Part shown: piece by piece, positions 1 to 50,251 of the stretch
Layout: each line of letters starts with the position of its first letter
Position numbering within the stretch: position 1 is the stretch's first letter
Assembly (NCBI GenBank): GCA_902627635.1
Contig: CACOKA010000005.1
Span: 1-50,251, forward strand
DNA length: 50,251 bases
Direction: 5' to 3'
From: an uncultured Candidatus Actinomarina sp.
GTDB taxonomy: Bacteria; Actinomycetota; Acidimicrobiia; Actinomarinales; Actinomarinaceae
Notes under the pieces: model-generated
What the model was told of the DNA's origin: nothing
Databases searched by the model: none
What the model saw: only the letters and a program-made list of their open reading frames with translations
Program-made: the position numbers and the translations under genes

Positions 1-1
1 G

Positions 2-634
2 ACTGATCGATTTAGATTTATTAGTGAGTATGCAAAAAAACAAGGTGCTCCAAAAGAATTCGTAGAGGATTTAAATTCAATTACAACCCCCTCTACAACA
101 GGCAAGCTTACTACACCTGATGTACTCTTGAAAGAAGGAAAAATACAAAATATAAGTAGAGATCTGGAAGTTATTTTTACTCCAGGACATGATATTTCAG
201 AAATATCTATTTATGACCCTTCAAGTAAAATTATCTTTTCTGGTGATCATATTCTTCCAAGAATTACACCATTTATTCCTATTCATGATGATGAAACAAG
301 CATGCTGAATCATTATGTCGACTCACTAAATAAAATCAAATCCTTTGAGCATACTAAAATTGCACCAGGTCATTTTGAAATGATAGATAATCCTCAAAAT
401 AGGGTTGAACAAATACTCCTCCATCATGAAAAGAGATCCGATAAAATAATGAATATTTTAAATGACGGTGAATTAACGGGATGGGAAGTCACAAAAAAAT
501 TATTTTCACGACCCTTAGATTCTATGAACCTTCGTTTAGCTTTTCAAGAAACAATGGCACACCTAAAATATATTGAGTCACAGGGGAAAATTAAACAAAA
601 AGTATCAAAAGTTAATACCTGGAAACTTATTTAA
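2..634 (+). CDS. MBL-fold metallo-hydrolase, 5'-truncated by window edge
   Basis: Frame stays open upstream of the listed ATG to base 2; contains TPGHDISEISIY, FSGDHILP and APGHFE metallo-beta-lactamase-type motifs. Confidence 0.8.
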   Translation, partial: TDRFRFISEYAKKQGAPKEFVEDLNSITTPSTTGKLTTPDVLLKEGKIQNISRDLEVIFTPGHDISEISIYDPSSKIIFSGDHILPRITPFIPIHDDETSMLNHYVDSLNKIKSFEHTKIAPGHFEMIDNPQNRVEQILLHHEKRSDKIMNILNDGELTGWEVTKKLFSRPLDSMNLRLAFQETMAHLKYIESQGKIKQKVSKVNTWKLI

Positions 635-833
635 AAGGTTTAAAGCTTCGATTCTTTGCTTCATCCAATGAGTCTGGAGCAAAAGATTGTAGCTGATTAT
701 TTTTGACAAGTTCTTTTTCTTCTTCAAGTTGTTGTAGTTCTTTAAAATGCTCTGGGTTATCACAATCATAAACTTTCATATTTTTTCTATATCCTATGTA
801 TCTATAACTTTCGAACTTTGGAAGTCTTGGCAA
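627..833 (-). CDS. Small hypothetical protein (68 aa)
   Basis: ORF starts 1 bp downstream of the acyl-CoA dehydrogenase stop on the same strand; no recognised family. Confidence 0.5.
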   Translation of the reverse strand: MPRLPKFESYRYIGYRKNMKVYDCDNPEHFKELQQLEEEKELVKNNQLQSFAPDSLDEAKNRSFKPFK

Positions 834-834
834 T

Positions 835-1956
835 TTATAAACTTAAAAGTCTAGATACATCATTTCGAGCAGATTTGGCGGTCCCAAAAATTAATGAATC
901 AGATTTTGCTTTTTTAAAATAAAGGTGTGCAGGATGTTCCCAAGTGAACCCAATTCCACCATGAACTTGAATGTTATCACCTGATACCTTATTAAATACG
1001 TCAGAACAATAAGCCTTTGCCATTGAAGAACTCATTTCTAGTTCAATATCATCTTCTGAGTTAACTCTTACAGAACTGTATGCAATGGATTTTGCACTTT
1101 CGATTTGAAGAAGCATGTCTGCACACATGTGTTGTATTGCCTGAAATGAACCAATTGGTCTTCCAAATTGAATTCTCTCTTTTGCGTATTTAGTGGACAT
1201 GTCCAAACAAGCTTGTGCCCCACCAACTTGTTCCATTGCAAGAAAAGAAATAGATATATGTTTTACCCTATTCCATAAATTTTTATCTTCCTGAATGTCA
1301 AACATAAAGTTCTCTTTACCTACCTCGACATTCTCCAGTGTTAGCTCAGCCATAGGTCTTGTTTGATCTAAAGACGTAGTTTCTGAAATTGTTATTCCTG
1401 GATTATCTTTATCTACCATTATGAATTTAAATCCATCATTAGATTTGGCAAGAATAGCAAAATAATCAGAACTATCCCCAAACATTACATAACTTTTCTT
1501 TCCATTAAGTTTGTACCCAGTGTCATTACTTTCAGCTACAGTTGAAATATTTTCATCATTTATCTCATATCTGTCATTTTCATAAATACCAAAAGATCCA
1601 ATTTTTGAGCCTGATATTATTTCAGGAAGAATTTTATTTTTTAGATCAGTTGGAGAATGTAAAAGTAATTGTTTAAATACCACACCTGAACTAAAAATAG
1701 GAACTATTGGCATGTAATATCCAAATACCTCTGAAAGTATGGATGAGTCAACCTTTGAAAATCCTAGGCCTCCATCCTCTTCGGGAACATCCAAACCTAA
1801 CCAACCTTGTTCACTTATAAGCTGCCATAACTCGTCATCAATTCTTGTGTTATTGTCAACTTTTTGAATTAACTCAAGTAAATCAACTTTTTCTGATAGT
1901 AACTTTTGAGCATTTTCTTTTATTTCATTTTGAAGATCAGTAAGACTAAATTGCAT
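835..1956 (-). CDS. Acyl-CoA dehydrogenase
   Basis: QVGGAQACLDMSTKYAKERIQFGRPIGSFQAIQHMCADM and QVHGGIGFTWEHPAHLYFKKA are typical ACAD motifs. Confidence 0.93.
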   Translation of the reverse strand: MQFSLTDLQNEIKENAQKLLSEKVDLLELIQKVDNNTRIDDELWQLISEQGWLGLDVPEEDGGLGFSKVDSSILSEVFGYYMPIVPIFSSGVVFKQLLLHSPTDLKNKILPEIISGSKIGSFGIYENDRYEINDENISTVAESNDTGYKLNGKKSYVMFGDSSDYFAILAKSNDGFKFIMVDKDNPGITISETTSLDQTRPMAELTLENVEVGKENFMFDIQEDKNLWNRVKHISISFLAMEQVGGAQACLDMSTKYAKERIQFGRPIGSFQAIQHMCADMLLQIESAKSIAYSSVRVNSEDDIELEMSSSMAKAYCSDVFNKVSGDNIQVHGGIGFTWEHPAHLYFKKAKSDSLIFGTAKSARNDVSRLLSL

Positions 1957-2031
1957 TCCTTTATTCTAATTTTGTTTTCAAATTTGACTAATGAAATGTC
2001 GTTTGTTTTTTTTCAGAATTAAGATAAGTAT

Positions 2032-2757
2032 GTGTTAAAAATTGAAAACTTACATGCATCAGTAGATTCAACGCCTATTCTAAATGGAGTTAATCTTGAG
2101 ATAAATCCCGGAGAAGTTCACGCAATAATGGGGCCTAATGGATCTGGAAAATCAACACTAGCTAATGTTTTAATGGGAAACCCTGTTTATCAAATAACTG
2201 ATGGAAAAATTGAATTCAACAAAGAGGATATAACTGAAGAACCAGTTGATAATCGTGCAAAAAGAGGCATGTTTCTAGCATTTCAATATCCTGAATCAAT
2301 TCCAGGAGTAACTATTGTCAATATGTTAAAAACTGCACTAACAAACATTGAAGAGACAGAATATACAACAGTTGAACTTAGATTAAAAGTTGCAGAAGCA
2401 ATGAAAGATCTTGGTCTTTCTCCCGATTTTGCAGATAGATACCTTAACGAAGGATTTTCTGGTGGAGAGAGAAAAAGAAATGAGATTCTCCAGCTTGCTG
2501 TCTTAAATCCAATGTTGGCAATATTAGATGAAACTGATTCAGGTCTTGATGTTGATGGTTTGAGAATTGTTGGTGAAGGAATAAGTAATTTAAAAAATGA
2601 TGAAAGAGGATACTTGGTTGTAACTCACTACCAAAGATTACTAGAGTATGTAAAACCAGATTATGTTCATGTTTTTGTAGATGGGAATATTGTTGAAACA
2701 GGTGGAAAAGAGTTGTCTGATAAACTTGAAAAAGAAGGATACGAATCTTACCTATGA
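2032..2757 (+). CDS. sufC: Fe-S cluster assembly ATPase SufC (copy 1, GTG start)
   Basis: MGPNGSGKSTLANVLMG Walker A, EGFSGGERKRNEILQL, LAILDETDSGLDVDGL; ATGA overlap with sufS. Confidence 0.93.
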   Translation: MLKIENLHASVDSTPILNGVNLEINPGEVHAIMGPNGSGKSTLANVLMGNPVYQITDGKIEFNKEDITEEPVDNRAKRGMFLAFQYPESIPGVTIVNMLKTALTNIEETEYTTVELRLKVAEAMKDLGLSPDFADRYLNEGFSGGERKRNEILQLAVLNPMLAILDETDSGLDVDGLRIVGEGISNLKNDERGYLVVTHYQRLLEYVKPDYVHVFVDGNIVETGGKELSDKLEKEGYESYL

Positions 2758-3977
2758 ATCAGTTCAGTAATTTAAAAGAAGATTTTCCAATATTTCAAAG
2801 AGATATAAATGGAAAAAAATTAACTTATCTTGACTCCGGTGCAACCTCTCAGAAACCAGATTCTGTAATTGAAAAAATGAATCAAGTATATAAATTTACT
2901 AATGCAAATGTTCATAGGGGTACATATGTATTATCTGCAGAGACTACTCAGGAATATGAAGACGTAAGGAATAAATGCAAGTCATTTTTGAATGCATCAG
3001 AATCAGATGAAATAATCTTTACAAAAGGAACAACGGAGGCATTAAATTTTTTAGCAAATGCAATAGCAAATAAGTTTATGACAAAGGGAGATGAGATTAT
3101 TCTTTCTGAAATTGAACACCACGCCAATATAATTCCATGGCAAATGGTTGCAGAGAAATTTGGTCTTAAAATTAATTATGTAAAAATTAACAAAGATTTC
3201 TCCCTAGATCTTGATGATTTGAAATCAAAACTATCTAAGAAAACTAAAGTTGTTTCAATCGTTGGGGAATCAAATTTATCAGGCATGCTTCCAGATATTA
3301 AAGAAATTAATGATATTGTAAAAAACAATTCTGAAGCTTTATTGATCATTGATGGTGCACAGCTTGTTCCACATAGAAAAGTAGATGTTAAAGAGTTGGG
3401 AATTGATTTTTTAGTATTTTCTGGACACAAAATGTTAGGACCAACTGGTATTGGGGTTGTATGGGGCAAAAAAGATTTATTAGATTCGCTTGATCCAGTT
3501 TATGGTGGTGGGGATATGATTGAAGAGGTTCATTATGATAGGGCAACATGGGCACCTGTCCCTCATAAATTTGAAGCAGGTACTCCACCCTATGTAGAGG
3601 CAATTGGTCTTGGTGCAGCAATTGATTATTTAGAAAATTTAGGTATGACTGAAGTTGAAAAACATTCAGATGAGTTAAGAGAATATGGACGTCAAACATT
3701 ACTAGATATTGATGGAGTGAATGTCATTCATTCACAACAAGAAATCGCTGGCTGTACGTTCGGTATGTATGTTGATGGTGTGCATGCATCTGATCTTTCT
3801 CTTATGCTTGATACTCATGGTGTAGCAGTAAGAGCTGGACATCATTGTGTTCAACCCTTTCATAGAAAGTTAGGTATTGATGCAACAATAAGATCAACCG
3901 CTTATATTTATAATGACAAAGAAGATATTGATACTTTAAAATCTGCTTTAGTCTCAAGTATTGAAATGTTGCGATAA
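2754..3977 (+). CDS. sufS: Cysteine desulfurase SufS
   Basis: TYLDSGATSQKP, FSGHKMLGPTGIGV, RAGHHCVQP motifs. Confidence 0.95.
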   Translation: MNQFSNLKEDFPIFQRDINGKKLTYLDSGATSQKPDSVIEKMNQVYKFTNANVHRGTYVLSAETTQEYEDVRNKCKSFLNASESDEIIFTKGTTEALNFLANAIANKFMTKGDEIILSEIEHHANIIPWQMVAEKFGLKINYVKINKDFSLDLDDLKSKLSKKTKVVSIVGESNLSGMLPDIKEINDIVKNNSEALLIIDGAQLVPHRKVDVKELGIDFLVFSGHKMLGPTGIGVVWGKKDLLDSLDPVYGGGDMIEEVHYDRATWAPVPHKFEAGTPPYVEAIGLGAAIDYLENLGMTEVEKHSDELREYGRQTLLDIDGVNVIHSQQEIAGCTFGMYVDGVHASDLSLMLDTHGVAVRAGHHCVQPFHRKLGIDATIRSTAYIYNDKEDIDTLKSALVSSIEMLR

Positions 3978-4391
3978 ATGTCAATTCGTGAAAAAGTTGA
4001 TGAATATAAACAAGTATTTGATATTTTTCCAAATGACCAAGAAAAATATCAATATCTTATTGAAAAAGCAAAAGAAAATGATTCTTTTCCAGTTGAATTA
4101 AGGCAGGACAATTTCAAAGTAAACGGTTGTCAAAGTCAAGTTTGGCTTGTACCTGAAGAAAAAGATGAAAAACTTTATTTCAATAGTGACTCTGATGCAC
4201 TTATATCAAAAGGCTTGGTGACCTTAATTGCATCGATATATTCAAATGAAAAAGCTGAAGATATTGTTTCATCAGAGATTGATTTAATGGAAGAATTTGA
4301 GTTAGGTGTAATTTTAAGTCCTGCTCGCAGAAATGGAGCTTACAGCATGCTTAAAACAATAAAAGAGTACGCTAAAAATCTAATTTCCTAA
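3978..4391 (+). CDS. sufE: SufE family sulfur acceptor protein
   Basis: VNGCQSQVWLV and SDALISKGLV are SufE-like; directly follows sufS. Confidence 0.9.
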   Translation: MSIREKVDEYKQVFDIFPNDQEKYQYLIEKAKENDSFPVELRQDNFKVNGCQSQVWLVPEEKDEKLYFNSDSDALISKGLVTLIASIYSNEKAEDIVSSEIDLMEEFELGVILSPARRNGAYSMLKTIKEYAKNLIS

Positions 4392-4395
4392 ATTA

Positions 4396-4845
4396 TTATT
4401 TCCACCAAGATTCATGTGGAAAATCAACCCAGACATTTTCTGTATCTTTTGCCAAATCCCTAATGTAATAATGTGGCTCAAAATCACACTCATTATTCCA
4501 CCAAAGTGAAACAAATCTAACGTCACATTCATGATTTATATTTTCTTTAATATATTTAGAAAGCCTTTCAAAAGTTTCACCACTGTCACAAATGTCATCA
4601 ACAATCAAAACTTTTTCATCTTTAGACTTAGGTAAGTAGTTTTCCCAATGTGGGAAGTCTCTTGTTGATGCATGTACTGGTTTGAATGGAATATTTAATT
4701 TATGAGAAATCATAACTCCAGGTATTAATCCTCCACGACTTATTCCAACAATAACATCGGGAACAAAATCATCTTTTTCAATAAGTTCACAAATTTGGTT
4801 TGTATCTTTTAGTTGATCATCCCAAGAGTAAAAAAGTTTTTCCAT
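4396..4845 (-). CDS. Purine (xanthine/hypoxanthine-guanine type) phosphoribosyltransferase
   Basis: VIVGISRGGLIPGV and VLIVDDICDSGET PRPP-binding motif. Confidence 0.82.
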   Translation of the reverse strand: MEKLFYSWDDQLKDTNQICELIEKDDFVPDVIVGISRGGLIPGVMISHKLNIPFKPVHASTRDFPHWENYLPKSKDEKVLIVDDICDSGETFERLSKYIKENINHECDVRFVSLWWNNECDFEPHYYIRDLAKDTENVWVDFPHESWWK

Positions 4846-4943
4846 AATTGTAAGTGCTTATTCTATCAAAAATTTAAATCATAAATCTTGTTTCTTCCAT
4901 AAAAAAATGATGTGTAAAAGAATAATGTACTGAAGCCAATGTC

Positions 4944-4949
4944 TATAAT
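4944..4949 (+). promoter_or_regulatory. Candidate -10 box upstream of the BMP lipoprotein gene
   Basis: TATAAT followed by strong SD AAGGAGGT and ATG at 4974; no convincing -35 assigned. Confidence 0.4.
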
Positions 4950-4973
4950 AAAAATTATGAAAAGGAGGTAAGG

Positions 4974-6002
4974 ATGCGCAAAAGTTGGGCAGTAGGCCTA
5001 ATTATTATCAGTATTCTTACTATGGCCTGCGGTGGAGCCGCAGACGTAGATGATTACAAAGCTGCTTTTGTTTATCTAGGATCCGCAAATGACGGAGGAT
5101 GGACACAGGCACATGACGAAGGTCGTCAATATCTTGTTGAGGAGACAGGAATAGAGACAGCTTTCACAGAGGATGTTCCCCCAGATGCAACTGAATTTAG
5201 AACAGTTGCGGAAGCGTATATTGAACAAGGCTACAATATTATCTTTGGAACAACTTTCGGTTATCTAGATATCATGGAGGAAATGGCATTGGAATATCCT
5301 GATGTAACATTCCTTCACTGTTCTGGATATAAATCTAATGACTCAAACTATACAAATTATTTTGGAAAGATTTATGAAGCAAGATATTTGTCAGGTTTAG
5401 CAGCAGGTTCACTTACTGAGTCAAACAAGATTGGTTATGTAGCTGCATTTCCAATTCCAGAAGTCATAAGAGGAATTAATGCTTTTGCAAATGGTGTAAA
5501 AGAAGTAAATCCTAATGCAACTGTTGAAGTTGTATGGACAAATACATGGTTTGGTCCTGAGGAAGAAACACAAGCTGCAAATGCACTCTTAGAAGCTGGG
5601 GCTGATGTTCTTACGCAACATCAAGATTCTGCATCTACAGGAATTGCTGCAGAGGCAGCTGGAGCTAAATGGATTGGTTACCACACAGGTTATGGTAAAG
5701 ATGCCGCTCCAAACGCATTTGTTACTGCGCCAGTATGGAACTGGGGTCCACTTTATACTGAAATGGTAAACGCAGTAATTAACGACGAATTCACAACAAC
5801 TCCATATTGGACAGGAATGTCTGGGAATGTTGTTGATTTATTTGAAGTATCAGATGACGTATCAAGTGATATTAAGACACTCATCGAAGATAGAAAACAA
5901 GAAATTATTGACGGAACTTTTGAAATTTTTGAAGGTTCAAGTGATGGTGACTTGTTGGGCATGAGTTACTTTGTTGACAACGTTGTAGGTACACTAGATT
6001 AA
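4974..6002 (+). CDS. BMP family (PnrA/Med-like) nucleoside-binding lipoprotein
   Basis: Signal peptide with lipobox-like LTMAC; BMP-type N-terminus and GIAAEAAGAKWIGYHTGYG; followed by ATPase and two permeases. Confidence 0.88.
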   Translation: MRKSWAVGLIIISILTMACGGAADVDDYKAAFVYLGSANDGGWTQAHDEGRQYLVEETGIETAFTEDVPPDATEFRTVAEAYIEQGYNIIFGTTFGYLDIMEEMALEYPDVTFLHCSGYKSNDSNYTNYFGKIYEARYLSGLAAGSLTESNKIGYVAAFPIPEVIRGINAFANGVKEVNPNATVEVVWTNTWFGPEEETQAANALLEAGADVLTQHQDSASTGIAAEAAGAKWIGYHTGYGKDAAPNAFVTAPVWNWGPLYTEMVNAVINDEFTTTPYWTGMSGNVVDLFEVSDDVSSDIKTLIEDRKQEIIDGTFEIFEGSSDGDLLGMSYFVDNVVGTLD

Positions 6003-6010
6003 ATGTTTAT

Positions 6011-6050
6011 ATTACAGCACCTCTATTAAGAGGTGCTGTAATTTTTTTTA
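6011..6050 (+). terminator. Rho-independent terminator or attenuator after the BMP lipoprotein gene
   Basis: Perfect 14-bp stem attacagcacctct/agaggtgctgtaat, 4-nt loop atta, then a run of 8 T. Confidence 0.9.
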
Positions 6051-7546
6051 TGAATAATAAATTTTTAAAAACCAGAAATGTAACCAAAACGTTTGGAAAA
6101 TTAAAAGCTTTAGATGACGTAAACTTTAATCTATACCAAGGAAAAATTCATGGGTTACTTGGTGAAAATGGTGCTGGAAAATCTTCATTAATGAACATAT
6201 TATCTGGAATATACCAACCAGATAAAGGTTCAATTTATCTTGATGGTGAAAAACAAAAAATTTTAAATCCCGATTTTGCTTCCAAACTTGGTATTGGAAT
6301 GGTTCATCAAGAGTTTCGATTAATTGAAAGCTTTAGTATTAAAGACAATTTGACACTTTCCAAGTCAAATATTTACAAAAATGATTTCTTAAAATCTTTT
6401 AAAAAATACTCAGAAATATTTGCACTTAATGTAAATGAAAATGAAATAATTTCAAATTTATCAGTTGGTGAAAAACAAAAAATTGAAATAATGAAACTAA
6501 TTTTTAACGACAGCAGAATTATGCTACTTGATGAACCAACAGCTGTTCTCACTCCTCAGGAAACTTCTCAACTTAAAAACTCACTCGTAACTTTGGCACA
6601 AGAAGATATGAAAACGATTGTATTGATTACGCATAAATTAAAAGAGATCAAAGAATTTACTGAAATAGTATCAGTTTTGAAAAATGGGAAGATGGTTGCT
6701 AAAGATTTGCCAACGAAAGATGTGACAGATAATCAGCTTATTGAACTGATGATGGGTACGGTAAAAACATCTACTGTAAACAAAGATAATGAAGTTGGAA
6801 AAATTAAATTAAATGTTGAGAATATAAACTACACAGATTCTGTTAATAAAATAAAAAAACTTGAAGACATTAATTTCCAAATAAAGGCTGGAGAAATTTT
6901 AGGTTTAGCTGGGGTGTCTGGCAATGGTCAAGTAGAGCTTGCAAATATTATTTCAGGAATAGAGAGAGTATATGAAGGAAAAATAATTATTGATAATACA
7001 GATGTTTCAAGTAAAGGTGTGAGGTCCAGAAAGAAACTAAATTTATCTTATATCCCTGAAAATAGACTCGGGGTTGGCCTTGCACCTGGTGTATCTGTCA
7101 TAGATAATTCGATAGTTAAAGATTATTTTCATACAAAACTAGGTCCACATTTATCTAGAAACAAAACATCAAATTACCTTGAGAGTTTGGTCAAACAATT
7201 TTCAATAAAGGCACCTAATCCAAAAGCTGAAATTTCTACATTATCTGGAGGAAACATGCAAAAATTATTGATGGGTAGAGAATTAGTTGGTGATCCTGAT
7301 GTAATTATTGCCTCCCAACCAACAAGAGGTTTAGATGTAAATGCAGTTGATGCAATTCATAACTTATTGATTGATCAAAGAAATAAGGGTTCAGCAATTT
7401 TTTTAATTTCGGAAGATCTAGATGAATTATTTAAGTTATCTAACAGATTACTGGTTATCTTTGAAGGTAAAATTGTAAAATCTTTCAACACTGTAGATGC
7501 GGATATTAATGATGTTGGTTTGGCAATGGCGGGGGTTAATGAATAA
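6050..7546 (+). CDS. Nucleoside/simple-sugar ABC transporter ATP-binding protein (two fused NBDs)
   Basis: Walker A GLLGENGAGKSSLMNILSGIY, MLLDEPTAVLTPQE, second NBD TLSGGNMQKLLMGREL. Confidence 0.92.
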   Translation: MNNKFLKTRNVTKTFGKLKALDDVNFNLYQGKIHGLLGENGAGKSSLMNILSGIYQPDKGSIYLDGEKQKILNPDFASKLGIGMVHQEFRLIESFSIKDNLTLSKSNIYKNDFLKSFKKYSEIFALNVNENEIISNLSVGEKQKIEIMKLIFNDSRIMLLDEPTAVLTPQETSQLKNSLVTLAQEDMKTIVLITHKLKEIKEFTEIVSVLKNGKMVAKDLPTKDVTDNQLIELMMGTVKTSTVNKDNEVGKIKLNVENINYTDSVNKIKKLEDINFQIKAGEILGLAGVSGNGQVELANIISGIERVYEGKIIIDNTDVSSKGVRSRKKLNLSYIPENRLGVGLAPGVSVIDNSIVKDYFHTKLGPHLSRNKTSNYLESLVKQFSIKAPNPKAEISTLSGGNMQKLLMGRELVGDPDVIIASQPTRGLDVNAVDAIHNLLIDQRNKGSAIFLISEDLDELFKLSNRLLVIFEGKIVKSFNTVDADINDVGLAMAGVNE

Positions 7547-8597
7547 ATATATTTTAACAAAGCGCCAAGTTGTAAATGAACTATCTACTTTTTACTCTTT
7601 TCTATTAGGTTTTTTAATTGCCCTGATGATTGGGTCAATCATTTTATTAATTCAGGATAAGAATCCATTTGATACTTTTTCGCTTATGTTTAAATTATCA
7701 ATTGGAAGTGTTAACAGTCTTAGTTCATCTTTAAATAAAGCTACACCTCTTATCCTCGCAGGTTTGGGAATAGCCATAATAAATACTGTAAAGCTTTGGA
7801 ACATTGGCGCAGAAGGCCAAATTTTTATGGGCGCAATTGCTGTAAATCTAATTTATATTAATTTTCAATTGACCAACTCAACTTCATTTATTTTTGTTCT
7901 TTTGGTTTCGGCATTTATCGGAGGTGCATTTTGTATATTAATTCCTGCTATTACAAAGGTACTATTTGGGGTTAATGAAATAATTACAACTTTACTGACA
8001 AACTATATTGTTATAGGTTTAACTATATATCTCGTAAACGGACCCTGGAAAGACCCTGGATCATTAAATTTTCCTGCTGCAGCTTATGTAGGAAAAGAAG
8101 TATATTTACCAACCATTTTTGGGAAATTAAGTTATGGGTTTTTAATTTGTATATTATTTACTGTTTTTGCACATTACCTTAAAAATAGTTCTGTTTTCGG
8201 CTACGAAATGAGAATTGCTGGTGGATCAGAAATGACCGCAATTTATGCAGGAATCAATGCTAAACAAAAAGCTTTTTTTGCAATGTTAATAGGTGGAGGG
8301 TTTGCAGGATTAGCTGGAGGAGTAGAATTATTAAGCCAGACCCATCGTGTTTCTACAGGTATATCACAGGGATTTGGATACACTGCCATAATTGTGGCCG
8401 CAATAACTGGGATGCGTCCAATTGGTATTTTTCTTGTTGGATCTCTGTTTGGAGCTTTATCTATTGGAGGTTCTGTAATTCAAACAATTGGTGTTAGCAC
8501 ATATATTGCTGATATAATTCAAGCCTCTACTCTATTTGGTGCATTAGTTATTCAGTTTTTTTTCAATTATAAATTAAAGAGAGCTGATGATGGTTGA
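7539..8597 (+). CDS. Nucleoside ABC transporter permease
   Basis: WNIGAEGQIFMGAIAV, GVNEIITTLLTNYI; start moved from 7497 to the internal ATG (MNKYILTK) to reduce overlap. Confidence 0.9.
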   Translation: MNKYILTKRQVVNELSTFYSFLLGFLIALMIGSIILLIQDKNPFDTFSLMFKLSIGSVNSLSSSLNKATPLILAGLGIAIINTVKLWNIGAEGQIFMGAIAVNLIYINFQLTNSTSFIFVLLVSAFIGGAFCILIPAITKVLFGVNEIITTLLTNYIVIGLTIYLVNGPWKDPGSLNFPAAAYVGKEVYLPTIFGKLSYGFLICILFTVFAHYLKNSSVFGYEMRIAGGSEMTAIYAGINAKQKAFFAMLIGGGFAGLAGGVELLSQTHRVSTGISQGFGYTAIIVAAITGMRPIGIFLVGSLFGALSIGGSVIQTIGVSTYIADIIQASTLFGALVIQFFFNYKLKRADDG

Positions 8598-9513
8598 TGT
8601 ACAATTTCTTGGATTACTAAATGCAACATTACAAGCCGCAACACTCTTGTTTATTGCTTCACTTGGAGAATTAATTACTGAAAAATCAGGAATTCTTAAT
8701 CTTGGAGTTGAAGGAATGATATCGATTGGAGCAGTTACAGGATTTATGACTGCAGTAAATACAAACAATATTTATCTTGCAATAGTCGTCGGAATTTTTT
8801 CATCATCAATCTTTGCTTCTTTGCATGCAATTGTGACAGTAATTTTAAAACAAGACCAAACAGTCTCAGGTTTGATATTAACAATACTTGGTTTAGCGGT
8901 TTCCTCTTTACTTGGAAAAAATTATGTAGGTAGGAAACTTGAAACAAAGATTGATAGTCTTTTTAATATTGAAAATCCCTCTAATGTTTTAGAAGTTTTT
9001 TTAAGTCAAAACATAATTTTTTATCTCGCAATTATATTTACAATTACAATTTCTTACATACTTAAGAACACAATGTTTGGAACAAGATTTCAAGCTGTTG
9101 GAGAAGACGCAAAAGCAGCTGACTCAATGGGGCTTAATATTTCAAAAACACAATTTATTGCTACTTGTATTGGTGGTGCTTTCGCTGGACTATCAGGAGT
9201 ATTTTTAACATTAAGCTACGTACCATATTGGACTGATAACATGACTGCCGGTAGAGGCTGGATAGCTTTGGCATTAGTAATTTTTGGAGGATGGAAGCCT
9301 TACAGAACAGCCTTGGGAGCACTTTTGTTTGGATTTCTTGAAGCTTTAGTCCCAAGATTGCAAACATATGGTTTTGAATTGAATCCTTACATTGTAAAAA
9401 TTACCCCTTATATAATAACAATTCTTGTTTTAGTTATGCTCACAATTTACAAAGGTGGAAAAACTGGAGCTCCCAAAAATATCGGAATCCCATTCTTTAG
9501 AGAAAATAGATAA
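8587..9513 (+). CDS. Nucleoside ABC transporter permease
   Basis: SGILNLGVEGMISIGAVTGF; overlaps the preceding permease gene. Confidence 0.9.
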   Translation: MMVDVQFLGLLNATLQAATLLFIASLGELITEKSGILNLGVEGMISIGAVTGFMTAVNTNNIYLAIVVGIFSSSIFASLHAIVTVILKQDQTVSGLILTILGLAVSSLLGKNYVGRKLETKIDSLFNIENPSNVLEVFLSQNIIFYLAIIFTITISYILKNTMFGTRFQAVGEDAKAADSMGLNISKTQFIATCIGGAFAGLSGVFLTLSYVPYWTDNMTAGRGWIALALVIFGGWKPYRTALGALLFGFLEALVPRLQTYGFELNPYIVKITPYIITILVLVMLTIYKGGKTGAPKNIGIPFFRENR

Positions 9514-9561
9514 CTAACAGAAATTACTGTTGTAATTTGCTATTATTAAAGGAACTTTAAA

Positions 9562-9585
9562 CAATGCCTGTGAGTATTGAAAGGA
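9562..9585 (+). promoter_or_regulatory. Candidate PyrR-binding hairpin overlapping the pyrR Shine-Dalgarno region
   Basis: caatg-CCTGTGAG-tattg: CCTGTGAG fits the CCNGNGAG core of the PyrR binding loop; closing stem caat/attg; followed by SD gaaagga and ATG at 9590. Confidence 0.65.
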
Positions 9586-9589
9586 TAAA

Positions 9590-10066
9590 ATGACTATAGA
9601 CAAAATTCTATATCGCCTCAGTAAAGAAATCATTGAATCAAATATTTCAAATCCTTATCTATTAGGCATTCCAAAAAGAGGCGACCTTTTAGCTCAAAGA
9701 ATATCTAATAATTTATCAGGAGAAAACTTTAGACATGACTTAGGAAAAGTGGACTACTTACCATTTAGAGATGATTTAGATAAAAACTTAGAGAAAAATA
9801 TTCTTGATATATCACCAGAAAATAGAGAGGTGATATTAATTGACGACGTTATTTATACAGGTAGAACATTAAGGGCATCTATTGAAGCAGTAATGTACTC
9901 TGGGCGACCAAAATCTATTTCACTTTTATGTCTTATTGACCGAGGACACAGAGAACTGCCTATCACGCCTAAATTTGTTGGTAAAAATATACCAACAAAT
10001 CAAGACGAGTATGTCTCTGTTTTTTTGAAAGAAATAGATAATGAAGACAAGGTCGAGGTTACATAG
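9590..10066 (+). CDS. pyrR: Bifunctional pyr operon regulator / uracil phosphoribosyltransferase PyrR
   Basis: LGIPKRGDLLAQRI, VDYLPFRDDL, VILIDDVIYTGRTLRASIEAV, SLLCLIDRGHRELPI; first gene of pyr operon. Confidence 0.93.
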   Translation: MTIDKILYRLSKEIIESNISNPYLLGIPKRGDLLAQRISNNLSGENFRHDLGKVDYLPFRDDLDKNLEKNILDISPENREVILIDDVIYTGRTLRASIEAVMYSGRPKSISLLCLIDRGHRELPITPKFVGKNIPTNQDEYVSVFLKEIDNEDKVEVT

Positions 10067-10068
10067 AA

Positions 10069-10947
10069 ATGAGACATCTTTTAGATTTTCAAGATGTAAA
10101 TAAAAACCATTTAGAAAATCTAATTGAAAAAACCAGAAGTCTTGAATTTAAATCAGAAAATATAGACTCCTTAGCCCTCTTGAAGTTTGACGAACCTTCA
10201 ACAAGAACAAGGCTCTCTTTTGCAATAGCAGCAGAAAAACTTGGAATTAAAACTTTTGAATCTTCAGATGTTATATCGGCAAAACAAAAAGGAGAAATTC
10301 TTAAACATGAAATAGAGACATACATTTCTATGGGTATTGAGATTCTAGTGTTAAGGACAAAAAAAAATAATATTGATGATTATCGAGAATTTAAAGACAT
10401 TGGTGTTGTAAGTGCTGGTTTTGGAAATAAATCTCATCCAACTCAAGCATTGATTGATATATCTACACTGTTTAGTTTGAATAAAATCAATGAGAAACTT
10501 ACCCCAATAACTTATATTGGCGACGTAAAACATTCAAGAGTATTTGAATCGGGAAGACAGCTGCTAAATTTATTAGGATTCAAAGTTGGTGTCTTTACGG
10601 ATAAAAATCTATTACCTGAAAATAAAAATGACCTTGAAATTTATGAATCATGGGATGAGGTATTTGAAAGTTCTAACGCAATTGAACTTCTAAGAGTACA
10701 GAAAGAACGATTACAAGACAATGAAGAAATAAACTTTGATGAATATATAAATAATTATCAACTTACACAAGAAATTTTAGGTAAATCACAAAGTGATTTG
10801 GCTGTTCTTCATCCAATGCCGATCAATATTGGTATTGAGATTTCTAAAGATGCTATTGAAGATAGGAAAATAAAATATAAGGACCAGCTTTCACACGCTA
10901 TACCTTCACGAATTGCAGCATTCAAATATGTAAGGGATGAAATATGA
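10069..10947 (+). CDS. pyrB: Aspartate carbamoyltransferase catalytic subunit
   Basis: EPSTRTRLSF, SHPTQALIDI, DVKHSRV, HPMPINIGIEI. Confidence 0.93.
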   Translation: MRHLLDFQDVNKNHLENLIEKTRSLEFKSENIDSLALLKFDEPSTRTRLSFAIAAEKLGIKTFESSDVISAKQKGEILKHEIETYISMGIEILVLRTKKNNIDDYREFKDIGVVSAGFGNKSHPTQALIDISTLFSLNKINEKLTPITYIGDVKHSRVFESGRQLLNLLGFKVGVFTDKNLLPENKNDLEIYESWDEVFESSNAIELLRVQKERLQDNEEINFDEYINNYQLTQEILGKSQSDLAVLHPMPINIGIEISKDAIEDRKIKYKDQLSHAIPSRIAAFKYVRDEI

Positions 10948-11999
10948 TCGAAATTCCTGGATTTATCGATCTCCATACTCACACAAGATATCCGGACAAT
11001 GATAAATTTCCTTTCATCGATATCGATGATTCAGCAATTAATGGTGGCTTTTCAACAATACTCGCAATGCCAAATTCTGAAATACCTATTGACTCGATTA
11101 AAAACCTAAGAATTGCTCAGGAAATAGATAAAAAATTAAAAACAAAGGTACATCGTGTTGGCTCATTAACAAAAAATTTAGAAGGAAAAGAGCTTGTAAA
11201 TTATAAAGAATTCGTTGAAAACGGTATCACAATTTTTTCCGATGATGGAAAATCTTTGATTGATGATCATCTAGCTGATGAGGCATTTAAACAAATCAGC
11301 AAACTTGGTGGTGCAGTTTTTCAACATTGTGAAAAAAGTTGTCACTCAAAGCCTGGTGACATTGCTCCTCCAAATAGTAATAGTGACTTGATTCCAATAA
11401 ATAATGATGAGGAGTTGGAAGTTCTTGAAAGAGACTTAAATTTATCTCAAAAATATGGGACAAGATACCATGCTCAACACCTTTCAACTTTTGAAAGTGT
11501 TGAGCTGATAAAAAAAGCAAAACAAGAAGGTCTTCCTGTCACTGCAGAAGTGACACCACATCACATACTTCTAAATAATGAAAATTTAGACACAAATAAT
11601 GGACTATTTAAGATGTATCCACCCCTCAGAACTGAAAAAGACAGAGAAGGATTGGTTGATGGGTTACAGTCTGAAATTATAGATGTCATTGCTACAGATC
11701 ACGCACCTCATAAAGCAGAAACTAAAAATGTGCCTTTTAAAGATGCTAATCGTGGCGTTGTTGGTCTTGAATCAGCTTTTCCCTTGATTTATAGTTCAAA
11801 TATTTTTGATATAGATCAAATGTTGAAATTTTTAGTTATAAATCCTACAAAAATACTCACTGAACTTGGTTACGAAATTCCTAAGACAGTAAATACATGG
11901 AAGAAATCAAAGTCAGTTTTTATTACAAAATCAAAATTCAAAAATTCATTATTTGAAAATGAAAATATAGAAATTGAAAGGGTTCTTTCAGGTGTATAA
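10944..11999 (+). CDS. pyrC: Dihydroorotase, lacking the usual N-terminal segment
   Basis: PGFIDLHTHTRYPD, TAEVTPHHILL, VIATDHAPHKAETK; ATGA overlap with pyrB. Confidence 0.9.
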   Translation: MIEIPGFIDLHTHTRYPDNDKFPFIDIDDSAINGGFSTILAMPNSEIPIDSIKNLRIAQEIDKKLKTKVHRVGSLTKNLEGKELVNYKEFVENGITIFSDDGKSLIDDHLADEAFKQISKLGGAVFQHCEKSCHSKPGDIAPPNSNSDLIPINNDEELEVLERDLNLSQKYGTRYHAQHLSTFESVELIKKAKQEGLPVTAEVTPHHILLNNENLDTNNGLFKMYPPLRTEKDREGLVDGLQSEIIDVIATDHAPHKAETKNVPFKDANRGVVGLESAFPLIYSSNIFDIDQMLKFLVINPTKILTELGYEIPKTVNTWKKSKSVFITKSKFKNSLFENENIEIERVLSGV

Positions 12000-13092
12000 A
12001 AAAGCAATACTGTTGAATCAAAATGGTGATGAATTTCTAGGTTGGACAACTGAGTCATTTAAGCCAACAACTGGAGAACTTATTTTCAATACAGCGATGA
12101 CTGGGTTTGTCGAAATATTAAGTGATCCATCATATATAAACCAGATTGTAACTTTTACTTCCTCACATATAGGAAATTACGGTATGTCAAAAAATGATTT
12201 TGAATCCAATAAACCAAAAATTGAAGCAGCCATTGGAAATTCTTTTACAAACTCTCCATCTTCATGGCGATCTGAGAAATCAATAACGTCATGGTTGAAA
12301 GAATATGAGATTCCATACAGTGGTGGATTTGATGTAAGAAATATAACAAAATATCTAAGAGACAATGGTTCGAGTATGTTTGCACTTGGCATAGATGTTG
12401 ATACAAAAGATTTAAAAGAAATTTTATCAAAAGCAAAAAATATTCTTGGTGATAGTTCAGCAATGACTGCAGGTAACCAGAATAATGAAAATACTTCAAC
12501 TGAAGGAAAGATTGGAATTATAGATCTAGGAGCTAAAAGAAGCATTATAAAAGTGCTTAAAGACCATGATTACAAAGTTGTAATGATTTCACCCTCTTCA
12601 ACACCAAATGAGATTTTAAAAATGAATTTAAAAGGTCTTTTAATTTCGAACGGACCAGGCGACCCAAGATCATTGGTTACAGTAATAGATACTGTTCAAA
12701 ACCTTATAGGAAAACTTCCAATATTTGGAATTTGTCTTGGTCATCAAATACTTGGTTTGGCTTGTGGTCTTAAAGTTAAAAAAATGCAGTTTGGTCATCA
12801 TGGCTCAAATCATCCAGTTGAAATAGAGGGAATAAAAAAAGCTCTAATAACCGCACAGAACCATGGTTTCTCTATTGAGGAGTTTGGAGATGGGTTTGAG
12901 CATGAAAATTTTGGAAACATTAATGTTTTTGCAAGGAATTTAAATGATGGAACAAATGAAGGAATTAGCCTGTGGGAATCTATGGCGTACTCAGTTCAAT
13001 TTCATCCAGAATCAGGACCTGGTACAACTGATGGATTGCAAATTTTTAATCCTTTTTTTGAAATGATTGAAAAAAACTATGCCAAAAAATAA
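11992..13092 (+). CDS. carA: Carbamoyl-phosphate synthase small subunit
   Basis: [39 protein letters not shown]; likely GTG start at 11992 rather than 11974. Confidence 0.94.
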
Positions 13093-16000
13093 AGAAATTA
13101 AGAGTATTTTGATAATTGGTTCGGGACCAATTGTTATAGGTCAAGCTTGCGAGTTTGATTATTCAGGATCTCAAGCAGCTAAGGCACTTAAAAAAGAAGG
13201 ATTTCGTGTAATTCTAGTTAATTCAAATCCAGCGACTATTATGACAGATCCAGAAATGGCACATGCCACATACATCGAGCCTTTAACTCACGACTACCTA
13301 AAAAAAATAATCGAAATAGAAAATCCTGATGCTGTTTTACCAACATTAGGAGGACAAACTGCACTTAACTTATCGATTGAATTAGAAAAAAGTGGTGTTT
13401 TAAAAGAAAATAATGTCGAACTTCTTGGAGCCTCAGCCAATGCTATTGAGATTGCAGAAAACAGATGGAAATTTAAAGAAGCTATGGATGGAGTTGGTAT
13501 TAAAACACTTAAGGCAACTTATGCTAAGTCTTTTGATGAGGGAATAAACGCTAGTAAAGAAATTGGCTTTCCATTAATGCTAAGACCATCATTTATTCTC
13601 GGTGGCGGTGGAACAAGTGTAGTGAATAATGAAGAGGACTTTAAATCAAAATTATCTGACGCGTTTAATGCATCTCCTACTCAAGAAGTCTTAATTGAAG
13701 AATCAATTTATGGATGGAAAGAATTCGAACTCGAAGTAATGAGAGATAGTGATGGCAATGGTGTAATTGTTTGCGGAATAGAAAATTTTGATCCCATGGG
13801 CGTTCATACTGGAGACTCAATAACAGTTGCTCCTATTCAAACATTATCTGATAAAGAATATCAAACTATGAGGGATGAGGCACTACTTTGTTTGGATACT
13901 ATTGGAATAGCAACTGGTGGTAGTAATGTGCAATTTGCTATAAACCCTGAAAATGGTGATAGAAGAATTATTGAAATGAATCCGAGGGTCTCAAGGTCCT
14001 CTGCTCTAGCTTCAAAAGCAACTGGATTTCCTATTGCCAAGTTTGCTGCTCTGTTAGCGGTAGGTTACAACTTAACTGAACTTGAAAATGACATAACTGG
14101 AACAACACCTGCTAGTTTTGAACCTGTCCAAGATTATGTTGTTGTTAAAATTCCTAGATTTGATTTTCCAAAATTTCCATCAACAGATGACAAATTAGGC
14201 ACATCAATGCAGAGTGTGGGTGAAGTTATGTCAATAGCTTCTACTTTTACAGAAAGCTTAACTAAAGCTATTAGGTCCCTTGAAATTGGTAAATCAGGAA
14301 TAAGAAATATAGACAATAGGTTTATAGGAATGCCAAAAGAAATTCTACAAGATGAAATCAGGACACCTAGACCTAGAAGAATATTTGCAATCCTTGAGGC
14401 GATCAGAAGAAACTGGCCACTTGAAGACATTGCAAAAATATCTTCTGTAGATATATGGTTTTTACAAGAAATTGAAAAAAGTTTTAATGTTAACCCTGAA
14501 AATACTCCATCCTCTATTCTCAAAATGCTTGGATGGACGGAAGAAGATCTTGATAATAAAGAGTCTAAAAATGAATTGGAAAGTAATAGAGTTTATAAGT
14601 TAGTTGATACATGTTCTGCGGAGTTTGAGTCCAAAACACCTTACTTGTATTCAACAAATGGTGTGAGTAATGACGATACAACTACCAACAAAAAGAAGGT
14701 TGTAGTTATTGGATCGGGTCCAAATAGAATTGGCCAAGGAATTGAGTTTGATTATTGTTGTGTTCATGGAATCAGTTCATTAAAAGAAAATGGATTTGAA
14801 GCAATAATGATAAACTCAAATCCGGAAACGGTTTCTACAGATTACGATACTGCAGATAAACTATATTTCGAGCCTCTTACATGGAGAGAAGTAAAATCTG
14901 TACTAAATAGAGAGCAGCCTGATTCGGTAATAATTCAACTTGGAGGTCAAACTCCATTAAAACTTGCAAAAAATATATCCAAAGAAGGTTTTAATATTGC
15001 TGGGTCATCATTAGATGTAATTGACAAAACAGAAGATAGAGATCTATTTCAAAAACTATGTTTGGATCAGAATATTCGACAACCAGAATCTAAAATTGCA
15101 AAAAATGAGAACAATCTAGTTGAAGCTGTAAGAGAAATAGGTTTTCCAGTCTTGTTACGGCCTAGTTATGTATTAGGTGGAAGAGCCATGAGGGTTGTTC
15201 AAACTGATGAAGAACTTGAAAATTATTTGGATATATTAGCGAGTGCAGATGAAGATGGTAATCCATTTAAATCTGGTCCTCTTTTAGTTGATCAATTTTT
15301 AACGGACACTATTGAGATTGATGTTGACTTAATTTCTGATGGAAAAGAGGTTTATATAGCTGGAATTTTAGAACATCTTGAGCCTGCTGGAGTACATAGT
15401 GGTGATTCTACAGCTGTCATTCCTCCTTATAGTGTTGGTGAGGAAATGTTGAAAGAAATAGAGGAAAAAAGTAAAAAGCTTGCTTTAGGTCTAAATGTAA
15501 AGGGACTTCTAAATATACAATTTGCCATTAAAGATGAAGAATTATTCATATTAGAAGCGAACCCTAGAGCATCAAGAACAATGCCATTCGTTGCAAAAGT
15601 AACGGGAAATCAAATTATTAAAGCTGGAACATTATTAATGCTTGGTTATTCAATTGATGAAGTTAGAAATAAGACTAAATACTTGAGTAGCTCATCAAAT
15701 AAAGTGGCAATTAAAAAGGCTATATTTCCATGGTCTAGATTTCCAGCTGAAGACACTATGTTAGGACCGGAGATGAAAGCAACTGGTGAAGTATTAGGGG
15801 TTGGAAAAGAGTTTGGTACTGCATTAAATAAAGCTTATGCAGCTGCAGGTGTAGAAATTAATAATAAAGAGAAAGGGATATTTGTAACTTTAAGTGACAA
15901 CGAAAAGCCAAATTTTATTAAGACAGTAAATAAATATCTTGAACTTGGCTTCACACTATACTCGACTGAAGGAACAGGAAAATTTCTTAAAACTAATGGT

Positions 16001-16261
16001 ATTGATTCAGTAATAGTTGGTAAAGCTGATGACTTAGGACAAACTTCGTTAACAATAATTGAAGATAAATTAGTTTCTTTAGTAATCAATACACCAACAT
16101 ATGCAAATGAATTGTCAGATGGTTGGAAAATTAGACGTTTATCACATGAAACTGGAGTAGCGGTTGTTTCATCTGTAAGAGAAGCTGATGCATTTATTGA
16201 AGCATTTTTAAATCAGAACTTAGTATTTGATGATCTGGAGGTTATACAAGATGTCAGTTAA
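13079..16261 (+). CDS. carB: Carbamoyl-phosphate synthase large subunit
   Basis: Duplicated ATP-grasp architecture; [22 protein letters not shown] and [23 protein letters not shown]; start at MPKNKEIKS preferred. Confidence 0.96.
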
Positions 16262-16889
16262 ACCAATTTTCTTTGCACTAGATGGTAAGTCGCTAAAAGA
16301 ATTTAAAGAACAATTAGATGTCTTAAAGGGTCATATTTATGGGGTAAAAGTTGGATTAGAACTTTTTACTTCCGAAGGCCCTTCATGTGTTGAACAACTA
16401 AAAAATGATGGGTGGGTTGTTTTCTTAGATTTAAAACTACATGACATCCCAAACACTGTAGGTCAAGCTACTGCTTCAGTATCAAATATTGGAGCAGACT
16501 ATTTAACTTTACATATATCATCTGGGAAAGAAGCATTATCAGAAGCTGTGAATAAAAAAAGTAAAGATTTAAATCTTCTTGGAGTCAGTAGTGCTTTAAC
16601 AAGTAAATCAGTTGATTCAAATACAAGCAAGATTGTTCAAGATGAGTTTCAAATAGCTAAAGACTCAAATTTAGAAGGCGTTATTTGCCCAGCATCTGAA
16701 ATTGCTAATACAACAAATTTATTTGATCTAATTGTTACACCAGGCATTAGATTAGAAAATGATTTACATGAAGATCAAAAAAACATAACTACTCCTAAAA
16801 AGGCTATACAGCTTGGAGCAAAATATATTGTTATGGGACGGTCAATTAAAAATAATCCTTCAATGGTAATAGATGAATTAGAAGTATGA
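16251..16889 (+). CDS. pyrF: Orotidine 5'-phosphate decarboxylase
   Basis: [44 protein letters not shown]; start moved to 16251 (MSVKPIFF). Confidence 0.92.
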
Positions 16890-17563
16890 ATAAATTTATT
16901 GCAGCACCTTTTGGAAACTACATAAAGACTAAAAATACTATTTCAGTATCTGGTAGTTGGACCGTTGAAAAAAGAACAGGTCGAATTGTTCAAATAGTTA
17001 AAACTTTACGATATACAAAACGTGGATGGGTTAACAAAATTGGTTTAAGAAATCCCGGTTTAACAATTGGGCTTCCAAAACATAAAACTGGTGAAGTCTT
17101 TTCAATTGCAGGAATAGAAAAAAATGATTGGAGATTATTTGCAGAAAAAATACCAAATGATTTCAATATTGAAGTCAATATGTCATGTCCAAATATAGAC
17201 GCGCATTACATTGACGGAATTGAAGATTTTGAACCAGATACAAGAAACTGGTACATAGGAAAAATTTCGCCACTTACTACTTTTCAGGAATTGGATGAGT
17301 ACATCAACAAATTTAGATTCAAACAGATTCATGCATGCAATACATTGCCAATAGATAAAGGAGGGCTGAGTGGTAAAGAGTTGATCCCATATACTTCAAA
17401 GTTTGTTAAACACATTAAAGATTCTTACCCAGATATTGAAGTTATTGCAGGTGGAGGTATTGATTCTCTAAAAGAGATAGAGTACTACAAAAATATTGGT
17501 GCCGATCATATTAGTTTGGGTACTGTTTGTTTCAATCCACTAAAATTAAGGAAGTTAATATGA
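16886..17563 (+). CDS. Dihydroorotate dehydrogenase-like protein (short, 225 aa)
   Basis: VNKIGLRNPGL, IEVNMSCPN, CNTLPIDKGGLSG, VIAGGGIDSLKEIEYYKNIGADHISLGT; position in pyr operon. Confidence 0.78.
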   Translation: MNKFIAAPFGNYIKTKNTISVSGSWTVEKRTGRIVQIVKTLRYTKRGWVNKIGLRNPGLTIGLPKHKTGEVFSIAGIEKNDWRLFAEKIPNDFNIEVNMSCPNIDAHYIDGIEDFEPDTRNWYIGKISPLTTFQELDEYINKFRFKQIHACNTLPIDKGGLSGKELIPYTSKFVKHIKDSYPDIEVIAGGGIDSLKEIEYYKNIGADHISLGTVCFNPLKLRKLI

Positions 17564-17916
17564 ATTTATTTATTAAAGAAGATTTCATCTCTCATGCTGG
17601 CTTACCACTTACATGGAAAGTGGAATGTGATGCACTAGATGAAAATGACTACGAAGCATTGGCAAAAATAGTAAGTGAAAAAATGACTTTTAGAGATGTC
17701 AAAGGTATTCCACGTGGTGGCATACCGTTTGAAAAAGCATTAAAACCTTACTGTTCAAACAATGATACAGATCCACTACTTATCTGTGATGATGTTTACA
17801 CAACTGGTACTTCAATGAGAAAAGTCTATGAAGATGGAGCATTAGGAATTGTTGTATTTGCTAGAAATGAAATTCAAGATGACTGGGTAAAAGCTATTTG
17901 GCAGTTATCAATATAA
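17560..17916 (+). CDS. Small phosphoribosyltransferase (118 aa) in the pyrE position
   Basis: PLLICDDVYTTGTSM PRPP motif and IPRGGIPFEKAL; ATG at 17560 overlaps the preceding stop. Confidence 0.72.
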   Translation: MNLFIKEDFISHAGLPLTWKVECDALDENDYEALAKIVSEKMTFRDVKGIPRGGIPFEKALKPYCSNNDTDPLLICDDVYTTGTSMRKVYEDGALGIVVFARNEIQDDWVKAIWQLSI

Positions 17917-18779
17917 ATATGATAGAAAATAAGTATGCCTCAGCTTTAGATGGTCTTGAAATAGAAGATCCAGTACAAAGCTTTTTTGATTTCTGTAAAG
18001 AACGAGAAAATATAAGAATTTTAAGAGAAAGTGGTGAAGATTTTCCATGGAGTACGGATGAAATTTTCCAAAATGGAAGGTTCCTGAATGTCTTTAGAGA
18101 AGATGATCGAGTTAGTAAATCAATTATTAAATTTGCGGGTAATTTAAATGAAAATCCAGCAAAATTAATAAATGCTGTATTTTTTGCAAGATGGTGTAAT
18201 AGGCAGGAAGTTTTAGATACATTAACGCCCGAAGATTTAGATGATCCTAATGACTTAAAAAATAAATTAGAAAGTATTGATCCATGGTGTAATGAAACTG
18301 CATATCCTGTTGAACCAATTACATGGGAAGGTGAACAGTACTCAAGAATTGATGCTGCAACTAAATTATTTTATGAGGTACAAGATTCTTTATTAAATAT
18401 TCTTGAATCATCAAACAAAAGTGTGATTACCGCAACCAACAACATAAATAAAGAATTTCAAATGCAAAATGATTTTCCAATATTCATGGCAGTCATTGAT
18501 ATTGCATGGTTTAGACCCGATATTATTCCAATTGAAAGTGAGGTTCCTACAGGAATAGGTGCCGTTGCTTATCTTGATAGATTGCAAAGTCATCTTGGTT
18601 TAAGTTCCCACCAAGAAGTTGGTGAAAAAATGATTGAACTCCAAAAAACATACTGGCCTGAGGCAAAACGTGGTTTTAATCCAATAGATATTGAATATTT
18701 AGCCTGTGAATGTAGAAAATACTATAGCTATGTAAATGAGACAAAGGTTTTTGAAGGTAAAAACAAATTTATACCTTAA
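17898..18779 (+). CDS. HMUDK_hel / alpha-glutamyl(putrescinyl)thymine pyrophosphorylase-like helical-domain protein
   Basis: FPWSTDEIFQNGRFLNVFREDDRVSKSIIKFA resembles the RFxNVxRxxDRVS hallmark; later VPTGIGAVAYLDRL. Family call from memory, no search run; ATG at 17919 is the likely start. Confidence 0.55.
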   Translation: MAVININMIENKYASALDGLEIEDPVQSFFDFCKERENIRILRESGEDFPWSTDEIFQNGRFLNVFREDDRVSKSIIKFAGNLNENPAKLINAVFFARWCNRQEVLDTLTPEDLDDPNDLKNKLESIDPWCNETAYPVEPITWEGEQYSRIDAATKLFYEVQDSLLNILESSNKSVITATNNINKEFQMQNDFPIFMAVIDIAWFRPDIIPIESEVPTGIGAVAYLDRLQSHLGLSSHQEVGEKMIELQKTYWPEAKRGFNPIDIEYLACECRKYYSYVNETKVFEGKNKFIP

Positions 18780-19211
18780 TTAGCTAAGTTTATTAATTCT
18801 ATTTATGTATCTTTCCTCATTTAAAAAAGAGGAATTTAAAAATGACTCAGTTATTTCTTTTGCAGCCTCAATATCTAGATTTTCCGAACCGAGACATAGA
18901 ACATTTACATCATTATGCTCAACAGATTGAATAGCGGTTTTTACATTAGTGACATTAGAAGCTCTTATACCTTTTACTTTATTTGCTGCAATAGACATGC
19001 CAACACCTGTCCCACATATTAAAACTCCCTTTGTGTCCTCATTATCCAAAACAAAATTAGATACTTTCGTTGCATAATCTGGAAAATCACAAGGTTCCAA
19101 ATTATTAGTTCCTAAGTCCTCAATTTCAAGATCAGAAGACAAATATTCTATTAATAATTGTTTTAATTCAAAACCTGCATGATCAGAAGCAATAGCGATT
19201 TTATTAACCAC
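18780..19211 (-). CDS. rpiB: Ribose-5-phosphate isomerase B
   Basis: IASDHAGFELKQLL, GVLICGTGVGMSIAANKVKGIRA, HNDVNVLCLG; GTG start. Confidence 0.92.
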   Translation of the reverse strand: MVNKIAIASDHAGFELKQLLIEYLSSDLEIEDLGTNNLEPCDFPDYATKVSNFVLDNEDTKGVLICGTGVGMSIAANKVKGIRASNVTNVKTAIQSVEHNDVNVLCLGSENLDIEAAKEITESFLNSSFLNEERYINRINKLS

Positions 19212-20582
19212 TAGATAAGCTTCTCTATATCCAAAAGATCATCAATATCACCTTCAGACATTAATTCTTTACTAAGCAATACTTCTTTAATAGTTAATCC
19301 ATTTTTTCATAGCTTCTTTGGCTACTTCAGCAGCAACATCATACCCAAGCTTTGGTACAAGTGCTGTAACTAGGATTGAGTTTTTTTGAGTATCTTCATT
19401 TAGCTTTTCAGTATTTGCTTCTAGGTCCTTTATTAGTTTTTCCCCAAATACACTCACTCCAGTGGTGAGTAAAGCAATGCTTTCAAGTAAATTGTGAGCC
19501 ATTACAGGAAGCATTGTGTTAAGCTCAAAATTTCCATTCGCTGATGAAAACGTAATGGTTGTATCGTTTCCAATAACTTGAGCTGATACCTGCATCATCA
19601 TTTCAGGTATGACAGGATTTACTTTTCCAGGCATTATTGATGAACCTGGTTGCAAAGCAGGAATTTTCAAATCTCCCAATCCTGAAACTGGTCCACTACC
19701 CATCCATCTAATATCATTTGCAATTTTAAAGAGCGATACTGCAAGTGCCTTCAAAGCACTTGATAAATGAACCACTTCTTCTCTTGATCCTTGTCTTGTG
19801 AAATGATTTTCAACTTCTTTAAAAGGTATACCAATTGATGACTGAAGTTCACTTGCAACATCAGCCCCAAAATTATCAGGAGCATTTATTCCAGTACCGA
19901 CGGCGGTCCCCCCAATTGCTAATTTCTGAACATTATCTAAAGAGACTTTAATGTCCCCCATCCTTTCATTTATTAAGTCAGCATATCCAGAAAATTCTTG
20001 ACCTAAACTAACAGGTGTAGCATCCATTAAATGAGTTCTTCCGTTTTTATAGACTTTCTCCCACTGTTTTGCCTTTTCATTAATTAATGAAATAAGATTA
20101 TCTAATTCAGGGATGAGCCCTTCAGTAACATCTATTACCGCAGCAACATTTGTAGCTGTTGGAATAACATCATTTGATGATTGACTCATATTTACATGAT
20201 CGTTTGGATGTATTGATTCACCAGTTTTATCAGATGCTATTTTTGCAATGATTTCATTTGCATTCATATTTGTAGAAGTGCCTGATCCTGTTTGGAAAAT
20301 ATCAACTGCAAAATCCTTATCATGATTTCCTGAGATTACTTCTTCAGCACCATCAATAATTGCAGTTGCTATTTTTTTATCTAATAATTTATTATCTTGA
20401 TTTACTATGGCACAAGCTTTTTTAATTTCACCAAGTGCTCTTATAAATGATCTAGAGAACTTAAGTTCTGAGATTGGAAAATTTTCAATTGCTCTCGCAG
20501 TTGAAGCACCATACATAGCATCAATAGGTACTTCAAATTCACCCATTGAGTCTTTTTCTATTCTTGTTTCTTTTTTATTCAA
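19211..20582 (-). CDS. fumC: Class II fumarate hydratase, apparent frameshift in an A6 run near the C-terminus (listed ORF ends at 19287)
   Basis: GSSIMPGKVNPVIPEMMMQV, TGSGTSTNMNANEI; dropping one A at 19302-19307 gives AMKNGLTIKEVLLSKELMSEGDIDDLLDIEKLI ending at 19211. Confidence 0.9.
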
Positions 20583-21280
20583 TTTTCTTCCTGATATTGA
20601 GTGTATCCACCAGAATCAACTTCTTCAATCAATTCATTTGAACCAGATTTAACGATTTTACCGTTAACAACAATGTGGACTTTATCAACATCAAGATATT
20701 TCAGTATTCTGCTGTAGTGAGTAACTAATATATAAGATGTTTTTTCATCTCTATTTTCATTAATCAAAGATGCAACAGATTTAATTGCATCAATATCTAA
20801 ACCTGAGTCTATTTCATCAAGAAGGGCTAAAGATGGCTTCATCAATGATAATTGAAATAATTCTGATCTTTTTTTCTCTCCACCTGATAAATCTACATTT
20901 ACATCACGATCTAAGAATTCGTCTAAATTGAATCTTTTAGACATTTCAATTAACTCATCTTCATCAGTATCTCCTAAGAATGACTCTGTAAATTCTTTTA
21001 ATGTAACACCTGGTAAACCAACTGGATACTGGAATGACTGGAATATACCTTTTTTTGCTCTTTCAAACTGTGGAATTGATAATACGTCATCTCCATTAAG
21101 TGTCACCTTGCCTTCTTTCTCGTAATCATTATTTCCCATTAATACGTGACATAAAGTTGATTTACCTGACCCATTTGGACCCATAACTGCATGAAGTTCT
21201 CCGCTTCCTATTTCTAAATCTATCCCCTTTAGAATTTCAACATCGCCAATTGAAGCTTTTAGATTTTCTATTTTAAGCAT
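20579..21280 (-). CDS. sufC: Fe-S cluster assembly ATPase SufC (copy 2)
   Basis: MGPNGSGKSTLCHVLMG, VDLSGGEKKRSELFQL, LALLDEIDSGLDIDA. Confidence 0.95.
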   Translation of the reverse strand: MLKIENLKASIGDVEILKGIDLEIGSGELHAVMGPNGSGKSTLCHVLMGNNDYEKEGKVTLNGDDVLSIPQFERAKKGIFQSFQYPVGLPGVTLKEFTESFLGDTDEDELIEMSKRFNLDEFLDRDVNVDLSGGEKKRSELFQLSLMKPSLALLDEIDSGLDIDAIKSVASLINENRDEKTSYILVTHYSRILKYLDVDKVHIVVNGKIVKSGSNELIEEVDSGGYTQYQEEN

Positions 21281-21587
21281 TATCTTCCATTTCTAAATAA
21301 ATCACTTCATCTTCGATAGAAATAACATATGATGCAACTGGTTTGGTTGCAGGTAAAGTAACAGCTTGGCCCGTCTTTAAATCAAATTCTGCACCATGTA
21401 ATGGACATTCAACTTTGCAATCAAATACTTCACCTTCAGCAAGTGATGCTTCTGCATGAGAACAAAGGTCATCAATTGCATAAAAGTCTCCTTCTACATT
21501 GAAAATTGCTATGTCTTTATCATCTACATTTACAACTTTCACAGAATTTTCACTTATCTCTGATATATTGATTGTTTTAACTTTCAT
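21273..21587 (-). CDS. Rieske-type [2Fe-2S] ferredoxin
   Basis: CSHAEASLAEG and CPLHGAEFDLKTGQ (CxH...CxxH). Confidence 0.93.
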   Translation of the reverse strand: MKVKTINISEISENSVKVVNVDDKDIAIFNVEGDFYAIDDLCSHAEASLAEGEVFDCKVECPLHGAEFDLKTGQAVTLPATKPVASYVISIEDEVIYLEMEDNA

Positions 21588-22746
21588 TAGATTTTCTTTC
21601 TAAGATATTTTCGTACTTTTCAGATAAAGTATCTGCAACTTCGTCATGGATAATGTCCCAAGGATCTTCATTTATTACTTCATTGAAAAAACCCTTAATT
21701 AATAACTTTTCTGCATCCTCTTTATTTATTCCCCTAGACATAACGTAGTGATAAAGAGTGTCATCAATTGGCCCAACTGAAGAACCGTGACCACAAATAA
21801 CATCATCGCAAAGAATCTCTAAATTTGGAACAGATTGAGCAGACGCTTTTTCTGTTAAAATAATGTTTCTATTTTCTTGTTGTGATTCTGTTTTCACAGC
21901 TCCTTCGGCAATATGAATTGTTCCGGTAAAGATTGATGAGCTTTCATCACCTAAAACACCTTTCGTTATCATATTTGATGTAGTACTTTTGCCTAGATGA
22001 TTAACGAATACTCTCGTGTCATGAATTTGGTTGTTTTCTCCAAAATATACTCCATCAATTTCAAAACCTGCACCATTTCCAAATAAATCAATGTCTAATC
22101 TTGATCTTGAAAATAAACCACCAGTACTTATCATATGCACAGATAGATTTGCATCATTTAATAACTTTGCATAAAGATTATTGATTATGCTTACATCATT
22201 TTTTGATGTCACGTTAATTATTAATTCTAAGGATGCATTCTGTTCTAAAAATATCTCAATTGTCGGAAAAATATCTCCTCGTATTAATTCTCCAAAATTT
22301 AAAAGTAATTTTCCGGATTTATTTTTTGTCATATTGACACCAAGATATGGGACTGATGTTTCTTCAGATTGAAAATTTATTGAAAAGTAATCTGAGAAAT
22401 CATCCTTTACATTAAGTTGAAAACCGCCAGTTAGTTTCTCGAATTGTTCAACAGAAAACTTATCAAAAGGTCTTTTAATTGACTCATCAATGGTTGATTT
22501 TTTAATTTCTTCTAAATCAATGATTTCAATATTTTTTTCATTTGTATTTATGGCGAACTCATAACAATTTGAATCAAGGTTGAAATTTTCGTTTTTTTCT
22601 AATTTTCCTGGTTTACCAACTTCAAATTCATTTACTGTATATATATTTTTTCCTATGTATTTCCAATCTTCATCTTTTACTGAAACAGCAGAAAAATCTT
22701 TAGATGTTTTTTTTATTAGATTTTTTTCAACTAACTTTGTGTTCAA
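21577..22746 (-). CDS. sufD: Fe-S cluster assembly protein SufD
   Basis: ICDDVICGHGSSVGPIDDTLYHYVMSRGINKEDAEKLLIKGFF. Confidence 0.92.
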   Translation of the reverse strand: MNTKLVEKNLIKKTSKDFSAVSVKDEDWKYIGKNIYTVNEFEVGKPGKLEKNENFNLDSNCYEFAINTNEKNIEIIDLEEIKKSTIDESIKRPFDKFSVEQFEKLTGGFQLNVKDDFSDYFSINFQSEETSVPYLGVNMTKNKSGKLLLNFGELIRGDIFPTIEIFLEQNASLELIINVTSKNDVSIINNLYAKLLNDANLSVHMISTGGLFSRSRLDIDLFGNGAGFEIDGVYFGENNQIHDTRVFVNHLGKSTTSNMITKGVLGDESSSIFTGTIHIAEGAVKTESQQENRNIILTEKASAQSVPNLEILCDDVICGHGSSVGPIDDTLYHYVMSRGINKEDAEKLLIKGFFNEVINEDPWDIIHDEVADTLSEKYENILERKSNES

Positions 22747-22762
22747 ATTACTTCCTATGCAA

Positions 22763-24172
22763 TTAACCTATAGCACCGGCCTCAATCATATTGAGTTCGA
22801 TTAGTTTGTTAAATTCCATTGCATATTCCATAGGAAGTGTTTTTGTGAATTCCTCGACGAAGCCAGCAACAATCATTGATGTTGCTTCTTCCTCTGAAAG
22901 TCCTCTACTCATCAAGTAGAAAAGTTGATCTTCACCAACTTTAGAAACTGTGGCTTCATGCCCAATTTCGGCTGAAGATTCCTCAATCTCCATATAAGGA
23001 TACGTATCTGATCTAGATTCATCATCTAAAATCAGGGCATCACATCTTACAAAACTTTTTGCAGTCTCAGACCCATCTTCAACTCTTACTAGCCCCCTGT
23101 AAGCTCCTCTACCTCCGCCTTTAGAAATAGATTTTGATGTAATCAATGAGGTTGTATCTGGAGCAAGGTGTACCATTTTTGCTCCTGTGTCTTGATGTTG
23201 CCCGCTATTAGCGAATGCTACTGATAAAACCTCACCATGAGCTCCTGGCTCCATGAGGTACACAGATGGATACTTTACTGTTAATCCTGAACCAAGGTTT
23301 GCATCGATCCATTCCATTGTTGCATTTCCATAAGCCTGTGCTCTTTTTGTTACAAGGTTATAAACATCATTTGACCAGTTTTGAATTGTTGTATATCTAC
23401 ATGTACCAGATGCCTTTACTACTATTTCTACAACTGCTGAATGCAATGAATCAGTTGTATAAACAGGTGCAGAACAACCTTCTATATAATGAACTGATGC
23501 TCCTTCATCTACAAGAATTAGAGTTCTTTCAAATTGACCCATGTTCTCAGCATTTATTCTGAAGTATGCTTGTAGTGGATCTTCAACATGTACACCTTTA
23601 GGAACATATATAAATGAACCTCCAGACCATACTGCTGAATTGAGTGCTGCAAACTTGTTATCTCCAGGAGGAATAACTGTTCCAAAATATTCTTTAACAA
23701 GCTCGGGATATTCTCTAACAGCGGTATCCATATCACAAAACAAAACACCTAATTTTTCTAAATCTTCACGATTCTTGTGATAAACAACTTCACTTTCATA
23801 TTGTGCTGTTACACCTGCAAGATAGCTTCTTTCAGCTTCAGGAATACCTAATTTTTCATAAGTTTGTTTGATTTCTTCAGGTACCTCATCCCATGTATCT
23901 GCTTGGTTTTCAGTTGGTTTTATGTAGTAATATATATCGTCAAAATCTAGTTTATTTAATTTTTCTTTCGCAACCCATTCAGGCATAGGTTTATCAAGAA
24001 ATCTTTTATAAGCTTTTAGTCTGAAATCAAGCATCCACTCTGGCTCTTCTTTAATTTCCGACATTTTTCTAATAATGTCTTCATTCAAGCCTTTTTCTGG
24101 TTTAAAAACATTCTTTTCAGGGTCAGACCACCCCAATGAATATTTACCAATATCTATATCTACGTCAGTCAT
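22763..24172 (-). CDS. sufB: Fe-S cluster assembly protein SufB
   Basis: [66 protein letters not shown]. Confidence 0.96.
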
Positions 24173-24199
24173 AATTTAATTCTAGTTAAGTCTCGTTTC

Positions 24200-24237
24200 A
24201 ATAATAAGAGCAATGAATATAGATTTCTCTTATTATT
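24200..24237. repeat. Inverted repeat in the divergent sufB / hypothetical promoter region
   Basis: aataataagag (24200-24210) and ctcttattatt (24227-24237), perfect 11-bp arms, 16-nt spacer. Confidence 0.7.
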
Positions 24238-24250
24238 AATTAAACTTTAA

Positions 24251-24688
24251 TTGATGCCTGTTATATGTGTAAATCCAACAAATAGTTCTGATAAAGAAAT
24301 TGTTGAAAAATTATCACTACAAAATGCAGATTTAAGAGTATTTTTGTCCGATCAAATGCAGGATTCATTTAATAAATCTTTTCCTGGAAAAAAAGCAATT
24401 GGAGATATTTTTGATGATACTCACATTTCAACAGCTTCACATGGTGCATTTTGTGGAGTATTTTTTGAAGATAATGAATCAAATTTAAGGTCTGTGTTTC
24501 TTAAAGCAATCAGAGAAAGTTCTCTTAAACGAATTTTATGGGTATCTGAAAACGACCCTAGTGATGAAATTTTAGATATCAATAATTTAGCTTATTTACA
24601 TCACAGCAAATATGAAAACCTTATTGATCAGATTTTAGATTTAGAAAGTAAAGAAGAAATAGAATTTGGCTTTAAGGAAATAACTTAA
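24251..24688 (+). CDS. Hypothetical protein (145 aa)
   Basis: ORF between sufB (divergent) and a methyltransferase 6 bp downstream; possibly Rossmann-like, not recognised. Confidence 0.65.
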   Translation: MMPVICVNPTNSSDKEIVEKLSLQNADLRVFLSDQMQDSFNKSFPGKKAIGDIFDDTHISTASHGAFCGVFFEDNESNLRSVFLKAIRESSLKRILWVSENDPSDEILDINNLAYLHHSKYENLIDQILDLESKEEIEFGFKEIT

Positions 24689-24694
24689 GATATC

Positions 24695-25525
24695 ATGTCA
24701 AAAGAATCAGTTTTCAAAGATGGATCAGGCTCAAGAAAGGGATTTGTTTCAAAATTTCAAACTGAAACTAATTTTGAAACACAATCTGAAAATAATATAT
24801 CAAAGATAAAAAATAAAATATTTAACAAAAGTGCAGAAAATATGAGTGAGTTAGTAGATAACTGTGTTTCTTTAACAATTACCTCTCCTCCATACAATGT
24901 TGGAAAGTTAAGTGATCTTGATCTTGATGACAAAAAATATTGGAAACTAATGCAACAATGTTTCCAAGAAGTTTACAGAGTTACAGAATCGGGTGGTCGT
25001 CTGGTTGTGAATGTGGCAAATCTGGGAAGAAAACCATATATACCTTTCTCGGATCAATTTACAGATATGTTAATTAGATTGGGATTCATTATGAGGGGCG
25101 AGATAATATGGCAGAAATCAAAGGGAGCTAATGCAAATTTTGCCTGGGGTAGTTGGTTGTCTGCCTCAAACCCAGTAATCAGAGACCTTCATGAATACTG
25201 CTTAATATTTTCTAAGGAATCATTTAATAGGAATAAAGATGGAGAATCTACGATTGATAAAGAGGAATTTATGGATTCAACACTTTCAATATGGAATGTT
25301 CTTCCAGCAAAGGCAAAAAAAGTTGGTCATCCAGCACCATTTCCAGAGGAACTTGTGGATAGATTCATAAATTTATATTCTTATAAAAAAGAGTTAATAC
25401 TTGATCCATTCATGGGAAGTGGCACAACAGCTTTAGCGGCTATAAATTCAGATAGAAAGTATGTAGGATATGAGGTTAATAAAGAATACTGTGAGCTGGC
25501 TGCCAAAAGGATTAAAGATCATTAA
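24695..25525 (+). CDS. Site-specific DNA methyltransferase (N4-cytosine/N6-adenine, beta-type motif order)
   Basis: LTITSPPYNVGK (motif IV) precedes LILDPFMGSGTTALAA (motif I). Confidence 0.9.
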   Translation: MSKESVFKDGSGSRKGFVSKFQTETNFETQSENNISKIKNKIFNKSAENMSELVDNCVSLTITSPPYNVGKLSDLDLDDKKYWKLMQQCFQEVYRVTESGGRLVVNVANLGRKPYIPFSDQFTDMLIRLGFIMRGEIIWQKSKGANANFAWGSWLSASNPVIRDLHEYCLIFSKESFNRNKDGESTIDKEEFMDSTLSIWNVLPAKAKKVGHPAPFPEELVDRFINLYSYKKELILDPFMGSGTTALAAINSDRKYVGYEVNKEYCELAAKRIKDH

Positions 25526-27239
25526 CTAAATTCCAAGCAGAGAAAAGATCTATATAAGTCTGATTACTTTTTAACAGGTTTTTATGACTATCAAACCCAA
25601 TTAGATTTCCATTTTCCATCACCATTATTTTCTCTGCGTTAAGAACTGTTTCTAACCTATGAGCAATAACAATGGAAGTTTGAAAAGCTAAAAGTTTTTC
25701 AGTTGCATCTAGAATTGAGGATTCAGACTCAATGTCTAAATTCGCAGTTGCTTCATCAAAAACAATTATTTTTCGTTTTGCTAATACGGCTCTTAGTAAA
25801 GCAACAAATTGTCTTTCTCCTGCAGAAATATTACCTCCTCTTTCTCCAACTTCTTGATCAAGTTTATTTTCATATCTATTAAACCAGTCAAGTACACCGA
25901 TTGTTGATAGTTCGTCTTCTAAAGATGTGAAATCAGGTTTTGAATACATTAAATTCTCACGTATTGTCCCCCTAAACAAAAAGCTTTCCTGGGGTACAAA
26001 AGCAACATTGTCTCTTACCCATTCCTCATCAACTTCATTGGAATCTACACCGAAATATTTCATGCTTCCACTGGTTGGCAGATAAAATCTGAGAATTAAT
26101 TTAGCAATAGTACTTTTCCCTGCACCTGTTTCACCAACAATCGCAATCTTTTCACCTTTATTTATTGAAAATGAAACACCGTGTAAAACATTTTCTCTAC
26201 CGTATGAAAAAGAGACATTATCAAACTCAACAGTTTGCTCTAATTCATTATCTGGAAACTGCTCACCTTTCTTGCTTAGGTTAGGTTTTTCATCAAGGAT
26301 AGAAAATACTTTTTTCATGGATGAGCCTGCAGACCTTAGGGTGTCGTAATTGAAAGATAATTGAATTAGCGGATCAAAAAAATAATTTAAATAAAACAAT
26401 AATGCAACTAATTCACCAACAGAAAGAGTTCCCTCTGATATTCTTTGAGAGCCAAACCATAGGACAGTGGCTATTGAAGAAACTCTTGTAAATTCCAAAA
26501 ATGGAAAATAAACTGCAATGTTTCTCGCTGATCTCATATTTGCCTTAAAGTGCTCTTTGTTTACTTTCTTAAACCTTTTTATTTGTGTATCTTCATCTGT
26601 ATATGCCTGAATAACTCTTACACCAGAAATACCTTCTTGAAGAGATGAGAGTACCTGTCCAATCCATTCTCGAACTTCCCAGTATGTTGTATCTGCATAA
26701 TTTCTGAAAATTTTTGTAGCAATAGCCAATATCGGCATAATCACAAATGCAAGTATTGATAGTTCTACGTCCACCAAAAAAACCGCAACTACCGCTCCAA
26801 ATATTGTCAGCAATGCAGTTATGACACTACTTGCACCTTCTCTGGCAAATTCATTCAAACTTTGCATATCGGAAGTTAAACGAGCAACCAATACCCCAGT
26901 TTTATTTTTCTCAAAATAATTTATATCAAGTGAAGACATGTGTCTAAATAATTTTTCCCTAACTCTACGTACATAGGTTTCTCCAACCATACCTATTGAT
27001 AGCAAAGCCTGACTAGTAACGAAATACAACAAGACCAAAGTTATAAAATAAAACACCGATTGTTGAAGTACATAGTTGTAATCAGATTTTAAAACTCCAT
27101 CATCAATACCATTTGATATTAAATTTGGTCCCACCATTCTTAATCCTGTTGCTAAAAGAGCAATGAATGAACTTATAAAAAACTTATTTATAACTTCAGG
27201 AACCAACTTCACAGATCTTGAGAATGTTTTATCTTTCAA
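25512..27239 (-). CDS. ABC exporter half-transporter (catalytic Walker B/H-loop, degenerate signature ISAGE)
   Basis: TM domain plus NBD: VGETGAGKSTIAKLIL, NISAGERQ, IIVFDEATANLD, IVIAHR. Confidence 0.94.
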   Translation of the reverse strand: MKDKTFSRSVKLVPEVINKFFISSFIALLATGLRMVGPNLISNGIDDGVLKSDYNYVLQQSVFYFITLVLLYFVTSQALLSIGMVGETYVRRVREKLFRHMSSLDINYFEKNKTGVLVARLTSDMQSLNEFAREGASSVITALLTIFGAVVAVFLVDVELSILAFVIMPILAIATKIFRNYADTTYWEVREWIGQVLSSLQEGISGVRVIQAYTDEDTQIKRFKKVNKEHFKANMRSARNIAVYFPFLEFTRVSSIATVLWFGSQRISEGTLSVGELVALLFYLNYFFDPLIQLSFNYDTLRSAGSSMKKVFSILDEKPNLSKKGEQFPDNELEQTVEFDNVSFSYGRENVLHGVSFSINKGEKIAIVGETGAGKSTIAKLILRFYLPTSGSMKYFGVDSNEVDEEWVRDNVAFVPQESFLFRGTIRENLMYSKPDFTSLEDELSTIGVLDWFNRYENKLDQEVGERGGNISAGERQFVALLRAVLAKRKIIVFDEATANLDIESESSILDATEKLLAFQTSIVIAHRLETVLNAEKIMVMENGNLIGFDSHKNLLKSNQTYIDLFSAWNLVNDL

Positions 27240-27240
27240 T

Positions 27241-28995
27241 TTACTTTGCTGCCTTCTCTTGTTCTAAAAACAAATTTCTATACGAAGCTACATCTTCAAG
27301 AATTTCTTCATGTTTTCCTTGAGCTCTAATTTTTCCACCTTCGATAAATAGGACCTCATCACATAATTCGATAGTTGGAACTCTGTTAGTGATGATAAGA
27401 GTTGTCATTTTATTCATGACATTCTTTAATTCATTTCTAATCTCTTCCTCAGTTGAAGCATCTACAGCAGATAATGCATCATCAAGAATTAATATTTTTG
27501 GATTTCTAACAATTGCACGTGCAAGGGCAATCCTTTGACGTTGTCCACCTGATAAACCATAACCACGTTCACCAACTTTAGTTTCGTATGTCTCCGGTAA
27601 TTGTGAAATAAATTCATGTGCTTTTGCAATTATTGCCGCTTCTTCAACTTTTTCCTGAGATGCTTCGACTGAGCCAATAGCAATATTGTCTTTTGCAGAG
27701 TTCGAAAATAAAAAACTTTCCTCAAACGCAAGGCTCACGTTACTTCTTAACTCATCTAACTTAATATTTTCAATGTTTACATCATCAATTTTTATTTTTC
27801 CTGATTCAATATCATATAATCTTGGAAGTAGATAAGCTAAAGTTGATTTCCCTGAGCCTGTAGCACCAACAATAGCAATGGTTTTTTGACCATCAACTTT
27901 AAAACTAAGATCATTAAAAATATTTTCATTCCCATAACTGAAGTTAACATTTTGAAACTCAATACTTCCATTTCCATCGCTAGGAAATGAATCAAGGTCT
28001 TCATTGTCAGTAATTGAGGGTTGTTCATCCAATAATTGTAAAATTCTATTTCCTGCAGAAACACTTGATGGAATTTCAGATAAAAACCATGCGGTAATTC
28101 TTAATGGCCAAATTAATAATATTACATATTGTGTAAATGCTATAAAGTCACCCAATGTAATTAAATCATTTAATGCAAGATAGCCACCAAGAAGTAGGAC
28201 AATTAAAGTTATTATCATTGGTATTAACTCAAACATGGGAACAAATCTTGTTCTTAAATGTAAAAAATCTATAGAAGTCTCATAGATTTTACCAATTGAA
28301 CTTTCTACTTTCTCTGATGCTTCTATCTCATTTCCAAAAGCCTTTACTACTCTTATACCGCCTAATTGTTCTTCAACCTCAGTAGTCATTTCAGCTTCTG
28401 CCTCTTTCACTCTTAAGGAAATTTCCATTGCCTTTGAGGCAAAGATCCCAGCTAACCAAAGAACTAAAGGTATAGATAATAAAACTATCGCTCCAAGAAT
28501 ATAACTTATTGATACAAGAGTGATACTTAGAATGAGTAGAAGAAAAACGTTTGCTGTTGCTAGAGGGGCAATTGCAAACGCAAGCCTAACTTGTGAAGCA
28601 TCACTAGATGCCCTTGCCATTAATTCACCTGTTGGAACCTTGTCATGATATTTAAATGCAAGCTTTTGCATATGGCCAAAAATACTATTTCGAATTTCAG
28701 CTTCAACATTAAATGAAACAGACATACTGAAATATCTTCTTATGCCTATCGAGGCTGCTCTAATGTAGCCGATAATGATAAGGAAAGAAATAAATACAAT
28801 AATCGTTTGTTGATTATTGGCAACAATACCATCATCAACAATTCTTTTTATAAAATAGGGATGTAGCACAACAAGGAAACACCAGATTACTGCCGAAGAC
28901 ATTGAGATTAAAAAGTGTTTACTGTTATTTTTAACTTCTTCAATATAAAACTTAAGAGCTTTTTTAAATTCAGCTGTTTTGAAGACATCAAACAT
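27241..28995 (-). CDS. ABC exporter half-transporter (intact LSGGQ, non-canonical Walker B Asp and H-loop Asn)
   Basis: VGATGSGKSTLAYLLP, YGLSGGQRQRIALARA, ILILDDALSAVD, LIITNR. Confidence 0.94.
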   Translation of the reverse strand: MFDVFKTAEFKKALKFYIEEVKNNSKHFLISMSSAVIWCFLVVLHPYFIKRIVDDGIVANNQQTIIVFISFLIIIGYIRAASIGIRRYFSMSVSFNVEAEIRNSIFGHMQKLAFKYHDKVPTGELMARASSDASQVRLAFAIAPLATANVFLLLILSITLVSISYILGAIVLLSIPLVLWLAGIFASKAMEISLRVKEAEAEMTTEVEEQLGGIRVVKAFGNEIEASEKVESSIGKIYETSIDFLHLRTRFVPMFELIPMIITLIVLLLGGYLALNDLITLGDFIAFTQYVILLIWPLRITAWFLSEIPSSVSAGNRILQLLDEQPSITDNEDLDSFPSDGNGSIEFQNVNFSYGNENIFNDLSFKVDGQKTIAIVGATGSGKSTLAYLLPRLYDIESGKIKIDDVNIENIKLDELRSNVSLAFEESFLFSNSAKDNIAIGSVEASQEKVEEAAIIAKAHEFISQLPETYETKVGERGYGLSGGQRQRIALARAIVRNPKILILDDALSAVDASTEEEIRNELKNVMNKMTTLIITNRVPTIELCDEVLFIEGGKIRAQGKHEEILEDVASYRNLFLEQEKAAK

Positions 28996-29075
28996 ATTGT
29001 TTAATAATAAATGCCTATCAAATAAACACTAAGGACTTTGTGTATTATTTCACAAGCATATTAAAGTTCAAAATA

Positions 29076-30593
29076 ATGAACGAAGTATTAGATAAAAAAA
29101 TTGAAGATGTTTTAGATTCTGCCGACAGAATGTTTATAGCTACGAGTGTGGGTGGGAACTCCTCCGGCGCTTCTGTTTTTTATGCGAGAGATGGTGAAGA
29201 TCTAGTATTTTTCACTTTTAATCCAACAAGAAAAGCTGAACAAATCCGTTTAAATCCTAGGGTTCATGTAGTGATTTGGCCAAAAGGACAGGAAGGTATC
29301 AGAGGATTACAAATAGATGGTGAATGTTACAAGATCAAAGATGAAGAAGAAAAAGAAAAAGCTTATGAGATGGTTTTGTCTACCACTGAAGCATTCAAAG
29401 AATATATGGAAGATGATTTTCTAAAGAAAAATGATGTTGTTGGCTACTATCGCATCAAACCAACAACTGTTAAATATGTTGACTTTTATCAGGAAGAACA
29501 ATTTGAGTGGAAAACATACCCAGCTAATAGAACTTCAGCTGTGAAGTTCGCTTTTAAACTAGCGTTTAAAAGAGTTGGTCTGTGGCTACGTACTGTTAGA
29601 GCCCCCTTTCTAACAGCTACTATTGCACCAATATTAATTGGTGCTTCGGTGGCGTGGAGTGATCTAAAAACAGAAAATTTAAACAGTACGTGGTCATGGA
29701 ATATGTTTTGGCTCGTATTAGGTGGTGCATGTCTCGCACAAATTGCTACCAATGCTTCAAATGATTATTTTGATCATACATCTAATGCTGATGAAATAAA
29801 TAAGGTTGCCAGTCCCTTCAATGGTGGAAGTAGAGTGATCCAAGTTGGATTAATGACTCCTGGTCAAGTATTAATAACAGCAATAGTAAGCATTATTGGA
29901 ACTGTTGGCATTGGTTTGTATATAAACCAAGAAATTAGTGGATTTGTATTTGGAAATACACCAATTTTATGGACTGGTATTTTAGGTACTTTTTTAGCTC
30001 TTGGTTATACGGGTGACCCTATACGACTTGGCTACAAAGGTTTTGGAGAAATTGCAATAGCTCTGGGTTTTGGACCGGTCATGGTAATGGGAGCACACTA
30101 TGTCCTAACAGCACCAATCCATAATAATGATTTATCACTTTGGAACTGGTTAGAAGCTCTTATCGCCTCGGTACCGATAGCATTATTAGTCATGCTAATT
30201 GTATGGATAAATCAATTTCAAGACGCTCCATCTGATGCCGCAGTTGGTAAAAACACATGGGTTGTTCGGACAGCAGTAAACGATGGGTGGATGAGATTAG
30301 AAAAACCTCTCTCTCTTTATAAACAATTCATGATTGAAGCTTTTGTATCGGTAGCTCTAATTGGAATTTTAAGCTTTTTTACAGATTATGGAACAGTTTA
30401 TGCTTTCATAGCTTTGCTTCCTTTGGCTTTAGTTTGGAAAGCATTCAAGATGGCAGATGATTGGATGATTAAATGGAATGATCCTGAAGCAGATAGACAA
30501 AAAGTTCCTTACGAACTCCTCCTTGTAAATGTCTCAACTATTGGAGTTCACTTTTTAACAGGAATACTACTAGCTGTTGCTTATTTCATCTAA
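29076..30593 (+). CDS. Fusion: pyridoxamine 5'-phosphate oxidase-like split-barrel domain + MenA/UbiA-family prenyltransferase
   Basis: N-terminus RMFIATSVGGNSSGASVFYARDGEDLVFFTFNPTRKAEQIRLNPRVHVVIWP; C-terminus ATNASNDYFDHTSNADE and FQDAPSDAAVGKNTWVVR (UbiA/MenA); single ORF. Confidence 0.87.
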   Translation: MNEVLDKKIEDVLDSADRMFIATSVGGNSSGASVFYARDGEDLVFFTFNPTRKAEQIRLNPRVHVVIWPKGQEGIRGLQIDGECYKIKDEEEKEKAYEMVLSTTEAFKEYMEDDFLKKNDVVGYYRIKPTTVKYVDFYQEEQFEWKTYPANRTSAVKFAFKLAFKRVGLWLRTVRAPFLTATIAPILIGASVAWSDLKTENLNSTWSWNMFWLVLGGACLAQIATNASNDYFDHTSNADEINKVASPFNGGSRVIQVGLMTPGQVLITAIVSIIGTVGIGLYINQEISGFVFGNTPILWTGILGTFLALGYTGDPIRLGYKGFGEIAIALGFGPVMVMGAHYVLTAPIHNNDLSLWNWLEALIASVPIALLVMLIVWINQFQDAPSDAAVGKNTWVVRTAVNDGWMRLEKPLSLYKQFMIEAFVSVALIGILSFFTDYGTVYAFIALLPLALVWKAFKMADDWMIKWNDPEADRQKVPYELLLVNVSTIGVHFLTGILLAVAYFI

Positions 30594-31217
30594 TTGAACG
30601 AATCAGCAAATTTCTCTAATATCCATAAATTTTATGACTTCATAAATTCCCTGACTACTTTGGGTTTTGATAAGTCATGGCGAAAACTAGCTGCTGAAAA
30701 ATTAAACCCTGGAAGTGTCCTAGATCTGGGTAGTGGAACTGGAGCTTCTTATTCTGATCTTATAAATTTTGACGTAACAGCACTTGATCCTGATGAACAA
30801 ATGCTTTCATTAAATAAATTCGACAGAAAAATTGTGGGTAAAGGTGAGGATTTACCATTTAATGAAAATTCATTTGATAATGTTTTATGTTGTTTTGTTT
30901 GGAGAAATATTTCCGAAACTGAAAAGGCAATAAATGAAGTTTATCGTGTGCTTAAACCTGGTGGTAAATTTATATTGCTAGATATGACAAGACCAAAAAA
31001 TTCTATACTTAAAATTTTTCATAGAATTGGAACTTTTATTTTATTACACTTTATTGGTCTCATAACCATAAATCTCAAAGAATATAGATTTTTACATAAG
31101 TCGCTTGATTTTTATCCTCAACCTGAAGTTCACTTAGCAAAAAACGAATATTTAAGTCTCGACATAAAAAGAACTGGCTTATTTGATTTTGTTTATTTAG
31201 CAGTATTTACGAAGTAG
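30594..31217 (+). CDS. UbiE/MenG-type methyltransferase (TTG start)
   Basis: VLDLGSGTGASYSDL SAM motif, RNISETEKAINEVYRVLKPGGKFILLDMTRP; follows menA-like fusion. Confidence 0.85.
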   Translation: MNESANFSNIHKFYDFINSLTTLGFDKSWRKLAAEKLNPGSVLDLGSGTGASYSDLINFDVTALDPDEQMLSLNKFDRKIVGKGEDLPFNENSFDNVLCCFVWRNISETEKAINEVYRVLKPGGKFILLDMTRPKNSILKIFHRIGTFILLHFIGLITINLKEYRFLHKSLDFYPQPEVHLAKNEYLSLDIKRTGLFDFVYLAVFTK

Positions 31218-31218
31218 T

Positions 31219-31845
31219 CTACTGGTTAGCTAATTGAACTAATTGAGCAAGTACAATATTTTCAGGAATATTTCCTGTTTGTCTTGCAACTACATTCAAA
31301 TCTTTATCTAGGAATACCCAGTAAGGAAATGCATTTAATCCATAATAGGTTCCAATTTCTCTTTCAAGATCATAAAGCTGCAATTCACTCCAACCCTCGT
31401 TAGCTAACCATCTTTGTGGAGGATAATTCTCTCTTCCACGATCAATAGATGTTGCAATAGCAATAACTTCTACACCATCTGGCACACCAACTGTGTCTAT
31501 TAAGTTTTGTACAATTGGAACTTCTTTTTGACAATATCCGCACCAATGAGCAAGAAATAAAAGTGCCTTTGCATTACCATTTTTTTCTACAGTAATTATT
31601 TCGGAATTTTCATTAGGTGCAGAGAATGTAGGAGCTGGTAAACCTGCAACGATATTTAAATCATTTTCCCCAGCAAATTCAGGAAGTGGTTCACCTGAGA
31701 TTGTAATCTCACCTTCAGGTAGTCCTGCTGTTACTGGTTCCGAGCTTAGTGTGACACCAATAGCGATAGCAAGCCCTAAAACTAAAATTATCACGCCAGC
31801 AATAACAAAATTTTTATTCAACAAATTCCTTTCTTGCAAATTCAT
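31219..31845 (-). CDS. TlpA/thioredoxin-like membrane-anchored protein
   Basis: LFLAHWCGYCQKEVPIVQNL; N-terminal TM anchor. Confidence 0.87.
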   Translation of the reverse strand: MNLQERNLLNKNFVIAGVIILVLGLAIAIGVTLSSEPVTAGLPEGEITISGEPLPEFAGENDLNIVAGLPAPTFSAPNENSEIITVEKNGNAKALLFLAHWCGYCQKEVPIVQNLIDTVGVPDGVEVIAIATSIDRGRENYPPQRWLANEGWSELQLYDLEREIGTYYGLNAFPYWVFLDKDLNVVARQTGNIPENIVLAQLVQLANQ

Positions 31846-32332
31846 AATACAACAAAGTGACAAATATCGTTAAAAAACCAGTCCCTGCCATTACAGGAAT
31901 GCTTATAAATCCAAAAATATCAACATACTTCATATCACAAGGCACATCAACTGCACATGTTCCTCCGCCTCCACCACCGTTTTGTAAAAATATATGATAT
32001 GCACTTATAACCACACCAATAATGCTGATATACCCTACCCGAAAAAAAGGTCTCTTAAATAGTGAAATAACTAATGATATTGCCACTGGGTACATTAAAT
32101 ATCTTTGATACCAACAAAATCGACAAGGGATAAAACCAACAACCTCGGAATATACAATGCTTCCGATAGAAGAAAAAACAGCAACGGAAATAGCAAAGTT
32201 CAAGAACTGATCTGTAATTAACTTGCTAAATGTTTTTTTTGAAAAATAAAGATAAAGAATTGCAGCTGTAGAAAACCAGGCAATAAAAGTAAGGAACCCA
32301 AAAAAAGTATTAAATAAAATTATGAGATCCAT
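31814..32332 (-). CDS. Disulfide bond formation protein DsbB/BdbC family
   Basis: FIPCRFCWYQRYLMYP CxxC in multi-TM protein, second Cys pair CAVDVPC. Confidence 0.88.
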   Translation of the reverse strand: MDLIILFNTFFGFLTFIAWFSTAAILYLYFSKKTFSKLITDQFLNFAISVAVFSSIGSIVYSEVVGFIPCRFCWYQRYLMYPVAISLVISLFKRPFFRVGYISIIGVVISAYHIFLQNGGGGGGTCAVDVPCDMKYVDIFGFISIPVMAGTGFLTIFVTLLYYEFARKEFVE

Positions 32333-32350
32333 ATTGAGATTTTACCCTAC

Positions 32351-32384
32351 AAAAAATGATAGGCGACATTTGTCGCCTATCATT
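32351..32384 (-). terminator. Rho-independent terminator after rhodopsin gene
   Basis: Perfect 14-bp stem aatgataggcgaca/tgtcgcctatcatt, T run on the minus strand. Confidence 0.93.
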
Positions 32385-32403
32385 AAAATTTTATTCGAAA
32401 AAG

Positions 32404-33066
32404 TTATGAAACTTTCTCTCCTGACTTAACTCGAGCCATTTGTAGTACCAATACACCAAGGCCGACTTTGTTAATTATGTCAGCGATTGTGTAAAGGACT
32501 TCTCTAATAGCATCGAAGTCTCCAACTACAGGTGCAATGTATCCTAATGGATAAATTACCCAACCTACAAGGATTAGATTCTTAATGTTTTCAAAAGCTG
32601 CTGCTTCATCACCTTTAAGACCTTCACCTTCAGCTTGAAGATTTCTCATTAGCCAGACGTAAGTTGCCATAGCAATTACGAATCCTGTCCAATATTCGTT
32701 GCTTCCTGCTGCTGATGTTTCACCGTAGTATCCTGCACCAATCATTACTGTTGCTGCGACTCCCCAGTTACGGACTGCCTCATTATATGCGGCACCCTTT
32801 CTTGTAACTGCAAGGACTTCCACGAACATCAAAGGAACGGTTAAGACCCAGTCAACGTATCTTAACCCTGTATCGTATGCTCCACTTTCCCAAGATGCAC
32901 CCATCTTTTGATAGTGATACCATGCAATACCACAGACAAGTGCTGAAATATATACACCACGTCTGTGTTCTGGTTTAACTTCTCTTGATGAGGCAAGTAA
33001 AAACACTGTTCCTGCAAGCATTCCTACTGTTGCCACCATGAAAAGTCGGTATGTTAGTTCTTCCAT
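32404..33066 (-). CDS. Type-1 rhodopsin, predicted proton pump (marine actinobacterial-like)
   Basis: GLRYVDWVLTVPLMFVEVL gives DTE at PR positions 97/101/108; retinal Lys in ADIINKVGLGVL; Met at the PR-105 tuning position. Confidence 0.95.
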   Translation of the reverse strand: MEELTYRLFMVATVGMLAGTVFLLASSREVKPEHRRGVYISALVCGIAWYHYQKMGASWESGAYDTGLRYVDWVLTVPLMFVEVLAVTRKGAAYNEAVRNWGVAATVMIGAGYYGETSAAGSNEYWTGFVIAMATYVWLMRNLQAEGEGLKGDEAAAFENIKNLILVGWVIYPLGYIAPVVGDFDAIREVLYTIADIINKVGLGVLVLQMARVKSGEKVS

Positions 33067-33092
33067 TTTAGAAGTACTCCTTTTTTTCTTTA

Positions 33093-33131
33093 ATGTGAAA
33101 CGTTCACATCACAAATGTACCATCCTTGTGA
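33093..33131. promoter_or_regulatory. Clustered TGTGA inverted repeats upstream of rhodopsin
   Basis: ATGTGAA-ACG-TTCACAT (33093-33109) and TCACAA-N11-TTGTGA (33109-33131). Confidence 0.55.
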
Positions 33132-33195
33132 AATTATTAAAATAATTTGAAAATTTTTTAGAATTTTTTGTAACTTTATTTTAAAAAAATAGTAA

Positions 33196-34671
33196 TCAAA
33201 CTTCTAATCCAATTGACCATTTTTCTAAATATGGCTTTAAATTGAACTTTGTTGCGGTAGATTTTGATGTCATATATCTTATTTTTCCATAAATTGGCCT
33301 TTCTGGCCCCCATGCTCTGTCATATCTACCTAGAATCCAAAATACTCCTGAGTATGAATTAGGATCTCTTCCGTCTAAAGCAAAACGATCATTTAAATCA
33401 ATCAAATATGAAAGGGCAATTTGTGGATTGGGAGTCCATTCCAGAATCTTTTTACCCCACAACATTCTTAAATAATTATGAATCCTCCCTTCAGTTTTTA
33501 ATTGATTTTGTGCTGCATTCCAAATTTCATCATGGGTATTAGCATTTGTAAATTCTGATAAGTCATATATGTACTCTCTCTCATCATTAGCATGCTCGTC
33601 CAATGTCTTTACTGCCCAATCTGGTAACGACTGATACTGATCATAATTAGCCCTCTTGACACACGTATGATATCCAAGCTCTCTCCAAGTAATTAGTTCA
33701 TCAAAAAAACTTTCAAGATTAGCTGATCCACCCCACCATCCTTCTCTACGACCAACAAAGTTAGGGTCTATATTTTCAACTGACCAAGACTCATTGTTTA
33801 TTATTTTTTCAAATACCTCATAAGTTGAAATGTGTCCAAAGTGAAAGTATGGCGAAAGCTGACTACTTGCATCCTCTGAAGGATGACTTCTTAATTTTGC
33901 ATAATCATTAAAACCTTTTTTTGCAAAAAGATCTAATCTTGATTTGGCAGCATTATATCCGCCAACTACATCACTTACCTCTACAGATTTATCAACATTT
34001 AAATTATCTAAAAAGTCTTGAACATTAACGTTGTTAAAATCAATTAGCTCATACTTATTAAAAATTGGTTCTAATATTTTTTCTTCAAATTTTAAATTAA
34101 GATACTCTAAAGGATTTGCTTCAGGGACTTCTACTAAAAAATCTTCTATATTTTTGTGCATAAATCTTCTGAAATCATGAGCACGAACATATTCTTTATC
34201 TGCGATCCTTATTGGAAGTAATCCGTTTGAATCAACAAGTTCGTATGTCGTTTGGATGTTTCCCTTTGCATCTGCGGTCATTTGTGGAACAAAATAAGTT
34301 GGGTAGTCATCGGTAATAACGACTGCGGCATTCTTTGCTAATTCTATTAATAAGTTATCTGCAACACCTTTTCTTTCTTCAACATATGGAAAATAAAAAG
34401 CTTTTGATTTTTCAGTTTGTTTTTGAATATCTTTCATACCCTCAATAGCAAATTTGTGAAATCTTATGCTTGCCATCGGATAATCAATTGTCATAGGCTC
34501 AAAAATAAGTAAAGGTTTCGAAAGCTTGTTTGCCCACTCAATTGCACGTTGAAGAGAAAAGTTATAATTTATTCTTCTGAATGCAATCATCCAATAAAGA
34601 ACATAAGGAGCATCCATGTTTGGCTGATCATTATTTAATGTAGTAATTCTATTTATTGGTACTTCAAGCAT
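33196..34671 (-). CDS. Class II deoxyribodipyrimidine photolyase-like protein
   Basis: LRMLWGKKILEWTPNPQIALSYLIDLNDRFALDGRDPNSYSGVFWILGRYDRAWGPERPIYGKIRYM. Confidence 0.93.
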   Translation of the reverse strand: MLEVPINRITTLNNDQPNMDAPYVLYWMIAFRRINYNFSLQRAIEWANKLSKPLLIFEPMTIDYPMASIRFHKFAIEGMKDIQKQTEKSKAFYFPYVEERKGVADNLLIELAKNAAVVITDDYPTYFVPQMTADAKGNIQTTYELVDSNGLLPIRIADKEYVRAHDFRRFMHKNIEDFLVEVPEANPLEYLNLKFEEKILEPIFNKYELIDFNNVNVQDFLDNLNVDKSVEVSDVVGGYNAAKSRLDLFAKKGFNDYAKLRSHPSEDASSQLSPYFHFGHISTYEVFEKIINNESWSVENIDPNFVGRREGWWGGSANLESFFDELITWRELGYHTCVKRANYDQYQSLPDWAVKTLDEHANDEREYIYDLSEFTNANTHDEIWNAAQNQLKTEGRIHNYLRMLWGKKILEWTPNPQIALSYLIDLNDRFALDGRDPNSYSGVFWILGRYDRAWGPERPIYGKIRYMTSKSTATKFNLKPYLEKWSIGLEV

Positions 34672-34734
34672 AAAAATATTATAAGATTGAATTCATTTTT
34701 AAATTGAAAATTATATGGTTAAAATTATTTCTGT

Positions 34735-35910
34735 ATGGGAGCAATTGATATCAAATCTGCTGGGAAAATTTACCCAAATGGCACAAGAGCACTTGAAGAT
34801 GTAAGCATAACAATCAATGATGGTGAGTTTGTAGTTCTTGTTGGGCCATCAGGTTGTGGTAAAACTACACTACTTAGAATGGTTGCGGGTCTTGAAGATA
34901 TAACTGAAGGTGAAATTTCAATAGGTGAGAAGACTGTTAACGATGTTGCACCAAAAGATCGAGATATTGCCATGGTTTTTCAAAATTATGCACTTTACCC
35001 TCATATGTCCGTTTTTGACAATATGGCCTTCTCTTTAAAATTAAGAAAATTACCAAAAGACGAAATAGATCAAAAAGTTAAAGATGCGGCTAAGACACTT
35101 GAAATAAGTGAGTTATTAGACAGGAAACCAAAAGCTTTATCAGGTGGACAAAGACAAAGGGTTGCAATGGGTAGAGCTATTGTTAGAAATCCACAGGCTT
35201 TTCTTATGGACGAACCATTATCAAACTTAGATGCAAAGTTGAGAGTACAAATGAGAGCAGAATTAGGACAACTTCATACACAATTACAAACAACAACTTT
35301 GTATGTTACGCATGACCAAGTAGAAGCTATGACCATGGGAGATAGGGTTGCAGTGATCAGAAAAGGTGAATTACAACAAATTGATACTCCGAGAGAGATT
35401 TATCTTAATCCTAGAAATATTTTTGTTGCAGGGTTTATTGGTAGCCCATCAATGAATTTTGTATATGCAAATGTAGTTGTAAAAAATGGCTCTATAGAAT
35501 TAAGTTTTGGAAATGATCAAATTGATTACAATGGTAAAAAATTAGATGAATTAAAGGCTTTTGAAAATAAAGAAATTGTAATGGGAATTAGGCCTGAAGC
35601 TTTTGAGGATGGAAACTATGCAAATGAAAGCGAATTTTCAGAGAGTATCAAGGTATCTGTTTCTCTTTTGGAACAACTAGGTTCTGATTCATATATTCAT
35701 TTTTATAAAGATATCAAACCCGTCCAAACTGAGGCGATTGAGGAAATCTTAGCTGATGATGGTGAGGACATATCTATCCTAGGTGATAATACAAAATTTA
35801 TAGCAAGAATAAACCCAAACTCAACAGTTGTTGAGGGAGAAGAAATTGAACTAAAAATTGACCCTTCTAAACTTCATTTCTTTAATCCCGATACTGGAGA
35901 TGCTATTTAA
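34735..35910 (+). CDS. Sugar ABC transporter ATP-binding protein (UgpC/MsmK type)
   Basis: VGPSGCGKTTLLRMVAGLE, LSGGQRQRVAMGRAIVR, FLMDEPLSNLDAKLR, TOBE-like C-terminus. Confidence 0.94.
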   Translation: MGAIDIKSAGKIYPNGTRALEDVSITINDGEFVVLVGPSGCGKTTLLRMVAGLEDITEGEISIGEKTVNDVAPKDRDIAMVFQNYALYPHMSVFDNMAFSLKLRKLPKDEIDQKVKDAAKTLEISELLDRKPKALSGGQRQRVAMGRAIVRNPQAFLMDEPLSNLDAKLRVQMRAELGQLHTQLQTTTLYVTHDQVEAMTMGDRVAVIRKGELQQIDTPREIYLNPRNIFVAGFIGSPSMNFVYANVVVKNGSIELSFGNDQIDYNGKKLDELKAFENKEIVMGIRPEAFEDGNYANESEFSESIKVSVSLLEQLGSDSYIHFYKDIKPVQTEAIEEILADDGEDISILGDNTKFIARINPNSTVVEGEEIELKIDPSKLHFFNPDTGDAI

Positions 35911-35914
35911 TTTA

Positions 35915-37183
35915 TTAGTATTTACTATCCAATTCCTCAGTAATTTCATTAATGAATTCACTTCCCAAAAAAATGTATTTTTTTAAAGCATACAAAAGAT
36001 GATCAGATCCGATTCTTCTTTCCATTAGCTCAGAAGCATCGTATCTAAATAAATTATCATTTAAGGCATTTCTTACAAGCAAGGTTTCTTTATAAAGCAT
36101 ACTGTTTTCTATATCTTCTATATTTGAGTTTTTATTTGCAGAAATAAACATTGAATCCTGTTTTGATATCCATTTCTGTCCAAAATTATCATCTAAAAGT
36201 GCATTAAATACCTCTAAAGATTTATTTGATGAATTTAAGATAACTAAAGAATCTCCAATGCCTACCATTGCATTTTTATATGATTCTGAAGGAAATTTAA
36301 AAAAGTCAAAATCGTACTCATAACTTTTATCAGCAGGAAAATACATACTTGCAAAATGACCTGACCAGCTGAATACACAAGAATTATCTTCATCAAGTAA
36401 ATTACGATAGTTGTTTCTAAATTCTTTACTGATAATTCTCTGGTTTCCCCCATAAACTGCATTTTCCTCGAATATAAGTTTTCCAATATTCAAAATTGAT
36501 AATGTGATTTCATTATTTTGAGATTTGATCCTTTGTGTGAGCCAATCATCATAAGTATCTGGTCCATATTCGTGCAAAATCAAATCTTCTAACCAATTAG
36601 TTGCTATCCATCCTGATGAAGCTCCGCTTTCGATATCCATACACCATAATGGATTATCAGGGGATGAATATTCTTTAGTAAAGAAAATCATATCTTCAAA
36701 GCTTTCAAAAGTCGGAGATCCTAACCTCTCATATTTATCAACGTCATACCAAATTAGTGAATTAGGGATCAATCTAAAAAGAATACCGTAATTTGTTTGA
36801 TCTATTTCAGAGGTCGTAATTTCTTGTAGATGTTTTGGATAATTATTATTAATCAATTCATCACTTAAAGCAATAGAAACTGGATAAATATGCCCTCTTT
36901 CTCCAAGATTTACTACTCCTTGAGGATTTGGAATTATTGCAAGATCAAAGTCCTCAATATTTGTACCTACAACGATTTCTGTCTCAACATCTGAAAAAGG
37001 AACATACTTTATCTTTACATTTAAATCTTTAGAAATTTGATCTAATTCCTCCTGAAAATAAGTAATCTGTGGAAAATATGGGCCCGCAATAGAAATTTCT
37101 TCAGGGTCATATGCTAGAAATGAAAAAATTAAAGTTGTAATAACAAAAATTGGAACAAATAACTTTTTATTTTTCAGTTCCAT
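35915..37183 (-). CDS. Divergent extracellular solute-binding protein, paralog of the 40868-42175 SBP
   Basis: GASSGWIATNWLEDLILHEYGPDTYDDWLTQRI matches GATGWLATDWMEDIMLRTGNGVDSYDAWVNHEI; N-terminal hydrophobic segment without lipobox Cys. Confidence 0.8.
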   Translation of the reverse strand: MELKNKKLFVPIFVITTLIFSFLAYDPEEISIAGPYFPQITYFQEELDQISKDLNVKIKYVPFSDVETEIVVGTNIEDFDLAIIPNPQGVVNLGERGHIYPVSIALSDELINNNYPKHLQEITTSEIDQTNYGILFRLIPNSLIWYDVDKYERLGSPTFESFEDMIFFTKEYSSPDNPLWCMDIESGASSGWIATNWLEDLILHEYGPDTYDDWLTQRIKSQNNEITLSILNIGKLIFEENAVYGGNQRIISKEFRNNYRNLLDEDNSCVFSWSGHFASMYFPADKSYEYDFDFFKFPSESYKNAMVGIGDSLVILNSSNKSLEVFNALLDDNFGQKWISKQDSMFISANKNSNIEDIENSMLYKETLLVRNALNDNLFRYDASELMERRIGSDHLLYALKKYIFLGSEFINEITEELDSKY

Positions 37184-38067
37184 AAATGTGCTGCTCCTCT
37201 AACTCCACTAGAAGACCCATGAGTTGCTTTAACAATTGGTGTAAGGAAAAAACTCGATGCAATATAAGGTATTATTCTATTTGGTACTTCATCATAGATT
37301 TCATCAATTTCTGACATCCCCCCTCCACAAACGATTACGTCGGGGTCAAGTATATTTACAAACGTACTGAATGACCTAGCAATTCTCTCAAAGTAAACAT
37401 CCATCACTTCACCTGCAACTGAATCATTTTCTTTATAAAGGGAAACTATATCTCTGGATGAGATTTTTGTTTTTGTTATATGCTCGTAATAATTTTCAAG
37501 ACCTGGACCAGATAAAAAGACTTCAACTGCTCCAACTCGACCACAATGTCTCTTTACACTTTTTTCATATTCGTCCATGGGTCCAGGAATTGGGTTTTGA
37601 CCCCACTCACCAGTCAGCTTATTGGGACCAACTATAATTTTTTTATTAACAGAATAACCAGCACCTACACCAGTACCAAGAATTACAGCAAAGACACTTT
37701 TATATTCTGATCCGGCACCATCCGTTGCTTCTGAAAGCGCAAGACAGTCTGCATCATTTGCTATTTTTATTTCATATCCAAGCCTTGTTTCAATATCTGA
37801 TTTTACAGGTTTATTCTCAAGAGCTTTTGTATTTGATACCTGTACAAGATTTGTTTCTGGATGTATCGAACCGGGCATACCAATGCCAACTGTAAAGTCT
37901 GAAGAGTCTTTTGAAATATCTTCAATTACTTCAACTACTTTTGAAATAATTTTATCATAGTTATCTTTTGGAGAATCGACTCGAATTCGATTTATTTCTT
38001 TTCCATTTTTTGAATCGATCGCAATACCTTCAATTTTTGTTCCGCCCCAGTCAATTCCGATTTTCAT
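37174..38067 (-). CDS. ROK family sugar kinase / glucokinase-like
   Basis: GIDWGGTKIEGIAID, LGTGVGAGYSVN, GEWGQNPIPG. Confidence 0.9.
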   Translation of the reverse strand: MKIGIDWGGTKIEGIAIDSKNGKEINRIRVDSPKDNYDKIISKVVEVIEDISKDSSDFTVGIGMPGSIHPETNLVQVSNTKALENKPVKSDIETRLGYEIKIANDADCLALSEATDGAGSEYKSVFAVILGTGVGAGYSVNKKIIVGPNKLTGEWGQNPIPGPMDEYEKSVKRHCGRVGAVEVFLSGPGLENYYEHITKTKISSRDIVSLYKENDSVAGEVMDVYFERIARSFSTFVNILDPDVIVCGGGMSEIDEIYDEVPNRIIPYIASSFFLTPIVKATHGSSSGVRGAAHLWN

Positions 38068-38652
38068 TTATTTACTCAGCTCAAATTTAATACTATATTT
38101 TTTAATGTTAGTAGTACCAATTTTTTCGATTTCATTATTTTTATTAATTGACCAATAATTTGGAGCATCTGGATAGTTTTCAGCATAGTCTGTGGCAACA
38201 CCATATTTTATTATTTCTCCTGAATCAGCAGTAGATTCAAAATATCTAAGATAATAAATATATTTATTGCAATCATCCTCAATTGAATTTTGAAAAAACT
38301 TTCCATCAATGTTAGTTTTAAAATTATCATCTTTCTTTAGTGTAATTTTTATCTCACCTGGTTTATTTTCGTCCCAAATTGGCCCAATACATACTCCATC
38401 AAAATCACTTTCATAATCCTCTCTAAATTTCATATCAAAAGTTAGATCATAAAAATCTATTGAATTTGGTTCTTTTGGGAAAAATTGAATTGCTAAAACT
38501 ATGGAATCATTAATAAATAAATTTTCAGTTGTATCTATAGTTAGTAATCCTTCGTCAATTTTATCGTCAAGGATTAACTCATAACGATAGGTCTCAGTTG
38601 TTGAACAGAAAGAGAATAATAACAAAAATAAAAGAATTTTTGTGGGTCTCAA
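38068..38652 (-). CDS. Hypothetical exported protein, possible lipoprotein
   Basis: Signal peptide-like KILLFLLLFSFCSTTE; 4-bp overlap with permease gene. Confidence 0.65.
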   Translation of the reverse strand: MRPTKILLFLLLFSFCSTTETYRYELILDDKIDEGLLTIDTTENLFINDSIVLAIQFFPKEPNSIDFYDLTFDMKFREDYESDFDGVCIGPIWDENKPGEIKITLKKDDNFKTNIDGKFFQNSIEDDCNKYIYYLRYFESTADSGEIIKYGVATDYAENYPDAPNYWSINKNNEIEKIGTTNIKKYSIKFELSK

Positions 38653-39545
38653 CCCTTTACTGCTCCTCCAATAAGACCTCTTATAAAAAAACGTTGCAGA
38701 CTAAAAAATACAATTAAAGGAACAATCATGGATATAACAGCACCTGCTGTTCTTAAATGCCAGGCCTCACCGTAATTCCCGACAGTTAATTGGGCTACGT
38801 GTGATGTAATTACTTGGTTTCTTGGATTTATTCCTAAAAAAACATTTGCAACTAAAAAGTCGTTATAAACCCACAAGAATTGAAAAGTTGCAAAAGCTGC
38901 TATTCCTGCGATTGATAGTGGAAGGGCTAGTCTATAAAACGTTGTAAGATGTGATGCTCCATCAATTTTTGCAGACTCAATTACACTTTTTGGCAAACCC
39001 ATCATAAAATCTCTCAATAAAAATGTAGCTAAAGGAAGACCAAACCCTGTATGCGCAAACCAAACCGAAACAAAAGTTCCAGTAATCTTTAATTCTGGGA
39101 TTACTGTAATTCCAAATAATATTGCACCTCTGTTCATCAGACTTACCAATGGAATCAAAGACATTTGTAGTGGAACTATCATCATGGCTATAACAAATAA
39201 AAATGCAAGTTCTTTTCCTTTAAAATCAATAAATGCAAAAGCATATGCAGCAAACGCCGCAATAGTGATTGGGATAATCGTTGATGGAATAACAACTGCA
39301 AATGAATTGAAAAATGATCTTGATAAGTTTTCAGCAAATAAAATTTCAGAATAATTGGACATGGTTAACTCATTCATTAACTCCCCGCTAAATAAGGAAT
39401 TCCACCAAGCGACTCTCTTAACAGCATCGGGCTCTCTAAATGAACTAAGTAAGAATCCAAAATAAGGAAACATCCAAGTAAGTGAAATTGTTATTAAAAT
39501 AATTTTACTTATTGGTTTGTCGTACCATTTTTGTGAATAGTTCAT
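38649..39545 (-). CDS. Sugar ABC transporter permease (MalG type)
   Basis: Multi-TM; EAA-like loop VIESAKIDGASHLTTFYRLALPLS. Confidence 0.92.
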   Translation of the reverse strand: MNYSQKWYDKPISKIILITISLTWMFPYFGFLLSSFREPDAVKRVAWWNSLFSGELMNELTMSNYSEILFAENLSRSFFNSFAVVIPSTIIPITIAAFAAYAFAFIDFKGKELAFLFVIAMMIVPLQMSLIPLVSLMNRGAILFGITVIPELKITGTFVSVWFAHTGFGLPLATFLLRDFMMGLPKSVIESAKIDGASHLTTFYRLALPLSIAGIAAFATFQFLWVYNDFLVANVFLGINPRNQVITSHVAQLTVGNYGEAWHLRTAGAVISMIVPLIVFFSLQRFFIRGLIGGAVKG

Positions 39546-40783
39546 ATTTTGGTGTCCTCTCTATTCCTGAGTGCGTTGAGAACAATTATAGGAATGACAC
39601 TGATAAAAATTAGAATTGCCACTGTTGATGCTCTTCCAAAGTGTAAAAATTTTGAGAATTCGTCCATCATTTTAACTGCCAGTAAATTTGTTTCAAAATC
39701 ACCTCTAGTTGTAACAAAGACAATATCATATGCTTTAAGAACAGTAACTGTAATATACGTTGCAACAACTACGATTGTAGATTTTATATAAGGCATTACA
39801 ACTGATAAAAATATTCTCGCCTCAGAAGCTCCATCTATTCTTCCCGCTTCTGTAATCTCGGATGGAATGGCTTTTATTGCTGCAGAAAATACAATCATTG
39901 CAAATCCTGTATACATCCAAACCATGATGATCATCAGAAGAATTGTATTTAATGGTAGATTTGAAAAAAAGGATTGAAGGGTATCAACCTCAGACACATT
40001 CTCAAACGCTTTAAACTTTGTTAAATCTCTCTGCTGCAACCATCCTATGGGCTCAGTACAACCTTCTCCTGTGTACCCAATTTTATTTCCATTTTCAATA
40101 ACATTGTTTTTACAATCATTACCATCGATATCTTGACCACCAGTTACTCTTAATCCGTTTAAAAATCCAATTTGTGTTAACGGAGGTGGTCTATATTCGT
40201 ATATAAATTTAAAAATTGCTGAAGAGCCTACACCTGAAATGGCCATTGGCATAAATATTACTGACTTAAAAAATGCTTCTCCTTTTTGAAGTTTGTCAGA
40301 GATGTAAGCAACGATCAGCCCAATTAGAATTACTAAACTCACAACACCCAGCAACCATATAAATTGATTTCTGATTGTTATCTTCATTAAATCATTTGAA
40401 AAAGCCCAGATATAATTCTCAAATCCAACGCTAAAATCTCCATATTTATCTCTAAAACTTAGATAGATAGTTCTTATTGCTGGATAAAAAAGAAATAATC
40501 CCAAAAGAAATATAGCTGGACCAACAAACATTGCTCCATATAATCCTTCTTGGTATTGCTTTGGGGCGTAGGAAATTATCTTATTCATGCCAATGTAAAG
40601 AAGAAAAATAAATGTAGAGCCTACTGCAATTGCAAGAAAGATTAGTAAAGATCGAGGAATAGCTTTACTTATTTCTCTGAACAAAATAGCTTGGAAAAGA
40701 AACCACAATAACGGAAACAGAGCAAAAGCTACAATTCTTAAGCCAGTTGCAAGTAATTTGTTATTGTCTGAAAGAACACTCAT
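39542..40783 (-). CDS. Sugar ABC transporter permease (MalF type)
   Basis: Multi-TM; EAA-like loop EITEAGRIDGASEARIFLSVVMPYI. Confidence 0.92.
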   Translation of the reverse strand: MSVLSDNNKLLATGLRIVAFALFPLLWFLFQAILFREISKAIPRSLLIFLAIAVGSTFIFLLYIGMNKIISYAPKQYQEGLYGAMFVGPAIFLLGLFLFYPAIRTIYLSFRDKYGDFSVGFENYIWAFSNDLMKITIRNQFIWLLGVVSLVILIGLIVAYISDKLQKGEAFFKSVIFMPMAISGVGSSAIFKFIYEYRPPPLTQIGFLNGLRVTGGQDIDGNDCKNNVIENGNKIGYTGEGCTEPIGWLQQRDLTKFKAFENVSEVDTLQSFFSNLPLNTILLMIIMVWMYTGFAMIVFSAAIKAIPSEITEAGRIDGASEARIFLSVVMPYIKSTIVVVATYITVTVLKAYDIVFVTTRGDFETNLLAVKMMDEFSKFLHFGRASTVAILIFISVIPIIVLNALRNREDTKI

Positions 40784-40813
40784 TTTATTTTAAGAATACC
40801 ACTATTTATCAAT

Positions 40814-40850
40814 CTAGAAAAAGACATAGCCACTCTTTCGAGTGGCTATG
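40814..40850 (-). terminator. Hairpin terminator/attenuator between SBP and permease genes
   Basis: Perfect 11-bp stem catagccactc/gagtggctatg with GAAA tetraloop on minus strand, followed by TCTTTTTCT. Confidence 0.88.
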
Positions 40851-40867
40851 CAAAATAAATTAACCGT

Positions 40868-42175
40868 TTACGGCCAAGATTTTTCTATATTATCAAGTGC
40901 TGTATCGATATAACCTGGCCCTTGTGTAGCCAATTCGGTCATTTCAACCCAGAAGGATCCACTACCTACTTCAGTAGGCATATTATCAGATCCATCAAAC
41001 CTGAAAACATTTGCTTGTAATGCTGCTTTCAAGAATTCAGCTTGTTGTGCAACAACTGGACTCCAATATTTTGAAGTATCGAATCCAGTATGAGCTGTAA
41101 TTCTTGTAGAACTAGAACCAGACCAGTTTTCAGCAACACCTGTCCAGTAATCTTCGGATAACATGAAGTCAACAACTGCTTGAGTTGCTTCATCATTTAC
41201 CAATACTGCCCACATGTCACCAGCACCGAGAACTGTATCTGACACAACATCCATTTGTGGAAATGCGAAAAATGTAGTTTCGGTTCCTAGTCCAGCTTTT
41301 GCTTCTTCAGGCCAGAATCCTGGAATGAAAGAAGCTTGTCTGTGCATAAAGCAACCTGGATTACCATTAGAATCTCTCTCGAACATTGGATCTTGAGCGT
41401 TTCCAAAGAACGTAGAAACAATAGCATCTGTTCCACCAACAACGTAACCATCAGTATGCATAATCTGACTTAAATAAGTTGCTGCTGTTTTAACTATTGG
41501 ATCGTTAAATGGAATTTCATGATTTACCCATGCGTCATAAGAGTCAACACCATTACCGGTACGAAGCATAATATCTTCCATCCAGTCTGTTGCTAACCAA
41601 CCAGTTGCACCGTTTGAATACATTCCAAAACAGAATGGAGTCATACCTTCAGCAACTATTTGATCTGCAAGTGCGATCATTTCATCCCAAGTCTCTGGAA
41701 TTGCGTAACCTCTTTTTTCAAATTCAGCTGGTTGATACCAAACGATACTCTTTAGGTTTACAGCTTGAGCTCCACCATATGGAACACCATCTACTTCACC
41801 TAATCCAACTAAATAAGGCGAGAAATTACTTCTATACTCATCAAGATCAACACCTACATCCTCTAGAGGAATGATGTTTCCTGCTCTTGCTTGAGCTCTA
41901 ACAGTACCTGGCTGCGGCCATAAAGCAATGTTAGGTGGGTTACCAGCTTCAATTTGTGCTAACAATTCAGACTCAAAGTTTTCTGAACCAACATAAGTGA
42001 CAATTATTCCAGTCTCTTCTGTAAAGTCCCTAAAAGTCGCTTGAATAGCCTGTCCGTCAGGACCATCTGTAGCTGGAGCACCAAAATAAATGACTTCCTG
42101 TCCTTCAAGACTGTTACCACAGGCAACAGCAAGCATTGAAAGGATAAGAAGTAGTCCAATAATAGACTTTTTCAT
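40868..42175 (-). CDS. Sugar ABC transporter substrate-binding lipoprotein
   Basis: Lipobox-like MLAVACGN; EKRGYAIPETWDEMIALADQIVAEG and GSGSFWVEMTELATQGPG typical of carbohydrate SBPs. Confidence 0.92.
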   Translation of the reverse strand: MKKSIIGLLLILSMLAVACGNSLEGQEVIYFGAPATDGPDGQAIQATFRDFTEETGIIVTYVGSENFESELLAQIEAGNPPNIALWPQPGTVRAQARAGNIIPLEDVGVDLDEYRSNFSPYLVGLGEVDGVPYGGAQAVNLKSIVWYQPAEFEKRGYAIPETWDEMIALADQIVAEGMTPFCFGMYSNGATGWLATDWMEDIMLRTGNGVDSYDAWVNHEIPFNDPIVKTAATYLSQIMHTDGYVVGGTDAIVSTFFGNAQDPMFERDSNGNPGCFMHRQASFIPGFWPEEAKAGLGTETTFFAFPQMDVVSDTVLGAGDMWAVLVNDEATQAVVDFMLSEDYWTGVAENWSGSSSTRITAHTGFDTSKYWSPVVAQQAEFLKAALQANVFRFDGSDNMPTEVGSGSFWVEMTELATQGPGYIDTALDNIEKSWP

Positions 42176-42193
42176 TATTTATCTCCCTTTTAT

Positions 42194-42240
42194 ATACGTA
42201 CGTATGCTAAAAATTAGGTAATTCTTAGCACTAATTAGGT
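42194..42240. promoter_or_regulatory. Candidate operator cluster upstream of sugar SBP gene
   Basis: 12-bp palindrome ATACGTACGTAT (42194-42205), inverted pair TGCTAA/TTAGCA (42205-42210, 42225-42230), direct repeat AATTAGGT x2 (42212, 42233). Confidence 0.5.
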
Positions 42241-42325
42241 TATTAAAAATAAAGAATATTTCTATTATTTAATTAAAACTTTTTGTGTTTGAGTTGATTT
42301 TTTTATTCATATTATGTATGAAAAG

Positions 42326-42409
42326 TGCCCGAGGGGGGACTCGAACCCCCACATCCTTTCGAATAACGGATTTTAAGTCCGTCGCGTCTACCAATTCCGC
42401 CACCCGGGC
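42326..42409 (-). tRNA. tRNA-Leu (anticodon TAA)
   Basis: Minus strand GCCCGGGTGGCGGAATTGGTAGACGC...ACGGACTTAAAATCCGT...GGGGGTTCGAGTCCCCCCTCGGGCA; long variable arm; CCA not encoded. Confidence 0.96.
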
Positions 42410-42416
42410 AACCAAT

Positions 42417-43313
42417 CTAAAAATATTTTAGAATAAGCCCTTCTAAAATATCACTTTTTGAAACTTTTAGTTGGGTAATTTTATATTTTTTTAACAAATT
42501 TATTACTAGAAATAATCCCGAAGTTATTGTTAATGCTCTTTTTGGGTCAAGACTAGGATATTTACTTATTATTTTTGGTTCTGACAAATTTTTTAAATCT
42601 TCATAGATACTTTTAACTGAATCATAAGAAATTATTATTTTATCAATTTCATTTTCATCATATTTTTTTTGATTTAAATATATTGAACCAAGAGATGTGA
42701 AGGTTCCAGAGACACCAATTAATTGTCTATGACCATAATCTTTATTATGAAAAATATCATTAAAATAATTTATTGCGTTTCTCTCTTTATCAATACTTAT
42801 AGGATTTTCAATAAAGTAATTTTCACTCATGGATACAACTCCAATATCCTCAGATTGAACATCTAGCTTATTTTCAATATCTGTAATAAGTTCTGTGCTT
42901 TGACCTCCAATATCTACTATCAAATAATTTTGTAAATTTTCAAAAGATGACTGCACACCTAAACTTGTTAGTAATCCCTCTTCTTCACCAGAAATTATCT
43001 TGATGTCTAGATTAAACCTTTTTTTTACTTCATCTATAACTTCATCTGAATTCTTAGAATTTCTAAATACTGCAGTGCCGATACAAAAAACTTCTTGTAC
43101 TTCATATTCTTCAATTTTTCTAATATATTTTCTAAGTACTTTAAAAAATCTTTTTTTTGAATCGTCTGAAATCCTACCTGTTTTATCAATGCTGTCACTC
43201 AATCTCGTAACCTGATGCTCTTTATATAGATTTTCTAACGCTCCATTTTCAACTCTGGATATGAGCAATCTCGTTGAATTTGAACCACAATCAAGTGCAC
43301 CAATTACTACCAT
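42417..43313 (-). CDS. Ppx/GppA family phosphatase
   Basis: IGALDCGSNSTRLLIS, LIVDIGGQSTELI, GVSGTFTSLGSIYL. Confidence 0.92.
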   Translation of the reverse strand: MVVIGALDCGSNSTRLLISRVENGALENLYKEHQVTRLSDSIDKTGRISDDSKKRFFKVLRKYIRKIEEYEVQEVFCIGTAVFRNSKNSDEVIDEVKKRFNLDIKIISGEEEGLLTSLGVQSSFENLQNYLIVDIGGQSTELITDIENKLDVQSEDIGVVSMSENYFIENPISIDKERNAINYFNDIFHNKDYGHRQLIGVSGTFTSLGSIYLNQKKYDENEIDKIIISYDSVKSIYEDLKNLSEPKIISKYPSLDPKRALTITSGLFLVINLLKKYKITQLKVSKSDILEGLILKYF

Positions 43314-43822
43314 TCAGATCGCCATTTATCATTCTTAGTTCCCTCAACTACACAGGGTTCTTTACAATTGCAACCACCAACATTCTCTAAAACTATTTGT
43401 CCTACAATATTTTTTCCAGTTACTAATTCGTCGGCTAAATGAGAATGCAAACACTTTATAGAACTAACAGTACCCCCAACTCCTCCAGTTGGAGAAACTC
43501 TATTATTTTCACTTTTATACTTTTTGTTTCTTTCCTTTTCATAACTTTTTTGTCTCTTTGACCAGAATTTTCTTAGCTTATTATTACTGTTAAGTTGGTA
43601 ATCTAACTCCTTGACCATTCCATGAGACTCTAAGGTGCTAACTTTTTTTATATACATTGGGCATGTGAGCCAAAACATGGTTGGAAATGGCGTCCCATCA
43701 TCAAGATTTTTTGGGACATCAATTACAACAGGAAGGTCGAAATGACACTTAACAACTACTTTTATTTCACTTCTTAAATTTCTGTTAAGTTGTATTTCAA
43801 CAATTTGTTTTTCACTAGTCAC
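43307..43822 (-). CDS. DUF501 domain-containing protein
   Basis: DGTPFPTMFWLTCPMYIKKVSTLE, GGVGGTVSSIKCLHSHLADELV; GTG start at 43822 overlaps ftsB stop. Confidence 0.88.
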   Translation of the reverse strand: MTSEKQIVEIQLNRNLRSEIKVVVKCHFDLPVVIDVPKNLDDGTPFPTMFWLTCPMYIKKVSTLESHGMVKELDYQLNSNNKLRKFWSKRQKSYEKERNKKYKSENNRVSPTGGVGGTVSSIKCLHSHLADELVTGKNIVGQIVLENVGGCNCKEPCVVEGTKNDKWRSEW

Positions 43823-44192
43823 TGTTTGGTCCGACAATAAACTCCACAACATATTCTAAAAGACCTTTGCTTCTTTCGCTTTGAAGAGTTTCTTCCAAAG
43901 GTGTGACAGGTTCTGGAACTTTAAATCTATATATACTTTCTCCTGGCATGCCATATCCATGTTGTCTCAAAACAATGTCTAGCTTGTCAGGATCTTCGAG
44001 ATCATCAATTTTTTGTTGAATAAAGTTAATTTCATTTCTTAAATCATTTGCATGTTCTTGACGTGATTCAAGCTGTGATTGTAATGATTGATAATCTTTG
44101 AAACTTAATTCCCAAGTATCAAAAATAAAGAATACAAAAATAAAAGAAGTAATTAAAAACATTATTTTTGAAAATAAATTTTGCCTAATCAT
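43815..44192 (-). CDS. FtsB/DivIC-type septum formation initiator protein
   Basis: Short TM protein with coiled coil and RQHGYGMPGESIYRF; located between eno and DUF501. Confidence 0.85.
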   Translation of the reverse strand: MIRQNLFSKIMFLITSFIFVFFIFDTWELSFKDYQSLQSQLESRQEHANDLRNEINFIQQKIDDLEDPDKLDIVLRQHGYGMPGESIYRFKVPEPVTPLEETLQSERSKGLLEYVVEFIVGPNSD

Positions 44193-45463
44193 TTGTTATA
44201 TCCAAATTTTTGAATATTGAATTGTTCAAAACCTATATTTTCTCCAATTCGAAGTAATTCATTGTATTTAGCTGTTCTTTCTGATCTCGCAGGAGCACCT
44301 GTTTTTATTTGTCCGCTTGAGGTGCCAACACATAAATGACTTATAAATGTATCTTCAGTCTCACCCGATCTATGCGAAACAATTGATGAATAGTTACTTT
44401 CTTTGGCCAGTGTCATCGTATTGATTGTTTCACTCACACTTCCAACTTGATTGACTTTAACTAAGATTGAGTTTGCACAACTATCAGCGACTCCCTTTTC
44501 TAATATTTTTTCTTGAGTAACAAATAAGTCATCTCCAACAAGTTGTATTGTGTCTCCTATTTTTTCTGTCAGATATTTCCATCCATCCCAATCATCCTCA
44601 GCTAGTCCATCCTCAATTGATACGATTGGATAATTCGACGATAGATTTATTAAATAATCTGACATTTCCTGGCTGTTAAATTCGTTTCCCTCAATCCTAT
44701 AAAAATCATCTGTAAAAAATTCTGAGGCCGCAACATCTAAAGCTAATGAAACATTTCCACCTGGTTCATAACCGGCTTCAGAAATAGATTGCATAATTTC
44801 ATCAAGGATCTCTGTTGAAGAGTTAAAATTTGGAGCAAACCCTCCTTCATCACCAACATTGGTTGAAAGCTTGTTTGATTTAAGTCTTTTTTTAAGTACA
44901 TGATAAATCTCAACACCTGCTCTCAAAGAAGTATCAAAAGTTTCGAAACCAAATGGTACGATCATAAATTCTTGAATATCAACAGAGTTATCAGCGTGTG
45001 CACCTCCATTGAGAATATTCATAAAAGGAACAGGTAGAGAAGGTGGTCCGTAAATATTTGGAAATAGTTCAAAAAGTTGTTTGTTTTGTTGGTTAGCACT
45101 TGCTCTCATTAATGCCATTGACACTGCTAGGATCGCATTTGCTCCAAGATTATTCTTGTTATCAGTTCCATCTAATTCAATTAACTTATCATCAATAGTG
45201 TTCTGATCAGTTACATCCTCACCTACTAAAGTGTCTGAGATTATTGTTTTAACGTTTTCGATCGCTTTGTTTACTCCCATCCCATTAAAGGATGAATCAT
45301 TATCTCTAAGTTCATGAGCTTCAAGGGCTCCAGTCGAGGCTCCAGATGGAACTGCAGCACGACCTTTGATATTATCACTCGTAATGATTTCAACTTCAAT
45401 GGTTGGATTTGCTCTTGAATCTAATATATGACGAGCATTAATGCTTTTAATTTTTTTATTCAT
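44189..45463 (-). CDS. eno: Enolase
   Basis: ARHILDSRANPTIEVEI, PSGASTGALEAHELRD, SHRSGETEDTFISHL. Confidence 0.97.
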   Translation of the reverse strand: MNKKIKSINARHILDSRANPTIEVEIITSDNIKGRAAVPSGASTGALEAHELRDNDSSFNGMGVNKAIENVKTIISDTLVGEDVTDQNTIDDKLIELDGTDNKNNLGANAILAVSMALMRASANQQNKQLFELFPNIYGPPSLPVPFMNILNGGAHADNSVDIQEFMIVPFGFETFDTSLRAGVEIYHVLKKRLKSNKLSTNVGDEGGFAPNFNSSTEILDEIMQSISEAGYEPGGNVSLALDVAASEFFTDDFYRIEGNEFNSQEMSDYLINLSSNYPIVSIEDGLAEDDWDGWKYLTEKIGDTIQLVGDDLFVTQEKILEKGVADSCANSILVKVNQVGSVSETINTMTLAKESNYSSIVSHRSGETEDTFISHLCVGTSSGQIKTGAPARSERTAKYNELLRIGENIGFEQFNIQKFGYNK

Positions 45464-45500
45464 AACCCTGTTAATTAAAATCTAACAGAAAAAATAATCT

Positions 45501-46241
45501 TTACGAATCTATTTGATTTTTCTTAGCTTCTTGCCAAAGAACATTGATATCTGTTTCTTTATTTATATGTTTTTCAACATATTTTGCACGATTTATAAAG
45601 GTTTGAATCGATCTTTTTAACTCAATTTCAGGATCAGCCTCTAAATATCTAGAAACATTAATTAATGAAAAGTATACATCGCCAAGTTCTGACTTCCTAT
45701 CTTCTAAAGTGGTGGCTTTTTTAAGTTCATTTATTTCAGATATTAAATCATCCAGAGCCTCATCATAATTTTTATAGCTTAAATTAAGCGTCTTTGCTTT
45801 TCGTTGTACTTTGAATGCTGTATTTACTGGAGGAAGTTTTGTGTTGATGTCATCAAATATAGATTTATTCCCTTCTTTTTTAATTTCTTCCCATTGTTTT
45901 TCAACTTCCTCAGATGAATTCAAGTTTTTTTTGTCGAAAACATGTGGGTGGCGTTTTATTAATTTATTTTGTAAAGAATTTATCACTTCAATTATCGAAA
46001 AATAATTATTTTCAGAGGCAATTTCAGAATGTAATAGTATTTGGAGTAAAAGATCTCCTAACTCTTCTTTAAAGTCATTAAAGGATTCTGGTGAGTCATT
46101 TAAATTTGATAAAGTATCTAATAATTCGTATGATTCCTCAATCAGATGCTTTGCCAGGCTTTCGTGTGTTTGTTCTTTGTCCCATGGGCATTCTTTTCTA
46201 AGTTGTGAAACTATATCAAGCAAATTATTGAAATCATTCAT
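45501..46241 (-). CDS. mazG: MazG family nucleoside triphosphate pyrophosphohydrolase
   Basis: LRKECPWDKEQTHESLAKHLIEESYELLDTL, ELGDLLLQILLHSEIA, KRHPHVF. Confidence 0.94.
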   Translation of the reverse strand: MNDFNNLLDIVSQLRKECPWDKEQTHESLAKHLIEESYELLDTLSNLNDSPESFNDFKEELGDLLLQILLHSEIASENNYFSIIEVINSLQNKLIKRHPHVFDKKNLNSSEEVEKQWEEIKKEGNKSIFDDINTKLPPVNTAFKVQRKAKTLNLSYKNYDEALDDLISEINELKKATTLEDRKSELGDVYFSLINVSRYLEADPEIELKRSIQTFINRAKYVEKHINKETDINVLWQEAKKNQIDS

Positions 46242-46242
46242 T

Positions 46243-47238
46243 TTATTTGATGTCTACTTTTGTTAATTTTTCACTATTTAGCCAAGAGATAGTCTTGGAT
46301 ATAAAGTCATCAATCGATGTGTAATTCAATCCAAGTTCTTTTTCAGCTTTCTGGCCATCATATAAATGTCCGTGGGTGAGAACTCTTATTGTTTCTCCAC
46401 ATATAACTCCACCTAACGAAGTAAATTTCCCAAAAATATCAAAAAGAGGACCTAGTCCAGTAAAAAGTTGTTTAGAGATATATAACGGGGAACCATTCCA
46501 GCTTGTAATCGACTTAAGGTTCTCGATTAATACATCGATGTCTAGTCTGAAACTATTAAGTACATATCTTTCATTATTCTTTCCATTGATTAATCCTAAG
46601 TAATGACCTTCTGTGCAATCATCAATATCAACTACTGATACAGAACTTTTAATTAAGGGTGGAAATTTTTTATTCAGTGTTGATATCAAAAGTTTTGCAG
46701 TTCCGGACATTCTTCCTGGTCCCTGAACAGATGATGGATTAATAGACACAAATTCAAACTCCTTATTAAAAGCAAAAGCAACTTCCTCAGCTAAGTATTT
46801 TGATTCTTCATAATCAGATAAAAATGTGCCTCTATGTATAGAATCCTCATTTCCAATAATTCCTTTTTTTTCTCCAAGGGTCGCTGCAGAAGAAGTATAA
46901 ATAAACTTTTCAATATTTAATTTATTACCTAATTCCAACATTTGTTTTGTGCCTTCGATGTTTGTCTTAAACATACCTGAAGGATCTTTCTGACATTTTT
47001 TATTTTCACCAGCAACATGAAATATTGCTTCGATCGATTTTTCTTTAAGTTGTTCATAAATATCATCATTGAATAAATCACCATTTATGATTTTTGCGTT
47101 ATTAGAAATTAAAAAATCATCGTTTAACTTGTTTCTAGACAGCGCAAAAACACTATGTCCTTCTTTTACCAGTTTTTTTAATAGTGGCTTTCCTAAAATT
47201 CCTGTAGAGCCAGTAAGAAATATATTTTTATATTTCAT
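46243..47238 (-). CDS. NAD-dependent epimerase/dehydratase (extended SDR)
   Basis: FLTGSTGILGKPLLKKL, IYTSSAATLG, YEESKYLAEEV. Confidence 0.88.
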   Translation of the reverse strand: MKYKNIFLTGSTGILGKPLLKKLVKEGHSVFALSRNKLNDDFLISNNAKIINGDLFNDDIYEQLKEKSIEAIFHVAGENKKCQKDPSGMFKTNIEGTKQMLELGNKLNIEKFIYTSSAATLGEKKGIIGNEDSIHRGTFLSDYEESKYLAEEVAFAFNKEFEFVSINPSSVQGPGRMSGTAKLLISTLNKKFPPLIKSSVSVVDIDDCTEGHYLGLINGKNNERYVLNSFRLDIDVLIENLKSITSWNGSPLYISKQLFTGLGPLFDIFGKFTSLGGVICGETIRVLTHGHLYDGQKAEKELGLNYTSIDDFISKTISWLNSEKLTKVDIK

Positions 47239-47776
47239 TCTTTGATTTAAAGTAAGAGACGATGTATTGGTATCCGGATATATAAGAGAAGATTAAGGCA
47301 TGCATCACAAATAACTCTGCAATGGTTAGGTTTAATATTGATAAAGGAAAGTCCATCATGACAAAACCTACGGCCCAAAATTGAAGACTTGCTTTTGCTT
47401 TTCCAAATTTACTTGGTGGGATCATTATCCCTTCATTTCCAGCGAGGCCTCTTAATCCAGTAATTACAAACTCTCTAACAATTAAGAGAACTGTCACCCA
47501 AATACTTACTCTATCTATGTATGTAAAGCCAACAAATATAAATGTGATGAAGATTTTATCTGCAATTGTATCGAGAAATGCCCCAACTTTTGAAGACACA
47601 TTCCATTTTCTTGCTAACCTACCGTCAAAAAAATCCGTCCAAGCAGCAATGAAAGCAATTATTGCGGGTATTAACATTAAACCTTCACTCGAGCCATCTG
47701 CCAAAATAAGAAATAAAATTACAGGTGATGAAGCTATACGAAAGATTGCAAGTAAATCAGGTATATATTTTTTCAT
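47228..47776 (-). CDS. pgsA: CDP-diacylglycerol-glycerol-3-phosphate 3-phosphatidyltransferase
   Basis: WTDFFDGRLARKWNVSSKVGAFLDTIADKIF CDP-alcohol phosphotransferase motif. Confidence 0.93.
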   Translation of the reverse strand: MKKYIPDLLAIFRIASSPVILFLILADGSSEGLMLIPAIIAFIAAWTDFFDGRLARKWNVSSKVGAFLDTIADKIFITFIFVGFTYIDRVSIWVTVLLIVREFVITGLRGLAGNEGIMIPPSKFGKAKASLQFWAVGFVMMDFPLSILNLTIAELFVMHALIFSYISGYQYIVSYFKSKNEI

Positions 47777-48372
47777 TAGATCACATCAATAATTCTTCGC
47801 TCAGATGCTTTTTTTATTCCATTTTCTGAATTTTCTAAAAATGAGTCAATAATTTCCATGCTGTCTTCAATTATAAACTCAACTTCTTCTGTCTCGTCAT
47901 TATTAAACTTTGATAAAACATAATCTGCAGGATCTACGGTTGACGGTGGTCTTCCAAGACCAATTTTGAACCTCCAATAATTGCTATGTCCTAAAGATGA
48001 ATCAATCGACTTAATGCCGTTATGACCACCGTCAGAACTTGCCTTTTTTATACGAAATCTACCAAATGCAAGATCAATATCATCGTGAATTACAACTAAT
48101 TCATAATCTCTTATTTCAGTACTCATGAGAAACGCTTTTAAGCCTTGTCCTGATTTGTTCATAGAGGTCATAGGTATTAATAGATGTACTGATTTATCTT
48201 GATATTCATATTTTATTGACTGAAAACTTCCTGAGTTATCTAATTGAAATTGTAGACCCTTTTTTTGACAGTAAGAGAAAAGTATATCGGCGCCAATATT
48301 GTGACGAGTATTGATATATTTTGGTTGAGGATTCCAAAGTCCGACTAAAACAAAGTTAGGTTTATTCTCCAC
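47776..48372 (-). CDS. pth: Peptidyl-tRNA hydrolase
   Basis: VGLWNPQPKYINTRHNIGAD, IHDDIDLAFGRFRIKKASSDGGHNGIKSI; GTG start at 48372 preferred. Confidence 0.92.
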   Translation of the reverse strand: MENKPNFVLVGLWNPQPKYINTRHNIGADILFSYCQKKGLQFQLDNSGSFQSIKYEYQDKSVHLLIPMTSMNKSGQGLKAFLMSTEIRDYELVVIHDDIDLAFGRFRIKKASSDGGHNGIKSIDSSLGHSNYWRFKIGLGRPPSTVDPADYVLSKFNNDETEEVEFIIEDSMEIIDSFLENSENGIKKASERRIIDVI

Positions 48373-49051
48373 TTTCTTCTGCTGGTTCTGCATCATCTGA
48401 GCCATCTTCAGATTCATCATCGCTTTCTCCAGCCTCTTCTTCGCCCTCTTCACCTTCAAATTCTTCATCAGTTACTTCTTCTTCCTCAATAGCAGCTCGA
48501 GGTATTGTTATTGTAACTAGGATTGAATCATCATCTTCTGAAGCCAATGCTACTCCCTCAGGTAACTGAATATCTGTTGCGGTTACATTGTCTCCAACAT
48601 TTAATGGTGAGATGTCTACGTCCAATGATGATGGAATATTTGTAGGAAGTGCTGTAATTGAAATGGTATTATTGACTGTTTGAACAACCCCACCTTCTTC
48701 TTTTACTCCTAGTGGTGTTCCTATGAAGTTCACTTGTACATCTGCTTCAACAGTTTGAGATAGATCAATTCTTACTAAATCAACATGGACTATCTCATCT
48801 TTATAGGCATGACGTTGAATCTCTCTTGCAAGAGCTGGGAATGAATCTTTTCCTACGTTGACATTTAAAATAACATTTGATCCAGCTTCAGTTTTAAGTG
48901 CGTTATTAAATTCTCTTGAATTTAATAATAATGACTGTGGTTCTGATCCAAGACCGTACATAACAGCTGGGATGAATCCTGAAGATCGCAATCTTCTTGA
49001 CTCTCCAGATCCTGTTTTTTCTCTACTCGTTGCTTCTAATGTAATTTCCAT
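48362..49051 (-). CDS. rplY: 50S ribosomal protein L25/general stress protein Ctc with acidic C-terminal tail
   Basis: RKxGSGESRRLRSSGFIPAVMYG-type N-terminus, FPALAREIQRHAYKDEIVHVDLVRI, Glu/Asp-rich tail. Confidence 0.92.
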   Translation of the reverse strand: MEITLEATSREKTGSGESRRLRSSGFIPAVMYGLGSEPQSLLLNSREFNNALKTEAGSNVILNVNVGKDSFPALAREIQRHAYKDEIVHVDLVRIDLSQTVEADVQVNFIGTPLGVKEEGGVVQTVNNTISITALPTNIPSSLDVDISPLNVGDNVTATDIQLPEGVALASEDDDSILVTITIPRAAIEEEEVTDEEFEGEEGEEEAGESDDESEDGSDDAEPAEESGE

Positions 49052-49106
49052 GATTTCTTTAAGAATTATATAGAGTAGTTAATTTTATTTTCTATATAAA
49101 AAGTAT

Positions 49107-49904
49107 TTATGCTTTTTCTGTTGCTTTTCTTGCTGATACAACTGCAAGAGTGAGGGTTATCACTGCAAATGAAGTTGCAGCTAGATAGCCTCTAAATAAT
49201 GTATCTAGTTCCCAACCCTGTACCATTACAGATCTCATTCCTTCAATTACATAGGTTGTGGGGTTGTAAGCTGCTGCAGTTTCTAGCCATCCTTTTAATT
49301 GTTCTCTAGGTACAAAAGTAGGAGCTAAGAATATTGCAGGGAAAAATAAAAAAGTAGCTGCCTGTGCACCCTGAGATGAACCAGACTTTACTCCAGCAGC
49401 AACAGAATAACCAGCAAAACCCATCCCCCAAATAAAAGCGAGTGATAGGACAATAAAAAATCCTATATTACCAACTTCAGGAGCGGCTCCTATAAATTTT
49501 CCTATTAATAAAATTAATCCTGCTTGTAATAAAACTCTTAAAGCTCCAACATTCATCGGAGCCAAAATTATAGCCCATCTGGAGATTGGCATACTTTGAT
49601 AACGTTTAAAGACACCTGATTCAATATCCTCTACTAAATATATTCCAGAGGCAGCACCACTTAAAGAAGCAGAAACTATTGATACTGGGAGAATAAAATT
49701 TATAAAATTTCCATTTGCAAAATCAAAGGGCGTTCCACTTGCAGTTCCTCCAAAAACTCCTCCAAGAGCCCCGTCATATACAAATAAGAAAAATGCTGAA
49801 ATAATTAGATTGGGTAATTCTGCAAGAGGTCTTCTTACTACTCGTAAAACCATTCTTTTTGTTAAGACTTGTAGTTGTACAACAAAAGATCTACTTGATT
49901 GCAT
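49107..49904 (-). CDS. ABC-2 type transporter permease (DrrB-like)
   Basis: Multi-TM; ISRWAIILAPMNVGALRVLL, AATFLFFPAIFLAPTFVPREQLKGWLETAAAYNPTTYVIEGMRSVM. Confidence 0.9.
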   Translation of the reverse strand: MQSSRSFVVQLQVLTKRMVLRVVRRPLAELPNLIISAFFLFVYDGALGGVFGGTASGTPFDFANGNFINFILPVSIVSASLSGAASGIYLVEDIESGVFKRYQSMPISRWAIILAPMNVGALRVLLQAGLILLIGKFIGAAPEVGNIGFFIVLSLAFIWGMGFAGYSVAAGVKSGSSQGAQAATFLFFPAIFLAPTFVPREQLKGWLETAAAYNPTTYVIEGMRSVMVQGWELDTLFRGYLAATSFAVITLTLAVVSARKATEKA

Positions 49905-50251
49905 TACTTTACTTCCAATTCATTTGATGATTCAGTTCCAGCTGATCCTTCAAGCCTATATCCTGTGACCTCAAGAAAAACATCATCTAGAGTTGGTTTG
50001 CTTGCTGTAACTGAACTAACAATTATTCCATTTTTATTTAAGTCATTTATATAACCTGGAATTTTTGAGGCACCATCTTCAACTGTAATTCTTAATTTGT
50101 CTTTATCTTCAATTGCATCATTTAAAACATTTTTTGCATTTTTTAAATCTGAATCCTTTTCAAATGAAAAGGTAATAACATCACCACCAATGCTTGCTTT
50201 TAATTCATCTGAAGTTCCCTCAGCTACGACAAGACCTTCATCTATAATTGC
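49904..50251 (-). CDS. ABC transporter ATP-binding protein (DrrA-like), C-terminal part, truncated by window edge
   Basis: Hand-translated minus frame open to window end: AIIDEGLVVAEGTSDELKASIGGDVI...KPTLDDVFLEVTGYRLEGSAGTESSNELEVK*; 1-nt TAATG overlap with permease start. Confidence 0.88.
   Translation of the reverse strand, partial: AIIDEGLVVAEGTSDELKASIGGDVITFSFEKDSDLKNAKNVLNDAIEDKDKLRITVEDGASKIPGYINDLNKNGIIVSSVTASKPTLDDVFLEVTGYRLEGSAGTESSNELEVK

Follow-up and report, generated by a model that had tools for sequence, protein, structure and literature searches.

Compact phage-type enzymes as the probable DHODH and orotate PRTase of Candidatus Actinomarina

The pyrimidine operon of Candidatus Actinomarina ends in two short genes of a type found in marine phages, and these compact forms of pyrD and pyrE probably replaced the canonical enzymes and serve as the working DHODH and orotate phosphoribosyltransferase (OPRT) of the genus. 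No other candidate for either enzyme was found in the genus. Both enzyme activities, as well as acquisition of the genes from a marine phage, are inferred. A third gene of the HMUDK_hel family adjoins the pair and is separate from it.

Organization of the operon

The window, meaning the whole stretch of DNA that was analysed, comprises 50,251 nucleotides from an uncultured Candidatus Actinomarina sp. whose genome of ~0.81 Mb is 77% complete and has its nearest public relatives in Candidatus Actinomarina / OCS155. A sequence-only reading of this DNA had described the operon as canonical up to pyrF, and the order pyrR-pyrB-pyrC-carA-carB-pyrF was confirmed. The three ORFs that it placed after pyrF, encoding a DHODH-like protein, a PRTase, and an HMUDK_hel-type protein, are present there and overlap or abut one another. 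The features are as follows.

4974..9513, + strand: BMP-type (nucleoside-like) ABC transporter genes (ORFs, relatives of NCBIfam BMP/ABC permease models); left flank of a variable slot, conserved in all compared genomes
9590..10066, + strand: pyrR, regulator/uracil PRTase (NCBIfam PyrR models, E down to 1.9e-48)
10069..10947, + strand: pyrB (ORF recognised from sequence; conserved operon order)
10944..11999, + strand: pyrC (ORF recognised from sequence; conserved operon order)
11974..16261, + strand: carA and carB (ORFs recognised from sequence; conserved operon order)
16227..16889, + strand: pyrF, OMP decarboxylase (PF00215, E=2.6e-35); start probably at 16251
16886..17563, + strand: compact class-1-type DHODH, 225 aa (PF01180, E=1.9e-11; 139 viral relatives; active-site positions invariant in 75 sequences)
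17186..17188, + strand: codon of Cys101 within N-x-S-C-P-N, predicted to be the catalytic cysteine (compact-DHODH alignment; aligns with the class-1B motif of 1EP1)
17560..17916, + strand: compact PRTase of 118 aa that lacks the flexible loop, presumably an orotate PRTase; frame from the ATG at 17560 to the stop at 17916 (PRPP motif; 520 viral relatives; profile alignment with canonical OPRT)
17776..17814, + strand: PRPP-binding motif LLICDDVYTTGTS of the compact PRTase (sequence; PF00156 match region)
17919..18779, + strand: stand-alone HMUDK_hel-family gene (PF18723, E=1.4e-18; independent presence and absence); adjoins the pyr module and is not part of it
18780..19211, - strand: convergent rpiB-like gene that bounds the variable slot on the right

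An Rfam search of positions 9300-19300 gave no match, and no terminator-like site was found in 17500-19000. The three genes after pyrF are conserved across Actinomarina with dN/dS of 0.05-0.17, and chance ORFs or decaying and truncated genes are ruled out by these low values and by the constant gene length. PADLOC returned no match for the HMUDK_hel protein or for either compact enzyme, so a role in anti-phage defence was rejected.

Sequence features of the compact enzymes

The 225-aa protein passes the curated cut-off of PF01180 (44.2 bits vs 27) and does not reach the curated pyrD cut-off. Its best structure matches by profile are class 1B PyrD enzymes (Lactococcus, PDB 1EP1-1EP3; 5UE9, E=2.4e-13), with which it shares the N-x-S-C-P-N cysteine motif, the lysine, and the N-T, G-G-x-S-G and GGG motifs. 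Class 1B PyrD has ~305 aa, whereas the compact form has deletions in its N-terminus and in the loop that follows N-T. Among 75 compact DHODHs, N50, N103, K126, N152-T153, S162-G163 and the GGG motif (G189-191) are invariant, and Cys101 is found in 74, the remaining one having an ambiguous residue in its sequence. The N-terminal-strand lysine of class-1 enzymes is missing from the compact DHODH, and this was counted against its reading as PyrD. A search for the electron-transfer partner PyrK (PF10418) gave no match in the same genome, at 77% completeness.

The 118-aa PRTase has a complete PRPP motif, in which D77 and D78 are invariant in the PRTase alignment. Its match to PF00156 (E=0.006) is below the cut-off, and it misses the cut-off of the PyrE model TIGR00336 by a wide margin (14.3 bits vs 106.8). 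The likeness to OPRT comes from a single profile comparison (prob 92 over 88 columns), which includes a hood-like segment where F-x-S-H-A-G of the compact PRTase aligns with F-T-L-x-S-G of OPRT; a xanthine-type PRTase scored 89, its alignment being confined to 34 columns at the PRPP motif. The compact protein resembles PyrE in having the PRPP motif and in occupying the pyrE place in the operon. PyrE is ~170-180 aa long and has a flexible loop, R-K-E-x-K-D-x-G, whereas the compact PRTase lacks this loop: the profile alignment with canonical OPRT leaves a gap of 27 columns at R-K-E-A-K-D-H-G, and the spacing from GIPRGG to the PRPP aspartates (DDV) is 19-22 residues in compact PRTases vs ~41-46 in canonical OPRTs. 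In characterised OPRTs the flexible loop provides the catalytic lysine (PMC5430920); it is missing from phage and bacterial compact PRTases alike. The AlphaFold model of the compact PRTase had a low pLDDT (43). Within Actinomarina, dN/dS was 0.05-0.11 for the PRTase and 0.08-0.16 for the DHODH, with synonymous sites near saturation in the wider pairs.

These comparisons support the DHODH and PRTase assignments made in the sequence-only reading and point to a pathway in which the 225-aa protein would be a shortened class-1-type FMN TIM-barrel DHODH, with the catalytic cysteine, the FMN/orotate asparagines and the lysine kept, that oxidizes dihydroorotate to orotate. The 118-aa protein would be a type I PRTase that has a PRPP loop and an N-terminal hood like that of OPRT but no flexible catalytic loop, and it would convert orotate and PRPP to OMP. 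PyrF would then decarboxylate OMP to UMP.

Occurrence in Actinomarina and related genomes

PF01180 was met in 25 of 42 Actinomarina genomes, always by the compact form, and OMP decarboxylase (pyrF) occurs in exactly the same 25. The compact PRTase is present in 26 of the 42 and missing from all 254 other Acidimicrobiia searched; bacterial searches covered Acidimicrobiia for the PRTase and Actinomarina for the DHODH. DHODH is followed by PRTase in every full locus, and the operon always closes with this pair. The sequence-only reading had named full-length pyrD and pyrE at other places in the genome as evidence against its proposal, and these did not come to light: no second DHODH was found in the source genome, and canonical pyrE, judged by the PyrE cut-off, was found in 0 of 42 Actinomarina genomes. 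The same cut-off was reached by 49 of 80 genomes sampled from the class, all of them outside Actinomarina. Another PRTase gene in the window (4396-4845) was rejected as pyrE, as it is xanthine-PRT-like, occurs also in pyr-minus genomes, and does not co-segregate with the pathway.

At least three of the 17 genomes without the DHODH (G008, G018, G028) are interrupted at the operon or inside it by the end of a contig, and in others the junction is intact and the absence genuine. In several loci (L033, L237, L238, L242, L246, L047) the pyr operon is missing entirely or is represented only by pyrR, and the junction beside the BMP-type ABC transporter is intact. Intact junctions of this kind imply that pyrimidine auxotrophy varies within Actinomarina.

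Viral relatives

A profile scan detected the compact DHODH in 139 IMG/VR contigs, and the best 80 of the 139 have 46-55% identity over the whole length. The compact PRTase was detected in 520 viral contigs with a profile built from phage and Actinomarina PRTases, and the viral proteins are 48-50% identical to those of Actinomarina. Earlier viral scans with single sequences and an Actinomarina-only PRTase profile had given no compact DHODH or PRTase; profiles that included viral members gave both. Both enzymes are encoded on L285, L291, L298, L303, L311, L315, L265/L268 and 3300020469_003050 (L253 and L373), and pyrF directly precedes the DHODH gene in the viral loci L248 and L249, as in Actinomarina. 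We estimate that co-location of DHODH and PRTase in 12-kb stretches is not clearly above chance for a 150-kb genome, and a tight phage cluster is not claimed. Hallmark genes near the viral compact enzymes include a T4-like baseplate hub, tail genes, a DNA end protector, an SbcC-like gene, and DNA polymerase. Annotated phage records contain a single compact DHODH, in a 595-kb phage and at 34% identity.

The closest known viral counterpart of the compact PRTase is the pyrE of cyanophages and marine viromes: marine phages are known to carry this OPRT gene for pyrimidine synthesis (PMC9983427, PMC4022391). The 50,697 annotated phage records yielded no compact PRTase, so its family appears to differ from the known phage pyrE. 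Neither pyrD nor dihydroorotate is mentioned in PMC4022391, and among the papers searched none treats DHODH as an auxiliary gene of marine phages. Dihydroorotate and uracil also go unmentioned in the Actinomarinales genome paper.

Other genes were observed on these viral contigs. The contig with pyrF and compact DHODH at L249 has a gene for a PnrA/Bmp-type nucleoside-binding lipoprotein (L249:6060-7076); genes of this type also border the pyr operon of Actinomarina. A phage gene row at L307:4994-7639 consists of SAICAR synthetase, compact DHODH and AIR synthase, which places purine and pyrimidine genes next to each other. A class II tRNA-synthetase-like gene (~280 aa, PF00152) is frequent on contigs with compact DHODH or PRTase (13/80 and 20/80 loci; L285, L291, L312, L322-L326, L329-L406).

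The HMUDK_hel gene and the variable slot

The third protein had been described from the sequence as resembling HMUDK_hel, and profile searches bear this out (PF18723, 67.7 bits vs a cut-off of 25, E=1.4e-18; phrog_2396, E=1.2e-20). Its 293-aa frame opens at TTG 17898, and homologues put the start at ATG 17919 (286 aa), directly 3' of the PRTase stop. Comparison of bacterial and viral HMUDK_hel proteins by hhalign gave a full-length alignment (prob 99.8). Viral members have a helix-hairpin-like G-x-G segment, in place of which the bacterial protein has N-D-F-P-I-F-M. The structure model (pLDDT 73) had as its best Foldseek matches in a viral library the SP10 5-hmdU DNA kinase and the HMUDK_hel proteins of phiRSL1 and phiW-14, with prob 1.0 but E of 0.01-0.04. 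In a PDB fold search, AGOG/OGG/Qng1 (DNA-glycosylase-like) were among the matches of highest probability, at only 0.1-0.2 and none significant. The helical domain is shared with 5-hmdU DNA kinases, but HMUDK_hel was the only domain found and the P-loop kinase domain is absent. Relatives in viruses are common, and several named phage relatives are annotated merely as hypothetical proteins.

The chromosome order common to the compared Actinomarina is sufS, an XPRT-like gene, the BMP/ABC transporter, the variable slot, rpiB, fumC and sufC. The slot contains pyrR-to-PRTase together with HMUDK_hel in the window and several relatives, pyrR-to-PRTase only in G015 and G031, HMUDK_hel only in G011, G002, L033 and L047 (G011 and L033 being apparently the same contig), and pyrR only in G009 and G021. 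In G034, where the contig breaks off in carA, DHODH-PRTase is followed by rpiB without HMUDK_hel. HMUDK_hel was also found in 26 of 199 Marinimicrobia genomes as a solitary gene with unrelated neighbours, and five tested Marinimicrobia-type genomes have full-length DHODHs elsewhere. No compact DHODH or PRTase was found near HMUDK_hel in the viral loci, nor the converse. Slot states, Marinimicrobia contexts and the lack of viral co-occurrence rule out a single three-gene module, which the sequence-only reading had considered and for which it had proposed a survey of gene neighbourhoods. Its alternative, capture of a phage-type PRTase and helical pair as the pyrE replacement, is supported as regards a phage-type PRTase in the pyrE slot and not supported as regards HMUDK_hel.

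The HMUDK_hel gene is separate from the pyr module and appears to be a horizontally mobile single gene. Bacterial HMUDK_hel proteins form one clade apart from the viral proteins, and because Actinomarina falls in three places relative to Marinimicrobia, the tree suggests that the gene has moved between phyla. Its product is probably a stand-alone protein that is nucleic-acid-binding or base-directed. The bacterial gene is often the last one before a convergent neighbour (L003-L048, L212-L236), a position that may reflect tolerated insertion sites. In one Actinomarina group (L012, L014-L022; e.g., L016:144-2307) it comes directly after a polymerase gene of UmuC/DinB type that is read in the same direction, and this neighbour may hint at a role in DNA damage.

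Discussion

The DHODH-like protein and the PRTase could have a reaction other than those of PyrD and PyrE, such as reduction and salvage of pyrimidine bases, with unrecognised enzymes making and using orotate. The missed pyrD and pyrE cut-offs and the absence of the OPRT catalytic loop would fit this explanation, but we consider it improbable: the compact genes co-segregate with pyrF in 25 of 25 genomes and complete the pathway exactly, an alternative DHODH was found nowhere in the genus, and the DHODH active-site residues are invariant. A joint role of all three proteins, in which the pyrimidine bases of DNA are salvaged or modified and HMUDK_hel targets hydroxymethyluracil-type DNA, is very improbable. 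Besides the HMUDK_hel profile match, it would draw on the viral neighbourhoods, where a thymidylate-synthase (TS)-family gene is near HMUDK_hel in 71 of 80 loci (L094-L172, L049) and genes for amino acid:DNA transferase (ADDT), DAO, radical SAM or TAGT occur at some, as expected for thymidine hypermodification cassettes. Such cassettes have a TS-family hydroxymethyluridylate-type enzyme, whereas a TS-family gene (PF00303) was found in 0 of 42 Actinomarina genomes, which weakens the base-modification role raised in the sequence-only reading. The independent presence and absence at one slot, the viral loci in which HMUDK_hel and the compact enzymes are never together, and the unrelated Marinimicrobia contexts also argue against it.

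For the compact pair as PyrD and PyrE, the direction of transfer between phages and bacteria also has to be weighed. In a tree rooted on canonical class 1 DHODHs, all compact forms fall into one clade (100/100), within which Actinomarina makes up a single lineage (100/99) beside several viral lineages and the basal order is not fixed; in a midpoint-rooted tree, Actinomarina lies within a viral group supported at 97/97. The trees leave the direction unfixed, and transfer from phage to bacterium is favoured because viral diversity is greater and related bacteria carry canonical pyrE. The compact families may instead have arisen in bacteria and been captured by phages as auxiliary metabolic genes with the same enzymes and functions, in which case Actinomarina, or an unseen relative, would be the donor instead of the recipient. 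Such an origin is compatible with the single Actinomarina clade beside viral lineages of uncertain basal branching, and capture of host nucleotide genes by phages is common (PMC9983427, PMC4022391). We regard it as the less likely course, given that viral diversity far exceeds bacterial diversity, that other Acidimicrobiia have canonical pyrE and no compact PRTase (0/254), and that midpoint rooting places Actinomarina within the viral group.

It is a real possibility, which we rate slightly below an even chance, that the genus runs two steps of an essential core pathway on virus-derived compact enzymes, with a loopless OPRT, and that the same enzymes let hundreds of marine phages seize pyrimidine synthesis. 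If the proposed roles are correct, the compact PRTase family, with members on more than 500 marine viral contigs, could be assigned a function, and an OPRT that works without the catalytic loop thought essential for the family would pose an enzymological question. The pyrE of these bacteria would escape annotation pipelines, and Actinomarina could be miscalled as pyrimidine auxotrophs. In these abundant, streamlined ocean bacteria, virus-type enzymes would then be the sole DHODH and OPRT of the cell in de novo UMP synthesis.
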